Of a stretch of 64,000 nucleotides of DNA, positions 1 to 64,000 are shown piece by piece. Below the pieces are notes generated by a model. It saw only the letters and a list, made by a program, of their open reading frames with translations, was not told the origin of the DNA and searched no databases. Position 1 is the stretch's first letter. Each line of letters opens with the position of its first letter. Origin of the DNA: Clostridia bacterium (GTDB taxonomy: Bacteria; Bacillota; Clostridia; Christensenellales; Aristaeellaceae). The stretch covers positions 1 to 64,000 of the forward strand of contig JAFROK010000019.1 in assembly GCA_017429695.1 (NCBI GenBank), written 5' to 3'. Both the position numbers and the translations under genes were made by a program.

Positions 1-144
1 ACGCTTGTCCCTGTATATCCCAAAGCTACTACATCTTGCTCTTGAAGCATGGAACATGTCTGTAGGAAGGCCCATCTGGTGGATGGCTCGGTGAAAAAAG
101 TGTTGATTCTACTGAATTTTATACTTGACATTATGGGGAGGAAT

Positions 145-1908
145 ATGAAATACAGGGTTACGGGAAACATTGACGGGGTACGGGACGGGATGCTGGCGCG
201 GCTGGACAGCCTGTTTGAGTACGAACTGGAGGACGGGTCATACCTGCCCCGGGATATGATGAAAATGCTGGCGGACTGCTCCTGCGCCATCAACCGGGAG
301 ATTGCCGTCTATATTACCCGGGACGGGGAAATTGTCAGCGTCGCGATCGGAACGGACTGCGACGTGGAACTGACGGATTACCGGCTGAGGCGGAACGAGA
401 AGCGCCTGAGCTATGTCCGCTGCGTCCATACGCATCCGAACGGGGACGGACGCCTCAGCGACGTGGACCTGAGCGCCCTGAAGATCTTCCGGTATGACGC
501 GATGACTGCCCTCGGCGTAAAGGACGGGGAGCCGACCTTTATCCAGACCGCTTTCCTGGGGGAAAATACGGAAATCCTGATGGATGAACCGGTCCGGTGG
601 TACAAAACACCGGACGCGGAATGGCTGGCCCGGATCGACCAAAGCGATGAGCTGGTCGGCCGGGAGGAAACCCGGGACGTGGACAGCCGGCAGGAAAAAG
701 CGGTGCTCATGGGCATCGAAAGCATGGAATCCCTGGAGGAACTGAAGCGCCTGGCGGAAACCGCCGGGGCGGAGGTGGCTGCCTCCTTCCTGCAGAAGCG
801 GGATAAGCCGGACAGCGCGCTGTTCATCGGGAAGGGCCGTGCGGAGGAACTGAGCCGGGAATGCCAGGCGCTGGAAGCGGACGTGTGCATCTTTGATGAG
901 GAACTGACCGGAATGCAGGTGCGGAACCTGGAGGAAATGCTTCGGATCCGCGTGATTGACCGTACGATGCTGATCCTGGATATCTTTGCCCAGCGGGCGA
1001 CCAGCGCGGAAGGCAAGCTGCAGGTGGAACTGGCGCAGCTGCAGTACCGTTCCGCCCGGCTGATCGGCCAGGGCCTGGTGCTCAGCCGCCTGGCCGGCGG
1101 TATCGGTACCCGGGGCCCCGGTGAAAGCAAACTGGAAATGAACCGGCGCCGGATCCGGATGCGGATGACGGAACTGAAGCGGCGGCTGGACGAGCTGGAA
1201 AAACAGCGGAATGTCCGGCGGAAGAACCGGGAACGCAACGAGATACCGGTGGTGGCCCTGGTCGGTTATACCAATGCCGGAAAATCTACGCTGCTGAATA
1301 CCCTGAGCGGAGCGGATGTCTATGTGCAGGACCAGCTGTTTGCCACGCTGGACGCGGTATCCCGCCGGATGGAGACGGCGGAGAAGACGCCGTACCTGCT
1401 GACGGATACGGTCGGGTTCATCCGGAAACTGCCCCATACGCTGATCAGCGCCTTCCGCTCCACCCTGGACGAAGCGGCGCTGGCGGATGTACTGGTGATC
1501 GTTTCGGACGGCGCCAGCCCGGATATGCTTCAGCAGCATGACACCGTGGAGCAGGTGCTGGAGGAACTGGGCGCAACGGAGCAGAAACGGATTGAAGTCA
1601 TCAACAAGGCGGATGCCTGCGATCCGGATCCCGTTTTCCCCGGCGCGGTAATCATCTCCGCGAAAACCGGCGAAGGCCTGGAAGACCTGAAGGAAGCGAT
1701 TGCCGCGGCCCTGCAGGAATCCTATGTGCCGACATCCTTTGCAATTCCGTTCAGCCGCTACGGGATCCTGAACGAGATCCGCGAAGCCGGTCGGGTGATG
1801 ACCGAAGAGCATACGGCGGAAGGAACAAAGGTGACGGTGATGATTGCCAAAGAGGATACGGAGAGGCTGGTCCGGAAGTACGGAGCGGATATAGTGGTCA
1901 GTGGTTAG
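145..1908 (+). CDS. hflX: GTPase HflX with N-terminal JAMM-like domain
   Basis: HflX is a ribosome-associated GTPase that splits stalled 70S ribosomes under stress. The sequence shows the HflX N-domain (including RGPGESKLE), a glycine-rich linker region and a G domain with P-loop GYTNAGKST near residue 374, DTVGFI switch and NKAD. About 190 extra residues precede this, containing HTHPNGDGRLSDVD (His95, His97, Ser105, Asp108), which matches the HxH-x7-SxxD metal-binding pattern of JAMM/MPN+ proteases. An N-terminal extension of this sort is known in clostridial HflX; its function is not. I chose ATG 145 because GGGGAGG ends 3 bases before it and homologues start there; the frame stays open back to 49. 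The gene ends in TAG, which lies inside a heptad repeat array. Confidence 0.93.
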   Translation: MKYRVTGNIDGVRDGMLARLDSLFEYELEDGSYLPRDMMKMLADCSCAINREIAVYITRDGEIVSVAIGTDCDVELTDYRLRRNEKRLSYVRCVHTHPNGDGRLSDVDLSALKIFRYDAMTALGVKDGEPTFIQTAFLGENTEILMDEPVRWYKTPDAEWLARIDQSDELVGREETRDVDSRQEKAVLMGIESMESLEELKRLAETAGAEVAASFLQKRDKPDSALFIGKGRAEELSRECQALEADVCIFDEELTGMQVRNLEEMLRIRVIDRTMLILDIFAQRATSAEGKLQVELAQLQYRSARLIGQGLVLSRLAGGIGTRGPGESKLEMNRRRIRMRMTELKRRLDELEKQRNVRRKNRERNEIPVVALVGYTNAGKSTLLNTLSGADVYVQDQLFATLDAVSRRMETAEKTPYLLTDTVGFIRKLPHTLISAFRSTLDEAALADVLVIVSDGASPDMLQQHDTVEQVLEELGATEQKRIEVINKADACDPDPVFPGAVIISAKTGEGLEDLKEAIAAALQESYVPTSFAIPFSRYGILNEIREAGRVMTEEHTAEGTKVTVMIAKEDTERLVRKYGADIVVSG

Positions 1909-1976
1909 TGATTAGTGATTAGTGGTCAGGGACTTGGGAGTTGGTGTTTTATCCTGAGACCTGACACCTGAAACCT
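1893..1976. repeat. Heptad repeat array A (12 units)
   Basis: Twelve consecutive 7-base units run from the last codons of hflX to just before the next gene. The first five are AGTGGTC, AGTGGTT, AGTGATT, AGTGATT and AGTGGTC; the last three are GAGACCT, GACACCT and GAAACCT, which on the other strand read AGGTCTC, AGGTGTC, AGGTTTC. The array therefore has two halves in opposite orientation and can fold (GGTCAGGGA against TCCTGAGACC). The hflX TAG stop is part of it: the AG at 1907-1908 begins unit 3. Confidence 0.8.
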
Positions 1977-1996
1977 TTCATCGGGGGTAGACAGGC

Positions 1997-4636
1997 ATGG
2001 GGAAGACGATTGTAGTCGGGCTGGCGGCGCATGTGGACGCCGGCAAGACCACACTGTCCGAATCCATGCTTTTTCTTTCGGGCGCGGTACGCCGCCAGGG
2101 CCGGGTAGACCACGGGGACACATGGCTGGATACGGAAAAAATGGAGAAGGAACGGGGAATTACTATCTTCTCCAAGGAAGCGCGCCTGGCCTGGAACCGG
2201 ACGGAAATCACCCTGATTGATACCCCCGGCCATGCGGATTTTTCCGGGGAAGCGGAGCGGGCGGTCAGTGTAATGGATGTTGCCGTGCTGGTGATCAGCG
2301 CGCCGGAGGGCGTGCAGCCGCATACCCGCGCATTATGGAAGGTGCTTCGTGAAAACCGGGTGCCGGTTCTGCTTTTCCTGAATAAAGCCGATCAGTTCCG
2401 GGGCGATATGGATGCGCTGCTGGCTTCCGTCCGGAAGGAGCTGGCGGAAGGCGTTGTCATGTTCCCGGATCCCGATCCGGAAAAGGTTGCCCTGTGCGAT
2501 GAGCGCTGTCTGGACGCGTTTCTGCGGGAAGGGGAGATTCCGGAACGGATGATCCACGGCCTGGTCGCGGAGCGGCGGCTGTTCCCGTGCTTTGCCGGGG
2601 CGGCACTGAAGAATGAAGGTGTGGCAGCGCTGCTGGATTTCCTTGCCGGGCTGGACGTGAAAAAGGATTATCCGGCGGAGTTCGGCGCAAGGGTATACAA
2701 GGTGGCCCGGGACGCAAGGGGCGCCCGGCTGGCCTTTATGAAAATTACCGGCGGTGTGTTGAAGGCGCGGGACCTGCTGACGCTGAAGGATCCGGAGGGA
2801 GAAACGCTCTGGGCGGAGAAGGCGGCGGAAATCCGCCTGTATTCCGGCGCGCGTTTCACGCCTGTTCCGGAAGCGGCGGCCGGACAGGTCTGCTGCGTGC
2901 TGGGGCTCAGCAAGGCGGCACCGGGGGACAGCATCGGATCGGATGAAGGAACGCCCGCAAGGCTCATGCGGCCCTGCTATGCCTGCCGGCTGGTGACCGG
3001 GCAGGGAACGGACCTGCATTATGTCCTGGACTGCCTGCGGGCCCTGGAGGAAGAAGAACCCCTGATTCAGGTGGAATATATCGAGGCGCGGCGGGAGATC
3101 CGTGTTCATTCCATGGGGGACGTGTACCTGGAAGTTCTCCGGCAGCAGCTGAAGGACCGCTTCGGAATTGACGCGTCTTTTGCGGACAGTTCGGTGCTGT
3201 ACCGGGAGACGATTGAGGCGCCGGTGGAAGGCGTCGGGCATTATGAGCCCCTGCGCCACTACGCGGAGGTGCACCTGCTGCTGAGTCCGCTGCCGCGGGG
3301 CAGCGGCATGCAGTTCGACTCCGCGGTGCATGTGGACGACCTGGCGCTGAACTGGCAGCGGCTGATCATGACCCATCTCCGGGAAAAACGGCATATCGGC
3401 GTACTGACCGGGGCCCCCCTGACCGATATGCGCATTACGCTGGTGGCCGGGAAGGCGCACCTGAAGCATACGGAGGGCGGTGATTTTCGCCAGGCCACCT
3501 ATCGCGCGGTGCGCCAGGGGCTGATGAAGGCAAAGTCGATCCTGTTGGAACCCTGGATGCGGCTGGAAATCACCGTGCCGGAGGAGCATATCGGCCGGGT
3601 GATGAGCGACCTGACTGCTATGGGCGGGCGGTTCGACGCCCCGGAGGATGTGGGAGGCGGCCTGCAGCGGCTGTGCGGCACGGCATCGGCCGGCGCCTGC
3701 GGTACCTACGGTCGGGATGTCAGCGTGTTCACAAAGGGCAGGGGCAGCTTTTCAGCGGAACTGCTGGACTGGGAACCCTGCGCCGATCCGGAAAAAGTGA
3801 TTGCGGAGAAGGGGTACGATCCGCTCCGGGACACCTGGAACCCGGCGGAATCGGTATTCTGCTCCCACGGAGCCGGGCATCCCGTTCCCTGGAACGAGGT
3901 CGAACAGTATATGCACCTGCCGATGCTTTCGGATATCGAAAACCGGATCCGGAAGGAATCATCCGCAGGCAGTGCCGGCGGCGCCGCAGCAGCCTATCAC
4001 GGGACCCGGGAAGAGGACCAGGCACTGCAGCGGATCTTTGAAAAAACCTACGGTCCTGTCAAGGCGCGCCAGCTGATGTCACCGCCTGCGGAAACACAGA
4101 AAGCCGCGGGTCCGGCATCGGTGAAACCGGTATCTCCCGCGGAGGAAATCCTGCTGATTGACGGGTATAACGTGCTGAATGCCTGGGAGGACTGGAAACC
4201 CTTCCTGGAAGATGAAAACCTGGAAGGTGCCCGGTATGCCCTGATGGATTTGATGTGCAATTACGCCGGGGCTACCGGCAAGAAAGTGATCGTTGTTTTC
4301 GACGCATACAAAGTGCCGGGAAACCCCGGCACGGCGGAAAAATATCATAATATTTTTGTGATTTATACCCGGGAATCCCAGACGGCGGATGCCTTTATCG
4401 AACAGACGACCTATATCGCCCGGGGCGCCGCTGTACGGGTGGTGACATCCGACCGGCCGGAGCAGCTGATCGCTTCCGGCCATGCAGCCATGCGCACCTC
4501 CGCCCGGGAATTCCGGGAGGAAGTCAACAAAGTCCGCGGGGGAATCGCGGCCTTCCTGTCTCAGAACAACCGCCTCCGGCCGGACCGGTCCATTGAAAAA
4601 GCCTATAAGGAAGCGTGGATGAAGAAACACTCTTAA
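1997..4636 (+). CDS. TetM/EF-G-like ribosomal GTPase fused to a Rae1/YacP-type NYN ribonuclease
   Basis: Residues 1-650 or so follow ribosomal-protection proteins (TetM/TetO, EF-G fold): P-loop AHVDAGKTTL at about 11-20, RGITIFSKEA switch, DTPGHADF, NKAD, then domains II-V. A hydrophilic linker of about 60 residues leads to a C-terminal NYN domain (about 717-850) that aligns along its length with Bacillus Rae1/YacP, the endoribonuclease that cleaves mRNA in the ribosomal A site: LLIDGYNV (Asp722), VIVVFDAYKV, TADAFIE (Asp798) and VVTSD. Asp722 and Asp798 correspond to the Rae1 catalytic pair. It lies 88 bp after hflX in the same direction. The Shine-Dalgarno is weak (GGGGGTAG). Its stop overlaps that of the convergent MFS gene. 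Substrate and drug-resistance role are unknown; tetracycline resistance should not be assumed. Confidence 0.88.
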   Translation: MGKTIVVGLAAHVDAGKTTLSESMLFLSGAVRRQGRVDHGDTWLDTEKMEKERGITIFSKEARLAWNRTEITLIDTPGHADFSGEAERAVSVMDVAVLVISAPEGVQPHTRALWKVLRENRVPVLLFLNKADQFRGDMDALLASVRKELAEGVVMFPDPDPEKVALCDERCLDAFLREGEIPERMIHGLVAERRLFPCFAGAALKNEGVAALLDFLAGLDVKKDYPAEFGARVYKVARDARGARLAFMKITGGVLKARDLLTLKDPEGETLWAEKAAEIRLYSGARFTPVPEAAAGQVCCVLGLSKAAPGDSIGSDEGTPARLMRPCYACRLVTGQGTDLHYVLDCLRALEEEEPLIQVEYIEARREIRVHSMGDVYLEVLRQQLKDRFGIDASFADSSVLYRETIEAPVEGVGHYEPLRHYAEVHLLLSPLPRGSGMQFDSAVHVDDLALNWQRLIMTHLREKRHIGVLTGAPLTDMRITLVAGKAHLKHTEGGDFRQATYRAVRQGLMKAKSILLEPWMRLEITVPEEHIGRVMSDLTAMGGRFDAPEDVGGGLQRLCGTASAGACGTYGRDVSVFTKGRGSFSAELLDWEPCADPEKVIAEKGYDPLRDTWNPAESVFCSHGAGHPVPWNEVEQYMHLPMLSDIENRIRKESSAGSAGGAAAAYHGTREEDQALQRIFEKTYGPVKARQLMSPPAETQKAAGPASVKPVSPAEEILLIDGYNVLNAWEDWKPFLEDENLEGARYALMDLMCNYAGATGKKVIVVFDAYKVPGNPGTAEKYHNIFVIYTRESQTADAFIEQTTYIARGAAVRVVTSDRPEQLIASGHAAMRTSAREFREEVNKVRGGIAAFLSQNNRLRPDRSIEKAYKEAWMKKHS

Positions 4637-6216
4637 TCCCCGACATCAAAGGCTTCCAGCTTTGTTTTCGCGGGGATCGGTTTGCTGTCGCCGTGGCGGA
4701 CGAAGAGCATGGTGACGGCGGACAGGGCGACAAAGACCGCGGCGTAGGGGAAAAGGGGATACATATTGCCGGCTTTGTCCATCAGCAGGCCGGAAAGATA
4801 CGGCGTGACAGTCTGGGCGGCCATGCTGGCGGTGTAGTAGAAGCCGGTGTAGCGGCCCACGTCACTGCCCCGGGAAAGCTCCACGACCATCGGGAAGCTG
4901 TTGACGTTGATCGTGGCCCAGCCGATGCCGGCCAGCGCGAACAGGATGTTCATCAGCAGGGCGGAACTGTTCTGGCGCAGGGAGGAGGCAATGGCGAAGG
5001 AGCCCGCGAGCAGGACGATGCCGATCAGGATCGTCTTTTTCCGGCCGATTTTGCTGGCCAGCATGCCGACCGGGATAAAGGCGATCAGCGCGGTGACCTG
5101 GGCGATGATCAGCGTCGTGTTATAATCCCGGGCAAGGACCTGGGTGGCATAGACGGAATACTTGGATGTGACCGCGTTATAACCCATGAACCAGAGAACC
5201 ACGGATGCCAGGATCAGGAGGAGGGAACGGCGCTCCGCGGAGGACAGCTTCCGGGAATCGGAACTGTCGCTCTCTTCGCCGTCATCGATGCCGTATTTCC
5301 GGCTCTCCGCCTCCATTTCTTTCACAAAACGGGGTTCATCCACCTTCAGGCGGAACACCAGCAAACATACCAGCATGATGCCCGCCACGATGGCAAAGAA
5401 GGTGGTGTAGCTCATCAGAGAATTCTTTACGGCACCGGTGGAGAAAACGATCCCCAGCACCAGCACCAGAGCGCCGCCGAGGGTTCCCATCAGGTTGATG
5501 ATGGCGTTGGCCTTGCTGCGCAGCGGTTTGATGGTGACATCCGGCATCAGCGCCACGGCGGGGGAGCGGAAGGTGGCCATGGCAATCAGCAGCAGGAGCA
5601 GCACTGCGATAAACAGGATCAGCGTTTTCGGATTGTTGTGTGTGACCCGCTGGGCGTAGTGCTGGCGGGCGGGAACGACATAGTTGGTATAGTCTTTGTT
5701 CGTTTCCATTTTTTTGGTTTCGGCATTTTCTACCTGGGATTTGATTTCAGTGAAGGCTGTTTTGTCGGGGAATTTCTCTGCCAGGATAAATTCCTGCTCC
5801 CCTGTTACCGGATCGGGATCCGGCATCAGGAGCTTTTCATCTTTCTCCGCATCGTAGAGGCGCTCCAGGGCGGCTGGATCGTCGATGGCGGAGACGTCGG
5901 AAATATTCTTCAGCTGCATATTGTCCACAAAGGACAGGGCAACCAGGAGAATGACTGCCGCGATGGTGCCGATCATGATGAACGGGGTGCGGCGGCCGCT
6001 TTTTCGGAAATGTTTATCGGAGATCGCGCCGAACAACGGCAGCATGAACAGCGCCAGTATATTGTCCAGCGCCATGATGATACCGGAATTTGCCTGGTTC
6101 ATGCCGTATTTATCGGTCAGGATTTTCGGAATGATTGTGTCGTAGGCCTGCCAGAAAGTGCAGATCAGGAAGAAGGCAAAGCCGACATAGACCGTACGTT
6201 TGTAGTTCAGTTTCAT
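4633..6216 (-). CDS. MFS transporter (sugar/GPH-like), long extracellular insert
   Basis: A 527-residue major facilitator permease with about 12 hydrophobic segments. The N-terminal helix region (FWQAYDTIIPKILTDKYG) and GAISDKHFRKSGRR between helices 2 and 3 resemble the SLC45/sucrose-like and GPH branch, so a sugar or glycoside substrate is a reasonable guess but not shown. Residues about 98-197 form an acidic, soluble insert between helices 3 and 4, much longer than usual. A second acidic loop of about 40 residues separates the two halves. GGAGGAGC lies just upstream of the start. The TAA stop overlaps the TAA of the convergent GTPase gene through a shared TTAA. Confidence 0.85.
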   Translation of the reverse strand: MKLNYKRTVYVGFAFFLICTFWQAYDTIIPKILTDKYGMNQANSGIIMALDNILALFMLPLFGAISDKHFRKSGRRTPFIMIGTIAAVILLVALSFVDNMQLKNISDVSAIDDPAALERLYDAEKDEKLLMPDPDPVTGEQEFILAEKFPDKTAFTEIKSQVENAETKKMETNKDYTNYVVPARQHYAQRVTHNNPKTLILFIAVLLLLLIAMATFRSPAVALMPDVTIKPLRSKANAIINLMGTLGGALVLVLGIVFSTGAVKNSLMSYTTFFAIVAGIMLVCLLVFRLKVDEPRFVKEMEAESRKYGIDDGEESDSSDSRKLSSAERRSLLLILASVVLWFMGYNAVTSKYSVYATQVLARDYNTTLIIAQVTALIAFIPVGMLASKIGRKKTILIGIVLLAGSFAIASSLRQNSSALLMNILFALAGIGWATINVNSFPMVVELSRGSDVGRYTGFYYTASMAAQTVTPYLSGLLMDKAGNMYPLFPYAAVFVALSAVTMLFVRHGDSKPIPAKTKLEAFDVGD

Positions 6217-6244
6217 AGGCGCTCCTCCGATGCATTTTTTTCTT

Positions 6245-6273
6245 TTGCCATTTTACCGTATTTTTTCTATAAT
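6245..6273 (+). promoter_or_regulatory. Sigma-A promoter for the glycerophosphodiesterase gene
   Basis: TTGCCA (6245-6250), 17-base spacer, TATAAT (6268-6273). It lies 39 bases upstream of ATG 6313, with heptad array B between promoter and ribosome binding site. Confidence 0.75.
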
Positions 6274-6279
6274 CTCAAT

Positions 6280-6300
6280 ATATCAGTTGTCAGATATCAG
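6280..6300. repeat. Heptad repeat array B (3 units)
   Basis: ATATCAG, TTGTCAG and ATATCAG in a row, placed in the 5' leader between the promoter and GGAGG of the glycerophosphodiesterase gene. This is the only array in the window not attached to a stop codon. Confidence 0.6.
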
Positions 6301-6312
6301 GGAGGCAGGATT

Positions 6313-7125
6313 ATGATCTGGATCATCGCTGCGGTGGTTATTCTGGTTGCGGGATGGATTTTCCTGATTTATCCGGGGAAGGCGTCGCCGGAGGCCAGGG
6401 CGCCTTTCACCGGCCGAACGTTTGCCCACCGGGGCCTGTATGAGCTGGACCAGTCCGTTCCGGAAAACTCTCTCACGGCTTTCCGTCGGGCGGCAGAGGC
6501 AGGATACGGCGCGGAAATGGATGTCCAGATGACGAAGGACGGGCAGGTGGTCGTGTTCCATGACGATGACCTGAAGCGCGGCTGCGGCGTCGACGGCCGG
6601 ATCTGCGATATGACGCTGGCGGAATTGCAGGCGCTGCGCCTGTTCGGAACGGAAGAACGGATTCCGCTGTTTGCTGAAGTGCTGGAGATTTTCGGCGGAA
6701 AACAGCCCCTGATTGTGGAACTGAAATATGCCCCGAACTGGAAGCCCCTCAGCGACGCCACCCGGAAGATGCTGGCGGAATATCCGGGGCAGGCCTGCAT
6801 CGAAAGCTTCCATCCGGCGATCGTCCGGGATTTCCGCATCAACGACCCGGAGCGGGTCCGGGGCCAGCTGTCCCAGCAGGCGCGCCTGTATAAAGGCGCC
6901 ATTCCCGGATACCAGGCGTTTGCCATGAGTCGCCTGCTGACTAACATTGCGACCCGGCCGGATTTTATCGCCTACTGTATCGGCCCGAAGCCGCTGTCCG
7001 TGCGCCTGTGTGAAAAGCTGGGCGCCATGCGGGTCTGCTGGACGGCCCGGGATGAAAAGCGCCACGGGGAACAGGTGCGGAAGAACGACGCGGTGATCTT
7101 TGAAGGCTACCGGCCGGAAGAATAG
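6313..7125 (+). CDS. Glycerophosphodiester phosphodiesterase family protein
   Basis: Hydrolyses glycerophosphodiesters to an alcohol and glycerol 3-phosphate. A single N-terminal membrane helix (residues 1-20) is followed by a GDPD barrel of about 250 residues: AHRGLYE, SVPENSLTAF, GAEMDVQMTKDGQVVVFHDD, IVELKY and a C-terminal strand near RVCWTARD. The HRG, EN, E-x-D and HDD residues that bind metal and substrate are present. ATG 6313 was chosen because GGAGG (6301-6305) sits 7 bases upstream; a much longer frame open upstream runs antisense to the MFS gene and is not coding. The protein is probably membrane anchored. The gene is flanked by heptad arrays B and C and its TAG stop starts array C. 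Confidence 0.92.
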   Translation: MIWIIAAVVILVAGWIFLIYPGKASPEARAPFTGRTFAHRGLYELDQSVPENSLTAFRRAAEAGYGAEMDVQMTKDGQVVVFHDDDLKRGCGVDGRICDMTLAELQALRLFGTEERIPLFAEVLEIFGGKQPLIVELKYAPNWKPLSDATRKMLAEYPGQACIESFHPAIVRDFRINDPERVRGQLSQQARLYKGAIPGYQAFAMSRLLTNIATRPDFIAYCIGPKPLSVRLCEKLGAMRVCWTARDEKRHGEQVRKNDAVIFEGYRPEE

Positions 7126-7179
7126 TTGTCAGTTTTCAGTTATCAGTTTTCAGCTTTCAGTTGGCAGCTTTCAGTTACA
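7124..7179. repeat. Heptad repeat array C (8 units)
   Basis: Eight units: AGTTGTC, AGTTTTC, AGTTATC, AGTTTTC, AGCTTTC, AGTTGGC, AGCTTTC, AGTTACA. Unit 1 begins at the AG of the TAG stop of the preceding gene. The most regular array in the window. Confidence 0.85.
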
Positions 7180-7214
7180 AAAAGATTAAATTCAAAAAAA
7201 TTGCATTGGCATGA

Positions 7215-7243
7215 TTGCAACCGGAATGGAATTTTGATATAAT
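7215..7243 (+). promoter_or_regulatory. Extended -10 promoter for the nucleoside ABC transporter
   Basis: TTGCAA (7215-7220), 17-base spacer, TATAAT (7238-7243) preceded by TG-A (extended -10). It lies 52 bases upstream of ATG 7295. Confidence 0.8.
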
Positions 7244-7294
7244 CCAGTCAGTGATCGCGACAGATCATAAATCGAATATGGGAGGAAATTGGTA

Positions 7295-8398
7295 ATGAAG
7301 AAATTTCTTGCATTGTTTCTCGTGATCGCCCTGTGCCTTGGCGCTGTCAGCGCTCTGGCGGACGGTTACAGCGACATCGAGGACACCGTGGCCTCTGCGG
7401 ACGGCACCTACGTCGTCGCGTTCGTAACGGACGTTGGCCAGCTGAAGGACAAGTCCTTCAACGAAGGCACCTGGAACGGTGTGAAGTCCTACGCGGCCGA
7501 GAACGGCCTGACCTATAAGTACTATCAGCCCGCCAACGGCGACCAGGCGACGGACGACGACCGTTACGACGCCATGAAGGCCGCTGCCCAGGCTGGTGCG
7601 CAAGTCATCGTCTGCGCCGGCTTCATGCAGGGCACCGCGCTGGCCAAGGCGGCCGCGGATTTCCCGGATGTGAAGTTCGTGTTCATTGATGGCTGGTCCC
7701 TGGGCCTGGACAATGTGGTCGGCGTTGCTTACAAAGAAGAGCAGTGCGGCTACTTCGCCGGCTATGCGGCTGTTATGGATGACTTTGAGAAGCTGGGCTT
7801 TGCCGGCGGCGGCGGCGGAACCAACCCTGCCTGCATGCGGTACGGCTACGGCTTCATCCAGGGCGCCAATGACGCTGCTGCGAAGCTGGGCAAGAACGTT
7901 GAAGTTAAGTTCACCTGGGCGTACGGCGCTTCCTTCAGCCCCTCTGCTGAACTGCAGGCCATGATTTCCGGCTGGTACGAGAACGGCACTGAAGTCGTGT
8001 TCTCCTGCGGCGGCTCCATCTTCCAGTCCATCACCGCTGCTGCGGCTGCGAACGATGCGTACGTCATCGGCGTGGACGTAGACCAGAGCTACGAATCCAA
8101 GACAGTTGTGACCTCTGCTCTGAAGGGCCTGGTTGAAGGCACCCGCTGGGCGGTTGCGAAGGCCTTTGACGGCACCTGGGGCGAAATCGGCGGATCGGCT
8201 GTATCCCTGGGCGTGAATGACGACGCTGTCGGCCTGCCTGTGGACACCTGGAGCCTCGAACAGTTCTCTGTCGAAGATTACGAAGCCCTGAAGGCCGCTG
8301 TGGCTGCCGGCGAAATCGCGATCGACGACCAGGCTGCTGAAGGCGATCCCAATGCCAAGGGACCGTGGAGCAACGCGACTGTTCTCTACGTAGAGTAA
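7295..8398 (+). CDS. BMP family ABC transporter substrate-binding protein (nucleoside type)
   Basis: A 367-residue binding protein of the basic-membrane-protein/PnrA class, which captures purine or other nucleosides for import. It has a signal peptide (MKKFLALFLVIALCLGAV, probable cut after ALA), the DVGQLKDKSFNEGTW motif near the start of the mature protein, VDVDQSYESKTVVTSALKG and a C-terminal lobe. No convincing lipobox cysteine is seen at the cleavage site, which is odd for a binding protein in a Gram-positive cell. GGAGG (7281-7285) supports ATG 7295 over the in-frame TTG 7289. First gene of a four-gene transporter operon; a hairpin terminator separates it from the ATPase gene. Confidence 0.93.
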   Translation: MKKFLALFLVIALCLGAVSALADGYSDIEDTVASADGTYVVAFVTDVGQLKDKSFNEGTWNGVKSYAAENGLTYKYYQPANGDQATDDDRYDAMKAAAQAGAQVIVCAGFMQGTALAKAAADFPDVKFVFIDGWSLGLDNVVGVAYKEEQCGYFAGYAAVMDDFEKLGFAGGGGGTNPACMRYGYGFIQGANDAAAKLGKNVEVKFTWAYGASFSPSAELQAMISGWYENGTEVVFSCGGSIFQSITAAAAANDAYVIGVDVDQSYESKTVVTSALKGLVEGTRWAVAKAFDGTWGEIGGSAVSLGVNDDAVGLPVDTWSLEQFSVEDYEALKAAVAAGEIAIDDQAAEGDPNAKGPWSNATVLYVE

Positions 8399-8413
8399 TT
8401 GATTTACCGGGAA

Positions 8414-8443
8414 GCAGGAAGGGCTTCGGCTCTTCCTGCTTTT
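8414..8443 (+). terminator. Intrinsic terminator/attenuator with UUCG loop
   Basis: An 11-bp stem (8414-8424 with 8429-8439, one G-T pair) closed by a TTCG tetraloop and followed by TTTT. It lies between the binding-protein gene and the ATPase gene, so it probably lowers expression of the membrane components relative to the binding protein. Confidence 0.85.
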
Positions 8444-8485
8444 CATGTAAAATGCAGAGTATTCAGAAAGGGGTGAGGATGGCAG

Positions 8486-10081
8486 ATGGATCACGAGGAA
8501 GTGGTTGCGGCCGGAACGGCACAGAAGCAGGCTGCTGCTGATGATTATGTGATCGAGATGTTGCATATCACCAAGGAATTCCCCGGCATCAAAGCCAACG
8601 ACGATATTACCCTGCAGCTGCGCAGGGGAGAAATCCATGCGCTGCTGGGTGAAAACGGCGCGGGCAAATCGACCCTGATGAGCGTGCTGTTCGGCCTGTA
8701 CCAGCCGGAACAGGGTGAAATCCGCAAGGACGGAAAAACCGTTAAAATCACCAACCCGAACGATGCCACGGCACTGCATATCGGTATGGTGCACCAGCAC
8801 TTCAAGCTGATTGAAGTTTTTACGGTAATGGACAATATCATCCTCGGCGCGGAGGACACCAAGCTGGGATTTGTCCAGCGGAAAGCCGCCCGCAAAAAGG
8901 TGGAGGAGCTGTCCAAACGGTACGGCCTGACGGTGGACCTGGACGCGAAGGTCGAAGATATTACCGTCGGCATGCAGCAGCGTGTTGAAATCCTGAAGAT
9001 GCTGTATCGGGAAAACGAGGTGCTGATCTTTGACGAACCGACCGCAGTGCTGACGCCGCAGGAAATCACCGAACTTATGCAGATTATGAAAGGACTGGCT
9101 GCGGAAGGAAAGTCCATCCTCTTCATCTCCCATAAGCTGAATGAAATCATGGAAGTGTCGGACCGGGTCAGCGTCCTGCGCAAGGGCCGCTACATCGGCA
9201 CGGTGAACACGGCGGAAACCAACGCTGTTGAACTGAGCCGGATGATGGTCGGCCATGACGTGCAGCTGGTGGTGGATAAGGCCCCGGCTAACCCCGGAAA
9301 AACCGTGCTTCACGTGGAGGATCTGCATGTGCCGTCCCGCCTGTATAAGCACGACGCGGTCAAAGGGGTTTCCTTTGACGTACGGGAAGGTGAAATCGTC
9401 TGTATTGCCGGTATCGACGGAAACGGACAGACAGAACTGGTGTTCGGCCTGACCGGCCTTGAAAAGCCTTCGAAGGGTAAGATCGAACTGAATGGCCAGG
9501 ACATCACCCACGCCCCGATTTCGCAGCGCAGCAAGGCCGGCATGAGCCATATCCCGGAAGACCGGCATAAGCACGGCCTGGTGCTGGATTTTACCCTGGA
9601 GCAGAACATGGTGCTTCAGTCTTTCGAACAGCCCCGGTTCCAGAGCATGGGATTCATCAAGTTTGACGAAGTCCGTTCCTATACGGAACGCCTGATTGAG
9701 GAATTCGATATCCGCTCAGGCCAGGGTCCCATCACGATCGCCCGGTCCATGTCCGGCGGCAACCAGCAGAAGGCGATTGTAGCCCGGGAAATCGACCGGG
9801 ACCTGCCGCTGATGATTGCGGTGCAGCCGACCCGCGGCCTGGATGTCGGCGCTATCGAAAACATCCATAAGCAGATTGTTGCTCAGCGGGACAAGAACAA
9901 AGCGGTGCTTCTGGTTTCCCTGGAACTGGACGAGGTGATGAACCTGTCGGACCGGATCCTGGTCATGTATGAAGGCGAAATCGTCGGCGAACTGGATCCC
10001 AAGCAGACCACGGTGGAGGAACTGGGACTCTATATGGCCGGCGCGAAGCGCCAGAACGGGACAAAGGAGGGAGAGACATGA
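8486..10081 (+). CDS. Nucleoside ABC transporter ATP-binding protein (two ATPase domains)
   Basis: A 531-residue double ABC ATPase of the YufO/NupO and sugar-importer type. Domain 1 (about 22-260) has Walker A GENGAGKST (55-63), a diverged signature VGMQQRVEI and Walker B VLIFDEPTAVLT. Domain 2 (about 275-510) has a degenerate P-loop GIDGNGQTE but a full SGGNQQK signature. This asymmetry is normal for the family. ATG 8486 follows GGGGTGAGG by 7 bases. The stop overlaps the next start by 4 bases (ATGA). Confidence 0.93.
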   Translation: MDHEEVVAAGTAQKQAAADDYVIEMLHITKEFPGIKANDDITLQLRRGEIHALLGENGAGKSTLMSVLFGLYQPEQGEIRKDGKTVKITNPNDATALHIGMVHQHFKLIEVFTVMDNIILGAEDTKLGFVQRKAARKKVEELSKRYGLTVDLDAKVEDITVGMQQRVEILKMLYRENEVLIFDEPTAVLTPQEITELMQIMKGLAAEGKSILFISHKLNEIMEVSDRVSVLRKGRYIGTVNTAETNAVELSRMMVGHDVQLVVDKAPANPGKTVLHVEDLHVPSRLYKHDAVKGVSFDVREGEIVCIAGIDGNGQTELVFGLTGLEKPSKGKIELNGQDITHAPISQRSKAGMSHIPEDRHKHGLVLDFTLEQNMVLQSFEQPRFQSMGFIKFDEVRSYTERLIEEFDIRSGQGPITIARSMSGGNQQKAIVAREIDRDLPLMIAVQPTRGLDVGAIENIHKQIVAQRDKNKAVLLVSLELDEVMNLSDRILVMYEGEIVGELDPKQTTVEELGLYMAGAKRQNGTKEGET

Positions 10082-11376
10082 GTCAGAATGTTGCCGGAAA
10101 AAAGCCGGTCAGTCAGCCTGCGCTCGGTTCCGAATCCTTCTGGCATAAGTCCGGAACCCGTTCAGTGCTGGCATCGCTGGTGGCTATTATCATCGGTATG
10201 CTGGCCGGCAGTATCATTATCATCGCGGTCGGCATATCCCACGGCATGGGCGGCACTACCATCTGGGACGGTATCCGCCTGATCTTCGGCGGACTGTTTG
10301 CTTCGGGCCGTGATGCGGCCGGTAACCTGGTGTTTTCTTTTAACCCGAGTTCCTTCGGTAACATGCTGTTCCGGGCGATGCCCCTGATCATGACGGGTCT
10401 TTCCGTTGCCCTGGGCAACAGAGCGGGCCTCTTCAATATCGGCGCTCCCGGCCAGTATCTGGCCGGAACGGCCGCCAGCCTGTTTGTGTCCCTGTCAATC
10501 CCCAATACCGTACTGCCGACCTGGCTGATCTGGATCATCGCGTTCTTCGCGGGCATGCTGGCCGGTGCGGTCTGGGGCGCGATTCCCGGTGTTCTGAAAG
10601 CTTTCCTGAACATCAACGAGGTGCTGGCCTGCATTATGACCAACTGGATTGCAGCCAACCTGGTGACCTGGATGTTTGATAGCAGCAACCTGAAGAACAT
10701 GCTGGAAGGCACAAAGAGCGGCTACATTTACAAAACATCCGCGATCCTGAATGATGTTTCCATCGGCGGAACTATCCAGACGGTGGGCGAAACAATACCG
10801 GAGAATGCGGAACTGATCGCTTCCCGCGGCAATGTGGCAACTGCCAAGATGGGCCTGGACAGCATCTTCAGCGGCAGCCAGGTAAACGGCGGCATCCTGG
10901 TGGCGATCCTGCTGGCTGTGATCATTTATTTCATGCTTTCCAGGACTACGCTGGGCTACCAGATCAAGGCCTGCGGCGCGAACCGTTTCGCCGCCCGGTA
11001 TGCCGGCATCCGGGATAAGCAGAATATCGTGATGACCATGGCGATGGCCGGCGCGCTGGCAGCAACCGGCGCCTCGCTGTACTACCTGTCCGGCAATACA
11101 GAATTCTTCTGGAGCACCTATCAGTCCCTGCCGGCAATCGGCTTCAACGGCATCCCGGTAGCGCTCCTGGCTATCAATAATCCCCTCGGCGTAATCTTCT
11201 CCTCGATGTTCATGTCGATGCTGCAGATCTGCGGCGACCGGCTGAAAGAGCTGACAGCATACAACGAGTTTATCACCGACGTAATTATCTCCGTCATCGT
11301 TTATCTGTCCGCTTTCATGCTGGTGATCAAGACGTGGATCACGAAGCTGCAGAAGGGGAAGGGGGCGAAAAAATAA
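10078..11376 (+). CDS. Nucleoside ABC transporter permease (YufP/NupP-like)
   Basis: A 432-residue BPD_transp_2 family permease with about 10 membrane segments. It has the family's GLSVALGNRAGLFNIGAPGQY region and NEVLACIMTNWIA, and a large external loop near residues 220-275. It forms the channel with the following permease and is driven by the upstream double ATPase. It overlaps the ATPase gene by 4 bases and shares one base (TAATG) with the next gene, so the operon is translationally coupled. Confidence 0.93.
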   Translation: MSQNVAGKKPVSQPALGSESFWHKSGTRSVLASLVAIIIGMLAGSIIIIAVGISHGMGGTTIWDGIRLIFGGLFASGRDAAGNLVFSFNPSSFGNMLFRAMPLIMTGLSVALGNRAGLFNIGAPGQYLAGTAASLFVSLSIPNTVLPTWLIWIIAFFAGMLAGAVWGAIPGVLKAFLNINEVLACIMTNWIAANLVTWMFDSSNLKNMLEGTKSGYIYKTSAILNDVSIGGTIQTVGETIPENAELIASRGNVATAKMGLDSIFSGSQVNGGILVAILLAVIIYFMLSRTTLGYQIKACGANRFAARYAGIRDKQNIVMTMAMAGALAATGASLYYLSGNTEFFWSTYQSLPAIGFNGIPVALLAINNPLGVIFSSMFMSMLQICGDRLKELTAYNEFITDVIISVIVYLSAFMLVIKTWITKLQKGKGAKK

Positions 11377-12479
11377 TGGATTTTCTGGTTCGTCAGCTGT
11401 TGATTTACGCGGTGCCGCTGATGCTGGTGGCACTGGCGGGCGTTTATGCGGAACGCAGCGGTATCATTAACCTGGCCCTGGAAGGTATTATGATTTTCGG
11501 AGCTTTCATGGGCGTGCTGTTTGTGTACAAGGTACAGGAAATGGGCTGGTTCCAGGAGGCGTTCAATACGGTGGACGGCGTGCTGGCCCAAAGCCGGTCA
11601 GAAATCAAGAACCTGGTGGTACCGAACTTCGGGCCGGATGCGGTCAAAGCCCTGCTCTCCCTGCAGGGATTCGAGCTCCTGGCCATGCTGTTCGCGGCCT
11701 TGTGCGGCGGAATCTTTGCCCTGCTGCTGGCCTTTGCGGCCATCAACCTGAAAGCCGACCAGACCATCGGCGGTACGGCCCTGAACCTTCTGGCTCCCGC
11801 CCTGGTGTTGTTCTTCATCCGGATCATTGCCCAGCAGAATTACCTGAAAATGAGCGGTGATGCGCCGGACTGGTTTATGCTGAAAAAAACCATGTTCGGA
11901 TATGCAAAGAACGGGGAGATCGGATTCTTCGGTTCTGCCTTCCTCGATAAGGTATATATTGCCACCTATGTCTGTATCATCCTGTTCATCATCATGTCGA
12001 TCATCCTGTACAAGACCCGGTTCGGCATGCGGATGCGCTCCTGCGGTGAAAATCCCCAGGCGTCCGCCTCGCTGGGCATCAACGTGGTGAAAATGCGTTA
12101 TGCAGGTACCGTGATTTCCGGTGCGCTGGCTGGCATGGGCGGATTTGTGTACGCGCTGACCACGGCAAACTGCTCTTCCACCGGTGAAGTGGCAGGCTTC
12201 GGCTTCCTGGCACTGGCCGTAATGATCTTCGGCAACTGGAAGCCGCTGAACATCTGCGGCGCGGCCATGCTGTTCGGCCTGTTCAAGTGCGTTGCGGCAT
12301 CCTATTCCACCCTGGATATCAACGGAGACGGTATCTACTGGCTCGATACCCTGGGCATCAACATCAGTGTTTACCGGATGCTGCCCTATGTGATTACCCT
12401 GATCGTTCTCTCGTTTACCTCCAAGAGCTCCCGGGCACCGAAGGCGGAAGGTATCCCCTATGATCCCGGGAAACGGTAA
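11376..12479 (+). CDS. Nucleoside ABC transporter permease (YufQ/NupQ-like)
   Basis: A 367-residue BPD_transp_2 permease, the partner of the upstream YufP-like subunit. It opens with the family pattern AERSGIINLALEGIM and has GENPQASASLGINV and GFLALAVMIFGNW near the C-terminal helices. An insert of about 45 residues (near 55-100) is soluble. ATG 11376 overlaps the previous stop (TAATG) and is served by GAAGGGGGCG; an in-frame longer reading upstream only duplicates the end of the previous gene. A strong terminator follows. Confidence 0.92.
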   Translation: MDFLVRQLLIYAVPLMLVALAGVYAERSGIINLALEGIMIFGAFMGVLFVYKVQEMGWFQEAFNTVDGVLAQSRSEIKNLVVPNFGPDAVKALLSLQGFELLAMLFAALCGGIFALLLAFAAINLKADQTIGGTALNLLAPALVLFFIRIIAQQNYLKMSGDAPDWFMLKKTMFGYAKNGEIGFFGSAFLDKVYIATYVCIILFIIMSIILYKTRFGMRMRSCGENPQASASLGINVVKMRYAGTVISGALAGMGGFVYALTTANCSSTGEVAGFGFLALAVMIFGNWKPLNICGAAMLFGLFKCVAASYSTLDINGDGIYWLDTLGINISVYRMLPYVITLIVLSFTSKSSRAPKAEGIPYDPGKR

Positions 12480-12510
12480 CCCCGGTTCATTACCAATCAC
12501 CATAAAGAAG

Positions 12511-12541
12511 CCCGCCTGCGGTTCTGCAGGCGGGTGTTTTT
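12511..12541 (+). terminator. Intrinsic terminator of the nucleoside ABC operon
   Basis: A perfect 9-bp stem CCCGCCTGC/GCAGGCGGG (12511-12519, 12526-12534) with a 6-base loop and a T-rich tail. Confidence 0.92.
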
Positions 12542-12573
12542 ATCTAGCGCTGTGCCGGAAAGACATGAATAAA

Positions 12574-13809
12574 TCAGCCGCGTTTTCCTTTAGCCATCGC
12601 ATTCCGGATGGCGTCGATCCGGTCATTCAGCGGAGGATGGGAGTATTCCAGTTTCACCAGCAGGGGACTTGGAGCGAGATTGGAAAAGTTCTCCCGGGCC
12701 AGCTTTTTCAGCGCGGAAACCAGCGCCTCACCGTATCCTTCTGTAACGGCCTGCCGGTCCGCCCGGTATTCCATCCGGCGGGAGAAGGCGTTGGCAATCA
12801 GTCCGGACAGGGGTGACAGCAGGGCGAATTCCACGGACATGATCAGCACAAAGGCAAATCCGTAGTTAACGCAGTCAAAACCGAAAGCCGGATAAATCCC
12901 GGTTGTACGGAGCGTCAGCCAGGCCAGGACGGCCAGCAGCAGCATCCGTGCGGATGAAAGCGCGGCAGACTTCAGCGTATCTTTATGCAGGCCGTGGCCC
13001 AGCTCATGGGCGAACACGGCGCAGATTTCCTCCGGCGTCATTGCTTCAACCAGGTTGTCATACAGGACGATGGTCTTCATTTTCCCGAAGCCGGCAATGT
13101 AGGCATTGGATTTGGTGGTGCGGCGGGAGGCGTCCATCACGTTGATGGCCCGGACGGTATAGCCGTGCTTTGTCAGCAGGGCGGTCAGGCTGTCCCGCAG
13201 TTCCCCTTCCTCCAGGGGCCTGAATTTGTTGAAGATTTTCGTGAATACCGGCAGCAGAAAGGATATACCCAGCATCAGCAGTATCATAACGGCCGCGAAA
13301 ATGACGATGACCAGATCGCCGCATGCCTGGTGAATCCAGAGCAGCAGGCCGGCCATGATCGTGTTCAGCACCAGGCCGATGACGAATTCCTTGACCCGGT
13401 CCAGCCAGAAGGTCTTTTTCGAGGAACGGTTGAAGCCGTATTTTTCCTCAATCCGCATGGTGTCATAGTAATTGAACGGAATCAGCAGAAGATCTGAAAC
13501 CGTGGCCAGGAGCAGTACCGCGAACATCCGCATAAACAGTGTGTCCGGGAACAGCCCTGCGAAAGCCGCGTATACGTTCAGGCCCATCAGCAGCATACTG
13601 ATGATCCAGGAAGCTGTGGAGGTCAGCAGACTCAGCCGGTTTTTTTCCCCGTGATACTGCCGCCACCGGGCGTATGTATCCGCATCATATACATCTTTTA
13701 CATTTTCCGGAACCGGATTCCGGACGGACCGCGCCTGGACAGCGTGCAGCAGCATTTCATATGCCCAGAGCAGGGTCAGGATGATCAGCACAATGATTTT
13801 ATAAGACAT
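12574..13809 (-). CDS. M48 family metalloprotease (Ste24/CAAX protease 1-like)
   Basis: A 411-residue integral-membrane zinc protease. It has an N-terminal helix, an M48 N-terminal domain with IEEKYGFNRSSKKTF, HELGH at 268-272 (zinc ligands His268 and His272, catalytic Glu269) and the downstream zinc-ligand helix EYRADRQAV near residue 345. Several membrane helices lie before and after the active site, as in Ste24. The bacterial role is generally membrane protein turnover; the substrate here is unknown. It is followed on the same strand 3' side by the nucleoside operon terminator and preceded by uxuA, only 21 bases away, so it may be co-transcribed with uxuA. Confidence 0.92.
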   Translation of the reverse strand: MSYKIIVLIILTLLWAYEMLLHAVQARSVRNPVPENVKDVYDADTYARWRQYHGEKNRLSLLTSTASWIISMLLMGLNVYAAFAGLFPDTLFMRMFAVLLLATVSDLLLIPFNYYDTMRIEEKYGFNRSSKKTFWLDRVKEFVIGLVLNTIMAGLLLWIHQACGDLVIVIFAAVMILLMLGISFLLPVFTKIFNKFRPLEEGELRDSLTALLTKHGYTVRAINVMDASRRTTKSNAYIAGFGKMKTIVLYDNLVEAMTPEEICAVFAHELGHGLHKDTLKSAALSSARMLLLAVLAWLTLRTTGIYPAFGFDCVNYGFAFVLIMSVEFALLSPLSGLIANAFSRRMEYRADRQAVTEGYGEALVSALKKLARENFSNLAPSPLLVKLEYSHPPLNDRIDAIRNAMAKGKRG

Positions 13810-13830
13810 GGGTTTTATCCTCTCCCGGAA

Positions 13831-14904
13831 TTACCGGTTTTCCTTTACAATGGCTTCCCACAGCCCGTTCAGGTAGGCTGCGCCGAGGGCGCGGTCGTAC
13901 AGGCCGTAGCCGGGGCGGCCCTGTTCGTCCCAGATCATGCGGCCGTGGTCGGGGCGGATGTAGGTGTCCGGGCAGACTTCGTAAATGGCTTTCATGATCT
14001 CATACAGGTCCAGGTCGCCGGTTTCGGACAGGTGGGCGGCTTCCCGGAAGTGATGGTATCCGAGGTATTTCACATTGCGGACATGCATCGCGCCGATGCG
14101 GTCCATTTTGCCGAAATGCCGGATGATGGCGGGAATGTCGTTGTCCGGATTGGAGCCCAGGGAGCCGGTGCACAGGCACAGGGTGTTGGCCGGGCTGTCG
14201 TGGAGGCTGACCATTTTGTCGAAATCTTCCTGGCTGTGGGTGATGCGGGGGAGGCCGAAGATCGGCCAGGCGGGATCATCCGGATGGCAGGCCATGCGGA
14301 CGCCGACTTCTTCGCAGACCGGGATCACCGCGTCGAGGAAGTACTTGAAGTTTTTCCGCAGGTCATCCGGGGAGATGTTTTCATACTGTTTCAGGGTGGT
14401 TTCCAGCAGGGCCAGGCGTTCCGGTTCCCAGCCGGGGAGTGTGAAACCTTTGCTGCCTTCCGCGGTGCGGCGGACGATTTCCAGCGGGCCCATTTCGCCC
14501 AGGTCTTTCTCGTCGAAGTACAGGCTGTTGCTGCCGTCTTCCGGGATGATCCGGGCCAGGTCGGTGCGCAGCCAGTCGAATACGGGCATGAAGTTGTAGA
14601 TGATCACCTTCACGCCGTGCTTTGCGAGCATACGGACGGTGGAGATATAATTGGCGATATATTCATCCCGGGACGGAACGCCCAGTTTGATATCTTCGTG
14701 AACGTTGACGGACTCAATGACCTCGATTTCCAGTCCGGCATCGTTGACCTCCTTTTTCAGGGCGGCAAACTCCTCCTCCGGCCAGTCCACACCGGCGGGC
14801 TTTTCCAGCAGGCCCATGAGGCCGGTCATGCCGGGAATCTGTTTGACATATTTCAGGGGAATCGGATCGGTCTTGCTGCCGTACCAACGGAAGGTCATTT
14901 TCAT
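13831..14904 (-). CDS. uxuA: Mannonate dehydratase
   Basis: Converts D-mannonate to 2-keto-3-deoxygluconate in glucuronate degradation. The 357-residue protein matches the UxuA TIM-barrel family from MKMTFRWYG through [52 protein letters not shown] and [10 protein letters not shown], which hold the metal-binding Cys, His and Asp residues. The start at 14904 was chosen because AGGAGG lies 8 bases upstream; the frame is open 45 bases further without a site. No other hexuronate gene is in the window. Confidence 0.95.
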
Positions 14905-14960
14905 TTTCGTTTCCTCCTGTGATGATTGTTCGGGGTGGATATCGTGCAAATTGACAATGA

Positions 14961-14990
14961 ATTATACCGCGAAGAAGGACGTTACGGCAA
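14961..14990 (-). promoter_or_regulatory. Promoter for uxuA
   Basis: On the minus strand TTGCCG (14990-14985), 18-base spacer, TATAAT (14966-14961), ending 57 bases before the uxuA start. Confidence 0.6.
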
Positions 14991-14995
14991 GACAC

Positions 14996-15024
14996 TTGTT
15001 TGTTTGACGGAAATGTTGTATCAT
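14996..15024 (+). promoter_or_regulatory. Possible promoter for deoB
   Basis: TTGTTT (14996-15001), 17-base spacer, TATCAT (15019-15024), 65 bases before ATG 15090. Weaker match than the divergent uxuA promoter. Confidence 0.4.
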
Positions 15025-15089
15025 CTGATGGATGGAAAAAACAAAAAAAACGGAGAACAGACGCGATTGACATACAGAGGAGGCATCTT

Positions 15090-16283
15090 ATGAGCAGGGT
15101 CATCTGGATCGTACTGGACAGCGTGGGAATGGGCGAGGCGCCGGACGCAGCGGACTTTGACGACGTCGGCTGCAACACCATCGGCCATATTATGGAAGCG
15201 TACCCGGACCTGAAGATCCCGAATATGCGAAAGATCGGCTATGGGAATATCGACGGCATGAAAGGCGTGCAGCCTGTGGAACACCCCATTGGCGCATTTG
15301 CAAGGATGCGGGAAATGAGCGCTGGCAAGGATACGACCATCGGGCACTGGGAAATGGTGGGTATTTATACGCCGAAGCGCCTGCCGGTGTATCCGGACGG
15401 ATTCCCGCAGGAGATTATCGACGCGTTTATCGAAAAGACCGGCGTACCGGGGATCCTGTGCAACGCGGTGGCGTCCGGAACGACGGTGATCAACGAACTG
15501 GGCGACGAACACCGGAAGACCCGGAAGCCGATCATCTACACCTCGGCGGACAGCGTGTTCCAGATTGCCTGCGATGAGAGCATTTATCCGCCGGAAGAAC
15601 TGTACCGGCAGTGCCGGATTGCCCGGGAGATCCTGACCGGAGACCATAACGTGGCGCGGGTCATTGCCCGGCCCTTCATCTGGGACGAAGATGAGTACGT
15701 GCGGACCGCGAACCGGCGGGACTTTTCCCGCAAGCCGGAAGCGGACAACCTGCTCACCCGGATTGCGGATGCGGGAATGACCGTGTACGCGGTTGGTAAG
15801 ATTGAGGACATTTTTGACAGCGTTGGTATCACGGAAGCCATTCATACAAAGGACAACATGGACGGTATGGACCGGACGATCGCGGCGCTGGACCTGGTGA
15901 AGGAAGGCCTCATCTTTACGAACCTGGTGGAGTTCGATTCCTCCTGGGGACACCGGCGGGATGTGGAAGGCTATGCCCGCGGACTGGAGGCCTTCGACGC
16001 CCGGCTGGGCGAGCTGATGGAAAAGATCGGCGAAGGCGATACGATCCTGATTACTGCTGACCATGGATGCGACCCGACCTTCAAGGGCACCGATCATACC
16101 CGGGAATATGTGCCGCTTCTGCTGTACGGCCCGGAAATCAAGGCCGGCGTAAACCTCGGCACGACGGACACCTTTGCCGACGCTGGGGAGACCGTGCGGA
16201 ACCTGCTGGGCCTGCAACACAGCAAAAACGCGTATGCGGCCAGCCCGCTGCCGGTCGGAAAATGCCTGCCGGTCTGCTGTTAG
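15090..16283 (+). CDS. deoB: Phosphopentomutase
   Basis: Interconverts ribose 1-phosphate (or deoxyribose 1-phosphate) and the 5-phosphate in nucleoside breakdown, which fits the nucleoside importer 3 kb away. The 397 residues match the alkaline-phosphatase-superfamily DeoB: VLDSVGMGEAPDAADF at the start (metal Asp), GKDTTIGHWEM with the phosphorylated Thr, EFDSSWGHRRDVEGYA and ITADHGCDPT with the second metal site, then DHTREYVP. AGAGGAGG lies 6 bases before ATG 15090; an open frame back to 15000 lacks a site. It ends in TAG followed by a terminator. Confidence 0.96.
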   Translation: MSRVIWIVLDSVGMGEAPDAADFDDVGCNTIGHIMEAYPDLKIPNMRKIGYGNIDGMKGVQPVEHPIGAFARMREMSAGKDTTIGHWEMVGIYTPKRLPVYPDGFPQEIIDAFIEKTGVPGILCNAVASGTTVINELGDEHRKTRKPIIYTSADSVFQIACDESIYPPEELYRQCRIAREILTGDHNVARVIARPFIWDEDEYVRTANRRDFSRKPEADNLLTRIADAGMTVYAVGKIEDIFDSVGITEAIHTKDNMDGMDRTIAALDLVKEGLIFTNLVEFDSSWGHRRDVEGYARGLEAFDARLGELMEKIGEGDTILITADHGCDPTFKGTDHTREYVPLLLYGPEIKAGVNLGTTDTFADAGETVRNLLGLQHSKNAYAASPLPVGKCLPVCC

Positions 16284-16292
16284 CTGCCCGCG

Positions 16293-16330
16293 TCAGCCGC
16301 TTCGCAGGTTTTGCGGAGCGGCTGATTTGT
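16293..16330 (+). terminator. Intrinsic terminator of deoB
   Basis: A 14-bp stem (16293-16306 with 16312-16324 region, one G-T pair) and a TTTGTATTT tail. The tail overlaps the -35 of the next promoter. Confidence 0.8.
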
Positions 16331-16355
16331 ATTTACAACCCGGGTGTGGTATAAT
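16327..16355 (+). promoter_or_regulatory. Promoter of the acyltransferase-like gene
   Basis: TTGTAT (16327-16332), 17-base spacer, TATAAT (16350-16355) with TG-G before it (extended -10). It lies 49 bases before ATG 16404. Confidence 0.8.
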
Positions 16356-16403
16356 TTTCAGCGGCGTTCCGGGAACGCTGAAAGACGAGCACCGGAGGGC
16401 GCG

Positions 16404-17669
16404 ATGAAAAAACAATGGTACCGGCTGGATAACGCCGCGCTGATTTTTCCGGCGATTATCCGGAAAAACTGGAACAATGTGTTCCGGGTGGCGGTCACGC
16501 TGACGGAACCGGTGGACCCGGAGATCCTGAGCCGGGCGGCGGCCGACCTGAAGCCCCGGTTTCCGACGGTATTTGTCCGGCTGAAGTCCGGCTTCTTCTG
16601 GTATTACCTGGAAACCGTGCGGGAGGCGCCGCGGGCGGAACAGGACTATGCCTATCCCCTGACGCATATGCCCCGGAAACAGCTGCAGACATTCTGCGTC
16701 CGGATTCTGTATTATGAAAACCGAATTGCCGTGGAGATGTTCCATTCCGTGACCGACGGAACGGGCGGCATGGTATTCCTGAAAAACCTGGCGGCCCGGT
16801 ATCTGGAGCTGAAACACGGCATAACGATTCCCCCGGAAAATGGCATTGTGAACTGGCAGGAGACGCCGAAGAACGAGGAAACCAGGGACTGTTTCCAGCT
16901 GTGCGGCGCACCGGTGGGCATCGGCCGCGCAGAAGCCACGGCATACCGTCTCAGCGGCAATCCGGAGGAGGACCATGCCCGGCATGTCATTATGGGCATT
17001 GTACCGACGGACGAGCTGATCGGAAAGGCCCATGAGCAGGGCGTTACGGTCACCGCGTACCTGGCGGCGGTGATGGCCGAGGCGGTGCGGGACCGGCAGG
17101 CGATGGACGGGAAACCGCCGAAGCAGCTGAAGCCGGTCAAGATTACGATTCCGGTGAACCTCCGGAAAACCTTCGGGCTGGATACGATGCGGAATTTTGC
17201 CCTGGCGGTGAACATCGGGTTCGATCCGAAACTGGGGGAATACAGCCATGAACAGATCTGCAAACTGATGTATCACCAGCTGGCGGCGGAAGTGACACCC
17301 CAGCGGATGGCTGGGCGGGTGACCACCAACGTGGTTCTGCAGCGCAGCATGCCGATCCGGCTGATTCCGCTGCCGCTGAAAAGAATATGCATGCGGCTGG
17401 TGTATGCCATCAGCGGAGAGAGCAAGGGCTGCCTGAACATATCCAATATGGGGCCGATTGTGCTGCCGGACGGGATGGCACAGTATATTGAGCGGTTTGA
17501 GTTCGTGATCGGGGTGCAGTATTCGTATCCGAACAACTGCTCGGTGGTCAGCTGGAACGGGAAAACATATATCAGCATGATCCGCGGAATCCAGGAGTCG
17601 GAGCTGGAACGGCTGTTCTTCTCTCGGCTGGTGGAGCTGGGGATTCCCGTTGAGGTAGAGAGTGATTAG
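16404..17669 (+). CDS. Alcohol acetyltransferase/condensation-domain-like acyltransferase
   Basis: A 421-residue protein of the CoA-dependent acyltransferase fold (alcohol acetyltransferase, PapA or condensation domain type). The active-site motif reads FHSVTDGTGG near residue 118, the H-x3-DG form, and a second-half channel motif IPVNLRKTFG is present. It resembles uncharacterised Firmicute members that pair with a zinc-ribbon membrane protein, which is what follows here. The acceptor is unknown. GGAGG 5 bases before ATG 16404 fixes the start; the frame extends upstream through the promoter. The TAG stop begins a short heptad pair. Confidence 0.78.
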   Translation: MKKQWYRLDNAALIFPAIIRKNWNNVFRVAVTLTEPVDPEILSRAAADLKPRFPTVFVRLKSGFFWYYLETVREAPRAEQDYAYPLTHMPRKQLQTFCVRILYYENRIAVEMFHSVTDGTGGMVFLKNLAARYLELKHGITIPPENGIVNWQETPKNEETRDCFQLCGAPVGIGRAEATAYRLSGNPEEDHARHVIMGIVPTDELIGKAHEQGVTVTAYLAAVMAEAVRDRQAMDGKPPKQLKPVKITIPVNLRKTFGLDTMRNFALAVNIGFDPKLGEYSHEQICKLMYHQLAAEVTPQRMAGRVTTNVVLQRSMPIRLIPLPLKRICMRLVYAISGESKGCLNISNMGPIVLPDGMAQYIERFEFVIGVQYSYPNNCSVVSWNGKTYISMIRGIQESELERLFFSRLVELGIPVEVESD

Positions 17670-17674
17670 TAACC
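17661..17674. repeat. Short heptad repeat H (2 units)
   Basis: AGTGATT and AGTAACC, with the second unit starting at the AG of the TAG stop. The weakest copy, reported because its placement matches the others. Confidence 0.4.
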
Positions 17675-17729
17675 CAGGGGGCTTTCCGATCGAATCCAAC
17701 GCAGGCCGCACTGTGGCCTGCGCCCCTGG
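17674..17729 (+). other. Nested inverted repeat between the acyltransferase and zinc-ribbon genes
   Basis: An outer stem CCAGGGG/CCCCTGG (17674-17680 with 17723-17729) encloses an inner 8-bp stem CGCAGGCC/GGCCTGCG (17700-17707 with 17715-17722). There is no T-tract, so it is not a standard terminator; it may be a structured leader or an mRNA-stabilising element. Confidence 0.55.
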
Positions 17730-17795
17730 ACCCCTTCGGTGTGAATGCCCTTGTTTAAGGGAGAGAGACGGTAAGGAAGCAGGGAAGAAAACAAG

Positions 17796-18491
17796 ATGTA
17801 TTGTATTCATTGCGGAGTGAAATTGCAGGAGGCCAGCGGGGAGTGCCCGCTGTGCCATACGCCGGTGGTCACGACGCCGATGCCGGAGTCCGCGGTGCGG
17901 AGCCGGTATTCCGACCGGTATCCGGAACCGGAAAAAGGCCGGGGACGGCTGCTGGCAGCGTGGCTGATCACCGCGGTCATGATCGCGGCAGGCCTGAGCT
18001 GCCTGATTGTCTGCCTGCAGACAAAGCACGCGGCGGACTGGTCCGGCTTTGTGCTGATGAGCCTGGCAGTGAGCTGGGTCTGGGTGATCCTGCCGCTGAT
18101 GTTCCCCCGGTGGCGGCCGATGGTTTTCCTGCCGCTTGATTTCCTGGCCTTGGGCGGGTTCCTACTGTACATATGCGTCAAAACCGGCGGAAACTGGTTC
18201 CTGAGCTTCGCATTTCCGGTCACCGGGATCGCGGCGATGGTGACGGTTACGGCTGTGGCGCTGATGCGCTATATTACCCAGGGACGGTTCCGGCTGATGA
18301 GCCTGCTGGTGATCTTCATCGGGCTGAGCTTTATGCTGATTGAATTTTTCCAGCATATTACCTTCGGATCACCGATGTTTGAGTGGAGTCTGTACTGCGT
18401 GTGCGGCTTCTGCCTGATCGGGCTGTTCCTGTTTGTGGCGAGCTTTATCCCGCCGCTGCGGAACTACCTGCGCAGGACGTTCTTTATCTGA
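17796..18491 (+). CDS. Zinc-ribbon multi-pass membrane protein (DUF6320-like)
   Basis: A 231-residue protein that starts with a zinc ribbon (MYCIHCGVKL, CPLCHTPV) and continues with about six hydrophobic helices grouped in pairs. It resembles the DUF6320 proteins that occur beside acyltransferase-like genes in Firmicutes, and that gene is the neighbour here. A role in modifying a lipid or envelope product with that enzyme is inference. The start is the ATG of the zinc ribbon. A hairpin follows the stop. Confidence 0.75.
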   Translation: MYCIHCGVKLQEASGECPLCHTPVVTTPMPESAVRSRYSDRYPEPEKGRGRLLAAWLITAVMIAAGLSCLIVCLQTKHAADWSGFVLMSLAVSWVWVILPLMFPRWRPMVFLPLDFLALGGFLLYICVKTGGNWFLSFAFPVTGIAAMVTVTAVALMRYITQGRFRLMSLLVIFIGLSFMLIEFFQHITFGSPMFEWSLYCVCGFCLIGLFLFVASFIPPLRNYLRRTFFI

Positions 18492-18536
18492 GTCCGGATT
18501 GCTCATTTGTTGCGAAAAAGTGAAGAGCATGAAACA

Positions 18537-18562
18537 AAACAGACGAGTGAATCGTCTGTTTT
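18537..18562 (+). terminator. Hairpin with T-run ahead of the vWA operon
   Basis: A 10-bp stem AAACAGACGA/TCGTCTGTTT (18537-18546, 18552-18561) with loop GTGAA, running into TTTT. It can end transcription from 17796-18491 or act as an attenuator for the operon that follows. It occupies the open frame upstream of 18594, which argues for the downstream start there. Confidence 0.65.
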
Positions 18563-18593
18563 GATGAAAAGGGACGGAGGAGGAAACCTGGCT

Positions 18594-21110
18594 TTGAGAA
18601 AGATATGGATGCGGGCGGCTGCAGTCCTGGCGGCGGTGATGATCTGCTTCGGGATTACAGGCGGCCTGGCGGCTTCGATGCATACGGAAGCGGATGATCC
18701 GGCGATTGAGATGACAGCTGAGATGGGCTATCAGGGAATGATTGCCTTCAGCAAGCCTATGCCGCTGCGGGTGCGGATCCGGAACAACGGGGGAACCGAC
18801 CTGGACGGGATACTGGCCATCAACGGCTACCAGAACACGCGGCAGTACAACCGCTATGAGCTGAAAATCTCCGTGCCTTCCGGCACAGAGCAGGAATTTG
18901 TGCTGCCTTTTACCGTGGTTTCCCGGCAGGACGTATTTACGCCGGAGATTACAGTGGACGGCAAGGTCGTTGAAGCGGTGAACCTGAAGCCCAAAAAACT
19001 GCTGGATTTGTCCATCCTGGTGGGCGTGCTGAGCACCAAGCCGACCCGGATGTCCACCATGAGCATCACGCCGGAAAACGATACGGACTATACCAGCGAA
19101 TACTGGCAGACCATTCCGCTGACCGCGGAGACGTTCCCGGAACAGGCGGAGCTCCTGGAAGCTTTCGGGATCCTGGTGGTGGATGATATCGATCCGGCGT
19201 CGCTGAACAAAAAGCAGCAGGATGCGCTGAAGGCATGGATGAAGGGCCGGCATGTGCTGATCTGCAGCGGCAGCGGAAGCAATGTGGCCTGGTTCTCCGA
19301 ATGGACGGGGCTGGAAATGACCGGTACGGTGACCTCCCGCCAGATCCTGGCCGAGCTGGAAAGGTACATCGGCAGCAATCCGTCCGGCAAGCGGATGGAT
19401 GCAGAGATCTCCATCATGGCTGACGCGCCGTCGCTGGTTGCGGACGCGGAGGGAAACGGGCTGGTCTTCCGGACGGAAACCGGAAACGGCCGGATCTATA
19501 CCACCGCCTTTGAAATCGGCGCGTCCAAGCTCTTTGTTGAAAAATCACTGCATTATTTCTGGCGGAAGGTCCTGACCAACTGCGACAACAGCATCTATTA
19601 CGGCATGCTGTATTCCTATGATTACAATTCACCCGGGGTGGTATATCCCGAAAACAGCATCGCTGTGCCGGTGAACAGCCCGATGCTCCCGTCGGTACTG
19701 ATTGCCGTCGGCGCGGTTGTGCTTTGCTGCGCGCTGTGGTTCATTCTGAAAAAGGCGGGAAAGCAGACCTGGATGTGGCTGGCGGCGCCGGGGCTGGCGG
19801 CCGCAGCGGCAGCGGTGATCCTGCTGATCTCCGGCGGATCCGAACTGAACCGGCCGCTGGCGGCCTATACGGAACATATGGCCCAGCGGGCGGACGGAAC
19901 GGCCACCCGGTATATCGGAATCAGCGCGGCAGCCCCGGCGTCGGGAATGCACAGCTATCAGCTGGACGGTATGCCGGTCAGCTTGGCGTACGGCTACGGC
20001 GAAGACTATTACTATGACTATATTCCGGAAGACCAGCAGGCGCCGGAACCAACCCAAATGGCGATGTGCCGTACCACCGGGGACGGGGAGCAGCGGATTG
20101 CGCTGCGTTCGGACGCGCCGTGGGAAATGAAAAGGCTGGGTTCGGAAACTCCGTCATCAGAAGATGGCCGGGTGGACGCAACGATCTGGATGCAGCACGA
20201 CGGGTTGTACGGGGAAATCCGCAACAATACCGCCCGTTCCCTGAAGGCCGGGAAAGTGATTACCAGTTACGGGTACGTTTCCGTTCCGGCGCTGCAGCCG
20301 GGCGAAAGCACCGCCTTCTCCCTGACGGAGAAAGCGGACAGCACACCCGGGCAGAATGCTGCGGCGGATACGGTTCCCCCGGACGGTACCATGACCCGGA
20401 AGGGCTCGTTCTCGTTCTATAACGTGGCCAATGCCGCGCTGGACATTCCGCAGGATTCGTGGGACCTGACCGGCCCTTCGGCGCTGCGGCGGAACATGAT
20501 CAGCTCAGCGCAGGGGCTGATGACGAGCGATTACTATGAATTCGGCGAATCCGCGCTGTTCATTTACAGCGCGGAAATGGAAAACAGCAGCCCGCTGAAC
20601 TTCCGCGTGGACGGAAAACCGGTGGATAACGCGGCGGGGCTGTCCCTCATCAATGTGGAGATGGATTACCTGCCCGTGGGCAAAACCGGTATCGTATACC
20701 GGATACCCGGAATGGACAAAGCCGTCCGGATGCTTATGGATGAAAGCGGCCTGCCGGAAGGCGTGGCGGAATCCGGGCCGGCAAACGACTGGAAAGGCAA
20801 TTATCATGCCCTGAGCGAAAATCCGGTATTCCGTTTTGCGCTGGCGGACTTGCAGGGGATTGAGATTAACCGGCTGCAGATTGTGGAAGCCAGTTATCTC
20901 AGCCAGATCCGGTGCTTCCTGCTGAACGCGAAAACCGGCGAGTGGGACGCAACCGGCGTGAATACGGACGTAAACAACCCGGCGGATTACCTGGACGCGG
21001 ACGGCATGCTGTACTGCCGGCTGGAATCGTCCGGCGGCTTTGACGCGGATATGAACGTACCGACACCGGCGCTGCTGCTGGAAGGGAGGGATCCGAATGC
21101 TGAAAATTGA
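18594..21110 (+). CDS. Large exported membrane protein of the MoxR/vWA operon, function unknown
   Basis: About 838 residues: signal or anchor helix near the start (RAAAVLAAVMICFGITGG), a beta-rich extracytoplasmic region (about 30-380) with a Rossmann-like stretch containing GILVVDDIDP and HVLICSGSGS, two membrane helices near 395-450, then a long second extracytoplasmic region to the end. I do not recognise a named family. Its size and place recall the glutamine-amidotransferase-like or BatD-like partners of vWA/MoxR loci. GGAGGAGG (18576-18583) is followed by CTG 18588 and TTG 18594, and I take TTG; ATG 18564 lies just after the hairpin and has no site. It overlaps the ABC ATPase gene by 14 bases. 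Confidence 0.72.
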   Translation: MRKIWMRAAAVLAAVMICFGITGGLAASMHTEADDPAIEMTAEMGYQGMIAFSKPMPLRVRIRNNGGTDLDGILAINGYQNTRQYNRYELKISVPSGTEQEFVLPFTVVSRQDVFTPEITVDGKVVEAVNLKPKKLLDLSILVGVLSTKPTRMSTMSITPENDTDYTSEYWQTIPLTAETFPEQAELLEAFGILVVDDIDPASLNKKQQDALKAWMKGRHVLICSGSGSNVAWFSEWTGLEMTGTVTSRQILAELERYIGSNPSGKRMDAEISIMADAPSLVADAEGNGLVFRTETGNGRIYTTAFEIGASKLFVEKSLHYFWRKVLTNCDNSIYYGMLYSYDYNSPGVVYPENSIAVPVNSPMLPSVLIAVGAVVLCCALWFILKKAGKQTWMWLAAPGLAAAAAAVILLISGGSELNRPLAAYTEHMAQRADGTATRYIGISAAAPASGMHSYQLDGMPVSLAYGYGEDYYYDYIPEDQQAPEPTQMAMCRTTGDGEQRIALRSDAPWEMKRLGSETPSSEDGRVDATIWMQHDGLYGEIRNNTARSLKAGKVITSYGYVSVPALQPGESTAFSLTEKADSTPGQNAAADTVPPDGTMTRKGSFSFYNVANAALDIPQDSWDLTGPSALRRNMISSAQGLMTSDYYEFGESALFIYSAEMENSSPLNFRVDGKPVDNAAGLSLINVEMDYLPVGKTGIVYRIPGMDKAVRMLMDESGLPEGVAESGPANDWKGNYHALSENPVFRFALADLQGIEINRLQIVEASYLSQIRCFLLNAKTGEWDATGVNTDVNNPADYLDADGMLYCRLESSGGFDADMNVPTPALLLEGRDPNAEN

Positions 21111-22035
21111 ACACCTGACCAAACATTACGGCACTTTCCCCGCCCTGCAGGATCTGAGCCTGGAAATACCGGAACGGCAGCTGCACGGGTTCCTCGGCCC
21201 CAACGGCGCCGGGAAAACCACGACCATGCGGATCCTGGCGACCCTGATGACGCCCACATCCGGCCGGGCCAGCGTGGACGGCGTGGATGTGGTTCGGAAA
21301 CCCCATGAAGCCCGGAAGCTGATCGGGTATATGCCGGACTTTTTCGGCACCTATGACAACCTGACGTGCCGGGAATACCTGGATTTCTACGGCCGCTGCT
21401 ACCGGATCGGCGCAAAGGAGCGCCAGCGGATGGCGGATCAGCTGCTGGAGCTGATCCAGCTCGGCGACAAGCGGGACACGTATGTGGATTCCCTGTCCCG
21501 CGGCATGAAGCAGCGCCTTTGCCTGGCCCGGAGCCTGATTCACGATCCGAAACTGCTGATCCTGGATGAGCCGGCTTCCGGCATGGACCCCCGGGCGCGG
21601 GCGGACATGAAGGGCATCCTGCGCACGCTGCGGGAGATGGGGAAGACGGTACTGATTTCCTCCCACATCCTGCCGGAAATGAGCGAGCTTGTGGACAGCC
21701 TGACCATCCTGAACCGCGGACGGCTGGTGCTGTCTGAGGACGTGAAAAGCCTGGCGGCACGGATGAGCGGGAATGCCCCGCTGGAGATCCGCCTGGCGGA
21801 AGGCTGCGGGGAGGAAGCGGTGGATGCCGTTGTGGTCTGCCTGAAGGAACTGCCCGGCGTGGCGGAAATCCTGCAGCCGGAACCGTACCTGCTGCAGGTG
21901 CGGCTGGAAGGCGGGGATGAGCAGTGTATGCAGATGCTGCGGGAAATGACAGCCCGGGGACTGCCGGTTACCGATTTCCACCGGATCCCGATGAACCTGG
22001 AACAGGTCTTTATGGAGGTGACGCAGGATGAGTAA
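21097..22035 (+). CDS. ABC transporter ATP-binding protein (ABC-2 exporter type)
   Basis: A 312-residue single ATPase with Walker A GPNGAGKTT (about 33-41), signature SRGMKQRL, Walker B LLILDEPASGMD and the switch His in LISSHILPEM. The C-terminal extension of about 90 residues is typical of CcmA/NatA-like ABC-2 exporters. GGGAGGG lies 6 bases before ATG 21097. It overlaps the upstream gene by 14 bases and the permease gene by 8, so all three are translated together. Confidence 0.93.
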   Translation: MLKIEHLTKHYGTFPALQDLSLEIPERQLHGFLGPNGAGKTTTMRILATLMTPTSGRASVDGVDVVRKPHEARKLIGYMPDFFGTYDNLTCREYLDFYGRCYRIGAKERQRMADQLLELIQLGDKRDTYVDSLSRGMKQRLCLARSLIHDPKLLILDEPASGMDPRARADMKGILRTLREMGKTVLISSHILPEMSELVDSLTILNRGRLVLSEDVKSLAARMSGNAPLEIRLAEGCGEEAVDAVVVCLKELPGVAEILQPEPYLLQVRLEGGDEQCMQMLREMTARGLPVTDFHRIPMNLEQVFMEVTQDE

Positions 22036-22987
22036 TCCGATTCTTGCCTTTTCCGCCACGCGGCGCATGCGTTCCTTCCGGACGATCCTGACGGTCACGG
22101 CCTACGCGGGCATGCTGCTGCTGATTGCAATCCTGATGCTGAAGGGCATGTTCGGTACCAGCGTAACGATCCAGTCCATGCAGCAGGGCGTTCGGTGCTA
22201 CCTGATCCTGACGGCGGCCCAGTTTGGGCTGCTGGTGCTGATCGGGCCGGCCATGACCTCCGGCGCGATTGCCGGGGAGCGGGAACGCCAGACCCTGGAA
22301 CTGCTGCTGGTGACCAATACGCGTTCCTTCCGGATCGCGTCCGGCAAGATGCTGGAAAGCTATGCCATGCTGGCGCTGCTGATTGTCAGCGGAATGCCGG
22401 CCATGTGCCTGACCGTGGTGGTGGGCGGCGTGTCCTTCAGCCAGGTACTGGTGAGCATGCTGTTCCTGCTGGCGGTGGCTTTCGGCACGGTATGCGTGGG
22501 CGTGTTTGCGTCCGCCTGCTGCCGGACCTCTGTGCGCAGCGGCGTCATGAGCTACCGGATTATCGCACTGATTGCCGTGATTACGGCGCTGCCGTTTATC
22601 TTCGGCTATCCGCGGAATATCACGGATGTGGTGTATGACAGCCAGCAGTACGCGGCGCTGACAAAGGATGGCGCGCTGAAGATGATTCATCCGTTGCTGT
22701 ACTGCAATCCCGGCTTCGGCCTGGTGGCGCTCCTGCAGGATCAGACGTCCCTGCTTTCCGGCGGCAGCCTGGAAAATATCCCGGGCTTCGGAACGGCAAC
22801 CATGGTGCAGCGGACGCAGTACCAGCAATGGGGCCGGCTGCTGTGTACCTACCTGATGATGGACAGGGCCGGCGGGCAGAGCATCGCGCTGATTTCCAGC
22901 GGGGCGATTGCCGTGGCAGGCAGCGTGCTGATGGGCATTGCGACGTTCCTGATCCGGCCGAGGCGGAAACGAGTGATCGGGGATTAG
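22028..22987 (+). CDS. ABC-2 type transporter permease
   Basis: A 319-residue membrane protein with six to seven helices and the cytoplasmic motif AGERERQTLELLLVTNTRSF characteristic of ABC-2 permeases. It forms the exporter with the ATPase encoded just upstream. The cargo is unknown; exporters of this form in MoxR/vWA loci resemble the GldA/GldF pair. It ends in TAG at heptad array D. Confidence 0.9.
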   Translation: MSNPILAFSATRRMRSFRTILTVTAYAGMLLLIAILMLKGMFGTSVTIQSMQQGVRCYLILTAAQFGLLVLIGPAMTSGAIAGERERQTLELLLVTNTRSFRIASGKMLESYAMLALLIVSGMPAMCLTVVVGGVSFSQVLVSMLFLLAVAFGTVCVGVFASACCRTSVRSGVMSYRIIALIAVITALPFIFGYPRNITDVVYDSQQYAALTKDGALKMIHPLLYCNPGFGLVALLQDQTSLLSGGSLENIPGFGTATMVQRTQYQQWGRLLCTYLMMDRAGGQSIALISSGAIAVAGSVLMGIATFLIRPRRKRVIGD

Positions 22988-23027
22988 GTGTCAGGTGTCA
23001 GGATATTGAGTTGAGGGTTGAGAGTTC
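22986..23027. repeat. Heptad repeat array D (6 units)
   Basis: AGGTGTC, AGGTGTC, AGGATAT, TGAGTTG, AGGGTTG, AGAGTTC. Starts at the AG of the permease TAG stop and fills the whole gap to GTG 23031. The GAGGG inside it is the only candidate ribosome binding site for the next gene. Confidence 0.8.
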
Positions 23028-23030
23028 GGC

Positions 23031-24551
23031 GTGAAGAGTTTTAGTGATTGTCTGAAACCGGTGAAGCGGCGGATCCGTTGGAACCGGATGGTCCGCGGGG
23101 CGGCCTTCGGGCTGGCCGCGGGCATGGCCTGCGCCCTGGTGATGCTGGTTTTGTCCCGGCTGGTGATGATCCCGGATGCGAAGAGCTGGGCGGGAGCAGC
23201 TTTGGCTGCCGCCGGGATTCTGTGTGCCCTGGGAAATATGCTCCGGAAGGTCAGCGACCGGGACGCGGCGGTTCAGGCGGATCGGTGCGGCCTGATGGAG
23301 CGGGCGGCCACGGCACTGGACGTGTCCCCGGATGAGGCGGCGGACGAAATCGGCCGCGCGATGCGGGAAATGCAGATCCGGGACGCATGTGAAGCACTGG
23401 AGAACCTGGATCCGAAAAAGATCCGGCCGGGGTCCGTGCGGCGGCCGCTGGCTGCCGCCGGGATCGGGTGCGTCCTATGCGCCGTGATGCTGCTGATTCC
23501 GAACGCCATGGACCGGAAGGCGGAGGATTTCAAAGCGCTGCAGGTGAAACTGAACCGGATGACTGCGGAGGCGGAGCAGGCGGCAAAGCAGGATGAGGCG
23601 GGACTGACCGAAGCGGAAAAACAGGCACTGCGGAAACTGACCGAAGACCTGAAGCGGGACCTGGTCCGGAGCCGGGACGAGGCGGACGCGATGGTGGCGA
23701 TTGACCGGGCGGAAAAGCGCCTGGAACAAATGCAGAGCAGCACCGCCGGCGATGCACAGAAAGCGATGGAAGCTGCACAGGCGCTTTCGGAGGCACTCAG
23801 CAGGGCGGGTCTGGACAGCCTGGCGCAGGCGGTATCCGCGGGGGACGAGCAGGCCCTGGCCCAGGCGCTGGCCGGGATGGACGCCGAAACTGCGGAAGCC
23901 CTGGGCAAAGTGGCGGAGGAACTGTCCGGCGAGGCGAAGGAAGCCGCGGAAGCGATGGCGTCCGCCGGGGAAGGCGGAGACGCACAGCAGGCGGCGTCTG
24001 AGGCCATGAACACCCTGCGACAGGGACAGGCCGGCGGAACGATGAGCGCTTCCGCCATGCAGCAGGCGCTGCAGAGCATGAAGGCGGCGATGAGCGGAAC
24101 CGGCAGCGGGTCGGACGGCAGCCAGAGCGGCGGGAAATCGCCCGGCTCATCCGGCAAAAGCGGTACCTCCGGACAGGGCGGAAGCGGCGCAGGTTCCGGG
24201 GACGGCGCCGGACAGCAGATGCCGGGAGGCAGCGGAACAGACGGTGAAAAATCCGCAAAGCCCCGGTCGGACCCGAAATACCGGGAAAGCACGTATGAAA
24301 CGATCTATGATCCGGAAAAGGCGGACGCCGGGTTCCGGGATGTGATGACGGAGCAGAAACGGCTCGGGGAGGATTCCATCCAGATTCAGGCCGGGGAAGG
24401 CAAAGGCACCGTGGACGGTTCCGTGCCCTACGGACAGGTGGTCGGGGAGTATGCCCGGACGGAAACGCAGTCGGCGGACAGTGAGAACCTGACCGGGCAG
24501 CAACGGGAATGGGTCCGGGAGTATTTCCGGCTCCTGACGGAACAAAATTAG
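23031..24551 (+). CDS. DUF4175-like membrane protein with Gly/Ser-rich region
   Basis: A 506-residue protein with two N-terminal membrane helices (about 23-45 and 50-65), a third near 143-163, then a long charged alpha-helical region (about 165-330) rich in Ala, Glu and Gln, a Gly/Ser-rich low-complexity stretch (about 355-405), and a conserved end (VPYGQVVGEYARTETQ, WVREYFRLL). That ending and its place before moxR match DUF4175-type proteins of MoxR/vWA loci. GTG start, with only a weak site inside heptad array D, so translation probably depends on the upstream gene. Ends in TAG at array E. Confidence 0.75.
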   Translation: MKSFSDCLKPVKRRIRWNRMVRGAAFGLAAGMACALVMLVLSRLVMIPDAKSWAGAALAAAGILCALGNMLRKVSDRDAAVQADRCGLMERAATALDVSPDEAADEIGRAMREMQIRDACEALENLDPKKIRPGSVRRPLAAAGIGCVLCAVMLLIPNAMDRKAEDFKALQVKLNRMTAEAEQAAKQDEAGLTEAEKQALRKLTEDLKRDLVRSRDEADAMVAIDRAEKRLEQMQSSTAGDAQKAMEAAQALSEALSRAGLDSLAQAVSAGDEQALAQALAGMDAETAEALGKVAEELSGEAKEAAEAMASAGEGGDAQQAASEAMNTLRQGQAGGTMSASAMQQALQSMKAAMSGTGSGSDGSQSGGKSPGSSGKSGTSGQGGSGAGSGDGAGQQMPGGSGTDGEKSAKPRSDPKYRESTYETIYDPEKADAGFRDVMTEQKRLGEDSIQIQAGEGKGTVDGSVPYGQVVGEYARTETQSADSENLTGQQREWVREYFRLLTEQN

Positions 24552-24570
24552 GTGGCAGTGAGGAGTTTTG
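24550..24570. repeat. Heptad repeat array E (3 units)
   Basis: AGGTGGC, AGTGAGG, AGTTTTG from the AG of the TAG stop. The AGGAG at 24561-24565 that serves the moxR start lies across units 2 and 3. Confidence 0.6.
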
Positions 24571-24573
24571 CAT

Positions 24574-25548
24574 ATGGACATGAACAGTGAAATCCGGGGA
24601 TTTGCGGAGAAGTATGAGCAGCTGCGCGGGGAGATTGCGCAGGAGATGATCGGGCAGGCGGACGTGGTGGAACACCTGCTGTTGGCGGTGATCGCCGGGG
24701 GCAACGTGCTGCTGGAAGGTGTGCCCGGCCTGGGAAAAACGCACCTGGTGCGGGTGCTGAGCAAGGTGATGGACCTGCCGTTTTCCCGGATTCAGTTTAC
24801 GCCGGACCTGATGCCGGCGGATATTACGGGTACGAATATCCTCGTGCGGACGGGGAGCGGCAATGAGTTCCGCTTCCAGGAGGGACCGCTGTTTTCCTCC
24901 ATCGTCCTGGCGGACGAGATCAACCGGGCGACACCCAAGACCCAGGCGGCGCTGCTGGAAGCCATGCAGGAGCATTCTGTGACCGTGGCCGGGGAAACCC
25001 GGAAACTGCCGGAACCGTATTTTGTGCTGGCTACCCAGAACCCGGTGGAGCAGGAAGGAACCTATCCCCTGCCGGAAGCGCAGCTGGACCGGTTCATGTT
25101 CAAGATCCTGGTGCCCTTCCCGTCGCTGGAGGAGCTGGGCGGAATCATGAACCTGACCGTCGGCGAAAGCGGAAAGGAAGCCCGGCGCGTGATGGGCGCG
25201 GAGGAGCTGCTGGCCATGCGGGAGACCGCGCGGCGGGTGCCGATCGCGGCCAGCGTGCAGGAGTTCGCGCTGAAACTGGTGCTGGCGACCCATCCGGAAC
25301 AGGCGGATGCCCCGGAAACGGCCCGGAAATACCTGCGCTTCGGCGCGAGCCCCCGGGCAGCCCAGGCGATCCTGTCCACAGCCCGGGTGCGGGCCCTGAA
25401 CCAGGGACGGTACAACGTGGCTTTCGAGGATATCCGGTATGTGGCGCCGGCCTGCCTGCGCCATCGGCTGGCGTTGAATTTTGCCGCCGTCACCGAAGGA
25501 AAGGATATGGAAAGCATCATCAGCGGGCTGATGAATTTTAGTGATTAG
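24574..25548 (+). CDS. MoxR family AAA+ ATPase
   Basis: A 324-residue AAA+ ATPase that acts as a chaperone, usually with vWA partner proteins encoded alongside. It has Walker A GVPGLGKT near residue 50, the MoxR motif RIQFTPDLMPADITGTNI, Walker B IVLADEINRATPKTQAALLEAMQE, sensor-1 LATQNPVEQEGTYPLPEAQLDRF and a lid domain. AGGAG 8 bases upstream selects ATG 24574 over the ATG six bases later. It is followed immediately by DUF58 and vWA genes, the standard order. It ends in TAG inside heptad array F. Confidence 0.95.
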   Translation: MDMNSEIRGFAEKYEQLRGEIAQEMIGQADVVEHLLLAVIAGGNVLLEGVPGLGKTHLVRVLSKVMDLPFSRIQFTPDLMPADITGTNILVRTGSGNEFRFQEGPLFSSIVLADEINRATPKTQAALLEAMQEHSVTVAGETRKLPEPYFVLATQNPVEQEGTYPLPEAQLDRFMFKILVPFPSLEELGGIMNLTVGESGKEARRVMGAEELLAMRETARRVPIAASVQEFALKLVLATHPEQADAPETARKYLRFGASPRAAQAILSTARVRALNQGRYNVAFEDIRYVAPACLRHRLALNFAAVTEGKDMESIISGLMNFSD

Positions 25549-25567
25549 TGAACAGGAGTCAGTGAAT
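25540..25567. repeat. Heptad repeat array F (4 units)
   Basis: AGTGATT, AGTGAAC, AGGAGTC, AGTGAAT. It spans the moxR TAG stop, supplies AGGAG as ribosome binding site and ends in the first bases of the DUF58 ATG, so the entire gene junction is repeat sequence. Confidence 0.7.
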
Positions 25568-26417
25568 GCTTTCGGATTCGTTTTTGGCCAGGCTGGACGC
25601 GATGCGGCTGGCGGTGCGGGGACGGGCCCAGGGCGGCGCGGGCGGCAGCCGGCGCTCCGCAAAGCTCGGATCCTCCGCGGAGTTCTCCGATTACCGGGAG
25701 TATATTCCCGGGGATGATATCCGCCGGCTGGACTGGAATGCCCTGGCCAGGTTTGACAAGCTGTTTGTCAAGCTGTTCATGGAGGAGCAGGAGTCTGCTG
25801 TAACGATCCTGCTGGATGGCAGTGTGTCCATGGCGGAAAAATGGGATACGGCCCGGATGGCGGCGGAGACCGTCGGCTACCTGGCCCTGACCGGCGGCGA
25901 CCGGCTGAAGGTGGTTTTCCTGCAGGAAGGGGAGCCCCGGGTTTCCCCGGTGCTGTCCGGACGCCCGGCCTATGCCCGGCTGGAACAGTTCCTGGACATG
26001 TGCGTGCCCGCTGGCGCCGGCTCCCTCACGGAGAACGTGCAGCACCTGGACGGGCTCCGGAAAGGCCTGTGCTTCCTGATCAGCGACTGCTATGTGCCGG
26101 AGGGAATGGACGGCATCCTGGACTTCCTGCGCTATTGCCGCCAGGAGACGGGCGTGATCCATGTCCTGTCCGCCTTTGAACTGGCGCCGGAGCTGGACGG
26201 GGCCGTGCGCCTGACGGACGCGGAAACCGGGGAAAAGGTGGATGTGCTGGCGGACCGGGAAACAGCGGAACAGTACCGGCAGGCGCTGGAAGCGTTCCTG
26301 GCGGATGTGAAAGGCAGCTGTTTTCAGCGGGAGGCGCCATACCTGCTGCTGGACGGCGGAAAGAATTTTGAGGAGGAAATGATCCCGCTGCTGGCCGGCA
26401 GCGGAATCATCGGATGA
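25566..26417 (+). CDS. DUF58 domain protein
   Basis: A 283-residue cytoplasmic protein. The DUF58 signature (SAEFSDYREYIPGDDIRRLDWNA, split as seen near residues 38-60) is followed by a vWA-like fold with ILLDGSVSM. DUF58 proteins act with MoxR; the exact role is not established. The start codon overlaps heptad array F. One base separates its TGA from the next ATG. Confidence 0.92.
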   Translation: MLSDSFLARLDAMRLAVRGRAQGGAGGSRRSAKLGSSAEFSDYREYIPGDDIRRLDWNALARFDKLFVKLFMEEQESAVTILLDGSVSMAEKWDTARMAAETVGYLALTGGDRLKVVFLQEGEPRVSPVLSGRPAYARLEQFLDMCVPAGAGSLTENVQHLDGLRKGLCFLISDCYVPEGMDGILDFLRYCRQETGVIHVLSAFELAPELDGAVRLTDAETGEKVDVLADRETAEQYRQALEAFLADVKGSCFQREAPYLLLDGGKNFEEEMIPLLAGSGIIG

Positions 26418-26418
26418 T

Positions 26419-27996
26419 ATGATCGCGTTTGCTGCGCCGCAGTTCGCGTGGATGCTGCTCATCCCGGCGGCGGTGGTTGTGCTGTACCTGCTGCGGCGGA
26501 AATATGTGCCGCGGCAGGTTCCATCTGCCTTTCTCTGGCAGAAGGCGCTGCGGGACCACGCGGCCAACCGGCCGCTGCAGCGGCTGCGGAAAAACCTGCT
26601 GCTGCCTGTGCAGCTGCTGGCGGCGCTGCTGCTGGCCCTGGCACTGATGCAGCCGTATATTCCCGGCGGCGAGGCCGGCCGGACGATCCTGATCTTCGAT
26701 ATTTCAGGCAGCATGCAGGCGACGTCCGGCGGTAAAACACGCCTGGACGAGGCGAAGGCCCGGGCGGAGGAACTGCTGCGGGGCCTGCCGGCCGGCGAGG
26801 AAATCACTGTGCTGGCTGCCGGGGAGGATACCCGGCAGATGACGCTGGGCTCCCGGGACCGGGAGGAAGTGCGGCAGGCCGTGCTGTCCCTGGCATGTGA
26901 AAACGGCGGGGCGGACCTGGAACGCGCGGTTTCGCTGGCGGAGGCCATCCGCAGGGAAGAGGAAGCCGGCGCGCGGATTGTCGTCTTTTCCGACAGCTAT
27001 ATTCCCCGTTCGGCTGTTACGGCCGTGAACAGCGGCGCCGGCGAGGAAAACCGGGCGGTCAGCGCGCTGACGGCGGAAGAGGGACGGGTCTACGCGCGGA
27101 TTGCCAACTATGGCAGCGACTGCACTGTAACGCTGGCCTGCCTCGCGGACGGAAACCTGGCGGAAGCCAAAGAACTGAGCATTCCGGCGGGGGAAACGGC
27201 CGGGGTTACCTTTGCGATTCCCGAAGGAACTGTGCTGGCGGAAGTGGAAATCCGGGAAGCAGACGCGCTGGCGGCGGACAACCGGGCTGCGGCGGCGGTC
27301 ATCCGCCCGGTGCGGCGCACGGTGGCGCTGACGGACGACAGCCTGTTCCTGGAAAGCGCGCTGAAGGTGCGGCAGGATCTGACCGTGGTGCGGACCTCCG
27401 GGGAGAATCCGGAAGGCACGCCGGCGGACCTGTATGTGACCGGCAGCAATCCCGTGGTCTTTACCCGGTATCCCGGGGAAACGGTGTTTTCCTTCGGGGA
27501 AGAGCAGGAAGCCAAAGCATCCCTGGCGGCGGAGAATACGCCCCTGACCGCGGGGCTTACCCTGAAGAATGTCACCCTGCGATCCTTCCGGCCGGTTGCC
27601 GGCGGAAAGGCCATGCTGCGCTGCGGAACGGAAGCTGCCGCGGCGTATACGGATTCGGAAGTGGCTGTCGGGTTCGACCTGCATGATACGAACCTGCCGC
27701 TGAAATATGATTTCCCGGTCATGATCCAGAACATCCTGGACCTGCTGATTCCCCGGCAGGCGTCGGAAGCGCCGGAAACGGAGCCCCTGATGCCCGCCCG
27801 GGAAAGCGATGTGCGCGCTGTGGCGCCGGACGCGGAAGGCCCGGGCAGCGGCGCCCTGCCCCACGGGGGACAGGACCTGACGACCTGGTTCCTGATTGCG
27901 TTCCTTTTCCTGCTGATCGCTGAATTCCTGCTGGCCCGGCAGCCCTGGCTCCGCGCCGGCAAAACCGCGAAGGGAGGGAAACGGCATGCGCGTTGA
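26419..27996 (+). CDS. BatA-like vWA domain membrane protein
   Basis: A 525-residue protein with an N-terminal BatA/aerotolerance region (FAAPQFAWMLLIPAA, then VPSAFLWQKALRD), two helices at about 8-25 and 55-75, a vWA domain with the MIDAS motif DISGS (about residues 93-97), an extracytoplasmic part and a C-terminal helix (about 490-512). vWA proteins of this group are chaperoned by MoxR and face outside. It overlaps the next gene by 11 bases. Confidence 0.9.
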   Translation: MIAFAAPQFAWMLLIPAAVVVLYLLRRKYVPRQVPSAFLWQKALRDHAANRPLQRLRKNLLLPVQLLAALLLALALMQPYIPGGEAGRTILIFDISGSMQATSGGKTRLDEAKARAEELLRGLPAGEEITVLAAGEDTRQMTLGSRDREEVRQAVLSLACENGGADLERAVSLAEAIRREEEAGARIVVFSDSYIPRSAVTAVNSGAGEENRAVSALTAEEGRVYARIANYGSDCTVTLACLADGNLAEAKELSIPAGETAGVTFAIPEGTVLAEVEIREADALAADNRAAAAVIRPVRRTVALTDDSLFLESALKVRQDLTVVRTSGENPEGTPADLYVTGSNPVVFTRYPGETVFSFGEEQEAKASLAAENTPLTAGLTLKNVTLRSFRPVAGGKAMLRCGTEAAAAYTDSEVAVGFDLHDTNLPLKYDFPVMIQNILDLLIPRQASEAPETEPLMPARESDVRAVAPDAEGPGSGALPHGGQDLTTWFLIAFLFLLIAEFLLARQPWLRAGKTAKGGKRHAR

Positions 27997-30646
27997 GTTT
28001 GCATATCCCGCGCGGCTCTGGCTGATTCCCGCCTGCGCCGCCGTGATCTTCGCAATTGCGTGGCTCCAGCGGAGCCGCAGCCGGAAGGAGCGGGTTTCCC
28101 ATATCCTGCGGTATATCCTGATTGTGCTGACGGTGCTGGCCGTCTCCGGCATGAGCCTGATGACCGCGAGCCCGGACAGGGCCGCATGGCTGGTGGTGGA
28201 CGTGTCTGCGTCCATGCCGGAAGAGGAGGCCATGGCCCTGGCCCGGCAGGCGATGCAGGCTGCCGGCGACCGGAAAACCGGCGTGATTGTGTTCGGACAG
28301 AACGCGGCGGTGGAGAAATCCCTGAATTCCGGAGCATCGGGCATCGGGGATGTCCACAGCATCATCCGCCGGGACGGCAGCGACCTGGCGGAAGCGCTGG
28401 ACCTGGCGGCTGCACTGCTGCCGGAGAGCATGAACGGCGGTATCGCCGTCATCAGCGACGGAAAGGTAACCGGCGCGGAGGAATGGCTGAAGACCGGCCG
28501 GAAGATTCCGGTCAATACCCTCCAGATGGAACAGGAATCCGGCGCAGACGCGCAGGTAACGGACGTTTCCGTGCCCGCGAATCTTTATACCGGACAGAAG
28601 TATAAAACCCAGGTGACCGTGCATTCCAATACAGCCGGCCGGGCCACGCTGCTGCTGACAGAAGGCAGCGGGGAGGCGGAACCCCATTATGTCACGCTGC
28701 GGAAAGGCGAGAATATCTTTTCCTTTGAGTCGGAAGCAAAAACCGGCGGTGTGGTTGCCTGTGAAGCCAGGATCATCCTGCCCGGGGACACGGTCGGCGC
28801 GAATGATACCGGCGGCGCCTATGCCACGGTGGCCGGTGAAATCAGCGTACTGATCGTCGAGGGACAGGACGGCGCCGGGAATGAACTGAAAAAGATGCTG
28901 GAAAGCGCGGGCATGCATGTGGATAAAATCCTGCCCGGCGCGCTGGACACGGAAGCCTCGGCGCTCTGGGCATACCATGCGATCGCCCTGGTGAATGTGG
29001 ACGCGGACGCGCTGGCTGAAACGCAGATTGAAGCCCTGGACCGCGCGGTCCGTGACCTGGGATGCGGCCTGGCCGTATTCGGCGGGGACAGCAGCTATGC
29101 TCTGGGCAATTACCGGGGCAGCGCGCTGGAGAAGATCCTGCCGGTGAACATTGACGTCCGGAACCGGATGGACCTGCCGACGACTGCATTGGTGCTGGCC
29201 ATTGACAAATCCGGTTCCATGATGGGGGATACGCGCGGCATCACGCCGATTGAAATGGCCCGGGAGGCGGCCTGCAGCGCGCTGGAAGTCCTGAACGAGC
29301 GCGATACGGCGGGCGTGATTGCCTTTGAGGACAGCGCCAAATGGGTTGTTCCGATGAGCAACGTAACCGACGTGGCCGGCATGCAGGCGAAAATCCGAAC
29401 GATTACCGCCGACGGCGGCACCGCTTTCTATTCGGCCATGATGATGGCTTACAAGGCGCTGAAAAATACCGACGCCCAGTATAAACACCTGATTTTCCTC
29501 AGTGACGGGGAAGCCGGGGATACCGGCTATGTGGAGGTCGCAGAGCAGATGGCCGCGGAGGGCATCACGGTGACCACGGTGGCTGTGGGCACCGGCGCGG
29601 ACCGGAAAACGCTGTCGAAAATTGCGGAAGCCGGCCGGGGCCGGATGTATGTGGCGGGAATGTCCACCGATCTGCCGAAAATCTTTACCCGGGAAACCAT
29701 GCTGATTTCCGGCGCCTATGTTCAGAACCGGACCTTTACGCCGGCGGTAGCGGACCCGTCCATGACGGATTTTGCCGGGTTCCCCGTGCTCACGGGCTAC
29801 CTGGCCACCGCCCAGAAGCCGCTGGCCACTGTATCCCTGTGCAGCGACCGGCAGGATCCGATCCTGGCCTGGTGGCAGTACGGTGCGGGCCGCGTGGCTG
29901 CCTGGACAAGCGATATCCAGGGCGGCTGGAGCGCCTCCTTCCTGAACTGGGACGGGGCGGCGGAATTCTTTGGCGGAATCGTCTCCTTTATCCTGCCGCA
30001 GCATGAAAACGCGGGAGAGGCGGCGCTTTCGGACGGAAAACTGCGTTTTACCGCCAATGCGGACGCAGAGATCCTGGAAAAAGCCGTCCGGGCGGAAGCG
30101 CAGATTTATCCGCCGGGCCGGGAAAACGCGGAACCGTCAGCCGTAACGCTGGAGCAGGTCAGCGCCGATACATTTGAAGGCGCGGCGGATACGGATGAGG
30201 CCGGCGCCTACGCCATGAAGATCATGCTGTATGACCGGGAGGGGAACGAACTGCTGGCGGCGGACTGCGGCGCGGCGGTGCCCTGGACCCGGGAATACGA
30301 CCTGCGGAATACGGAGGACGGCATCCTGCAAAAACTCAGCAGCGAAACCGGCGGCCGGGCGGTCGAAAGTCCGGAAGCCCTGACGGATTTCCCGGATACC
30401 GCGGCGCGGAAACGCCGGGACCTGACGCCCTGGCTGATGCTCCTCGCCGGGCTGGTATTCCTGTTTGATATCGCCCAGCGGCGGCTGGACCTGCTGAAGG
30501 AAAAAGACAAAAAGAAAGACGCGGCCGGACCGGCTGCGCCGGAGGCCGCGCCGAAGCGCGAAAAGAAAGCGAAAAAGCCGGAGCCGGAACAGCCGCAGGC
30601 GGCGGAAGTGCTCTGGCAGAGTTTGCAGAAGAAGAAACGGCTGTAA
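27986..30646 (+). CDS. vWA domain membrane protein with amidotransferase-like region
   Basis: An 886-residue membrane protein, last in the operon. It starts with two helices, a first vWA-like region (VVDVSASM near 70), a beta region, a class I glutamine-amidotransferase-like fold (about 285-390: VLIVEGQDG, GCGLAVFGGDSSYALG) lacking an obvious catalytic Cys, and a complete second vWA domain with MIDAS DKSGSM and FLSDGEAGD (about 408-590). A C-terminal helix and a Lys/Glu/Ala-rich tail follow. The layout matches the large vWA/GATase proteins that close MoxR operons. Function unknown; envelope maintenance is the usual guess. Confidence 0.88.
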   Translation: MRVEFAYPARLWLIPACAAVIFAIAWLQRSRSRKERVSHILRYILIVLTVLAVSGMSLMTASPDRAAWLVVDVSASMPEEEAMALARQAMQAAGDRKTGVIVFGQNAAVEKSLNSGASGIGDVHSIIRRDGSDLAEALDLAAALLPESMNGGIAVISDGKVTGAEEWLKTGRKIPVNTLQMEQESGADAQVTDVSVPANLYTGQKYKTQVTVHSNTAGRATLLLTEGSGEAEPHYVTLRKGENIFSFESEAKTGGVVACEARIILPGDTVGANDTGGAYATVAGEISVLIVEGQDGAGNELKKMLESAGMHVDKILPGALDTEASALWAYHAIALVNVDADALAETQIEALDRAVRDLGCGLAVFGGDSSYALGNYRGSALEKILPVNIDVRNRMDLPTTALVLAIDKSGSMMGDTRGITPIEMAREAACSALEVLNERDTAGVIAFEDSAKWVVPMSNVTDVAGMQAKIRTITADGGTAFYSAMMMAYKALKNTDAQYKHLIFLSDGEAGDTGYVEVAEQMAAEGITVTTVAVGTGADRKTLSKIAEAGRGRMYVAGMSTDLPKIFTRETMLISGAYVQNRTFTPAVADPSMTDFAGFPVLTGYLATAQKPLATVSLCSDRQDPILAWWQYGAGRVAAWTSDIQGGWSASFLNWDGAAEFFGGIVSFILPQHENAGEAALSDGKLRFTANADAEILEKAVRAEAQIYPPGRENAEPSAVTLEQVSADTFEGAADTDEAGAYAMKIMLYDREGNELLAADCGAAVPWTREYDLRNTEDGILQKLSSETGGRAVESPEALTDFPDTAARKRRDLTPWLMLLAGLVFLFDIAQRRLDLLKEKDKKKDAAGPAAPEAAPKREKKAKKPEPEQPQAAEVLWQSLQKKKRL

Positions 30647-30652
30647 AAAACC

Positions 30653-30955
30653 TTATACTTCGTAGTCGAAACAGCTGCGGACTTTGGTATAGGGGCGGAC
30701 CTTGCCAGTGGCGACGGCAACGTGGGCCGGGTGGCCGGAATAGCCCTTCAGCGCCTGCTCATTTTCAAACAATGAGTCGAGCATCAGGTCCGCGTTGGAG
30801 CTTTCGAGCCCGGCGGTATGTACCCGGATTTCCTTAAGTCCCGGAATCTGCCCCTTCAGGCCCTCCAGGCCCTCTTTGATGCCCTTTTTGATGGTTTCCT
30901 TCTCCGCGCCGGAGTATTCCTCCTTCAGCGTCCATACGATAATGTGCCTGACCAT
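30653..30955 (-). CDS. Dabb family (stress-responsive alpha-beta barrel) protein
   Basis: A 100-residue ferredoxin-like Dabb protein: MVRHIIVWTLKEEY at the start, GLKEIRVHTAGLES, and the conserved HPAHVAV helix region, then a C-terminal strand with SCFDYEV. These small proteins dimerise into a beta barrel; no enzymatic role is certain. GGAGG 8 bases upstream selects the start at 30955 over the in-frame ATG at 30970. It converges on the vWA operon with a gap of 6 bases. Confidence 0.88.
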   Translation of the reverse strand: MVRHIIVWTLKEEYSGAEKETIKKGIKEGLEGLKGQIPGLKEIRVHTAGLESSNADLMLDSLFENEQALKGYSGHPAHVAVATGKVRPYTKVRSCFDYEV

Positions 30956-30983
30956 GGTGATATCCTCCATTCTTATAATAGAT

Positions 30984-32309
30984 TTACAGAAACGATTTCC
31001 GGCAGGCGATAAAGATCCCGCCGGCCAGCAGCGCGCTCAGGAAATCTGCCGCACACTGGGAGGCCAGGATGCCGTCATATCCGAAAAGGGCGGCCGCAAC
31101 CAGCAGCACCGCGGCAAAGATGACGCCCTGGCGGCTGAGAGAAAGCGCCAGCGCGGGCGCGGCTTTGCCGGCCGCCTAGAACAGGCAGGTCATGAGCATC
31201 ACAATGCCAGCGAAAACGCTGCCGGCCACATGCCAGCGCAGCATCGGCACGCCCAGGGTGACCAGTGCGTCGTCCGGCGTGATTACCCGCAGAAGCGGTT
31301 CCGCTGCCAGGGCGACGATCAGCGTCATGGCCAGGGACAGCGCGCTCAGGAATATCAGGCAGAACCGGAGCAGGCGGCGGATTTTTTCCCGCTCGCCGGC
31401 GCCGGTCAGGTAGCCGAACAGCGGAATGCCGCCGAAGGAGAAGCCGACCAGGATCATCTGCACGATCATGGTGACCTTGGTGACAATGCCCATGGCGGCG
31501 ATCGCGTTGTCATAGCTCTTCAGCTGCTGGTTGACCAGGATTGTGCACAGGCTGGTGGCAATGTTGGTGATGGCGGCGGTGATGCCGACAGCCAGCACGC
31601 TCCGCAGAAACGCGCCGGGAATGCGGAAAACGGGTTTCACCGAAAGCACCGCGCTCTTTTTCAGGACGATGACCAGCAGGAAGATGTCGCTGCAGGCGTA
31701 GCCGATCACCGTGGCCAAGGCCGCGCCGGCGGAACCCATGCCCGGAATCAGCAGCGGGTCCAGGATGATGTTGACCACTGCGCCGATGACGGTGCCAACC
31801 ATGGATAACCCGGCCATCCCTTCGCACCGCAGCAGGTTCATATGGATAAAATTCACCACAATCAGCGGCGCGCCGATCAGCAGCACGGTTCCGTAATCCC
31901 GGGCATGGGGAAGCGAATTCGTGTCAGACCCCAACAGGGAAAGGAACGGCTCCCGGAACAGAAGCAGGATACCACCGATCACCGCGCCGGTAATCAGCGC
32001 AATCCAGAAGCAGAAGGCACTCAGGCGGCCGGCTTCCTCCCGGCGCTGCTGGCCGAGCAGGCGGGAGAGCATGGAGCTGCCGCCCTGGCCGAAGATGTTG
32101 CCGAAGGCCATCAGGATCATAAAGATCGGCGCGCAGACGGATACGCCGGCAATCAGGTCGGAATTGCCGGTCTGGGCAATAAAGTAAGTATCCGCCAGGT
32201 TGTAGACGATAGTGACAATGGAACCGAGTACCACCGGCAGGGAAAGATGGAAGTAATTCGATATCAGGTTTTCCCCGCCGAGCCGGTTTTCTTTCCGTGC
32301 CTCTTCCAT
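30984..32309 (-). pseudogene. MATE family efflux transporter interrupted by an in-frame amber codon
   Basis: A MATE multidrug/sodium antiporter: LISNYFHLSLPVVLGSIV, FGQGGSSMLSRLLGQ and about 10 helices are read without interruption for 377 residues, ending at TAG (31176-31178). The same frame then continues for 63 more codons to TAA at 30984 and gives the expected MATE C-terminus (AAGKAAPALALSLSRQGVIF and a last helix). Together these make a normal 441-residue MATE protein. The position of the TAG is a conserved Gln in the family (CAG to TAG, one base). The truncated product would lack the last two helices. It may be a recent nonsense mutation, a sequencing error or a suppressed codon. Other genes use TAG as stop, so general recoding is not supported. 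Confidence 0.85.
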
Positions 32310-32362
32310 GAAAAGCAGGAGTCCTTTCTCCGGGATCGAAATTTAACATCAGACCTGAAAGG

Positions 32363-32392
32363 ATTATACCATGATTTCCCGGCGCTGTTCAA
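32363..32392 (-). promoter_or_regulatory. Promoter of the MATE gene
   Basis: On the minus strand TTGAAC (32392-32387), 18-base spacer, TATAAT (32368-32363), ending 53 bases before the start. Confidence 0.6.
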
Positions 32393-32467
32393 CGGAACTT
32401 TTCCGGCGGCCGGACGTCTGACAGAGTGAACGGAAACCTGACCACACCCCTGAAGGAGGCAATCGGA

Positions 32468-33334
32468 ATGAAAATGCTGAAACAACTGACGGCCATGCTC
32501 CTGGTCATCGCGCTGGCGGCTGGATGCGCCGCCGCCGCAGCCGCGGCGAAGGACAAGGAACCGGAAATCATCCTTTATACCGTATACCAGAACCTGTTTC
32601 CAGACGGGCTGCGCCTGCAGGCCGGCGTCATGGACGACCGGGGCGGCCTCTGGACGCTGGATACCGTGGTGCCGGATTACGACGGATCCGTGGGCATGGA
32701 CGAATACCTCTCCGTCCTGCTGAAGGAAGGAAAGTTGACCGCGGCCGGAAAGATCGACCGGGACACGTTCGATGTGAAAAGCCTGATCATCAGCGCGGAG
32801 GATCAGGGCAATGAGACCGAGGCGGTCTGCGAAGGTGCCGGCTGTGAAAGCAGTTATGCCATTGAACGGGACTGGGAAGGGAATGTGCGGAAGGTGCTGC
32901 TGGGCGTCAGCGGGGACAGCAGGTTCGAAAATACCGATCCGGATGCTCAGGCGCTTTACCTGCTTCTGCGGGAAACCTTCCCGGAAGTGGAAAATTACGC
33001 CTGGAGCGATATGGGACCCCGGGGATTCAGCCCGGTATCGATCATCGATTTCTGCGGATGGCAGGATATCGACTTTAACGGCCTGGCCATCTCATGCGCG
33101 GATATAGACTGCGAGGCCGGGCTGATCCCGGTGGAGCTGAATGACGCGGACCGGGAAAGGGTCCTGAAGCTGGTCACCACCGGCAACGTAACCGGCAAGG
33201 CCAACGCCACCATGATCAGCGGCGGAATGACGGAATACTGGTTTGAGGATGAAAACGGCAAATACATCTGCGGCATCCAGCTGTATGACGGCCTGATGAT
33301 CATGGACGACGGCATGTGGTATGTCGCGGATTAG
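32468..33334 (+). CDS. Putative lipoprotein of unknown function
   Basis: A 288-residue secreted protein with a lipoprotein-type signal (LVIALAAGC, Cys near residue 19, followed by a run of Ala). The mature part is acidic with pairs of Cys (CEGAGCESS) and ends in a beta-rich domain. I recognise no family. GGAGG 8 bases before ATG 32468 sets the start. It ends in TAG at heptad array G and is followed by a terminator, so it looks monocistronic. Confidence 0.75.
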   Translation: MKMLKQLTAMLLVIALAAGCAAAAAAAKDKEPEIILYTVYQNLFPDGLRLQAGVMDDRGGLWTLDTVVPDYDGSVGMDEYLSVLLKEGKLTAAGKIDRDTFDVKSLIISAEDQGNETEAVCEGAGCESSYAIERDWEGNVRKVLLGVSGDSRFENTDPDAQALYLLLRETFPEVENYAWSDMGPRGFSPVSIIDFCGWQDIDFNGLAISCADIDCEAGLIPVELNDADRERVLKLVTTGNVTGKANATMISGGMTEYWFEDENGKYICGIQLYDGLMIMDDGMWYVAD

Positions 33335-33360
33335 TTTTCAGTTTTCAGTTAATAGTTGAA
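33333..33360. repeat. Heptad repeat array G (4 units)
   Basis: AGTTTTC, AGTTTTC, AGTTAAT, AGTTGAA from the AG of the TAG stop, ending 10 bases before the terminator stem. Confidence 0.8.
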
Positions 33361-33369
33361 GTGGATTAT

Positions 33370-33397
33370 GGAGACCGGATTCCGGGTCTCCTTTTTT
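33370..33397 (+). terminator. Intrinsic terminator of the lipoprotein gene
   Basis: Stem GGAGACC/GGTCTCC (33370-33376, 33385-33391) with further pairing inside the loop, then TTTTTT. Confidence 0.88.
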
Positions 33398-33461
33398 ACA
33401 CAAAGCAAACTATTCGCAATATTGATGCGATGTTCGCCAAATGAGATGTCAGGCTTCAAAT

Positions 33462-33490
33462 TTGAAAAACAGGAGGATGTGTGGTAAAGT
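33462..33490 (+). promoter_or_regulatory. Probable promoter of the DUF4230 gene cluster
   Basis: TTGAAA (33462-33467), 17-base spacer, TAAAGT (33485-33490) preceded by TG-G. It lies inside the open frame upstream of GTG 33543, which supports the later start. Confidence 0.55.
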
Positions 33491-33542
33491 AATATCTGAT
33501 TTTTTCCGCGGAAACCGGAACCTGAGAGGAGGCGGAAACAAC

Positions 33543-34298
33543 GTGGGAAGAAGACGTGAAGTGCAGCAGCAGGCCGGATATTACCAGCCGCCGGTTCAGC
33601 CGGCAGGCGCTCCCGTATATTATTATCCGAATCAGGCGCCGGGTATGGTCAACCCCGCCGCGTATGCCGCGGAGGCGGAACAGCGGGCCCGGGAATACTG
33701 GGAACTGAGCCGCAGCAGGCTCCGGACGCTGAAAATCATCGGCATCCTGCTGATTGCGGCCGTTGCGCTGACGGTGCTGTTTGCCCTGGGCGTGATCAGG
33801 CCGGCCCGGTTCGGGGATGGGGCGGTTGTTACCGAATTTAAACTGAAGGATATCGGGGAGCTGGCCACGGAAGCCGCCTCGCTGAGCATTGTCCAGCCGG
33901 TGGAGGTATCCCGGAAGGTCGGGGTGGAACTGCCAGGAAGCAAATCCCGGTACGACCTGACCTTTGCGCTGGTCGTCAAGGCCGGGCTGGATTTTGACCA
34001 AGTGGTCCTGCAGGTGGACGGAAGCAAACATGAAATCAGGGTCAGGATGCCCGACGTCCGCATTCTCAGCTCGGAGGCGTACCTGTCCGCCCGGACCGGC
34101 GGTGAAAACCCCTTTTCCCAGCTGACGCCGGAAGAGATCGAGGAAGCCCGGAAGAAGGTCATCGAAAAGGCGGAAACCGTTGCCTATGAGCGGGGCACGC
34201 TGATTGCGGCCCGGGAAAACGCGGAGAAGCTGATCAGCGGGCTGCTGGCCGGCGGCTATGACCTGAACGATTACCAAATTACCTATGAGTGGCCGTAA
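33543..34298 (+). CDS. DUF4230 family membrane-anchored protein
   Basis: A 251-residue protein with a Gln/Pro/Tyr-rich cytoplasmic N-terminus, one membrane helix (about 62-84: TLKIIGILLIAAVALTVLFAL) and an extracytoplasmic DUF4230 domain in which FKLKDIGELATEAASL and the later strand-helix pattern are recognisable. Function unknown. AGGAGG (33527-33532) 10 bases upstream points to GTG 33543 as start. It opens a cluster of four membrane proteins (to 36888). Confidence 0.78.
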   Translation: MGRRREVQQQAGYYQPPVQPAGAPVYYYPNQAPGMVNPAAYAAEAEQRAREYWELSRSRLRTLKIIGILLIAAVALTVLFALGVIRPARFGDGAVVTEFKLKDIGELATEAASLSIVQPVEVSRKVGVELPGSKSRYDLTFALVVKAGLDFDQVVLQVDGSKHEIRVRMPDVRILSSEAYLSARTGGENPFSQLTPEEIEEARKKVIEKAETVAYERGTLIAARENAEKLISGLLAGGYDLNDYQITYEWP

Positions 34299-34319
34299 GG
34301 GCTGAAAGGAATCAGGCCT

Positions 34320-34529
34320 ATGAAGAAAAACAGGTATCAGGATCCGTATACCGGCGCGGCAGGCCCGGACAGCCGGCCGCCCTGGATGATTCCGCCCAAA
34401 CGGCGGCAGATGCCCAAACCGGTACGCCGGCTGCTGACGGTGTTCGGCATCATCGCCCTGATCGTCCTGGGCATTTACATCTACATGCTGTTCAATCCGT
34501 CCGTGGGGCGGAATGTGATTTACAAATAA
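34320..34529 (+). CDS. Small single-pass membrane protein
   Basis: A 69-residue protein: polar, Pro-rich N-terminus, one strong membrane helix (about 41-60) and a short tail. GAAAGGA lies just upstream of the ATG. It sits 21 bases after the DUF4230 gene and 24 before the zinc-ribbon gene, in the same direction. No family recognised. Confidence 0.7.
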   Translation: MKKNRYQDPYTGAAGPDSRPPWMIPPKRRQMPKPVRRLLTVFGIIALIVLGIYIYMLFNPSVGRNVIYK

Positions 34530-34553
34530 CGCGGAGAAGGGAGGCGTTTTCCC

Positions 34554-36137
34554 ATGTACAGTTGTCCCGGATGCGGGTCGCAGATGGTGTTTGACATTCC
34601 GACCCAGGGACTGAAATGCGGCCGGTGCGACCGGACGATGACCGTTCAGGAGGCGGATGAGAAGGAAGCCCGCAAGGCGGGAAGCTCGTTCTCTGTCGAC
34701 CTGCTGACCTGCCCGACCTGCGGGGCGGAAATCCGCGCGCTGAATACTGCGGCGGCTGCCTTCTGCAGCTATTGTGGCAGCTCCGTCATGCTGGAAAAGC
34801 AGGAAACGGAGTTTGACCCCCAGTCGAGCCTGATTCCCTTTAAGGTCACGCGGGACCAGTGCTTTGAAAAGTACCAGGAGATGCTGAAAAAGAGCTTCTG
34901 CGCGGATCACCGGCTGAAGAAGAACATCTCTGCGGACAGCTTCCGCGGCATCTATGTGCCGTATCACATGTATGAAGCCGCCGCGGTGGGCACCATTACG
35001 GTCGAGGGCACGGAGACCAAGCGGAACGATACCTATTATTACAACACCAGCGTGGCGCTGAACCACCATTATTCGGGCATTGTCCACGACGCTTCCCGGG
35101 AAATGCCGGACAGTATTTCCGAGCATATCACCTTATCTCAGGACTGCTCGGACAAGTTTGTGCCCTTCTCACCGGCCTACCTGAGCGGCTTCTATGCCGA
35201 TGTGCCGGATACGGACGCGGACAAGTACCTGGACTACGCGAAATCCGAGGCGATCCGCAAGGCGCTGGATGATACGATGCCCACCCTGGAGGACGACAAC
35301 CTGAACTATTCCGTCGGAACCACCGAGAAAAAGCTGCAGGAAGTGGCCTATGCGAAGCATACCGGGGACACGCTGCTGCCGGTATGGTTCATGTCCATGA
35401 AGAGCGGCGGCCGGATGCTCTATGCCGTGCAGAACGCCGTAACCGGCGAGATGTGGGCCGATATCCCGATGGATATCCCGCGCTTCGGCCTGGTGGCGCT
35501 GGTGCTGGCGGTGGTGCTGTTCCTGCTGTTCAACGCGTCCCTTGTGCTGCCGGCCGGGCTGGTGCTGTGCGCCGCGATGCTGCTGGCCATCTTTGCCCAG
35601 CTTGGGGTCAACAGCCAGCGAACGAAGATCCGGGCCCAGGAAATGGCCCGGGAATCCATGGATGGCGGGGAAATCACCCTGAAGGACCGGATGAAGCAGA
35701 TGCACCGGCTGAAGAAGCGGGTAAACCGCCAGGAGAACGGCGGCATATTCCGCTACCTGGGCGCCCTGCTGGCCGGCGGCGGCACATTCCTGGTGCTGAA
35801 GGTGCTGGCGGACTATAAAAACCTGGACCTGCAGGTTTTCAAATTCGGCGCCGTAATCCTGGCGCTTGCCATGGTTGCGCTGGTGGTGCCGATCGGCGGA
35901 AAGAAGGCGAAGCTGCCGCCCGGAAGCATCGGCGCCGCGGTGGTGCTGGTGATTGCCGCGGTGATTATGCTGCTGGATCCGTTCCACAGCGATGATATCC
36001 CGGTTTATATCATCAGCTTTGTCATCCTGGCCATGGTGCTCTGGGAATGCCTGGAACTGCTCCGGCTGTACAACCGGGCGTGCTCCAATCCTGTGCCGCA
36101 GTTTGAAAGCCATACAGGAGGTGAGGACCGTGCGTAA
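34554..36137 (+). CDS. Double zinc-ribbon multi-pass membrane protein
   Basis: A 527-residue protein with two zinc ribbons at the N-terminus (CPGCGSQ with CGRCDR, and CPTCGAE with CSYCGSS, within the first 80 residues), a soluble domain of about 220 residues that looks like a repeat of the zinc-ribbon-associated IPFKVTRDQ fold, then about six to seven helices. Proteins of this kind in Firmicutes are annotated only as zinc-ribbon or TFIIB-like; I infer no enzymatic role. It overlaps the TPM-domain gene by 8 bases, so the two products are likely to work together. Confidence 0.78.
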   Translation: MYSCPGCGSQMVFDIPTQGLKCGRCDRTMTVQEADEKEARKAGSSFSVDLLTCPTCGAEIRALNTAAAAFCSYCGSSVMLEKQETEFDPQSSLIPFKVTRDQCFEKYQEMLKKSFCADHRLKKNISADSFRGIYVPYHMYEAAAVGTITVEGTETKRNDTYYYNTSVALNHHYSGIVHDASREMPDSISEHITLSQDCSDKFVPFSPAYLSGFYADVPDTDADKYLDYAKSEAIRKALDDTMPTLEDDNLNYSVGTTEKKLQEVAYAKHTGDTLLPVWFMSMKSGGRMLYAVQNAVTGEMWADIPMDIPRFGLVALVLAVVLFLLFNASLVLPAGLVLCAAMLLAIFAQLGVNSQRTKIRAQEMARESMDGGEITLKDRMKQMHRLKKRVNRQENGGIFRYLGALLAGGGTFLVLKVLADYKNLDLQVFKFGAVILALAMVALVVPIGGKKAKLPPGSIGAAVVLVIAAVIMLLDPFHSDDIPVYIISFVILAMVLWECLELLRLYNRACSNPVPQFESHTGGEDRA

Positions 36138-36888
36138 GAAAATGACCGCGATCATCATGCTCCTGTGCCTGCTCCTGGCGGCGCTGCCGGTGCAGGCGGA
36201 GAATGCAGGAACCGCCCGTGAACCGGCATACCGCACCGAAATCGAAGATGCGGCGGGACTGCTGGCGGGCGAAGATGAAATGGCCGCTGTCCGGGCGGAA
36301 ATGGCGCCCATTACGGAATACTGCAACGCCGGCTTCTATACGCTTTCGGAATATACCGGCAGGGATATCCTGCTGACGGCGGAAAAATGGGCAAAGAAAA
36401 AGTTCGGCGATCGTGACTGCATCGTGTTTGTGATTGACATGTCGCAGCGGGAACTTTCCATCTGGGCCAGTGATTCGGTCCTGAACGGCGACCTGACAAC
36501 GCAGAAAGCCCGGATGATTGTTTCCAATGTTTACAAGATGGCAACGGCCGGACGGTATGGCGACTGCGCAAAAGAAACATTCCGGGAAATCGCCGTTACC
36601 CTGAAAGGCGAAAAGATCACGTCGCCGATGAAGGTGATCGGGAATATCCTGCTGGCGATGATTGCGGCGATCCTGCTGGCATACCTGCTGATTTCTACCC
36701 GGATGGAGCAGGAATTGAAGGTCAGCCTGCCGGAGGTGGCAACCGTGACGGCCGGCATCGGCGCGGCGATTGTCGGCAAGAAACTGACCAAGGTGGTTCA
36801 CCATGAAAGCAGCTCCGGCGGCCACGGCTTCGGCGGCGGGGGCGGAGGAGGCGGCGGCGGTGGCGGCGGTGCCAGCCACGGCTTCTGA
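36130..36888 (+). CDS. TPM domain protein with signal peptide and Gly-rich tail
   Basis: A 252-residue protein of the TPM_phosphatase/YgcG family: signal peptide (about 4-26), TPM domain with VIDMSQRELSIWASD (about 95-130), one membrane helix (about 175-197), and a C-terminal run of about 13 glycines followed by ASHGF. The tail SGGHGFGGG is usual in this family. Start: GGAGGTGAGG lies before GTG 36130, and ATG 36142 is a near alternative. The terminator follows closely. Confidence 0.85.
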   Translation: MRKKMTAIIMLLCLLLAALPVQAENAGTAREPAYRTEIEDAAGLLAGEDEMAAVRAEMAPITEYCNAGFYTLSEYTGRDILLTAEKWAKKKFGDRDCIVFVIDMSQRELSIWASDSVLNGDLTTQKARMIVSNVYKMATAGRYGDCAKETFREIAVTLKGEKITSPMKVIGNILLAMIAAILLAYLLISTRMEQELKVSLPEVATVTAGIGAAIVGKKLTKVVHHESSSGGHGFGGGGGGGGGGGGGASHGF

Positions 36889-36910
36889 TAATTGCAAAAT
36901 GCCATCATTC

Positions 36911-36943
36911 AGGCCTGGATTTTCAGAATCCGGGCCTTTTTTT
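36911..36943 (+). terminator. Intrinsic terminator after the TPM gene
   Basis: An 11-bp stem (36911-36921 with 36927-36937, one G-T pair), loop TTCAG, then TTTTTTT. Confidence 0.9.
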
Positions 36944-37026
36944 AATTTCATTTAAGGTTTGGGAAATATTTTAAGCCAGGATGGAATCATCCGTGAAGAT
37001 TTTCTGTAATGTGAGGAGGCCACGGA

Positions 37027-38235
37027 ATGGGCGGAAAGAAAGCCGGGAAGGCTGAAAAGGCAGAGGCAGCCGTGAAAACGGAAAAGGAAGAAGCGGCTGT
37101 GAAAACGGAGGAAACCGTGGATGCCGTCAGGCCGGAGGAAGTCCCGGCAGCCGGTCAGAACGCGGAAACCGGAAAACCCGGAAAGAAGGAAAAAACGGAA
37201 AAGGAAAAGCGCGCCGGAAAGAAACGGCGGAAGATCATCAAACGCCTGATCATCCTGGTGATCGTGCTGGGAATTCTCGGCCTGGCCGGGTATGTGGTTG
37301 TGCGCAAGCTGCAGAACGACTACCGGGTCACGTATGATCCCTATACCGCTTCCGTCGGCAGCATTTCCAATTCCCTGAGCTATACAGGCTCCATGCAGCT
37401 GGTCAATAACGCCACCTACACGGCCTCGTCCGACTGCAAGGTGCGGGAAGTCTATGTCACCGCCGGACAGCAGGTGAAGGAAGGCGACAAGCTGATTCGC
37501 CTGAGCAACGGCACCACTGTGGAAGCGGAATTCGACGGCACGGTGAACAAGGTGGAAGTGGAAAAAGGCGACGAGGTCCGCAGCGGGGACAGCCTGGTCC
37601 AGGTGGCGGACTTTGGCCATATGAAGATTTCCTTCCGGATCGGCGAGAGCAATATCCGGGATGTGACCGTGGGAACGAGCGTGCGGATCACCGTATCCTC
37701 CATCAACGAGACATTCACCGCGGATATCGGCAGCATTGACTACGCGTCCTACAGCGGCAACAACGTGGCGTACTATACCGCCACGGCGGAGGTTGATACC
37801 TCCGGGATCGACTATATCTATCCCGGCATGCAGGCCACCGTGACCATTCCCCAGGAGGAAGCGAAGGACGTGGTCATCCTGAAGATGGACGCCGTTTCCA
37901 CCTCGGCGGATAACAGCGCCTTCGTCTACAAGCAGGCGGATGACGGCAGCATGGTGGAAACCCCCATTACCGTCGGCGTTTCCAACGGTAACTATGTGGA
38001 GATTAAATCCGGCGTCAGCGACGGGGAAACCGTGTATGTCTTCAAGAAGCAGGAGGAATCGACTGTGGGCGGCATCCTCTCCGGCCTCTTCGGCAGCCAG
38101 CAGGTGAACGCGCCTTCCGGCGTGCCTTCCGGCGGCGGCAGTGGCGGGTTCGGCTTCCCGTCCGGAGACTTTACGCCGGGCGGAAGTGGCGGATCGGGCG
38201 GATCCGAAAGGCCGAGCCGGACGCGGGGGAACTGA
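37027..38235 (+). CDS. Membrane-fusion adaptor of a MacAB-like exporter (adaptor 1)
   Basis: A 402-residue HlyD/MacA-type adaptor. A Lys/Glu-rich cytoplasmic N-terminus (1-70) precedes one membrane helix (about 72-93), a split biotinyl-lipoyl domain (VREVYVTAGQQVKEGDKL and FDGTVNKVEVEKGDEV), a beta barrel and a membrane-proximal domain, then a Gly/Ser/Pro tail (about 355-402). No coiled-coil hairpin is present, as usual in Gram-positive forms. GAGGAGG lies 7 bases before ATG 37027. The ATPase gene starts 2 bases after its stop. Confidence 0.9.
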   Translation: MGGKKAGKAEKAEAAVKTEKEEAAVKTEETVDAVRPEEVPAAGQNAETGKPGKKEKTEKEKRAGKKRRKIIKRLIILVIVLGILGLAGYVVVRKLQNDYRVTYDPYTASVGSISNSLSYTGSMQLVNNATYTASSDCKVREVYVTAGQQVKEGDKLIRLSNGTTVEAEFDGTVNKVEVEKGDEVRSGDSLVQVADFGHMKISFRIGESNIRDVTVGTSVRITVSSINETFTADIGSIDYASYSGNNVAYYTATAEVDTSGIDYIYPGMQATVTIPQEEAKDVVILKMDAVSTSADNSAFVYKQADDGSMVETPITVGVSNGNYVEIKSGVSDGETVYVFKKQEESTVGGILSGLFGSQQVNAPSGVPSGGGSGGFGFPSGDFTPGGSGGSGGSERPSRTRGN

Positions 38236-38236
38236 T

Positions 38237-38935
38237 ATGGCGGATGAAGTTTTCTTCTCGATGCGGGACATCGACAAGGATTATATCATGGGCGGCGAAG
38301 CGGTGCACGTGCTGAAGAAGATCACCCTGTCCATTGAGGAAGGGGAGTATCTCTCCGTGCTCGGGCCTTCCGGCAGTGGAAAATCCACCCTGATGAACAT
38401 TATCGGCTGCCTGGATACCCCGACGGCGGGGCAGTACATCCTGCGCGGCCGGGAAGTTGAAGATATGGACGAGACGGAGTTGGCGCGGCTGCGGAGCCGG
38501 GAAATCGGGTTCATTTTCCAGAATTCCCAGCTGCTCCCCCGGCTGACCGCCCTGAAGAATGTGGAGCTTCCGCTGATCTATGCGGGCGTATCCCCCCGGG
38601 AGCGCCGCCGGCGGGCGGAGGCGATGCTGGAGCGCGTCGGCCTGGAGGACCGGATGGACCACCTGCCCACCCAGCTTTCCGGCGGCCAGCAGCAGCGCGT
38701 GGCGGTGGCCCGAGCGCTGGTCGGAAATCCCGCCCTGCTCCTGGCAGATGAGCCCACCGGCGCGCTGGACCAGAAGACCGGCGCCCAGATCATGGCTCTG
38801 TTCCAGGAGCTGAGCGACGAGGGAAGGACGATTATCATGATTACCCATGATATGAACATCGCCGCCCGCGCCCGGCGGATTGTCAGAATTATCGACGGAG
38901 TGATCAGTGAGGGAGGCAGCGCGCAAGATGCTTAA
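38237..38935 (+). CDS. MacB-type ABC transporter ATP-binding protein
   Basis: A 232-residue LolD/MacB ATPase: Walker A GPSGSGKST (about 43-51), Q-loop FQNSQLLP, signature LSGGQQQRVAVARAL, Walker B LLADEPTGALD and switch MITHD. ATG 38237 is the first codon after the upstream stop; upstream open frame overlaps adaptor 1 and is not coding. It overlaps the permease gene by 8 bases. Confidence 0.95.
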   Translation: MADEVFFSMRDIDKDYIMGGEAVHVLKKITLSIEEGEYLSVLGPSGSGKSTLMNIIGCLDTPTAGQYILRGREVEDMDETELARLRSREIGFIFQNSQLLPRLTALKNVELPLIYAGVSPRERRRRAEAMLERVGLEDRMDHLPTQLSGGQQQRVAVARALVGNPALLLADEPTGALDQKTGAQIMALFQELSDEGRTIIMITHDMNIAARARRIVRIIDGVISEGGSAQDA

Positions 38936-40139
38936 GAAAATCCGGAGCACCTTCGTCATGCTGCGGGAATGCGTGGTGATGTCCCTGGACAATATCCGGG
39001 GAAACAAGGTGCGCTCCTTCCTGACCCTGCTGGGCATCATGATCGGCGTTACAGCGGTCATTGCCCTGATTACAACGGTGTCCGGCGTATCCGGATCCAT
39101 CTCCTCCTCCTTCTCCAGCATGGGAGCCGGTACGCTGACTGTATCGGTATCGGGCAGCGACCTGAAAAGCGGCATGACCTCGGAGGACCTGGCGGAGGTT
39201 TCCGCCCTGGACAGCGTCAGCGGTATCGTGCCCTCCATCAGCCTGAACGGACGCGTTTCCTACGGGAAAACGATTGAAACGAACGTGACCGTGTCCGGCA
39301 AAAACGCGTATTACTTCATCATGAATGAAGACCTGGTGGTTCAGGGGCGGCCGTTGAATTTCATTGACGATGAAAACAATACCTATGTATGCGTAATCAG
39401 CCGGGAAATGGTGGACACCTTCTTCTTCGGCGTGAATCCCATCGGCCAGACCCTGTATATTTCGGGGCTGGAATTCACAGTGGTCGGCCGGTATGAGGAA
39501 GACACCGGCGGCGGTGTCGCGGCGGCCTTCAACGGCAGCCCGGACATCATTATCCCCTATACCACCGCGATGAAGATCAACAACTCGGCCGAGGTCAACA
39601 ACTTCACCGTCTATCTGAAGGAAGGCGTGGATTCGGAAACCGCGGCGACTGAAATCGAAAACCTGATGGACCGGCAGTTCGACTATGAGGACGACTGCTT
39701 TACCGTTACCAGCATGAGCTCTGTTGAGGATACCATGCAGACCATGATGGACATGATGAGCTCGCTCCTGGCCGGTATTGCTTCCATCGCGCTGGTGGTC
39801 GGCGGCATCGGAATCATGAACATGATGCTGACCACCGTTACGGAACGGACCACCGAGATCGGCCTGAAGAAAGCGCTCGGCGCGATTCCCTGGCAGATCC
39901 AGATCCAGTTCCTGATTGAATCCTTTATGCTTTCAATGATCGGCGGACTGCTCGGCGTACTGGCCGGCCTGATCCTGTCCGCGATCCTGTGTAACGTCCT
40001 GGGAACATCCTTCGTGCTGAACACCGGTGCGATTATCCTGGGCGTAGGCTTCTCCGCCGCGGTAGGCATCATCTTCGGATGGGTGCCGGCACGGAAGGCC
40101 AGCCGTCTGAATCCCATTGACGCCCTCCGGGCCGTCTGA
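38928..40139 (+). CDS. MacB-type ABC transporter permease
   Basis: A 403-residue FtsX/MacB permease: first helix with SLDNIRGNKVRSFLTLLGIMIGV, a large extracytoplasmic MacB_PCD domain (about 45-270), then three helices with GGIGIMNMMLTTVTERTTEIGLKKALG and the final ARKASRLNPIDALRAV. The gene overlaps the ATPase gene by 8 bases. ATG 38928 is preferred over GTG 38907, which lies inside the ATPase gene before GGGAGG. Substrate unknown (antimicrobial peptide, lipid or toxin efflux are the usual options). Confidence 0.93.
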   Translation: MLKKIRSTFVMLRECVVMSLDNIRGNKVRSFLTLLGIMIGVTAVIALITTVSGVSGSISSSFSSMGAGTLTVSVSGSDLKSGMTSEDLAEVSALDSVSGIVPSISLNGRVSYGKTIETNVTVSGKNAYYFIMNEDLVVQGRPLNFIDDENNTYVCVISREMVDTFFFGVNPIGQTLYISGLEFTVVGRYEEDTGGGVAAAFNGSPDIIIPYTTAMKINNSAEVNNFTVYLKEGVDSETAATEIENLMDRQFDYEDDCFTVTSMSSVEDTMQTMMDMMSSLLAGIASIALVVGGIGIMNMMLTTVTERTTEIGLKKALGAIPWQIQIQFLIESFMLSMIGGLLGVLAGLILSAILCNVLGTSFVLNTGAIILGVGFSAAVGIIFGWVPARKASRLNPIDALRAV

Positions 40140-40161
40140 TAAATGAAAGGAGAATCATCCC

Positions 40162-41541
40162 ATGAAAAAGATCCTGACCGCAACCCTGGCAGTGCTGGTG
40201 TGTATGGCCCTGCTTCTTTCCGCCGCCATGGCGGATTCCCTGTCCCTGAGCGGTACGGTAACCGCCGGGGAAACCGTTCCGGTGTACGCGCCGATCGGCG
40301 GCACCGTCGGAGAAGTGAAAGTCGTTGAAGGCCAGCAGGTGAAGGCGGGAGACGTGCTGTATTCCATGAAGACCGAGAAGGTCTATGCGGAAGAGGACGG
40401 CACCGTCACCGGTATCTTTGGCCAGCCGGGCGACTCAGCGTCCACGGTGGCGGAACGCTACGGCGCCGTGATGTACCTGGAAGGGAATGCTGCGTTCAGT
40501 GTTTCCGCCTCCACGGACAATGCCTACAATTCCACAGAGACCAAGTTTGTCCATGTGGGTGAGACGGTTTACCTGCTTTGCCGCTCCAGCAGCGCGCGGA
40601 ACGGTATCGGCATCATCACCGCGGTTTCCGGCACCTCCTACACGGTGCAGGTCGACAGCGGCACCTTTATCCCCGGGGATTCCGTAGACGTCTACCGGGA
40701 TGAAAAATATACCGCTGCCCAGAAGATCGGCCGCGGCACGGTCAGCCGGGTGGATCCGACGGCGGTCAGCGCGTCCGGCTCCATTGTCCGGATTGCCGTG
40801 GCGGACGGCGCACAGGTGAAACGCGGGGATCTGCTGCTGGAGACGCTGGACGGATCCTTTGACGGCCTGTATATGAGCGGCACCGAGATTGCAGCGGAAA
40901 AGGCCGGTGTGGTCGGCAGCCTGGGTGTAAGCCGGGGCGGCAGCGTCCAGAAGGACAGTATTGCCGCGGAGATTTACCTGCTGGACAGCATGAAGGTGGA
41001 AGCTTATGTGCCGGAGGACAGCCGGAACCTGATTCATGAAGGCGATGCCGTGACGATTGAACTCGAAGCGGACGAAAGCAAGACCTATCAGGGAACCGTT
41101 ACCCTGGTTTCCTCCGTGGCGGAAGGCAGCAGCGGCAGCACTTCCTCCGGTGCCGGCAGCGCGGCCGGCGGCAGCAGTGCCGGAAGCAGCAGCACCGGAA
41201 GCAGCAGTGAAGTGACCTACCGGGTGGTGGTGGACTTTGTTCCGGATGATGCGGTCAAGGTCGGCATGAGCGTTGTGATTTCAACGGCGAACGACGAAGA
41301 ACCGGAAGAAACGGCAGCGCCCGCGAAGGAAGAAAACACGGAGGATGTTTCCTCCGAAGAAAACGCAGAGGACAGCAAGGAAGACAAAAAGAGCCGGCCG
41401 GATCGCCCGGAAGGAATGCCGGAAATGCCGGAAGGCAGCTTCCCGGAAATGCCCGAAGGCGGATTCCCGCAGCGGCCGGACAGCACTACGGACACGACAC
41501 CTGCAGAAGGGGAAGTAACAGATGAAAACGCACAGCCGTAA
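40162..41541 (+). CDS. Secreted HlyD-like adaptor protein (adaptor 2)
   Basis: A 459-residue protein with a signal peptide (LAVLVCMALLLSAAMA) and a lipoyl/HlyD fold: PIGGTVGEVKVVEGQQVKAGDVLYSM, a barrel-like stretch, then VEAYVPEDSRNLIHEGDAVTIE. A Ser/Gly-rich loop near 315-345 and a long acidic, Pro-rich tail with EGSFPEMPEGGFPQRPD (about 380-459) follow. AAAGGAG precedes the ATG. It lacks the anchor helix of adaptor 1 and may be released or bound to the complex. It overlaps the next gene by 20 bases. Confidence 0.82.
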   Translation: MKKILTATLAVLVCMALLLSAAMADSLSLSGTVTAGETVPVYAPIGGTVGEVKVVEGQQVKAGDVLYSMKTEKVYAEEDGTVTGIFGQPGDSASTVAERYGAVMYLEGNAAFSVSASTDNAYNSTETKFVHVGETVYLLCRSSSARNGIGIITAVSGTSYTVQVDSGTFIPGDSVDVYRDEKYTAAQKIGRGTVSRVDPTAVSASGSIVRIAVADGAQVKRGDLLLETLDGSFDGLYMSGTEIAAEKAGVVGSLGVSRGGSVQKDSIAAEIYLLDSMKVEAYVPEDSRNLIHEGDAVTIELEADESKTYQGTVTLVSSVAEGSSGSTSSGAGSAAGGSSAGSSSTGSSSEVTYRVVVDFVPDDAVKVGMSVVISTANDEEPEETAAPAKEENTEDVSSEENAEDSKEDKKSRPDRPEGMPEMPEGSFPEMPEGGFPQRPDSTTDTTPAEGEVTDENAQP

Positions 41542-42286
41542 AATTGCGGCGATCCTGCTGATCCTCTGCCTGACCTGCCTCATGTGGGCCTGCACCGCCT
41601 CGGCGGAAGAGCCGGCGGCAGAAGCCCCGGCGGCGGAAACGGCGGATGCCGGAAACGCCCAGCCGGAAGGCACCGCTGAAGAAGGGCAGGAAGGCGCGCA
41701 GGAAAATCCGGAAGGAACTCCGGAAGGCGGCGGGTTCCCGGGCGGCGGAAGCTTCCCCTCGGGCGGATTTCCCTCCGGCGGCGGAAGGCCCTCCGGCGGC
41801 AGCCGGGGCGGACGCGGCGGCGGATCGTCCGGGATTACCCCGGGCAAAGCGCTGATTTCCTCCCATGCATCGGGCAGCAAAACCGCGGTCCGTTACGGCA
41901 CGGTGGCGCTGACCGCCGGGGAGGAAAGCATGCAGACGCTGACCCTGGGCGGGGAGGAACTGGCTGTTTCCTGCAGCGGATACGCGTTTACCGCGGCGGT
42001 GGAGGAAGACGTGCTGGTGCTCCGTTCGGAGGAAGGAAACGCCTGGACCCTGACGATGAATGCGCTGAAAACGCTGAACATATCCGGTATCCGGCAGCTG
42101 CGGCTGATCGGCCCGGATGTTGAAACGGTGCTGGATACCAGCCTGGAGCTGACCGGCTCGCTGTACGGAAAGGAACGGGCACAGGGCTTTGTTTCCGCGG
42201 ACTTCCAGCTGCTGCGGCAGGGAAATGAATGGATGGTCCGGGTGGACGGCCGGGAATACCGGCTGGCCGGCAGTGAACTATGCTGA
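41522..42286 (+). CDS. Secreted Gly/Pro-rich protein of unknown function
   Basis: A 254-residue protein with a lipoprotein-like signal (LTCLMWACTAS), an Ala/Glu-rich stretch, a low-complexity segment with repeated GGxFPSGG (about 70-108), then a compact 130-residue beta-rich domain. The FP/Gly motif resembles the tails of adaptors 1 and 2. I recognise no family. The 20-base overlap with adaptor 2 and the 22-base gap to adaptor 3 place it in the exporter operon. Confidence 0.65.
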   Translation: MKTHSRKIAAILLILCLTCLMWACTASAEEPAAEAPAAETADAGNAQPEGTAEEGQEGAQENPEGTPEGGGFPGGGSFPSGGFPSGGGRPSGGSRGGRGGGSSGITPGKALISSHASGSKTAVRYGTVALTAGEESMQTLTLGGEELAVSCSGYAFTAAVEEDVLVLRSEEGNAWTLTMNALKTLNISGIRQLRLIGPDVETVLDTSLELTGSLYGKERAQGFVSADFQLLRQGNEWMVRVDGREYRLAGSELC

Positions 42287-42307
42287 ATATGAACGGGGAT
42301 TGAAATC

Positions 42308-43306
42308 ATGGGTAAGAAGATTTGGGCAGCCCTCATCTGCCTGGCACTGTCAATGACTCTTTGCGCCGCATATGCGGACACCTGGAGCGGCAGTGTGGCG
42401 GCGCTGGAAACCGCTTACGTCACCGCGCCGGCGGACGGCATCGCGGAAACGCTGAAGCTGGAAACCGGCGCCGTGGTAACGGAAGGCACGACAGCGGGTT
42501 CTATCCGGGCGGAAAAGGTTTTCGCGCCGTTTGACGGCACGGTAACCGGCGTGAAAGCGGCGGAAGGGGATACGGTCAGCGGTACGATGCTGGAGATCTC
42601 TCCCGTCAGCCTGTATACGGTTTCCTGTACCGTGACCGGCGCGGCGGAAACTCCGGAGAACGCGCTGATCCATATCGGTGAAACAGTTTATATCCGCTGC
42701 ATGAAGGACCGGACGCATCACGCGGAGGCGGTGGTCGTTTCCGTTTCCGGCGCCGAATGGACAGCGGAAACCACGGCCGGGGAGCTGTATGTCGGGGAAG
42801 CGGTGTATCTGTACCGGGATGCAGCCTGCCAGGCGGATTCCCGGATCGGCAAAGGCACGGTCACGGCCCATGATCCGCTGACCGTCAGTACCGAAGGCGT
42901 AATCCGGCAGCTGCGGGTACAGGCCGGCGATAAGGTGGAACGGGGCCAGTGGCTGTTCTCCGTGTCCTCCTCGGAGGAAAATGAAATCACGATCCCGGCT
43001 TCCGGAATCGTGACAGGGGTGAACGCGTCCGCAGGGGAACAGGTGAAAGAGGGGCAGGAACTGGCGGAGATTGCCGTATCCTGCGCCATCCGGATCGAAG
43101 TTTCCGCGGATGAGGCGGGAATGTTTACGCCGGATCAGGCATATGCCTATATCCGGGGCGATGATCCGCATGAGGAGATGCATCCGTGCCATGTCAGCCG
43201 GGTGCTGGTCGACGCGGATAACGATTCTGCCGTGGTGGAACTGATTCCGGAGGACGAAACGCTCCTGCCGGTCGGGATGACGGTCTTGGTTACAAATGTG
43301 GATTAA
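42308..43306 (+). CDS. Secreted HlyD-like adaptor protein (adaptor 3)
   Basis: A 332-residue protein with a signal peptide (about 1-22) and two lipoyl-type half motifs (ETAYVTAPADGIAETLKL, FDGTVTGVKAAEGDTV) plus a second pair (IRQLRVQAGDKVERGQ, ASGIVTGVNASAGEQV), ending in a short barrel. It is shorter than adaptor 2 and has no low-complexity tail. It is likely paralogous to adaptor 2. Its TAA overlaps the stop of the convergent hydrolase gene by 4 bases (TTAA). Confidence 0.78.
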   Translation: MGKKIWAALICLALSMTLCAAYADTWSGSVAALETAYVTAPADGIAETLKLETGAVVTEGTTAGSIRAEKVFAPFDGTVTGVKAAEGDTVSGTMLEISPVSLYTVSCTVTGAAETPENALIHIGETVYIRCMKDRTHHAEAVVVSVSGAEWTAETTAGELYVGEAVYLYRDAACQADSRIGKGTVTAHDPLTVSTEGVIRQLRVQAGDKVERGQWLFSVSSSEENEITIPASGIVTGVNASAGEQVKEGQELAEIAVSCAIRIEVSADEAGMFTPDQAYAYIRGDDPHEEMHPCHVSRVLVDADNDSAVVELIPEDETLLPVGMTVLVTNVD

Positions 43307-45288
43307 GCAAACAGCTTTGCATCAAGCAGCGCTTTGAGATATTCATAGCGCTGTTTTTTTTCGGCTTTGGCGAAATGAACTTCCCGGAACTGTTCCGTGC
43401 AGTTCCCGTAATCCAGCCGGACATCGCCGAACTGTTCGCTGGTCAGGTCGAACACGCAGTCCCCGACTTTGTTGAAGCAGTGTACGTTTCCGTCCTCCAG
43501 TGGAACGCCGAAAACCTGTCCGCCGAAAATATCCTGCGCCAGGAACGCCGTAATGGAGCACTGGCCCCAGGTGGGGTTCTCCGGCGACCATTCGGCCCGC
43601 ATCCGCGGCGCGCAGGTTTCCGCGCACCAGACTTTGCCCAGCAGGTCATACAGCATCCGGGGATCCCGGACGGCGGCATATTCCGGGGCGGCCGGCGGAA
43701 CGTCCGCGCCTTTCCGGCCATAGAACTGTCCTTTCACGGGCTTTTCCTCCCTTTCGGCCAGCACGGCCATCCATTCATGCCCCGGCAGCGCAATCTCCTG
43801 CCGGCCGGAAACGCCGGCTGCCACGACGGTCCGGGTCATGTTCCATGTATCCAGCACCGTGATCCGCCAGGCGCCTGCCGGAAGTTCCGCGGTAAAGCGG
43901 CTGCAGCAGTTCAGGTCCAGGTACCACAGCAGGGCGTCCGGTGCCTCACGGTTTCCGCAGGCGCCGCAGATGATGTTTTCACAGGCCATAAAGCGGGCTT
44001 TTTCCACCGGGTCCATCCGGTCCATTGCCGCGCCGAAGAAACCGCCCGGAGCGTTACCCGTCCGGTCACTGCGCTCCCATTTTTCCCGCTGTTCCGCCAG
44101 GACAGAAAGTCCCGCAGGAACGGGACAAAGGGGACCGGGAAGGCTTTCCAGCACAGTGCGCAGGAAAGCGATCCGCGCCGGGCTTTCGCCCCGCAGCGTG
44201 CCGCCTTTGGCCCACCAGACGATCTCCTTTTCATCCGGCAGGAAGGTCTCCCCATGGGTGCAGTATCCGCCGGCAACCGCGGTTCGCCAGAAGCGGGCGG
44301 TCATTTCCTTTCCGCTGATCGATCCCCAGGTGTCGGGCAGGCTGCCTTCATAGCAGCATTCATCAATGGTCACCGGCTTGCCGTATCTGGCCAGCATTTC
44401 CGGAATGCGGGAAAGCTGGCGGGTCTGCCAGGACATATGGGTGATGTGCTTCCGTCCCGCGTCGTAGGGCACAAAGCAGTTGTGGTTTCCCAGCAGGTGA
44501 TGGAAGGGGTCGCGGGCGGCGACGTATTCCTCAATTTCCGCCCAGTCGTCCATGGATTTGCCTTCGCACAGGTCATATTCGTTGGCCAGGCTCCACCATA
44601 CGTTTGGGAAGGCCGCGAACCGGCGCAGCAGGTAGTCCAGGTAGGTCTGGTTCTGCGCCATGGACATGGTGGCAAAGCCCCACCGGTCATAGGGATGAAA
44701 CAGGATCAGGTCCGCCTGGATACCCATGTCGTCCAGCTGCCGGAGCTGTTTTTCAAATGCGTCCCAGAAATCAAAGTCCGGCCGGTCTGGATCCCACACG
44801 CCTTCCGCGTTCCGCCGGAAGGCATACCGCGGCGGGTCGTTATGGTTATAGGTGTAGTGTTTGGGAAACAGGCACATGCGCACCTTGGTAAAGGGCGACT
44901 GCCCCAGGGTATCCATCGTCTGGTCGATCAGTTCCTCTTCCTGGTGGGCCAGGGCGTAAACGGTCGTACCCAGGCCGGTCCAGGGCGTTCCGTCCGCGTA
45001 ATACAGGTGGATCCCCCTGGCCCGCACCGGGCCCCTGCGGCCCTCCCGGGCGGGAAGGACCTCCAGTTCACCCCGCCCGGAGATGATGCCGCTGACCTCA
45101 TACTGATAGGCGCCGGTTTCCTCCGGCAGGAAACGGATCCGGTATCCGCCGCCTCCGGCATAGAATCCCCGGACGTGCCATTCCCGGCCGTCCTTCCGGA
45201 ATACAGCCGCCAGGTCGATATCCGCCTCGGATTCCCGGGGCGGCTCCGCCCGGAACTGCAGCTCCAGCATTTCATATTGGTATGCCAT
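43303..45288 (-). CDS. Glycoside hydrolase (DUF5060-DUF4038/DUF5605) fused to a YunG-like domain
   Basis: A 661-residue cytoplasmic protein (no signal peptide). It has an N-terminal DUF5060 beta domain (about 1-80), a TIM-barrel like the GH140/apiosidase group (about 90-400: FTKVRMCLFPKHYTYN, WWSLANEYD with the likely acid/base Glu, VTIDECCYEG with the likely nucleophile Glu), a DUF5605-type beta domain (about 480-545), and then an extra 100-residue C-terminal domain. The latter (about 560-661: SPENPTWGQCSITAFLAQD, GNVHCFN, DLTSEQFGD) looks like Bacillus YunG, a small protein of unknown function normally encoded alone. GGAG 8 bases upstream supports the ATG. It is the last gene of the minus-strand group that includes the MMPL and EAL genes. 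Substrate unknown. Confidence 0.85.
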   Translation of the reverse strand: MAYQYEMLELQFRAEPPRESEADIDLAAVFRKDGREWHVRGFYAGGGGYRIRFLPEETGAYQYEVSGIISGRGELEVLPAREGRRGPVRARGIHLYYADGTPWTGLGTTVYALAHQEEELIDQTMDTLGQSPFTKVRMCLFPKHYTYNHNDPPRYAFRRNAEGVWDPDRPDFDFWDAFEKQLRQLDDMGIQADLILFHPYDRWGFATMSMAQNQTYLDYLLRRFAAFPNVWWSLANEYDLCEGKSMDDWAEIEEYVAARDPFHHLLGNHNCFVPYDAGRKHITHMSWQTRQLSRIPEMLARYGKPVTIDECCYEGSLPDTWGSISGKEMTARFWRTAVAGGYCTHGETFLPDEKEIVWWAKGGTLRGESPARIAFLRTVLESLPGPLCPVPAGLSVLAEQREKWERSDRTGNAPGGFFGAAMDRMDPVEKARFMACENIICGACGNREAPDALLWYLDLNCCSRFTAELPAGAWRITVLDTWNMTRTVVAAGVSGRQEIALPGHEWMAVLAEREEKPVKGQFYGRKGADVPPAAPEYAAVRDPRMLYDLLGKVWCAETCAPRMRAEWSPENPTWGQCSITAFLAQDIFGGQVFGVPLEDGNVHCFNKVGDCVFDLTSEQFGDVRLDYGNCTEQFREVHFAKAEKKQRYEYLKALLDAKLFA

Positions 45289-45305
45289 GTGTCTGCTCCT
45301 TCATT

Positions 45306-47264
45306 TCATGATTTACCCTGTTGCAGCCGCCGCGGCCGGATGATAAACCGGTCGCACAGGAGCAGCAGGGACGGCAGGAAGGTCAGCATCAGCAGGGTGG
45401 ATACCAGCGCCCCGCGGGAAACCAGCAGGCCGATGCTGGAAATATAGTAGATCGTGCAGACCTTGCCCACGGCGAAGCCGGCCACAATCAGGATAATGCC
45501 GGAGGTCAGGATTGTCGGCAGTGCTTTCTTCAGCGCAACGGTCAGTGCTTCCCGGGGGGCAAGGCCTTCGGCCCGGCGGGAACGGTACTGGTCGCTCAGC
45601 AGGATACCGTAGTCGATGGTGGCGCCCATCTGGATGGACACGCAGATCAGGTAGGAAATGAAGAATACCGGCTGGCTGATCAGGGTAGAGAAGCCGATGG
45701 TGATCCAGATGGCGCCTTCGATAACGAGCACCAGCACCAGCGGCATCCGCAGGGAGCGGAAGGAGATGGCGACAATCAGGAAGATGGCCGCGAAGGTGAT
45801 GAGATTGACCTTCAGCAGGTCATCCCGGAAGGCATTGGAGATATCATAGGTCGACATCAGCACGCCGGTGGCGTAGATTTCCTGCTCCGGATATACGGCC
45901 CGGGCGCTGTCCAGGATGCGGGTCATGACCGGGATGAAATCGGGACTGGAGGCAGTGAACTCCTGGTGGAGCACGATCATGGTATGGGCGTCGCTGTTCA
46001 GCATGGCGCGCCCGTAGGCCAGCTGCTCCCGTTTTTCCGCCAGCGCGGGAACGAACTGCGCCGGCAGTCCGGCAGCGTCCAGCAGCCGGTCGCCCCGGAC
46101 GGGCTCGTCCAGGCCGCTCAGCGTCAGGTAACCCCGGATGACGGCCGGGGAGATCCCGGTCATTTCCGCCAGCTCGTCGGCGGAATAATAGCGGAGGGCG
46201 TCCGCACCGTCGGTGACCATGGCCTGGATTTTCCCGATGGCCGGGGTGCCGTCCTCTTTGGTAACGGCCTGCAGGCGGGACACCAGGTCCCGCTGCCGGT
46301 CGTAGTCGGCGTCGGTATCGCCGCCGGGAACAATCAGGGCCAGCGGTCCGGGGGTTGCGGCCTCTCCGGGCTTCCCGGTAAAGGTATATTCCACCCGGAA
46401 ATTCAGGTACAGTCCCGCCAGCACCAGCAGGACCATACCGGCGGCGAGGGGCTTCCGGATCCGGAAGACGAGGCCAGCCAGGCGGTCGCCGCCGATCGGC
46501 AGGGCCTTATGCTTTGTCCGGCGCAGGGCTTTGCCGCACAGCAGCGTCACAGACGGCATCAGCAGGAAAACGCACAGCATGCTGATGACAATGCCTTTGG
46601 ACAGCACCATGCCGATATCGAACCCGATGGTGAAACTCATAAACAGCAGGGACAGGAGCCCGGCCACGGTGGTCATGGCGCTGGAGGCAATCCGCATGAA
46701 GCATTCCGACAGGGCTTCCGCCATGGCTTCCTTCGCTTCCATCCCGCTGTCCAGGTGCGCGTTCCAGGCGTGCAGCAGCATGATGGCGTAGTCAATCGAA
46801 AGGGCCAGCTGCAATATGGCGCAGACGGCAAAGGTAATGAACGATACGCTTGAAAATACAAAATTGGTGCCCATGTTGAGCACAATGGATACCGCCAGCA
46901 CAAACAGGATCAGCAACGGCTCCAGCCAGGCATGGGAGGTAACCGTCAGCATCACCAGCACCACCGCCACGGAAATGGCCAGGGCAACCGGGATTTCCTG
47001 GCCGATTTTCATCTGCAGTCCCCGCAGGTCTCCCTGGGTGGTGCTGTTGGATTCCCGGGTGGCGTTGGCTGCCTTGAATTCCTCCTGGACGACGCGGGCG
47101 CCGCGGATCGTCATGGTATCCTTGGCCAGGTAGCTGGTCAGGTCGTAATTGATGACGGTTCTGGATATGGCGGTGCCGGCAAGAATGGTGCAAATCAAAA
47201 GAACGACCGGCAGAATGTACCGGCCGCGGATAATCAGTCGGGCAAGGTTGCGGTGAAAAGTCAT
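45306..47264 (-). CDS. MMPL/RND family transporter with a short first extracellular loop
   Basis: A 652-residue RND-type permease with about 12 helices in two halves (SIDYAIMLLHAWN in the first, TIDYGILLSDQYR in the second, the expected proton-path Asp segments). The second large loop (about 300-490) is complete, but the first loop is only about 55 residues (36-90, INYDLTSYLAKDT to GQEIPV) instead of the usual 120-170. This looks like an in-frame deletion. It overlaps the EAL gene by 4 bases and is 17 bases upstream of the hydrolase gene. Lipid or hydrophobic efflux is typical for the family; with the loop missing it may be impaired. Confidence 0.87.
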   Translation of the reverse strand: MTFHRNLARLIIRGRYILPVVLLICTILAGTAISRTVINYDLTSYLAKDTMTIRGARVVQEEFKAANATRESNSTTQGDLRGLQMKIGQEIPVALAISVAVVLVMLTVTSHAWLEPLLILFVLAVSIVLNMGTNFVFSSVSFITFAVCAILQLALSIDYAIMLLHAWNAHLDSGMEAKEAMAEALSECFMRIASSAMTTVAGLLSLLFMSFTIGFDIGMVLSKGIVISMLCVFLLMPSVTLLCGKALRRTKHKALPIGGDRLAGLVFRIRKPLAAGMVLLVLAGLYLNFRVEYTFTGKPGEAATPGPLALIVPGGDTDADYDRQRDLVSRLQAVTKEDGTPAIGKIQAMVTDGADALRYYSADELAEMTGISPAVIRGYLTLSGLDEPVRGDRLLDAAGLPAQFVPALAEKREQLAYGRAMLNSDAHTMIVLHQEFTASSPDFIPVMTRILDSARAVYPEQEIYATGVLMSTYDISNAFRDDLLKVNLITFAAIFLIVAISFRSLRMPLVLVLVIEGAIWITIGFSTLISQPVFFISYLICVSIQMGATIDYGILLSDQYRSRRAEGLAPREALTVALKKALPTILTSGIILIVAGFAVGKVCTIYYISSIGLLVSRGALVSTLLMLTFLPSLLLLCDRFIIRPRRLQQGKS

Positions 47265-49537
47265 AGTTTTGCTTCAAACTCCTCAACAGGGATGGGCTTG
47301 GAGAAATAATAGCCCTGGAAGATTTCGCAGCCCATCTCCTTCAGGGATTGATACTGGGTCTCTGTCTCCACGCCTTCGGTAACGGAGGTGATGCCCAGGT
47401 CCTTTGCCATGGAAATGATGTGGCGGACGATGATCCGGTTCCGGGCGGTATCCGCGCTCTTACGCAGGAAGACCATATCGATCTTCAGGATGTCAACGGG
47501 CATGTCCTTGAGCATATTCAGGGAGGAATAGCCGCTGCCGAAGTCGTCCATCTCGATGATGAAACCGGCTTCGCGCAGTTCTTTCAGGATGGCCAGCGGG
47601 TTTTCAGACTCCACCAGCATCACGGATTCCGTAATCTCCACGCGCAGTCTGGCCGGATCGATGCCGAATTCGTTCACCAGGCCTTTCAGTTCCGTGGGAA
47701 TATCCAGGAGGGCGAAGTCCTTCGGGGAGATGTTGATGGATATAAACTCATCCCGGCCCTCCTGCTTCCAGCGGGAAAGGATTTCGCAGGCACAGCGCCA
47801 GATATGCCGGTCCACTTCGGCGATCATGCCGTTCTTTTCCAGCAGGGGGATGAAGGAAGCGGGCGAAAGCATGCCCTCGGACGGGTGAATCCAGCGGGCC
47901 AGGGCTTCGGCGCCGATGATTTTCCCGTCCCGGTCCACCATGGGTTGGAGGAAGGGCCGGATCTGCCGGTCGGCAATGGCGCCGGGCAGCTCGGAGGAGA
48001 TCCGCTGGTTCCACAGGATGGACGCCCGCATCTCGTCCTTGTAATAGGCCAGGTTCCGCTGGTAGTTGTCCTTGATGGAAAGGAGCGCCAGGTGCGCCCG
48101 GTCATACATGACGGAAACGTCCAGCGAGCGGTCGGTCACGGTATAAAGGCCGACATGGATATGCACCCGGTGCTCCACTGTGTTGTCGCTGACCTGGAAG
48201 CCGTTCAGCATACCCGACAGCCATTCCGGATCCAGGCTGCCGACGGGCTGGCATACGCCAAAGGTGTCTCCGCCAAGCCGGCCGAAAGTGGAAGTTTTTC
48301 CGCTCAGGTTTTCCCGCATGAATGTGGCAAACTGGCACAGCACGGCATCTCCGAAATCGCTGCCGTACAGGTCGTTGATGAGCTTGAAGTCATTGAAGTC
48401 GGCATAGCCGATCACAAAATCCGTATCCGGATGCTGGTCAATCAGGTTCCGGGTTTCCTCATAGAGATAGTCCCGGGTATACAGGCCGGTCAGCCGGTCA
48501 TGCCGGGCAATATACAGCTGGCGGGCGACTTCCCGCTGCTCCTCCGTATGGTCCTGCACGGTGATGAAGGACCCGGCAATGCCGCTGTGCCCCTCCGTCA
48601 GGTATTGTTTCCGGATGGAATAGAACCGGGTGTCCTCCCCGGAGCCGAGGGTGTGGTTTTCCGTCCAGTTGGCGCCGGGACGGGAGACGCAGGGGAAATG
48701 TTCCAGCAGCCAGCCGGCTGCGCCGGTATAGTCCTGGCCGAGCTTTGCGGCCATGTCCATGGCCTGCTGGTTGGCCCAGATACAGATACCTTCGGAGTCG
48801 TAGAAGAACAGGGCGTTGGCGCTGTTGGAGGCAATGCCGCTGAGCATCCGCTCCAGCAGGCGCACGGGCCGGTAGAATACGGAGAAATAGAATACCATCA
48901 GGCCGAATACGGCGAAACCGATCATCGACAGGTCGATGGCGATGCCGTTGAAAATGTTGTAGGTCTGCCACAGGCCGCCGATGATCATACTGATCAGGAT
49001 AATGGCATACCGCTCCTTGGACAGGCGCGGGGCCCGGGCGGTCTGGTAGATGAAAACCAGCAGCGCGGCGAAGAAAACGCCGTAGTCCACAATCCGGTGG
49101 AACGTCTGCCCCAGGCCGGGCACCAGCTGGTAATAGGCGTATCCGTCCAGATCAGGAATCTCCGTGGTGGTAAAGGCATGGTGGAAGAGAGGATTCAGCA
49201 GCAGCTGGATGATATCAATCACCAGCAGGGCATAAACCAGCACCTGCAGCCAGCGGGACGGCCAGTTCAGGCGGCAGTAGTCAAACGTGAACCGCAGCAG
49301 CGCAAACATGAGCACGGTCATGCCCACGTAATAGATCATGCAGCCGGCGGTGGCAAGCGCCTGTTCCCCGGAAAAGGTAATGATCATATTGCCCAGTACG
49401 GGCGGAATCAGCGCGGCCAGCAGCAGGCCGGCGGAGCGGTTGTGCGATTTTCTGGAGAAGCGGGCAAACAGCGCGCAGATTCCCAGCGCAAGCGCCAGGA
49501 CGACGAACAGCGAGCCGAAAATGGTCCGGGCTGTCAT
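47261..49537 (-). CDS. Membrane PAS-GGDEF-EAL protein, probable c-di-GMP phosphodiesterase
   Basis: A 758-residue protein: seven N-terminal helices (about 1-215, 7TM sensor type), a PAS-like domain (about 230-355: NALFFYDSEGICIWAN), a GGDEF domain whose active site reads GGDTF (the Glu of GGEEF/GGDEF is lost, so cyclase activity is unlikely), and an EAL domain with EALARW, NISPKDF, EITES, DDFGSGYSS, KIDMVF, EGVET and QGYYF, all catalytic residues kept. It therefore probably degrades c-di-GMP under control of a membrane signal. The start at 49537 has GGAGG 11 bases upstream; a longer frame would cross an inverted repeat. It overlaps the MMPL gene by 4 bases. Confidence 0.9.
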   Translation of the reverse strand: MTARTIFGSLFVVLALALGICALFARFSRKSHNRSAGLLLAALIPPVLGNMIITFSGEQALATAGCMIYYVGMTVLMFALLRFTFDYCRLNWPSRWLQVLVYALLVIDIIQLLLNPLFHHAFTTTEIPDLDGYAYYQLVPGLGQTFHRIVDYGVFFAALLVFIYQTARAPRLSKERYAIILISMIIGGLWQTYNIFNGIAIDLSMIGFAVFGLMVFYFSVFYRPVRLLERMLSGIASNSANALFFYDSEGICIWANQQAMDMAAKLGQDYTGAAGWLLEHFPCVSRPGANWTENHTLGSGEDTRFYSIRKQYLTEGHSGIAGSFITVQDHTEEQREVARQLYIARHDRLTGLYTRDYLYEETRNLIDQHPDTDFVIGYADFNDFKLINDLYGSDFGDAVLCQFATFMRENLSGKTSTFGRLGGDTFGVCQPVGSLDPEWLSGMLNGFQVSDNTVEHRVHIHVGLYTVTDRSLDVSVMYDRAHLALLSIKDNYQRNLAYYKDEMRASILWNQRISSELPGAIADRQIRPFLQPMVDRDGKIIGAEALARWIHPSEGMLSPASFIPLLEKNGMIAEVDRHIWRCACEILSRWKQEGRDEFISINISPKDFALLDIPTELKGLVNEFGIDPARLRVEITESVMLVESENPLAILKELREAGFIIEMDDFGSGYSSLNMLKDMPVDILKIDMVFLRKSADTARNRIIVRHIISMAKDLGITSVTEGVETETQYQSLKEMGCEIFQGYYFSKPIPVEEFEAKL

Positions 49538-49580
49538 GTGCCGGTCTGCCTCCTTTCCCGGTTTTTTTGGCGGAAACGAT

Positions 49581-49632
49581 AAAAATATAAGGGTTATTTC
49601 TGTTGCACACTTCATATTAACAGAAGTAACCC
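49581..49632 (-). terminator. 14-bp inverted repeat with T-rich tail between the EAL genes
   Basis: On the minus strand, arms 49632-49619 and 49604-49591 pair over 14 bases (one G-T pair) around a 14-base loop, followed by TTATATTTTT. It reads as a terminator for the upstream EAL gene. The stem is AT-rich, so an operator is an alternative. Confidence 0.55.
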
Positions 49633-49659
49633 CAAAAGAAAAGGAAAAATTATGGCCGG

Positions 49660-51576
49660 TTATCCGGCCTGGGGAAAGAACTGGTTCAGCCGCTCAATCG
49701 GCACGGGGCGGGAATACTTGTACCCCTGCAGGTAGGTGGCGGACATATTGCGGCAGCGCTTCTCGTCTGATTCGTTCTCCACGCCTTCAAACAGAACGGC
49801 ATATCCCATTTCGGCAAAGACGGCCGCCAGGCTTTCCAGCAGCTGGCCGGCTTTTTCATCGCTGCTGCTGGCGACGACCATGGAACGGTCAAACTTGATG
49901 ATGTCAAAGGGGATCTCCACGATGCGCTCCAGGTTGGTATATCCGGTGCCGAAGTCGTCCAGGTACAGCCGGATACCGTTGCTGCGAAGCTGCTCCATTT
50001 TTTCCCTGGCCAGCAGGAAGTCGTCCTCGGTCCGGGATTCGGTCAGCTCAATCGCGATTTTGCTCGAGGAAATGCCGGCTTCGCGGATCACCCGGTTGAT
50101 ATCGCTGCAGAAGGCATCATCCTTCAGCTCCAGGGCGGACACATTGACGGAAATCCGCCCGACGGCATACCCCGCTTTTGTCAGGTTCAGGATAGCCCGG
50201 CAGGTCTTATGCAGGATAATCTCCGTCAGCGTATGGATGTAGCCGTATTCTTCCGCCAGGTAGATGAACTGGTCCGGGAAGACCAGGCCGATTTTGTCCA
50301 GCTGCAGGCGCATCAGGGCTTCCGCGGTATCAAAATGCCCGGTTTCCAGGTTGAATACCGGCTGGCAATACGCGAGCACCCGCGGATCGTCCAGGTCCTT
50401 TTTCTGGTGGATATCGCCCAGCTGTTCCAGGATATACAGGTCCCGGTTATAATCGGCGATGTCGTCCGGTGACAGGCGGTGCACCGTATTGGTTTTCATT
50501 TTCCGATGCACGTTCCCGATCAGGCCGGCATACTCGTTCTTGGCGCTGATGTCGTCAATGGACTCGCCGATGACGATCTTATAGTCGTATCTGAAATGTT
50601 GGTGTTCCCATTTGAAAGCGGTCAGGATTTTCTGGATCCGGTGTTCATAGTCCGGATTCCGGGTTTTCCGGAAAAGCAGCAGGATATGGCCGTTATGGAT
50701 CTGGAACAGGTTGCTGCCGCGGAAATAGCTGGAGGCAAACCGGCGTACAACCGCCTGGACGCCGGTTGGCAGGCTGCTGCCGTCCACGTCCAGCTCGGGC
50801 AGGTAAAGGCTCATGAAGCCGAAGGGGATATGCCGGGCATGCAGGGACCGGACCATCTCATGAAAGCTCTGGGCATCCACGGCGCCGAGGGCCGCGTTGT
50901 AGGGCGTGGAATGCATGATGTAGAACATTGCGATCAGCGGAAGCAGGAAAGTGACCACGGTATAGGAGGTGCTGTCCCAGATCTGCTGTACCATCATGAT
51001 GATATAGGCAACGGCGATGGATCCGTAGAAGCCGAACATGACCTTGCGGAACAGGTAGTTGCGCACCCGGTAGAGAAGGAAGAACATGAAGGCCGTGTTG
51101 ATCAGGTATCCGATCAGGAAAATGTCGACGCCGGCCCGGAAATCGGCGGCCGTAATCGGCCCGGGGCCTTCGGGAATCCGGGAGGCCAGGATATCCGCGG
51201 CAACCAGGGCGAGCGTCAGGAAACCGCTTGCTGAAACAACAATCTTCTGCTTTTTCGGGTCAACGTTGGTTACTTCCGTGATATAGAACGCATATAGGAA
51301 GAAAATGTTGAACAGCGCGGCGTGGTAAATGATCCGGAACACAAAGGCCAGCGTATAGGTGGATGGATTATTCATCCGGATCAGCGTCTGCCAGCTGACA
51401 TCCGCCAGGGACGCGAGTACCAGGCAGCCCAAAGCATAAAGGAACAGCCGCAGGCTGCGGCCGCGGCTGACATAGGAAAAGAGCATCAGGATTCCCATGA
51501 CGAAACAGACGGCCACAGCCGTCAGGTCCCCGACGGGGGAATATTTCTCAAACAGGGTGGCGGAAGACGAAGCCAT
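49660..51576 (-). CDS. Membrane EAL-domain protein, probable c-di-GMP phosphodiesterase
   Basis: A 638-residue protein with seven to eight N-terminal helices (about 15-225), a degenerate GGDEF region with no recognisable GGDEF motif (about 240-375) and an EAL domain with AEALMRLQL, VSALELKDD (Asn conserved), ELTESRTED, DDFGTGYTN, FDRSMV, EGVENE and QGYKYSRP, so the phosphodiesterase site appears complete. It has its own promoter and is upstream of the second EAL gene. Two EAL phosphodiesterases in tandem with no cyclase nearby suggest local lowering of c-di-GMP. Confidence 0.88.
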   Translation of the reverse strand: MASSSATLFEKYSPVGDLTAVAVCFVMGILMLFSYVSRGRSLRLFLYALGCLVLASLADVSWQTLIRMNNPSTYTLAFVFRIIYHAALFNIFFLYAFYITEVTNVDPKKQKIVVSASGFLTLALVAADILASRIPEGPGPITAADFRAGVDIFLIGYLINTAFMFFLLYRVRNYLFRKVMFGFYGSIAVAYIIMMVQQIWDSTSYTVVTFLLPLIAMFYIMHSTPYNAALGAVDAQSFHEMVRSLHARHIPFGFMSLYLPELDVDGSSLPTGVQAVVRRFASSYFRGSNLFQIHNGHILLLFRKTRNPDYEHRIQKILTAFKWEHQHFRYDYKIVIGESIDDISAKNEYAGLIGNVHRKMKTNTVHRLSPDDIADYNRDLYILEQLGDIHQKKDLDDPRVLAYCQPVFNLETGHFDTAEALMRLQLDKIGLVFPDQFIYLAEEYGYIHTLTEIILHKTCRAILNLTKAGYAVGRISVNVSALELKDDAFCSDINRVIREAGISSSKIAIELTESRTEDDFLLAREKMEQLRSNGIRLYLDDFGTGYTNLERIVEIPFDIIKFDRSMVVASSSDEKAGQLLESLAAVFAEMGYAVLFEGVENESDEKRCRNMSATYLQGYKYSRPVPIERLNQFFPQAG

Positions 51577-51645
51577 AAGGGATGCTCTCTTTCACTGTGC
51601 AAAAAATTACATTCAATTTCGGATATCACAACCTGATGTATGATA

Positions 51646-51674
51646 ATTTTAGCCATTTGCGCCCCAAAAGTCAA
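51646..51674 (-). promoter_or_regulatory. Promoter of the EAL gene group
   Basis: On the minus strand TTGACT (51674-51669), 17-base spacer, TAAAAT (51651-51646), about 70 bases before the start at 51576. Confidence 0.65.
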
Positions 51675-51681
51675 CTGATTT

Positions 51682-51712
51682 GAAAACGCTGCCGGATATT
51701 GCTCCGGCAGCG
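51682..51712 (-). terminator. Intrinsic terminator of the ImmA gene
   Basis: A perfect 10-bp stem (51712-51703 with 51696-51687) followed on the minus strand by TTTTC. It lies immediately upstream of the EAL promoter. Confidence 0.8.
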
Positions 51713-51743
51713 CAAAATATGGTGTATGGTCAGGGAAAACATA

Positions 51744-52679
51744 CTATTTACGGGGGGCGCGGAATAAATCATAAAGCGGCATGCCTCGCTCAATCCCGGG
51801 TGTTTCCGCCAGGAAAGCATACAGGGTGGAGGCGCCGCAGGTTTCGCAGAACCGGGCGTCAGGTGGGTTGATGTGGCTCGGCCGGTTGTATTCTGCCCGG
51901 CACCGGTTGTAAATCGGGTAACTGCAGTCCGGGCATTCGCCGCCGGAGGGCATGGCGTCGGAGCCGCATACCGGACAGCGCTCGGGAAAGGGAACGCGCA
52001 TCTTCAGCGCGGTGCCTTCGGGTATTTTCCGCCCGAGGGACGCGCCGCACATCCGGCACCGGGAGGCGCAGGGGGAGATCCGCCGGTTCCCGCAGGCAGG
52101 GCATACGGCCGGCGGAAGATTCAGGCGGTCCAGCCGGCGCAGGTTGTTCAGCCGGTGGAAAAGGGCCTGCTCCGAAACAAGAAAGGCGGCGGCCATCTCT
52201 GCCCGGGAAGGAAAGCAGGCGTTCAGGACCAGGTCTTCCGGCATCAGCAGGCGGGAAGCGAACTCATCCGCCTCGGCGTTTTCCCGGCTTCTCATGGCTT
52301 CGGACTTTGCATCTTCCGGGACGTCCAGGTGGCCGAGGAAAATATGCCCCAGTTCATGGGCCATCGTAAAATTGCACCGGCGGGAGCCGGACTGTGCCTG
52401 CCAGTTCTCCGGTACGCTTTTCCTGATCATCAGATAGTATCCACAGGCGGCAAAATACCAGGTTCTCGCGTCAACACCACCAGGCAAACCGGATGATTCC
52501 ACCACGTACAGCTGGATGCGCCCGGACCGCTGTATATCACACAGCAGGCGGAAACAGTCAATCGGCCAGGAAAACGGGCCGTATTCATCCATAAAGCGTT
52601 TCAGCCCGTTTCTGACCAAAAACAGGCTGCTTTCATTCAGTTGGCTCAGGGTTTCATACTGGGGGATCCATTGCTCCAT
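51744..52679 (-). CDS. ImmA/IrrE-type metallopeptidase with a C-terminal zinc-ribbon tail
   Basis: A 311-residue protein. The N-terminal half has the ImmA/IrrE active site MAHELGHIFLGH (HExxH plus the later acidic residue in AEADEFASRLLMP) of a peptidase that cleaves phage or ICE repressors. The C-terminal 110 residues hold at least nine cysteines in CxxC pairs (CPACGN, CASRCRMCGA, CPVCGS, CPDCS, CETCGA), suggesting two to three zinc ribbons, unusual for ImmA. It lies 17 bases downstream of a XRE repressor gene, the normal ImmR-ImmA order. The Cys-rich part may bind DNA or a partner; this is inference. Confidence 0.85.
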   Translation of the reverse strand: MEQWIPQYETLSQLNESSLFLVRNGLKRFMDEYGPFSWPIDCFRLLCDIQRSGRIQLYVVESSGLPGGVDARTWYFAACGYYLMIRKSVPENWQAQSGSRRCNFTMAHELGHIFLGHLDVPEDAKSEAMRSRENAEADEFASRLLMPEDLVLNACFPSRAEMAAAFLVSEQALFHRLNNLRRLDRLNLPPAVCPACGNRRISPCASRCRMCGASLGRKIPEGTALKMRVPFPERCPVCGSDAMPSGGECPDCSYPIYNRCRAEYNRPSHINPPDARFCETCGASTLYAFLAETPGIERGMPLYDLFRAPRK

Positions 52680-52696
52680 GCTCGAACCCTCCCCGG

Positions 52697-53140
52697 TCAG
52701 GACTGCTCCCCGCCGCGCTCCTGCAGCCGGCGGTTCAGCCAGTACATGGCCATATCCGTCAGGGTTTTGCGGTCTTCTTCGCTCAGCTCCCGGGAAACGC
52801 GGTAGGCCGCGTTGGCCCAGGACGGATCGATCTCCACCATTTCCTTCACGCCGCGGACGACATCCACGATCTCGCCGGTCTGCTCGTCGCGGAAAACCTG
52901 TTCCACAACGGCTTCTTCCTCGTGGGTTTCCTCAATATAGCCGGCAAGCTGCATCAGCAGGGGATAGCTGACAACCAGCGCCTCCGCCATGGCGCGCAGC
53001 ACGCCCGGAGCCGGCTTCTGGCGCACGCCGGATTCCACGCGGGAAACCTCCGCCGGGCTGACGCCGCAGCGGGCGGCCAGATCCCGCTGGGAAAAACCGC
53101 GGTCCTTGCGGGCCTGAATCAGATAATCACCCAGTTTCAT
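52697..53140 (-). CDS. XRE family repressor (ImmR-like)
   Basis: A 147-residue protein with an N-terminal helix-turn-helix (about 5-60: GFSQRDLAARCGVSPAEVSRVESG) and an acidic helical C-terminal part that probably dimerises and may be the target of the neighbouring ImmA-like peptidase. GGAGGTG lies upstream of the start. Its promoter faces a second promoter, and 12-base direct repeats between them are candidate operators. The set resembles an ICEBs1/phage immunity switch left without its element. Confidence 0.9.
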   Translation of the reverse strand: MKLGDYLIQARKDRGFSQRDLAARCGVSPAEVSRVESGVRQKPAPGVLRAMAEALVVSYPLLMQLAGYIEETHEEEAVVEQVFRDEQTGEIVDVVRGVKEMVEIDPSWANAAYRVSRELSEEDRKTLTDMAMYWLNRRLQERGGEQS

Positions 53141-53164
53141 TATCCATGCACCTCCCCAACATGG

Positions 53165-53193
53165 ATTGTACAGCGAACGTTACCAAATGTCAA
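53165..53193 (-). promoter_or_regulatory. Promoter of the XRE-ImmA pair
   Basis: On the minus strand TTGACA (53193-53188), 17-base spacer, TACAAT (53170-53165), 25 bases before the start at 53140. One direct repeat (53177-53188) lies over its spacer and -35. Confidence 0.85.
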
Positions 53194-53210
53194 CAAAAAC
53201 GTCACAAAAT
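53177..53210. promoter_or_regulatory. Candidate operator, two 12-base direct repeats
   Basis: ACGTTACCAAAT (53177-53188) and ACGTCACAAAAT (53199-53210) differ at two positions and start 22 bases apart, two turns of the helix. They sit between and over the two divergent promoters, the expected site for the XRE protein. Confidence 0.55.
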
Positions 53211-53223
53211 TTGCTGAACGGGA

Positions 53224-53253
53224 TTGACAGGTCCGGGGGGGATTTGCTATAAT
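53224..53253 (+). promoter_or_regulatory. Strong promoter of the phage-like gene pair
   Basis: TTGACA (53224-53229), 18-base spacer, TATAAT (53248-53253) preceded by TG-C, matching consensus at both boxes. It faces away from the repressor promoter. Confidence 0.88.
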
Positions 53254-53357
53254 ACCCGCAGGGAAATCCCTTTTCTTTTTCACTGAAACGCTCCCTAACG
53301 GGAACAAAAGAAACATGACAAAGAAATCATAACGGTAGCAAAAGGCGGGAACAGCAG

Positions 53358-53666
53358 ATGGAAACAGGAATGACGGGCCGTGGAACCGGCATCATGGAAA
53401 ACAACGCGGCAGTAAAAATGCATCTCACCGGCAGGGAGGCGCTTCCCGGCGGATGGGAGGGGCTTGCGGCGGCGGTCATCTACCAGGCATGTGAGGATTA
53501 CCGGGACTGCTGCCGGGCCTGCCGGCGGTATCCGGACAGCCGGCAGGCTGCGGCCGAAAAGCGGCAGCTGGAAAAGTTCTTCCGCTCCCGCTGGTTCCGG
53601 ACGCTGAGCAGCCTGAACGGTTCCTGCCTGCTGCAGCAGCTGAAGGAGGAAACGCAATGCAAATGA
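53358..53666 (+). CDS. Small phage-like protein of unknown function
   Basis: A 102-residue soluble protein: a loose N-terminus, then a helical part (about 35-95) with VIYQACEDYRDCCRACRRYP, LEKFFRSRWFRTLSSLNGSCLLQQL. This pattern resembles small proteins found next to DUF1492/ArpU-type genes in clostridial prophages; I know no function. The start is uncertain (ATG 53358 or 53394; neither has a good site). It overlaps the next gene by 10 bases. Confidence 0.55.
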   Translation: METGMTGRGTGIMENNAAVKMHLTGREALPGGWEGLAAAVIYQACEDYRDCCRACRRYPDSRQAAAEKRQLEKFFRSRWFRTLSSLNGSCLLQQLKEETQCK

Positions 53667-54103
53667 CGGAATACCTTTCCCAGGGACGGCGGCTGAACGA
53701 TATGATCGCCTTTTAAACAGAGCGGATCAGGGAACTGCGTGCCTGCGCGGACCGGATCGGCGCCGTGCGGGCAGACGGCGAAAGAGTGCAGCAATCCGCA
53801 TCCGGAGACGCGCCGTATGCCCGTGCGCTGCAGCGTATCTGGGAAATGCAGGAGAATATCGACCGGCAGCTGACGCAGCTGATCGCGCTGGACCGGCAGA
53901 TCGGGGAGGTCATCGGCACCCTGCTCAGCGGGGATTACCGGATGCTGCTCTGCTACCGCTACCTGAACCGGAAATCATGGGAGCAGATTGCCGACCTGAT
54001 GCATATCGATCCGAGCACAGCCAGGCGCTGGCACAGGAAAGCCATCGAAATGCTGACGCTGCCGGACGACGCAATCTTCATTGATATGCGGCCGGCCGCC
54101 TGA
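53657..54103 (+). pseudogene. DUF1492-type phage transcription-regulator gene with an ochre codon near the start
   Basis: ATG 53657 has AAGGAGGA 7 bases upstream and opens MQMTEYLSQGRRLNDMIAF, as expected for the start of DUF1492 proteins, but codon 20 (53714-53716) is TAA. The same frame continues TERIRELRACADRIG and 113 further residues to 54103, including DYRMLLCYRYLNRKSWEQIADLMHID, a helix-turn-helix like the sigma-4 fold seen in ArpU/RinA-type late regulators. One base change could have made the TAA. Restart at GTG 53765 would still give 112 residues with the helix-turn-helix, so a shortened product is possible. Confidence 0.7.
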
Positions 54104-54120
54104 GTGTGCCGGAGCGCGCG

Positions 54121-54155
54121 AAAAACCCGCGGAAATGTTTCCGCGGGCTTTGTTT
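54121..54155. terminator. Bidirectional intrinsic terminator
   Basis: A perfect 10-bp stem (54126-54135 with 54138-54147) with AAAAA before and a TTTGTTTTT-type run after, between the convergent phage-like gene and the M42 peptidase gene. Confidence 0.9.
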
Positions 54156-54162
54156 TTCAGGT

Positions 54163-55197
54163 TCAGTCCGTAATATAAGCCAGGATCAGGTCAAAGGTGT
54201 TCCGCAGGCCGTCGATATGCGTCCGCTCGTAGCCGTGGCTGTTGGCGGTGCCGGGGCCGATGGCCGCGTGGCGGATGTCGTAGCCTGCCAGTACCGATCC
54301 GTCCCCGTCGGTGCCGTAGTGGGGCGTGAAGATATCCATCACGTAATCGGCGCCGATTTGTTTCGCGGTTTCCCGCAGCTCATTTGTCATGCCGCTGTGG
54401 TAGGGAAAGCGGCTGTCTTTGGCAAAGATGGATACTTTATGCTCTTCGGAATTCTGGTCCGGTCCCGTCGGCGCGATGTCCAGCGCCAGCACGTCCTTCG
54501 TTCCCTCCGGCAGCCAGGCGGTGCCGTGGCCGATCTCCTCGTAGCAGGCGAAGTAGGCAATCACCTTCCGCTTCAGCTTCAGCCCCTGCTCCCGCACGGC
54601 TTTCATCACGTTCAGCAACACGGCCGCGCAGGCTTTATCGTCCACAAAGCGGCTTTTGATATATCCGCCGGACATCGTAAAGCGCGGTTCCAGGCCGATG
54701 TAGTCGCCGGTTTCAATGCCCAGGGCGCGGGTGTCCTCCGCGGAGCGGACCGGCATGTCGATCACGACGCATACATTGGTCCGGAAATCCCCCAGCTGGG
54801 TGCGCAGCTCCTCCTCCGTCACATGGATGGAGTTCGGCGTGCGGCACACGGTGCCGGTGTAGACCCGGCCGTCCCCGGTATATATCCGCACGTTCTCCGT
54901 GACGCAGTAGAAGGGATACAGCCCGCCCACGGGGCAGACGTTCAGGGTGCCGTCCGCGTTGATATGGCGGACCATGAGGCCGATGTCGTCCAGGTGCGCG
55001 GTGATCACCAGCGCCTCGCCCCCGCCGCCCAGGTCGGCCAGTACGCCGCCCTTCCGGGTGAATACCGGCGCAAAGCCCAGGTCGCGGATCATCTCTGCCG
55101 TTTTCTCCTGGATTTCCCGGTACTGTCCGGTGGTGGAGTCCACCGCCAGCAGGGCCTGGAACGCATCCAGCGTATATTGTTCGTCAAAGCCTGTCAT
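54163..55197 (-). CDS. M42 family metallopeptidase
   Basis: A 344-residue cytoplasmic aminopeptidase/endoglucanase-family zinc enzyme: ITAHLDDIGLMV (metal His and Asp), SRFVDDKACAA (bridging Asp), CYEEIGHGTAW (catalytic and metal Glu), ALDIAPTG, and FTPHYGTDGDG (metal His). All ligands are present. It cleaves short peptides from the N-terminus in related enzymes. Divergent from the following zinc-ribbon gene. Confidence 0.93.
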   Translation of the reverse strand: MTGFDEQYTLDAFQALLAVDSTTGQYREIQEKTAEMIRDLGFAPVFTRKGGVLADLGGGGEALVITAHLDDIGLMVRHINADGTLNVCPVGGLYPFYCVTENVRIYTGDGRVYTGTVCRTPNSIHVTEEELRTQLGDFRTNVCVVIDMPVRSAEDTRALGIETGDYIGLEPRFTMSGGYIKSRFVDDKACAAVLLNVMKAVREQGLKLKRKVIAYFACYEEIGHGTAWLPEGTKDVLALDIAPTGPDQNSEEHKVSIFAKDSRFPYHSGMTNELRETAKQIGADYVMDIFTPHYGTDGDGSVLAGYDIRHAAIGPGTANSHGYERTHIDGLRNTFDLILAYITD

Positions 55198-55300
55198 ATG
55201 GTTTTTCCTCCCGGTTGGTTTCGGTTCATGATATCACGGACCCGCCGATTCTTCAAGGGAAGGCAGGGGCGGATCTTTCTGCCCGGACCGAAAAATAGTA

Positions 55301-55330
55301 TGGACAATTCTGTTTTCAGCATGATATCAT
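55301..55330 (+). promoter_or_regulatory. Possible promoter of the zinc-ribbon gene
   Basis: TGGACA (55301-55306), 18-base spacer, TATCAT (55325-55330), 57 bases before ATG 55387. Confidence 0.45.
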
Positions 55331-55386
55331 ATGAACACTCACCGGAAAACAGCCAACTGTATACAGACCCGAAAGGAGTTTCTCTG

Positions 55387-56394
55387 ATGAATTGTCCGAA
55401 ATGCGGCAGCGAAATCATCCCGGGATACCAGTTCTGCATGAACTGCGGTGCTTCCCTCGTCGGGGAGGCGGAGGAGGAAACCAAGCAGGAATCGCCTGAA
55501 AGCACGCCGGAAACCGGAACGGAATCCACTCCGGAACAGAAAACGGACGCCGGGGAGGAACCGACCCCCCGGAGAAGGCGCGCCGCCCAGGCTGCCGCGG
55601 CAGGGGAGGAGGCTCAGGCCCCGGCGGAAGAGCCGGAGCAGCCCGTTCCGGCGCCGGCCCCGGTGCAGGATACCCGGCCGCCCCGGAAGAAACCGGCCCG
55701 TCCCGTTCCGCCGCCGGAACCGGCCCGGGCATATAAGCGCTCCTCCGGAAAGGGCGTGTGGTTCTGGCTGGGCATCCTGCTGCTGGTGCTCATTGCCGCC
55801 TATGTGGCTGCCTGTATCGTGATCCCGGACCATGCGCTGACCGCGCCGGCGGTGAACCTGGCGCAGACGGTCTGGAATTATTTCAGTGCCTGCGGAAAAT
55901 ACCTGCTGTGGTTCCCGATTGCCCTGGGCGCCATCATCCTGCTGTCCGTGCTGAAGGTAACGGTGGGCCGGCCGCTGCGCCGGAAGCTGCACGCGGCGGA
56001 CCTGGCGGAGGCCAGGGAACTGGCAAGCCGGGTCGTTGTGGCGGAAACCCTGGCGCCCGCGCATCAGCTGCATGCCGAGATTGCCGAGGTCCTGGAAACG
56101 CGGAAGCTGCGGAAAAAATATTTCCCCAAAGGAAAGTTCGACTTCGGGGAGTTTTCCACGGGCGGCGTCCCGCTGGACTACAGCTGTGGGAAGGATCAGT
56201 TTACGGCCAATTTCGTGTTCCAGCGGCTGGATCGTGCCGGCACCCGCATCTTCCTGGAGATCATCCAGTGGCAGGTGAACAACGATATTGTTTCCAAACG
56301 CTGCCTGTCGGCCATGCGCGGGCTGGAACCCATGCTCCGGGATACGGTGCGGGATGTTGATGCCGGCGCGGCCTTCCAGGTTTACGACCGCTGA
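55387..56394 (+). CDS. Zinc-ribbon membrane protein with Pro/Glu-rich linker
   Basis: A 335-residue protein: N-terminal zinc ribbon (MNCPKCGSE, FCMNCGAS), a disordered Glu/Pro/Arg stretch (about 25-115), two membrane helices (about 122-145 and 160-185) and a C-terminal cytoplasmic part of about 140 residues without known motifs. AAAGGAG 8 bases before ATG 55387 sets the start; the open frame upstream runs antisense to the M42 gene. It is 21 bases ahead of a small membrane-protein gene and is probably co-transcribed with it. Confidence 0.8.
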   Translation: MNCPKCGSEIIPGYQFCMNCGASLVGEAEEETKQESPESTPETGTESTPEQKTDAGEEPTPRRRRAAQAAAAGEEAQAPAEEPEQPVPAPAPVQDTRPPRKKPARPVPPPEPARAYKRSSGKGVWFWLGILLLVLIAAYVAACIVIPDHALTAPAVNLAQTVWNYFSACGKYLLWFPIALGAIILLSVLKVTVGRPLRRKLHAADLAEARELASRVVVAETLAPAHQLHAEIAEVLETRKLRKKYFPKGKFDFGEFSTGGVPLDYSCGKDQFTANFVFQRLDRAGTRIFLEIIQWQVNNDIVSKRCLSAMRGLEPMLRDTVRDVDAGAAFQVYDR

Positions 56395-56415
56395 GCGTCC
56401 GGAGGTGGCTGATTG

Positions 56416-57036
56416 ATGAAGATATGGAAACGGGTGGCGCTGCTGCTGGCCTGCACGATGCTGCTGACGGCAGGCACGGCGGCTGCGGAGAAGGAATACC
56501 ACCTGGTTATCGGGGTTGCCGGGCCGGTCACGGTCACTGTTTCCCACGCGGCGGCGGATCCGGATGCGGAGCCGGTGAATGATTACAGCCCCGGCGCGGC
56601 GGACAGCGCGAATGTGATTGCCGTAACCGCCGAAGCCTTAACCCTGAAGGAAGGCCCGGATTACGACGTCCGCCTCGACGGTACCGGGGAAGGCACCCTG
56701 TGCTATACCGTGACCCTGCGGGATCCGGAGGGGAAGGAGGAGGACCTGGAACTGCACCGGTTCGAAAACATTCCCGTGGATGAAAACACCGTGCTGAAAA
56801 CGGTGTCCTCCGCAAAGGACCAGAATACCATGATCGCCTATGTAAAGGACGGGGAGGAGCTGAAAGCGGAGGCGGCCTACGGCTCCGGCAAAAACAGCCC
56901 GCAGATTACAGTCAATACCCAGACCGTGATCCTGGCCGGCATCCTCCTGCTGATCCTGATTGCCATTCCGCTGCTGCTGCACCGGAGAAAGGTTGCTGTC
57001 GTGCTCCAGAAGCCGATTCTGCTCCGCCGGGGATAA
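56416..57036 (+). CDS. Secreted membrane-anchored protein of unknown function
   Basis: A 206-residue protein with a signal peptide (about 4-25), a beta-rich extracytoplasmic domain and a C-terminal anchor helix (about 172-192) with a short basic tail. GGAGGTG 8 bases upstream selects ATG 56416. No family recognised. Converges on the leucine-rich-repeat gene; the 64-base gap holds only a weak hairpin. Confidence 0.72.
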   Translation: MKIWKRVALLLACTMLLTAGTAAAEKEYHLVIGVAGPVTVTVSHAAADPDAEPVNDYSPGAADSANVIAVTAEALTLKEGPDYDVRLDGTGEGTLCYTVTLRDPEGKEEDLELHRFENIPVDENTVLKTVSSAKDQNTMIAYVKDGEELKAEAAYGSGKNSPQITVNTQTVILAGILLLILIAIPLLLHRRKVAVVLQKPILLRRG

Positions 57037-57100
57037 AAGGGCGGAATAAAACAAAGCCAGAAGCGCCATGCTCCCGGCTGTTTTTCAATTGCGGGGTGAT

Positions 57101-58162
57101 TTACCGGATTTCACAGGGGATGCCGTAATAGCCGCAGTACTTTGCTGTGTAGGAATCGGCGGGGGTGAAAACGGTTATCTTAAAGCAGCCGGTGAACGCG
57201 TCCATCCCGATTTCTTCAACGCCGGCGGGAATCACGGCTTCCTTCAGCCTGCCGCAGTTCTGGAATGTGGCCGTGGCGATCCGCTTCACGCCTTCCGGAA
57301 CGGTCACGGCGTCCAGCGTCTCGCAGTAGGCAAACGCATAGTAACCGATGGCGGTTACGCCTGCCGGGATATGGATCTCCGGCAGCGCCGTGCAGCCGAA
57401 AAAGGCCCAGTTGCCGATTTCCGTCACGCTGTCCGGCAGAATGGCGGATACCAGGCCGGCACAGCCGGAAAACGCCTTGTCCGGAATGGCCGCAATGCCG
57501 TCCGGAACGGTGACGGCTTCCAGGGAAAGGCACTCATAGAACGCGCCGGATTCGATCTGTTTTACGCCGGCGGGAATCGTAATCCCGGTCAGCGACTCGT
57601 TCCGGCAGAAGGCCATGCTGCCGATGATTTCCACATCCTCCGGAATCGCGAAGGCGGTTTCCTCAAACGCGCAGGGATAGCAGATCAGGCGCCTGTCCGC
57701 CTTTCCGTACAGCACGCCGCTGCGCACTTCAAAGCAGGGATGGTCTGCGGCCACGATGATTTCCTTCAGCGCGGAGCACAGCATAAAGGGATTGGCGCCG
57801 ATTTCCGTAATGCCCACCGGAATGCTGACGCGGCGGAGTTTAGTGCATTTTTCAAAGGCCCGGTCTCCGACGGCGGTGATCTGGCGGCCGTCGATCTCCT
57901 CCGGAATATCCAGTTCCTTATTGGCGCCGGTATACCGGACGATCATGGCCGTGCTGTTTTCCAGCGGCGCCAGCTCCCAGTCGCCGGAGATAATATGGTC
58001 CGGATCCGTCGACGCTTCCGGCGTTTCTTCCGGCAGCTCTTCCTGCAGCTCCGGCTCCGTGATTGCTTCGGTTTCCGGCGTTTCCGCCCCTGCCTCCCCG
58101 AAACAGCAGGAACAGGCGGCGGCCAGGATCAGCGCCAGCAACAGCGCAAACATCTTTTTCAT
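57101..58162 (-). CDS. Secreted BspA-like leucine-rich-repeat protein
   Basis: A 353-residue exported protein: signal peptide (about 1-22), an acidic linker rich in Glu and Thr, then about ten LRR_5/BspA repeats of 23 residues (pattern IGxxAFxxCxxLxxVxIPxGVxxI) from about 95 to the end. Such proteins bind host or environmental ligands or other surface proteins. The last repeats end close to the C-terminus with no anchor, so it is probably released or non-covalently bound. Confidence 0.92.
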   Translation of the reverse strand: MKKMFALLLALILAAACSCCFGEAGAETPETEAITEPELQEELPEETPEASTDPDHIISGDWELAPLENSTAMIVRYTGANKELDIPEEIDGRQITAVGDRAFEKCTKLRRVSIPVGITEIGANPFMLCSALKEIIVAADHPCFEVRSGVLYGKADRRLICYPCAFEETAFAIPEDVEIIGSMAFCRNESLTGITIPAGVKQIESGAFYECLSLEAVTVPDGIAAIPDKAFSGCAGLVSAILPDSVTEIGNWAFFGCTALPEIHIPAGVTAIGYYAFAYCETLDAVTVPEGVKRIATATFQNCGRLKEAVIPAGVEEIGMDAFTGCFKITVFTPADSYTAKYCGYYGIPCEIR

Positions 58163-58198
58163 ACGCGGTCTACCTCCGGGTCAGGATCTTTTTCCCCA

Positions 58199-58227
58199 AT
58201 CTTATCATCAATGACCGGCATCGTCAA
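58199..58227 (-). promoter_or_regulatory. Promoter of the leucine-rich-repeat gene
   Basis: On the minus strand TTGACG (58227-58222), 17-base spacer, TAAGAT (58204-58199), 36 bases before the start. Confidence 0.7.
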
Positions 58228-58262
58228 ATCAGCGCGGTACGCCAAAAAATGCATCCCGCGGC

Positions 58263-58291
58263 TTGTCCCTGCAGGCAAAGCATGGTACACT
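58263..58291 (+). promoter_or_regulatory. Promoter of the lipoprotein gene
   Basis: TTGTCC (58263-58268), 17-base spacer, TACACT (58286-58291) with TG-G before the -10, 55 bases before ATG 58347. Confidence 0.65.
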
Positions 58292-58346
58292 GTGCCTGGA
58301 AAAAAACATTCCCGGGCGGGAATGAAGATGAAAGAAGGAAAAACCC

Positions 58347-58931
58347 ATGAAAAAACTGTTCACGATCGTTGCCCTGCTGCTGGCCATGGTCCTGCTGCTG
58401 ACCGCCTGCGGACAAAAAGAAGAAGAGAAGCCCGCCGCCACGGAAGCCCCCGCCGCCGCGGCAACGGCTGAACCCGCGTCTGAGCCCACTGCCGAACCGG
58501 AAACTGCGCAGGTGGAAGAACCCACGGCCGAACCTATGGCCGAGCCTACGGCTGAACCTGCCGCCGAACCGGAAGCAGCGCCTGCGCAGGCAGACAGCAT
58601 CGAAGGTACCTGGAAGCTGACGGGCATGAAATCCGATAACCCTGAAGATGCCGAATTTATCAGCCAGATGGAACTCCTGCTTTCCAACGGGCTGATGGAA
58701 AATATTTATACCTACGCCGACGGCAAGGTCACCATGACCGCAAAAACCAATGTGCCGGGCGCTGAAAACCAGAATATGACCATGAACGGCACCTATACCA
58801 TTGACGGGAACCAGCTCACCGTCATCGAAGAGGGACAAACCACAGGCGATCCGGTGGAGTTTAAAATTGACGGGGATACGCTGGAACTGATTACCCCCCA
58901 GATGAGCATGACCTTCACCCGGGCGGACTGA
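58347..58931 (+). CDS. Lipoprotein with EPTAEP repeats
   Basis: A 194-residue lipoprotein: signal with lipobox LLTAC (Cys near residue 21), a linker made of Ala, Glu, Pro and Thr with repeated EPTAEP/EPMAEP (about 30-85), and a C-terminal beta domain of about 100 residues (SIEGTWKLTG, FKIDGDTLELITPQMSMTF) like the lipocalin-type DUF5640/DUF4923 extracellular folds. The repeats may vary in number between strains. Function unknown. Confidence 0.8.
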   Translation: MKKLFTIVALLLAMVLLLTACGQKEEEKPAATEAPAAAATAEPASEPTAEPETAQVEEPTAEPMAEPTAEPAAEPEAAPAQADSIEGTWKLTGMKSDNPEDAEFISQMELLLSNGLMENIYTYADGKVTMTAKTNVPGAENQNMTMNGTYTIDGNQLTVIEEGQTTGDPVEFKIDGDTLELITPQMSMTFTRAD

Positions 58932-58998
58932 GCCCACGGGAAGAATCCGCCGGCATGCCGCGTTATATAGGCGAAACCAGTCGGAACGGAGGGATGAT

Positions 58999-59850
58999 GT
59001 GAAGCAGATGATCCTTAAAATGATGTGTATCCTGGGCAGCGCGCTGTTCCTTTTCGGCGCGGCCGCCGCGGAGCCGGCAGGGGATCCGCTCCGGGTCACC
59101 TTTTTCGATGTCGGCAAGGGCGACTGCATCCTTGTCAGCCGCGGCGGCTGCTCTGTCATGATTGATACGGGCTACGCGGAAACCGCGGACAACGTGGCTG
59201 CCGCCATGCGGCAGCAGGGCATTGACCACCTGGACGCCCTGATCCTGACCCATTACGACCGGGACCACGTGGGCGGTATCGAAGCCATCCTCCGGGCCTT
59301 CCCGGCGGAGCATATCTACATTCCGGGATACGACGGAAGCGATAAAATATATACCGCCGCGGCCTGGGCGCTGCAGCAGAGCGGCCTGGATACAGAAAAG
59401 GTAACGGCGGACGTTTCCTTTACCCTGTCGGAAGTGCGCTTTACGGTCTTTGCCACCTCCCTGGCATACATTCCCGGGGAGGGGAAGGAAGAGGGCAACG
59501 ATAACGACGTGTCCCTGGTGGTCTCGATCCGGTACGGAAACGACTCTTTCCTGCTGGCCGGGGATATTGAAAAGGAAGGCATCGACAGCTTCCTGGCGGC
59601 CGGTCACGGAACCTACGATGTCGTGAAAATGCCGCACCACGGGCAGAACGAAAAGAACACGGACGATTTCATTGCCCGGGTCGGAATGAAGATCGCCGTG
59701 ATCACGGACGGCGAAGAGGAACCGGTCAAGAAAAAGGTGATGAAGCTGCTCACCGCATCCGGCGCAGAGATTTATACCAGCGCGACGAACGGGGATATCA
59801 CAATCACCGGCACCGGAAACGGCACCTATGATGTTGTAACGGAAAGATAA
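58999..59850 (+). CDS. Secreted ComEC/Rec2-like MBL-fold hydrolase
   Basis: A 283-residue protein with a signal peptide (about 3-26) and a metallo-beta-lactamase fold like the C-terminal domain of ComEC but without its channel: VTFFDVGKGDCILV, HYDRDHVGGIEA (metal motif HxxxDH), LLAGDIEKEGIDSFL and VVKMPHHGQN. Stand-alone forms are common in Firmicutes; a nuclease role is possible but unproven. CGGAGGG lies 5 bases before GTG 58999. Confidence 0.85.
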   Translation: MKQMILKMMCILGSALFLFGAAAAEPAGDPLRVTFFDVGKGDCILVSRGGCSVMIDTGYAETADNVAAAMRQQGIDHLDALILTHYDRDHVGGIEAILRAFPAEHIYIPGYDGSDKIYTAAAWALQQSGLDTEKVTADVSFTLSEVRFTVFATSLAYIPGEGKEEGNDNDVSLVVSIRYGNDSFLLAGDIEKEGIDSFLAAGHGTYDVVKMPHHGQNEKNTDDFIARVGMKIAVITDGEEEPVKKKVMKLLTASGAEIYTSATNGDITITGTGNGTYDVVTER

Positions 59851-59890
59851 GGCGAACTGTTCCGTATACCTGGCTGTTACCACAGGAATT

Positions 59891-59923
59891 CCCCGGGCCT
59901 GAACGGTCCGGGGATCCTTTTTT
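59891..59923 (+). terminator. Intrinsic terminator after the MBL-fold gene
   Basis: A 9-bp GC stem (59891-59899 with 59905-59913, one G-T pair), loop TGAAC, then a run of six T. Confidence 0.8.
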
Positions 59924-60018
59924 CGGCCAAAAGTATGCCAGGCAGCCGGAAAACGCCTGAAGTGTTGAAAAACCGCCCTGATAAATGCTGAAAAAACACA
60001 GAGAAAACAGATGTTTTC

Positions 60019-60048
60019 TTGACGAAGTTTTTCCGGTGGACGTATCAT
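60019..60048 (+). promoter_or_regulatory. Promoter of the branched-chain amino-acid ABC operon
   Basis: TTGACG (60019-60024), 18-base spacer, TATCAT (60043-60048), 65 bases before ATG 60114. Confidence 0.7.
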
Positions 60049-60113
60049 AAAGCAACGAATCAGGGCGGCCCGGGACAGGGCTGCGAAGCCTGATGAAAAG
60101 AGGAGGTTTTTCC

Positions 60114-61244
60114 ATGAAGAAACTGATCGCATTGCTTTTTGCACTGACGCTGGTTCTGACGGCCTGCGCCGCTTCTGCTGAAGACGTGATTACACTGAAG
60201 ATCGCCCATATCGGTCCGACCACCGGGGCCGCCGCGCTGTACGGCCTGGCCACCCTGCACGGCGCCGAAGTCGCCGTGGACGAGATTAACGCCGCAGGCG
60301 GAAAGTACCAGATTGAACTGATCAACGAAGACGATGAACACAACGTGGAAAAGGTCATCAACGCGTATAACGCCGCGCTGGATGCCGGAGCGCAGATGAT
60401 CCTCGGCACCACGACTTCCAAGCCGTGTGAAGCCGCCGGCGCACAGGGCAACGCGGATCGCGTGTTCTTCCTGACCCCCTCCGCTTCCTCCACCGCGGTG
60501 ATTGAGGATAAGGACAACGTCTTCCAGGTCTGCTTCACAGACCCGAACCAGGGCTCTGCTTCCGCACAGTATATCGCGGGACACCAGCTGGGCACCAAAA
60601 TCGCCGTGATTTACAACAACGCGGATGTTTATTCCATCGGTATCCGGGATACGTTTGTGGAAGAAGCTGCCACGCTCGGCCTGGAGATCGTCAGCGAGGA
60701 AACCTTCACCGATGAAACGACGGACTTCACCGTTCAGGTGGGCAAAGCCCAGGAAGCCGGCGCGGAAATCGTTTTCCTGCCGATGTACTACACCCCTGCT
60801 TCCCTGATCCTGAAGACGGCCGCCGACAAGAATTACAAGCCGATCTTCTTCGGCGTGGACGGTATGGACGGCATCCTTTCCGTGGAAGGCTTTGATACCT
60901 CCCTGGCTGAAGGCGTCATGCTGCTGACCCCCTTCGTCGCCACCTCTGAGGACGAGAAGGTGAAGAGCTTCGTGGCCAAGTACCAGGAGAAGTACAACGA
61001 GACCCCGATCCAGTTCGCCGCTGACGCCTACGACGGTGTCTATATCCTGGTTGCGGCTGCCGAGAAAGCCGGCATCACCTCCGATATGGCATACGATGAG
61101 GTATGTGACCTGATGATTGAAGCCATGCTGAATATTGAAGTCGAAGGCCTGACCGGTTCCATGACCTGGGACGAATCCGGCGCGGTGACCAAGACGCCTA
61201 TGGCTGCCACCATTGTGAACGGCGTGTATGTCTTTGAAGACTGA
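60114..61244 (+). CDS. Branched-chain amino-acid type ABC substrate-binding protein
   Basis: A 376-residue periplasmic-binding-protein type I (LivJ) protein: signal peptide with a possible lipobox LTACAA, then ITLKIAHIGPTTGAAALYG, VAVDEINAAGGKYQIELI and the type I binding fold through to the end. It presumably binds an amino acid or amide; substrate not shown. AGGAGG 7 bases before ATG 60114 sets the start. A terminator separates it from livH, so it may be made in excess over the membrane parts. Confidence 0.93.
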   Translation: MKKLIALLFALTLVLTACAASAEDVITLKIAHIGPTTGAAALYGLATLHGAEVAVDEINAAGGKYQIELINEDDEHNVEKVINAYNAALDAGAQMILGTTTSKPCEAAGAQGNADRVFFLTPSASSTAVIEDKDNVFQVCFTDPNQGSASAQYIAGHQLGTKIAVIYNNADVYSIGIRDTFVEEAATLGLEIVSEETFTDETTDFTVQVGKAQEAGAEIVFLPMYYTPASLILKTAADKNYKPIFFGVDGMDGILSVEGFDTSLAEGVMLLTPFVATSEDEKVKSFVAKYQEKYNETPIQFAADAYDGVYILVAAAEKAGITSDMAYDEVCDLMIEAMLNIEVEGLTGSMTWDESGAVTKTPMAATIVNGVYVFED

Positions 61245-61260
61245 TCAAAACGTGCACTTT

Positions 61261-61303
61261 GCGGGCCGGTCCTTTCATTTCAGGACCGGTCCCGCTTGTT
61301 TTT
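61261..61303 (+). terminator. Intrinsic terminator/attenuator between binding protein and livH
   Basis: A 13-bp GC-rich stem with one bulge (61261-61273 with 61282-61295) followed by TTGTTTTT. It occupies the gap after the binding-protein gene, as in the 8414-8443 case. Confidence 0.85.
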
Positions 61304-61334
61304 CCATATCCTGCTCTGAGAGGAATCAAAAGGT

Positions 61335-62213
61335 ATGAGTTTTCTTGAACTCCTGATCAACGGACTGAGGCTTGGCAGTATCTATGCCATTATCGCCCTG
61401 GGCTATACGATGGTTTACGGCATTGCCAAAATGCTGAATTTCGCCCACGGCGATATCATTATGGTCGGGGCATATATTGCGTTCTGCGGAATTCAGAACT
61501 GGGGCATTCCGCCTGTTCCGTCCATCATGCTGGCAATGCTGGTCTGCACGGTACTGGGGGTGGCCATCGAGGGACTGGCCTACCGTCCCCTTCGCCAGGC
61601 AACTTCCCTGGCTGTGCTGATTACCGCGATCGGAATGAGTTACCTGCTTCAGAACACTGCGCTGATGATCTGGGGAGCGAACACCAAAAGCTTTCCCACC
61701 ACCTTCATCAATAACAGCAGCATTTCGGTCGGGGAACTGACCATCCCTTCCGCCACCCTGATTACAATCGCCGTCAATATTGTGATTATGGTATCGCTGA
61801 CACTGTTCACATCCAAAACAAAGACCGGGAAGGCCATGCGGTGCGTATCGGAAGACCGGGGCGCGGCGGAACTGATGGGGATCAACGTGAACCGGACCAT
61901 CTCCCTGACGTTTGCCATCGGTTCGGCGCTGGCCGCCATCGCCGGTGTGCTGATGTGTTCGACCATCCCGTCCCTGGCTCCCACGACCGGTTCCATGCCG
62001 GGCATCAAGGCCTTTACGGCGGCCGTTGTCGGCGGCATCGGTTCCATTCCGGGCGCCATGCTGGGCGGAATCCTGCTGGGCGTGGTTGAGATTTTCGGGA
62101 ATTACTATATTTCCACAGACCTCGGGGATGCGATCGTGTTCGCCGTACTGATCATTGTGCTGCTGGTCAAGCCTGCCGGGCTGCTGGGCAAACCCATGCG
62201 GGAGAAAGTATGA
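61335..62213 (+). CDS. livH: Branched-chain amino-acid ABC transporter permease LivH
   Basis: A 292-residue LivH permease with about eight helices: LINGLRLGSIYAIIALGYTM at the start, YGIAKMLNFAHGDIIMVGAY, the YRPLR motif, and GSMPGIKAFTAAVVGGIGSIPGA near the end. It pairs with LivM. Only a weak Shine-Dalgarno lies before ATG 61335, and the next gene starts after 10 bases. Confidence 0.94.
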   Translation: MSFLELLINGLRLGSIYAIIALGYTMVYGIAKMLNFAHGDIIMVGAYIAFCGIQNWGIPPVPSIMLAMLVCTVLGVAIEGLAYRPLRQATSLAVLITAIGMSYLLQNTALMIWGANTKSFPTTFINNSSISVGELTIPSATLITIAVNIVIMVSLTLFTSKTKTGKAMRCVSEDRGAAELMGINVNRTISLTFAIGSALAAIAGVLMCSTIPSLAPTTGSMPGIKAFTAAVVGGIGSIPGAMLGGILLGVVEIFGNYYISTDLGDAIVFAVLIIVLLVKPAGLLGKPMREKV

Positions 62214-62223
62214 GGTGGGGAGT

Positions 62224-63300
62224 ATGACAAAAGCGAAACGCAAACGTCTGATCTACAACCTGATTACTTTCGCACTGGTGATCGGCGCCTATTTCATTAT
62301 CCAGAACATGATTGCCGAAAAAACGATCTCCCGCCTGCTGAAAGGATTGCTGGTACCGATCTGCGCCTGGATTGTCATGGCCGTCTCCCTGAACCTGGTC
62401 ATCGGCTTTTCCGGGGAACTGAGCCTGGGCCATGCCGGGTTTATGTGCATCGGCGCGTATACCGGAACCATTGTCAGCGGGTGGCTCCTGGCGGCTTATG
62501 ATATGCAGGACACGACCCTCCGCCTGGTCCTGGCGATTGTCAGCGGCGGGATTGTCGCAGGCGTTTTCGGTGCGCTGATCGGTATTCCCGTGCTCCGCCT
62601 GAGGGGCGACTACCTGGCCATTGTGACGTTGGCCTTCGGGGAAATCATCCGGAACCTGGTGAAATGGCTCTATGTCGGCACGAAAGACGGAGAACTCTGC
62701 TTCTCTTTCCTGAACAAGGACATGCCCAAGGGCGTCAAGATGCTGGTGGACGGCGCACAGGGCACTAAAGAAAAAATCATTTCCACTTTCCCGGCAGGCG
62801 TTATCCTTGTCCTGGTCACCCTGCTCATTGTGCTGAACCTGGTGAACTCCCGCGCCGGCCGCGCGATCCAGGCCACGCGGGATAACCGGATTGCCGCGGA
62901 ATCGATGGGCATCTCCGTAACCAAGTACAAGATGATGGCCTTTGTAACGGCAGCCGTGCTGGCCGGTATGGCCGGCGCCCTTTTCGGACTGAACTCGACC
63001 ACGGTCGAGCCCAAGCAGTTTTCGTTCAACCAGTCGATCAACGTGCTGGTTTTCGTCGTGCTGGGCGGCCTCGGAAACGTCCTGGGGTCTGTGATCTCGG
63101 CGGTGTTCCTGACGGTGCTTCCGGAAGTTCTGCGTGAATTCTCAGACTACCGGATGCTGGCCTATGCGGTGGTGCTGATCCTGGTGATGATTTTCACTAA
63201 TAATCCGCTGATCCGTTCGTTTGTGGACCGTCTGATCAGCCCGGTCAGGGCGCTTTTCCACAGAAAGAAGGATACCATGCCGGGAGGTGACCTGCAGTGA
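62224..63300 (+). CDS. livM: Branched-chain amino-acid ABC transporter permease LivM
   Basis: A 358-residue LivM permease: NLVIGFSGELSLGHAGFM, LRLRGDYLAIVTLAFGEIIRN, RAGRAIQATRDNRIAAESMGI and VVLGGLGNVLGSVISAVFL. GAGGTGGGG precedes ATG 62224; a longer open frame overlaps livH. It overlaps livG by 4 bases (GTGA). Confidence 0.94.
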   Translation: MTKAKRKRLIYNLITFALVIGAYFIIQNMIAEKTISRLLKGLLVPICAWIVMAVSLNLVIGFSGELSLGHAGFMCIGAYTGTIVSGWLLAAYDMQDTTLRLVLAIVSGGIVAGVFGALIGIPVLRLRGDYLAIVTLAFGEIIRNLVKWLYVGTKDGELCFSFLNKDMPKGVKMLVDGAQGTKEKIISTFPAGVILVLVTLLIVLNLVNSRAGRAIQATRDNRIAAESMGISVTKYKMMAFVTAAVLAGMAGALFGLNSTTVEPKQFSFNQSINVLVFVVLGGLGNVLGSVISAVFLTVLPEVLREFSDYRMLAYAVVLILVMIFTNNPLIRSFVDRLISPVRALFHRKKDTMPGGDLQ

Positions 63301-64000
63301 CGGAAGCAAAGAGACACCGTTCAGATACCAAAATGGTTCCGGTTCCTTCCCAGTCCATTGTTCCGGAGCGGGATGTGAACGAACTTCCGGTGCTGGAAAC
63401 CCGGCACCTGGGCATTGAGTTCGGCGGACTGAAAGCGGTGGATGATTTCAACCTGACGATCGGGAAAACGGAGATCGCCGGCCTGATCGGTCCCAACGGC
63501 GCGGGCAAGACCACGGTATTCAACCTGCTGACCAAAGTGTACGAGCCCACCTCCGGCGTGGTGCTGATCAACGGGAAGGATATGCACGGGATGAGCATCG
63601 TCCAGGCCTCCCGGCAGGGCATTGCCCGTACGTTCCAGAACATCCGGCTGTTCGATAAAATGACGGTGGAAGAAAACGTGCGTATCGGGCTCCACAACAA
63701 ATACAAGTACGACATGTTCAGCGGAATCCTGCGCCTTCCGCGTTACTGGATCCAGGAAAAGCGCCAGCATGAGCGTTCCATGGAGCTGCTGGACATTTTC
63801 GGTATGCAGGACCTGGCCGATAAACAGGCCGGCAGCTTGCCCTACGGGGCCCAGCGGCGGCTGGAGATTGTCCGTGCGCTTGCGACGGAGCCTAAACTGC
63901 TTCTGCTGGATGAACCGGCTGCGGGCATGAACCCGCATGAGACGGAAGAACTGATGGAAAACATCGCGAAAATCCGCGACCGTTTCGGAATCGCCATTCT
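63297..64000 (+). CDS. livG: Branched-chain amino-acid ABC transporter ATP-binding protein LivG (cut by window end)
   Basis: 234 codons are present before the window ends. Walker A GPNGAGKTT (about 66-74), the LivG motif GIARTFQNIRLF, signature region LPYGAQRRLEIVRAL and Walker B LLLLDEPAAGMNPHET identify it. A polar leader of about 30 residues before the ABC domain is longer than usual. GTG 63297 overlaps the livM stop and has GGGAGGTG upstream; ATG 63333 is an alternative. livF should follow outside the window. Confidence 0.93.
   Translation, partial: MTEAKRHRSDTKMVPVPSQSIVPERDVNELPVLETRHLGIEFGGLKAVDDFNLTIGKTEIAGLIGPNGAGKTTVFNLLTKVYEPTSGVVLINGKDMHGMSIVQASRQGIARTFQNIRLFDKMTVEENVRIGLHNKYKYDMFSGILRLPRYWIQEKRQHERSMELLDIFGMQDLADKQAGSLPYGAQRRLEIVRALATEPKLLLLDEPAAGMNPHETEELMENIAKIRDRFGIAI

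Follow-up and report, generated by a model that had tools for sequence, protein, structure and literature searches.

Rae1 (YacP) of Bacillus subtilis is described as an endoribonuclease that cleaves mRNA in the ribosomal A site. It is a free protein, as Leroy reportedly showed in 2017. Two other groups of factors work at the ribosome: RelE-type A-site nucleases are described as acting on mRNA at the ribosome, and the collision factors SmrB and MutS2 act there on or around mRNA. To our knowledge, both have other folds and neither carries a translation GTPase in the same chain.

The domain-IV loops of the ribosomal protection proteins of the Tet family are described as dislodging tetracycline (Atkinson 2015, PMC4342817). 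The closest described proteins come from that paper as well, which reports ten Clostridiales species whose 'Tet' proteins carry a YacP-like NYN domain and suggests an RNase-based resistance mechanism for them. Within the open-access literature searched, this is the sole description of such a fusion and no functional study of it was found; Condon 2018, which deals with how Rae1 is distributed, may refer to the fusion. Hence, the architecture that a sequence-only reading of the present locus had taken to lack a functional description was itself already in print in 2015. The 2015 proteins have the same architecture and very probably belong to the same family as the fusion described here. Their report covers ten species and suggests resistance; we find that 102 of the 293 class genomes sampled carry the fusion, with a GTPase that falls outside the clade of TetM, TetS and OtrA. 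As far as we have seen, the new elements are how widely it occurs, its apparent replacement of free Rae1, the trees, the split from the Tet resistance proteins, a linker motif and the ylmH context.

Organization of the fusion gene

The window is a stretch of 64,000 nucleotides from a Clostridia bacterium (GCA_017429695.1, contig JAFROK010000019.1, positions 1 to 64,000 of the forward strand). Its relevant features are as follows.

145..1908, + strand: hflX (TIGR03156, 448.9 bits, cut-off 216.75)
1997..4636, + strand: fusion gene, Tet/EF-G-family GTPase, tail, linker and NYN_YacP (Rae1-type) nuclease; ATG start, 879 aa
1997..3787, + strand: GTPase part, residues 1-597, EF-G domain order, motifs AHVDAGKTT, T56, DTPGH and NKxD
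2231..2233, + strand: H79, the His of DTPGH
3458..3460, + strand: H488 of domain IV, in loop III, at the alignment position of the loop His in EF-G and of Tyr507 in TetM
3788..3931, + strand: C-terminal tail, residues 598-645, conserved in the alignment of fused and unfused members
3932..4144, + strand: linker, residues 646-716, poorly conserved (21.6% mean identity to the window's protein)
4022..4054, + strand: short linker motif, residues 676-686, from conservation across fusions
4145..4633, + strand: NYN_YacP/Rae1-type nuclease domain, residues 717-879, from Pfam and structure matches
4160..4162, + strand: D722, equivalent to Rae1 D7
4301..4303, + strand: D769
4388..4390, + strand: D798, equivalent to Rae1 D81
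4451..4453, + strand: D819
4633..6216, - strand: convergent ORF of 527 aa, MFS-type transporter by eye, whose 3' end overlaps the fusion stop codon

The hflX ORF opens at position 49; the ATG at 145 is preceded by GGGGAGG and coincides with the start of the HflX of another fusion locus (L102, 84% identical). The end of hflX at 1908 is separated from the fusion gene by a gap of 88 bp, and no terminator-like site is found on the + strand of this gap. Within the fusion, Pfam places GTP_EFTU at residues 4-216 (E 2.4e-49), EFG_IV at 399-513 and EFG_C at 516-597.

The nuclease half is of the Rae1/YacP type

Residues 719-860 match NYN_YacP (PF05991) with E 1.6e-41 and 142.5 bits, against a Pfam cut-off of 24.6. 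When the C-terminal piece is searched alone, NYN_YacP is found at E 5.5e-43 and the sole other listed family at E 0.08. The best solved structures for this piece are those of B. subtilis YacP/Rae1 (5mq8 and 5mq9, E 4e-22), followed by the next at E 0.46. Thus, the proposed Rae1/YacP-type identity is borne out, and no other PIN/NYN family scores better. Rae1 D7 and D81, which are 74 residues apart, align with D722 and D798, while D769 and D819 make up the rest of the Asp set.

Conservation was assessed on the fusion ORFs of 820-930 aa, which are 106 of 121 (104 distinct rows). D722, D769 and D798 are present in 106/106 and D819 in 105/106, so the two catalytic Asp residues named from the sequence alone, 722 and 798, are indeed kept in the homologues. 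All four are also present in 57/57 stand-alone NYN rows, which are the best-scoring loci and not a random draw. The claim that the domain aligns with Rae1 end to end does not fully hold: the alignment spans Rae1 residues 2-135, and the Pfam match covers 144 of the 166 profile positions. Beyond profile position 144 the window's protein matches Rae1 poorly, and other fusions reach up to position 166. The B. subtilis protein is the nearest structural relative, with the same NYN domain and its Asp residues; it differs in that the last part of the window's domain is poorly matched and in that this domain is tethered to a GTPase.

The GTPase half stands apart from TetM and EF-G

The GTPase half shares domain order and GTPase motifs with EF-G as well as with TetM, TetO and TetS. 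Among the 106 fusions, P-loop K17 is found in 105 (one gap), and T56, D75, H79 and K130 in all; H79 is presumably involved in GTP hydrolysis, as in EF-G and EF-Tu. N129 of the NKxD motif is kept in only 93/106.

Against the tet_protect model (NF012153), the window's protein scores 368 bits, below the cut-off of 775, while the TetM control (L313) scores 880. The corresponding scores are 381 to 456 bits for L303, L294, L299, L278, L150 and L113, and 457 bits for the sister row L178. With the EF-G model TIGR00484 the score is 242 bits, short of the cut-off of 659. A TetM structure is among the structure matches (E 3e-66); identity is about 28% to plasmid TetM and 42-43% to an unfused protein of Ligilactobacillus salivarius. 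Loop III of domain IV in the window reads GKAHLKHTEGGDFR, unlike both TetM and EF-G, and TetM shares with it only DF(R) at the loop end. H488, at the position of the EF-G His, is His in 105/106 fusions and in 26/27 unfused rows (L241 omitted from the unfused counts). Domain IV-V together with the tail scores higher with EF-G (83 bits) than with TetM (54 bits). Finally, the tail at residues 598-645 is common to fused and unfused members and is not found in the TetM, TetS, OtrA and EF-G rows.

In a GTPase tree of 72 rows (a quick IQ-TREE run, with warnings for long OtrA and L178 branches and for unusual composition of many rows), one clade (support 96) unites 63 rows, of which 36 are fused and 27 unfused. 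TetM, TetS and OtrA make up their own branch (support 99) apart from it, and the EF-G row also lies outside this clade. The GTPase clade adjoins the tetracycline ribosomal protection proteins yet is separate from them; it keeps the GTPase motifs and has its own conserved tail. Of the initial description as TetM/EF-G-like, the EF-G domain order stands; membership in TetM is rejected by the identity, the sub-cut-off score, the separate clade and the other loop-III letters. In RefSeq, some relatives are named as TetM/TetW/TetO/TetS family proteins and others as translation factor GTPase family protein.

The possibility of a mobile resistance gene was also rejected: among 1376 matching plasmid records, two cover at least 80% of the fusion, and both are typed as non-mobilizable.

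The fusion appears to take the place of free Rae1

In the window's own genome (3.03 Mb, 88% complete), the fusion is the one NYN_YacP match. Across its genus, a match is present in 40/45 genomes, 37 of them with it in frames of at least 880 aa, and all 13 high-quality genomes (at least 90% complete, at most 5% contamination) have one. Shorter frames are found in G034, G036 and G006, and G044 has a second, partial match. A named relative (L215) carries the same fusion as the own-genus locus L095. Elsewhere in the order, the class sample holds 18 genomes outside the genus (one belongs to the family, the other 17 to the order), in which there is neither an NYN match nor a GTPase among the clade hits of the A2 profile. 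This profile (residues 400-645) separates the clade, at 266 bits or more with fragments set apart, from other GTPases at 188 bits or less; the hit lists for the class and phylum samples extend past this gap.

In the class sample, NYN_YacP is present in 193/293 genomes; by eye, the fusion is found in 102 and the unfused GTPase in 22. The 102 include five truncated or split fusions counted unmended (G102, G181, G084, G185 and G216), and G228 is scored as unfused with a frame of only 293 aa. In none of the 293 class genomes do the fused and the unfused GTPase occur together (listing by eye). Among the matches listed, four genomes with the fusion have a second NYN_YacP match (G153, G203, G232 and G297), and the fusion is the sole match in 98/102 (by eye). 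By comparison, 91 of the 191 genomes lacking the fusion (193 minus 102 with a match) have an NYN domain (Fisher p 1e-16, kinship ignored). In the phylum sample, which shares six fused genomes with the class sample, 20/299 have the fusion, each as the sole NYN match among the matches listed, and 5 have the unfused GTPase. Given that the fusion is the sole match in 98 of the 102 fused genomes, it appears in these genomes mostly to take the place of stand-alone rae1. The expectation that such fusions exist in related genomes is thus confirmed in both samples.

Unfused GTPase and NYN domain occur together in 15/22 genomes, as compared with NYN in 76/169 genomes without the GTPase (p 0.044, kinship ignored), which is a weak indication of partnership. 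The remaining 7/22 have the GTPase without any NYN match.

Origin and conservation of the two halves

All 36 fused rows of the GTPase tree fall in one clade (support 100), counting as fused L241, which has NYN letters at its end after a break and was relabelled for this tree. Two unfused rows lie inside this clade, from Bifidobacterium polysaccharolyticum (L278) and L. salivarius (L150); most simply, these would have lost the nuclease after transfer. The NYN tree comprises 89 domains, 32 of them fused and 57 stand-alone. One stand-alone row groups with the fused ones when the tree is left free, and the AU test does not reject a single clade of fused rows (p 0.7). Since both trees fit one clade, a single fusion event is compatible with them, short of proof.

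Averaged over the 106 fusions, the GTPase is 51% identical to that of the window's protein, the tail 56%, the NYN domain 46% and the linker 22%. Judging from this conservation, both enzymes look used. Within the linker, the motif at residues 676-686 is kept at I680 (102/106), T684 (84/106) and G686 (88/106); unfused GTPases stop upstream of it.

Gene neighborhood

The placement of the fusion directly after hflX, as first read, is correct for the window. The further suggestion that the two form a lasting two-part rescue system is not borne out across other loci, given that only 4/121 fusion loci have hflX within 5 kb or the available flank (119 of the loci are distinct, and 101 extend upstream by 1.5 kb or more). 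These are the window, L102 and two Lachnospiraceae contigs (L224 and L231), the latter pair with an opposite-strand ORF in between; the linkage is seen in 2/21 loci of the genus and 0/25 in the first set from other genera. We conclude that hflX is not a conserved partner.

The start of ylmH overlaps the 3' end of the fusion on the same strand in 9/121 loci, and ylmH is divergent upstream of it in 2/121. All five ylmH genes scanned have YlmH_RBD above the cut-off. The nine overlapping loci may represent one lineage, since several share further neighbors. YlmH is described as a factor of ribosome-associated quality control (RQC) (PMC11317155), and these sporadic contexts hint at ribosome rescue. 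Genes for SmpB and YlmH are also present in the window's own genome. At 4/4 loci scanned, a stand-alone NYN copy is preceded by an rRNA methylase gene of the rlmB type; the second NYN copy of G297 (L138) lies after such a gene, and in B. subtilis the gene for Rae1 is described as adjoining yacO/rlmB. At 20 unfused GTPase loci there is no recurrent neighbor that suggests a function. The most widespread neighbor there is an ABC-transporter-like ORF (by eye; 4/20 loci).

A possible rescue cycle and its alternatives

We give an even chance to the reading that the fusion is the housekeeping Rae1 of this lineage, taken to ribosomes by a translation-type GTPase as part of a rescue cycle. That Rae1 is joined to such a GTPase in about one third of the class genomes points to a recruiter. 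Judging from known structures, an EF-G-like protein would occupy the site at which Rae1 has to work; the two halves would therefore compete for one A site and have to act in turn. The simplest model is thus sequential, with GTPase binding picking out the ribosome: the GTP-bound fusion would bind a ribosome whose A site receives no tRNA, GTP hydrolysis would release or withdraw the EF-G-like body, and the NYN domain, on its tether of about 70 residues, would enter the A site and cut the mRNA like Rae1. The cut ribosome would then pass to tmRNA-SmpB or RQC. Ribosome binding, the order of events, mRNA cleavage and the role in rescue are what we infer here. Speaking against this reading are the incomplete conservation of N129, the stand-alone row among the fused NYN domains, the existence of the GTPase without a nuclease and the poor match to Rae1 past profile position 144. 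The specific version in which the EF-G-like body senses and vacates the blocked A site and passes the codon to the tethered Rae1, making the fusion a GTP-driven ribosome-rescue nuclease, is tentative, and we consider it possible but doubtful.

Plain co-localization of two independent activities ranks close behind the sequential model. Here the GTPase would serve elongation in general or counteract stalling and Rae1 would decay certain mRNAs; the fusion would just hold the two together on ribosomes with no coupled cycle, a reading that we regard as rather unlikely. It draws on the poor conservation of the linker as a whole and on the free state of Rae1 in B. subtilis, as noted above. The GTPase has work of its own: 7 of the 22 class genomes with the unfused form lack any NYN match, and the Bifidobacterium and L. 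salivarius rows within the fused clade have no nuclease domain. Independence fits less well with the linker motif kept in the fusions, above all I680, and with the lack of any class genome listed with both forms of the GTPase. Alternatively, the fusion might process rRNA or tRNA or help to assemble ribosomes, with the GTPase checking new subunits and the NYN domain trimming RNA. The rlmB-type context of the four stand-alone copies scanned fits this, as does the role that Anantharaman and Aravind (2006), cited in PMC4342817, first put forward for NYN proteins. The characterized Rae1, however, is described as acting on A-site mRNA, and the window gene adjoins hflX, not rlmB; we hold this assignment to be quite unlikely.

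The resistance mechanism suggested in print (PMC4342817) would have the GTPase remove a tetracycline-type antibiotic from the A site and the nuclease add an RNase-based mechanism. It is in keeping with the family likeness to TetM and with the RefSeq names of some members. On the other hand, the clade is separate from TetM, TetS and OtrA, the score is less than half the tet_protect cut-off, the domain-IV loop has other letters including a His at the EF-G position, and domain IV-V with the tail is closer to EF-G. The fusion is also present in 40/45 genomes of the genus. Resistance is hence unlikely, and in our estimate the least probable of these readings; of the two, cutting of mRNA on stuck ribosomes would be the more likely role.

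Taken together, these results point to a fusion that is widespread among related gut bacteria, in about a third of the sampled class genomes, and suggest that some chromosomal and plasmid genes recorded as TetM-family resistance proteins are misnamed. If the GTP-driven model is true, these bacteria would have a translational GTPase that works towards a cut in the mRNA, and the fusion would be a main entry to tmRNA or RQC rescue there, replacing free Rae1.

GTPases near and inside the clade

Two proteins stand out near and inside the fusion's GTPase clade, which holds 36 fused and 27 unfused rows in the tree:

L178 (a locus in genome G622), 1411-3417: 668-aa GTPase, sister to the clade (98*) on a long branch
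L150 (a locus on an L. salivarius plasmid), 3998-5917: unfused clade member, with an rpsN gene two genes away

In the alignment, the conserved tail (residues 598-645 of the fusion) is absent from the L178 GTPase, which is possibly a member of a neighbouring family. The L150 protein is annotated as a TetM/TetW/TetO/TetS resistance protein, and this annotation is probably a misnomer.

The hflX neighbourhood

The HflX encoded in the window carries an N-terminal extension of ~190 aa (window 145-720), which contains HTHPNGDGRLSDVD, a stretch that we take to resemble the JAB/JAMM metal-site motif. Against Pfam Prok-JAB, the extension reaches an E-value of only 0.068, under the family cut-off. It is also present on the HflX of the relative L102 (Prok-JAB E-value 0.085), while the HflX proteins of the Lachnospiraceae contigs L224 and L231 are 408 aa in length, shorter than that of the window. 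Between hflX and the fusion gene, short direct repeats are found at window 1898-1930 (TTAGTGATTAGTGATTAGTGG).

ylmH and the distribution of the fusion

The ylmH start lies 10-31 bp ahead of the fusion gene's end in L222, L234, L237, L239, L240, L245, L252, L265 and L291. This overlap suggests that, in one lineage, translation of the fusion is coupled to that of the RQC factor encoded by ylmH. The window's own genome also has ylmH on the same contig as the fusion, probably by chance:

G000:C15:71003-71194: ylmH, ~66 kb downstream of the fusion

Finally, the sample covers 18 genomes that belong to the window's order but not to its genus, and none of them has a NYN_YacP match; two of these are single-contig genomes, 2.6 and 3.0 Mb in size. 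Hence, the fusion may have been acquired by this genus through transfer, or else lost from the remaining genomes of the order.
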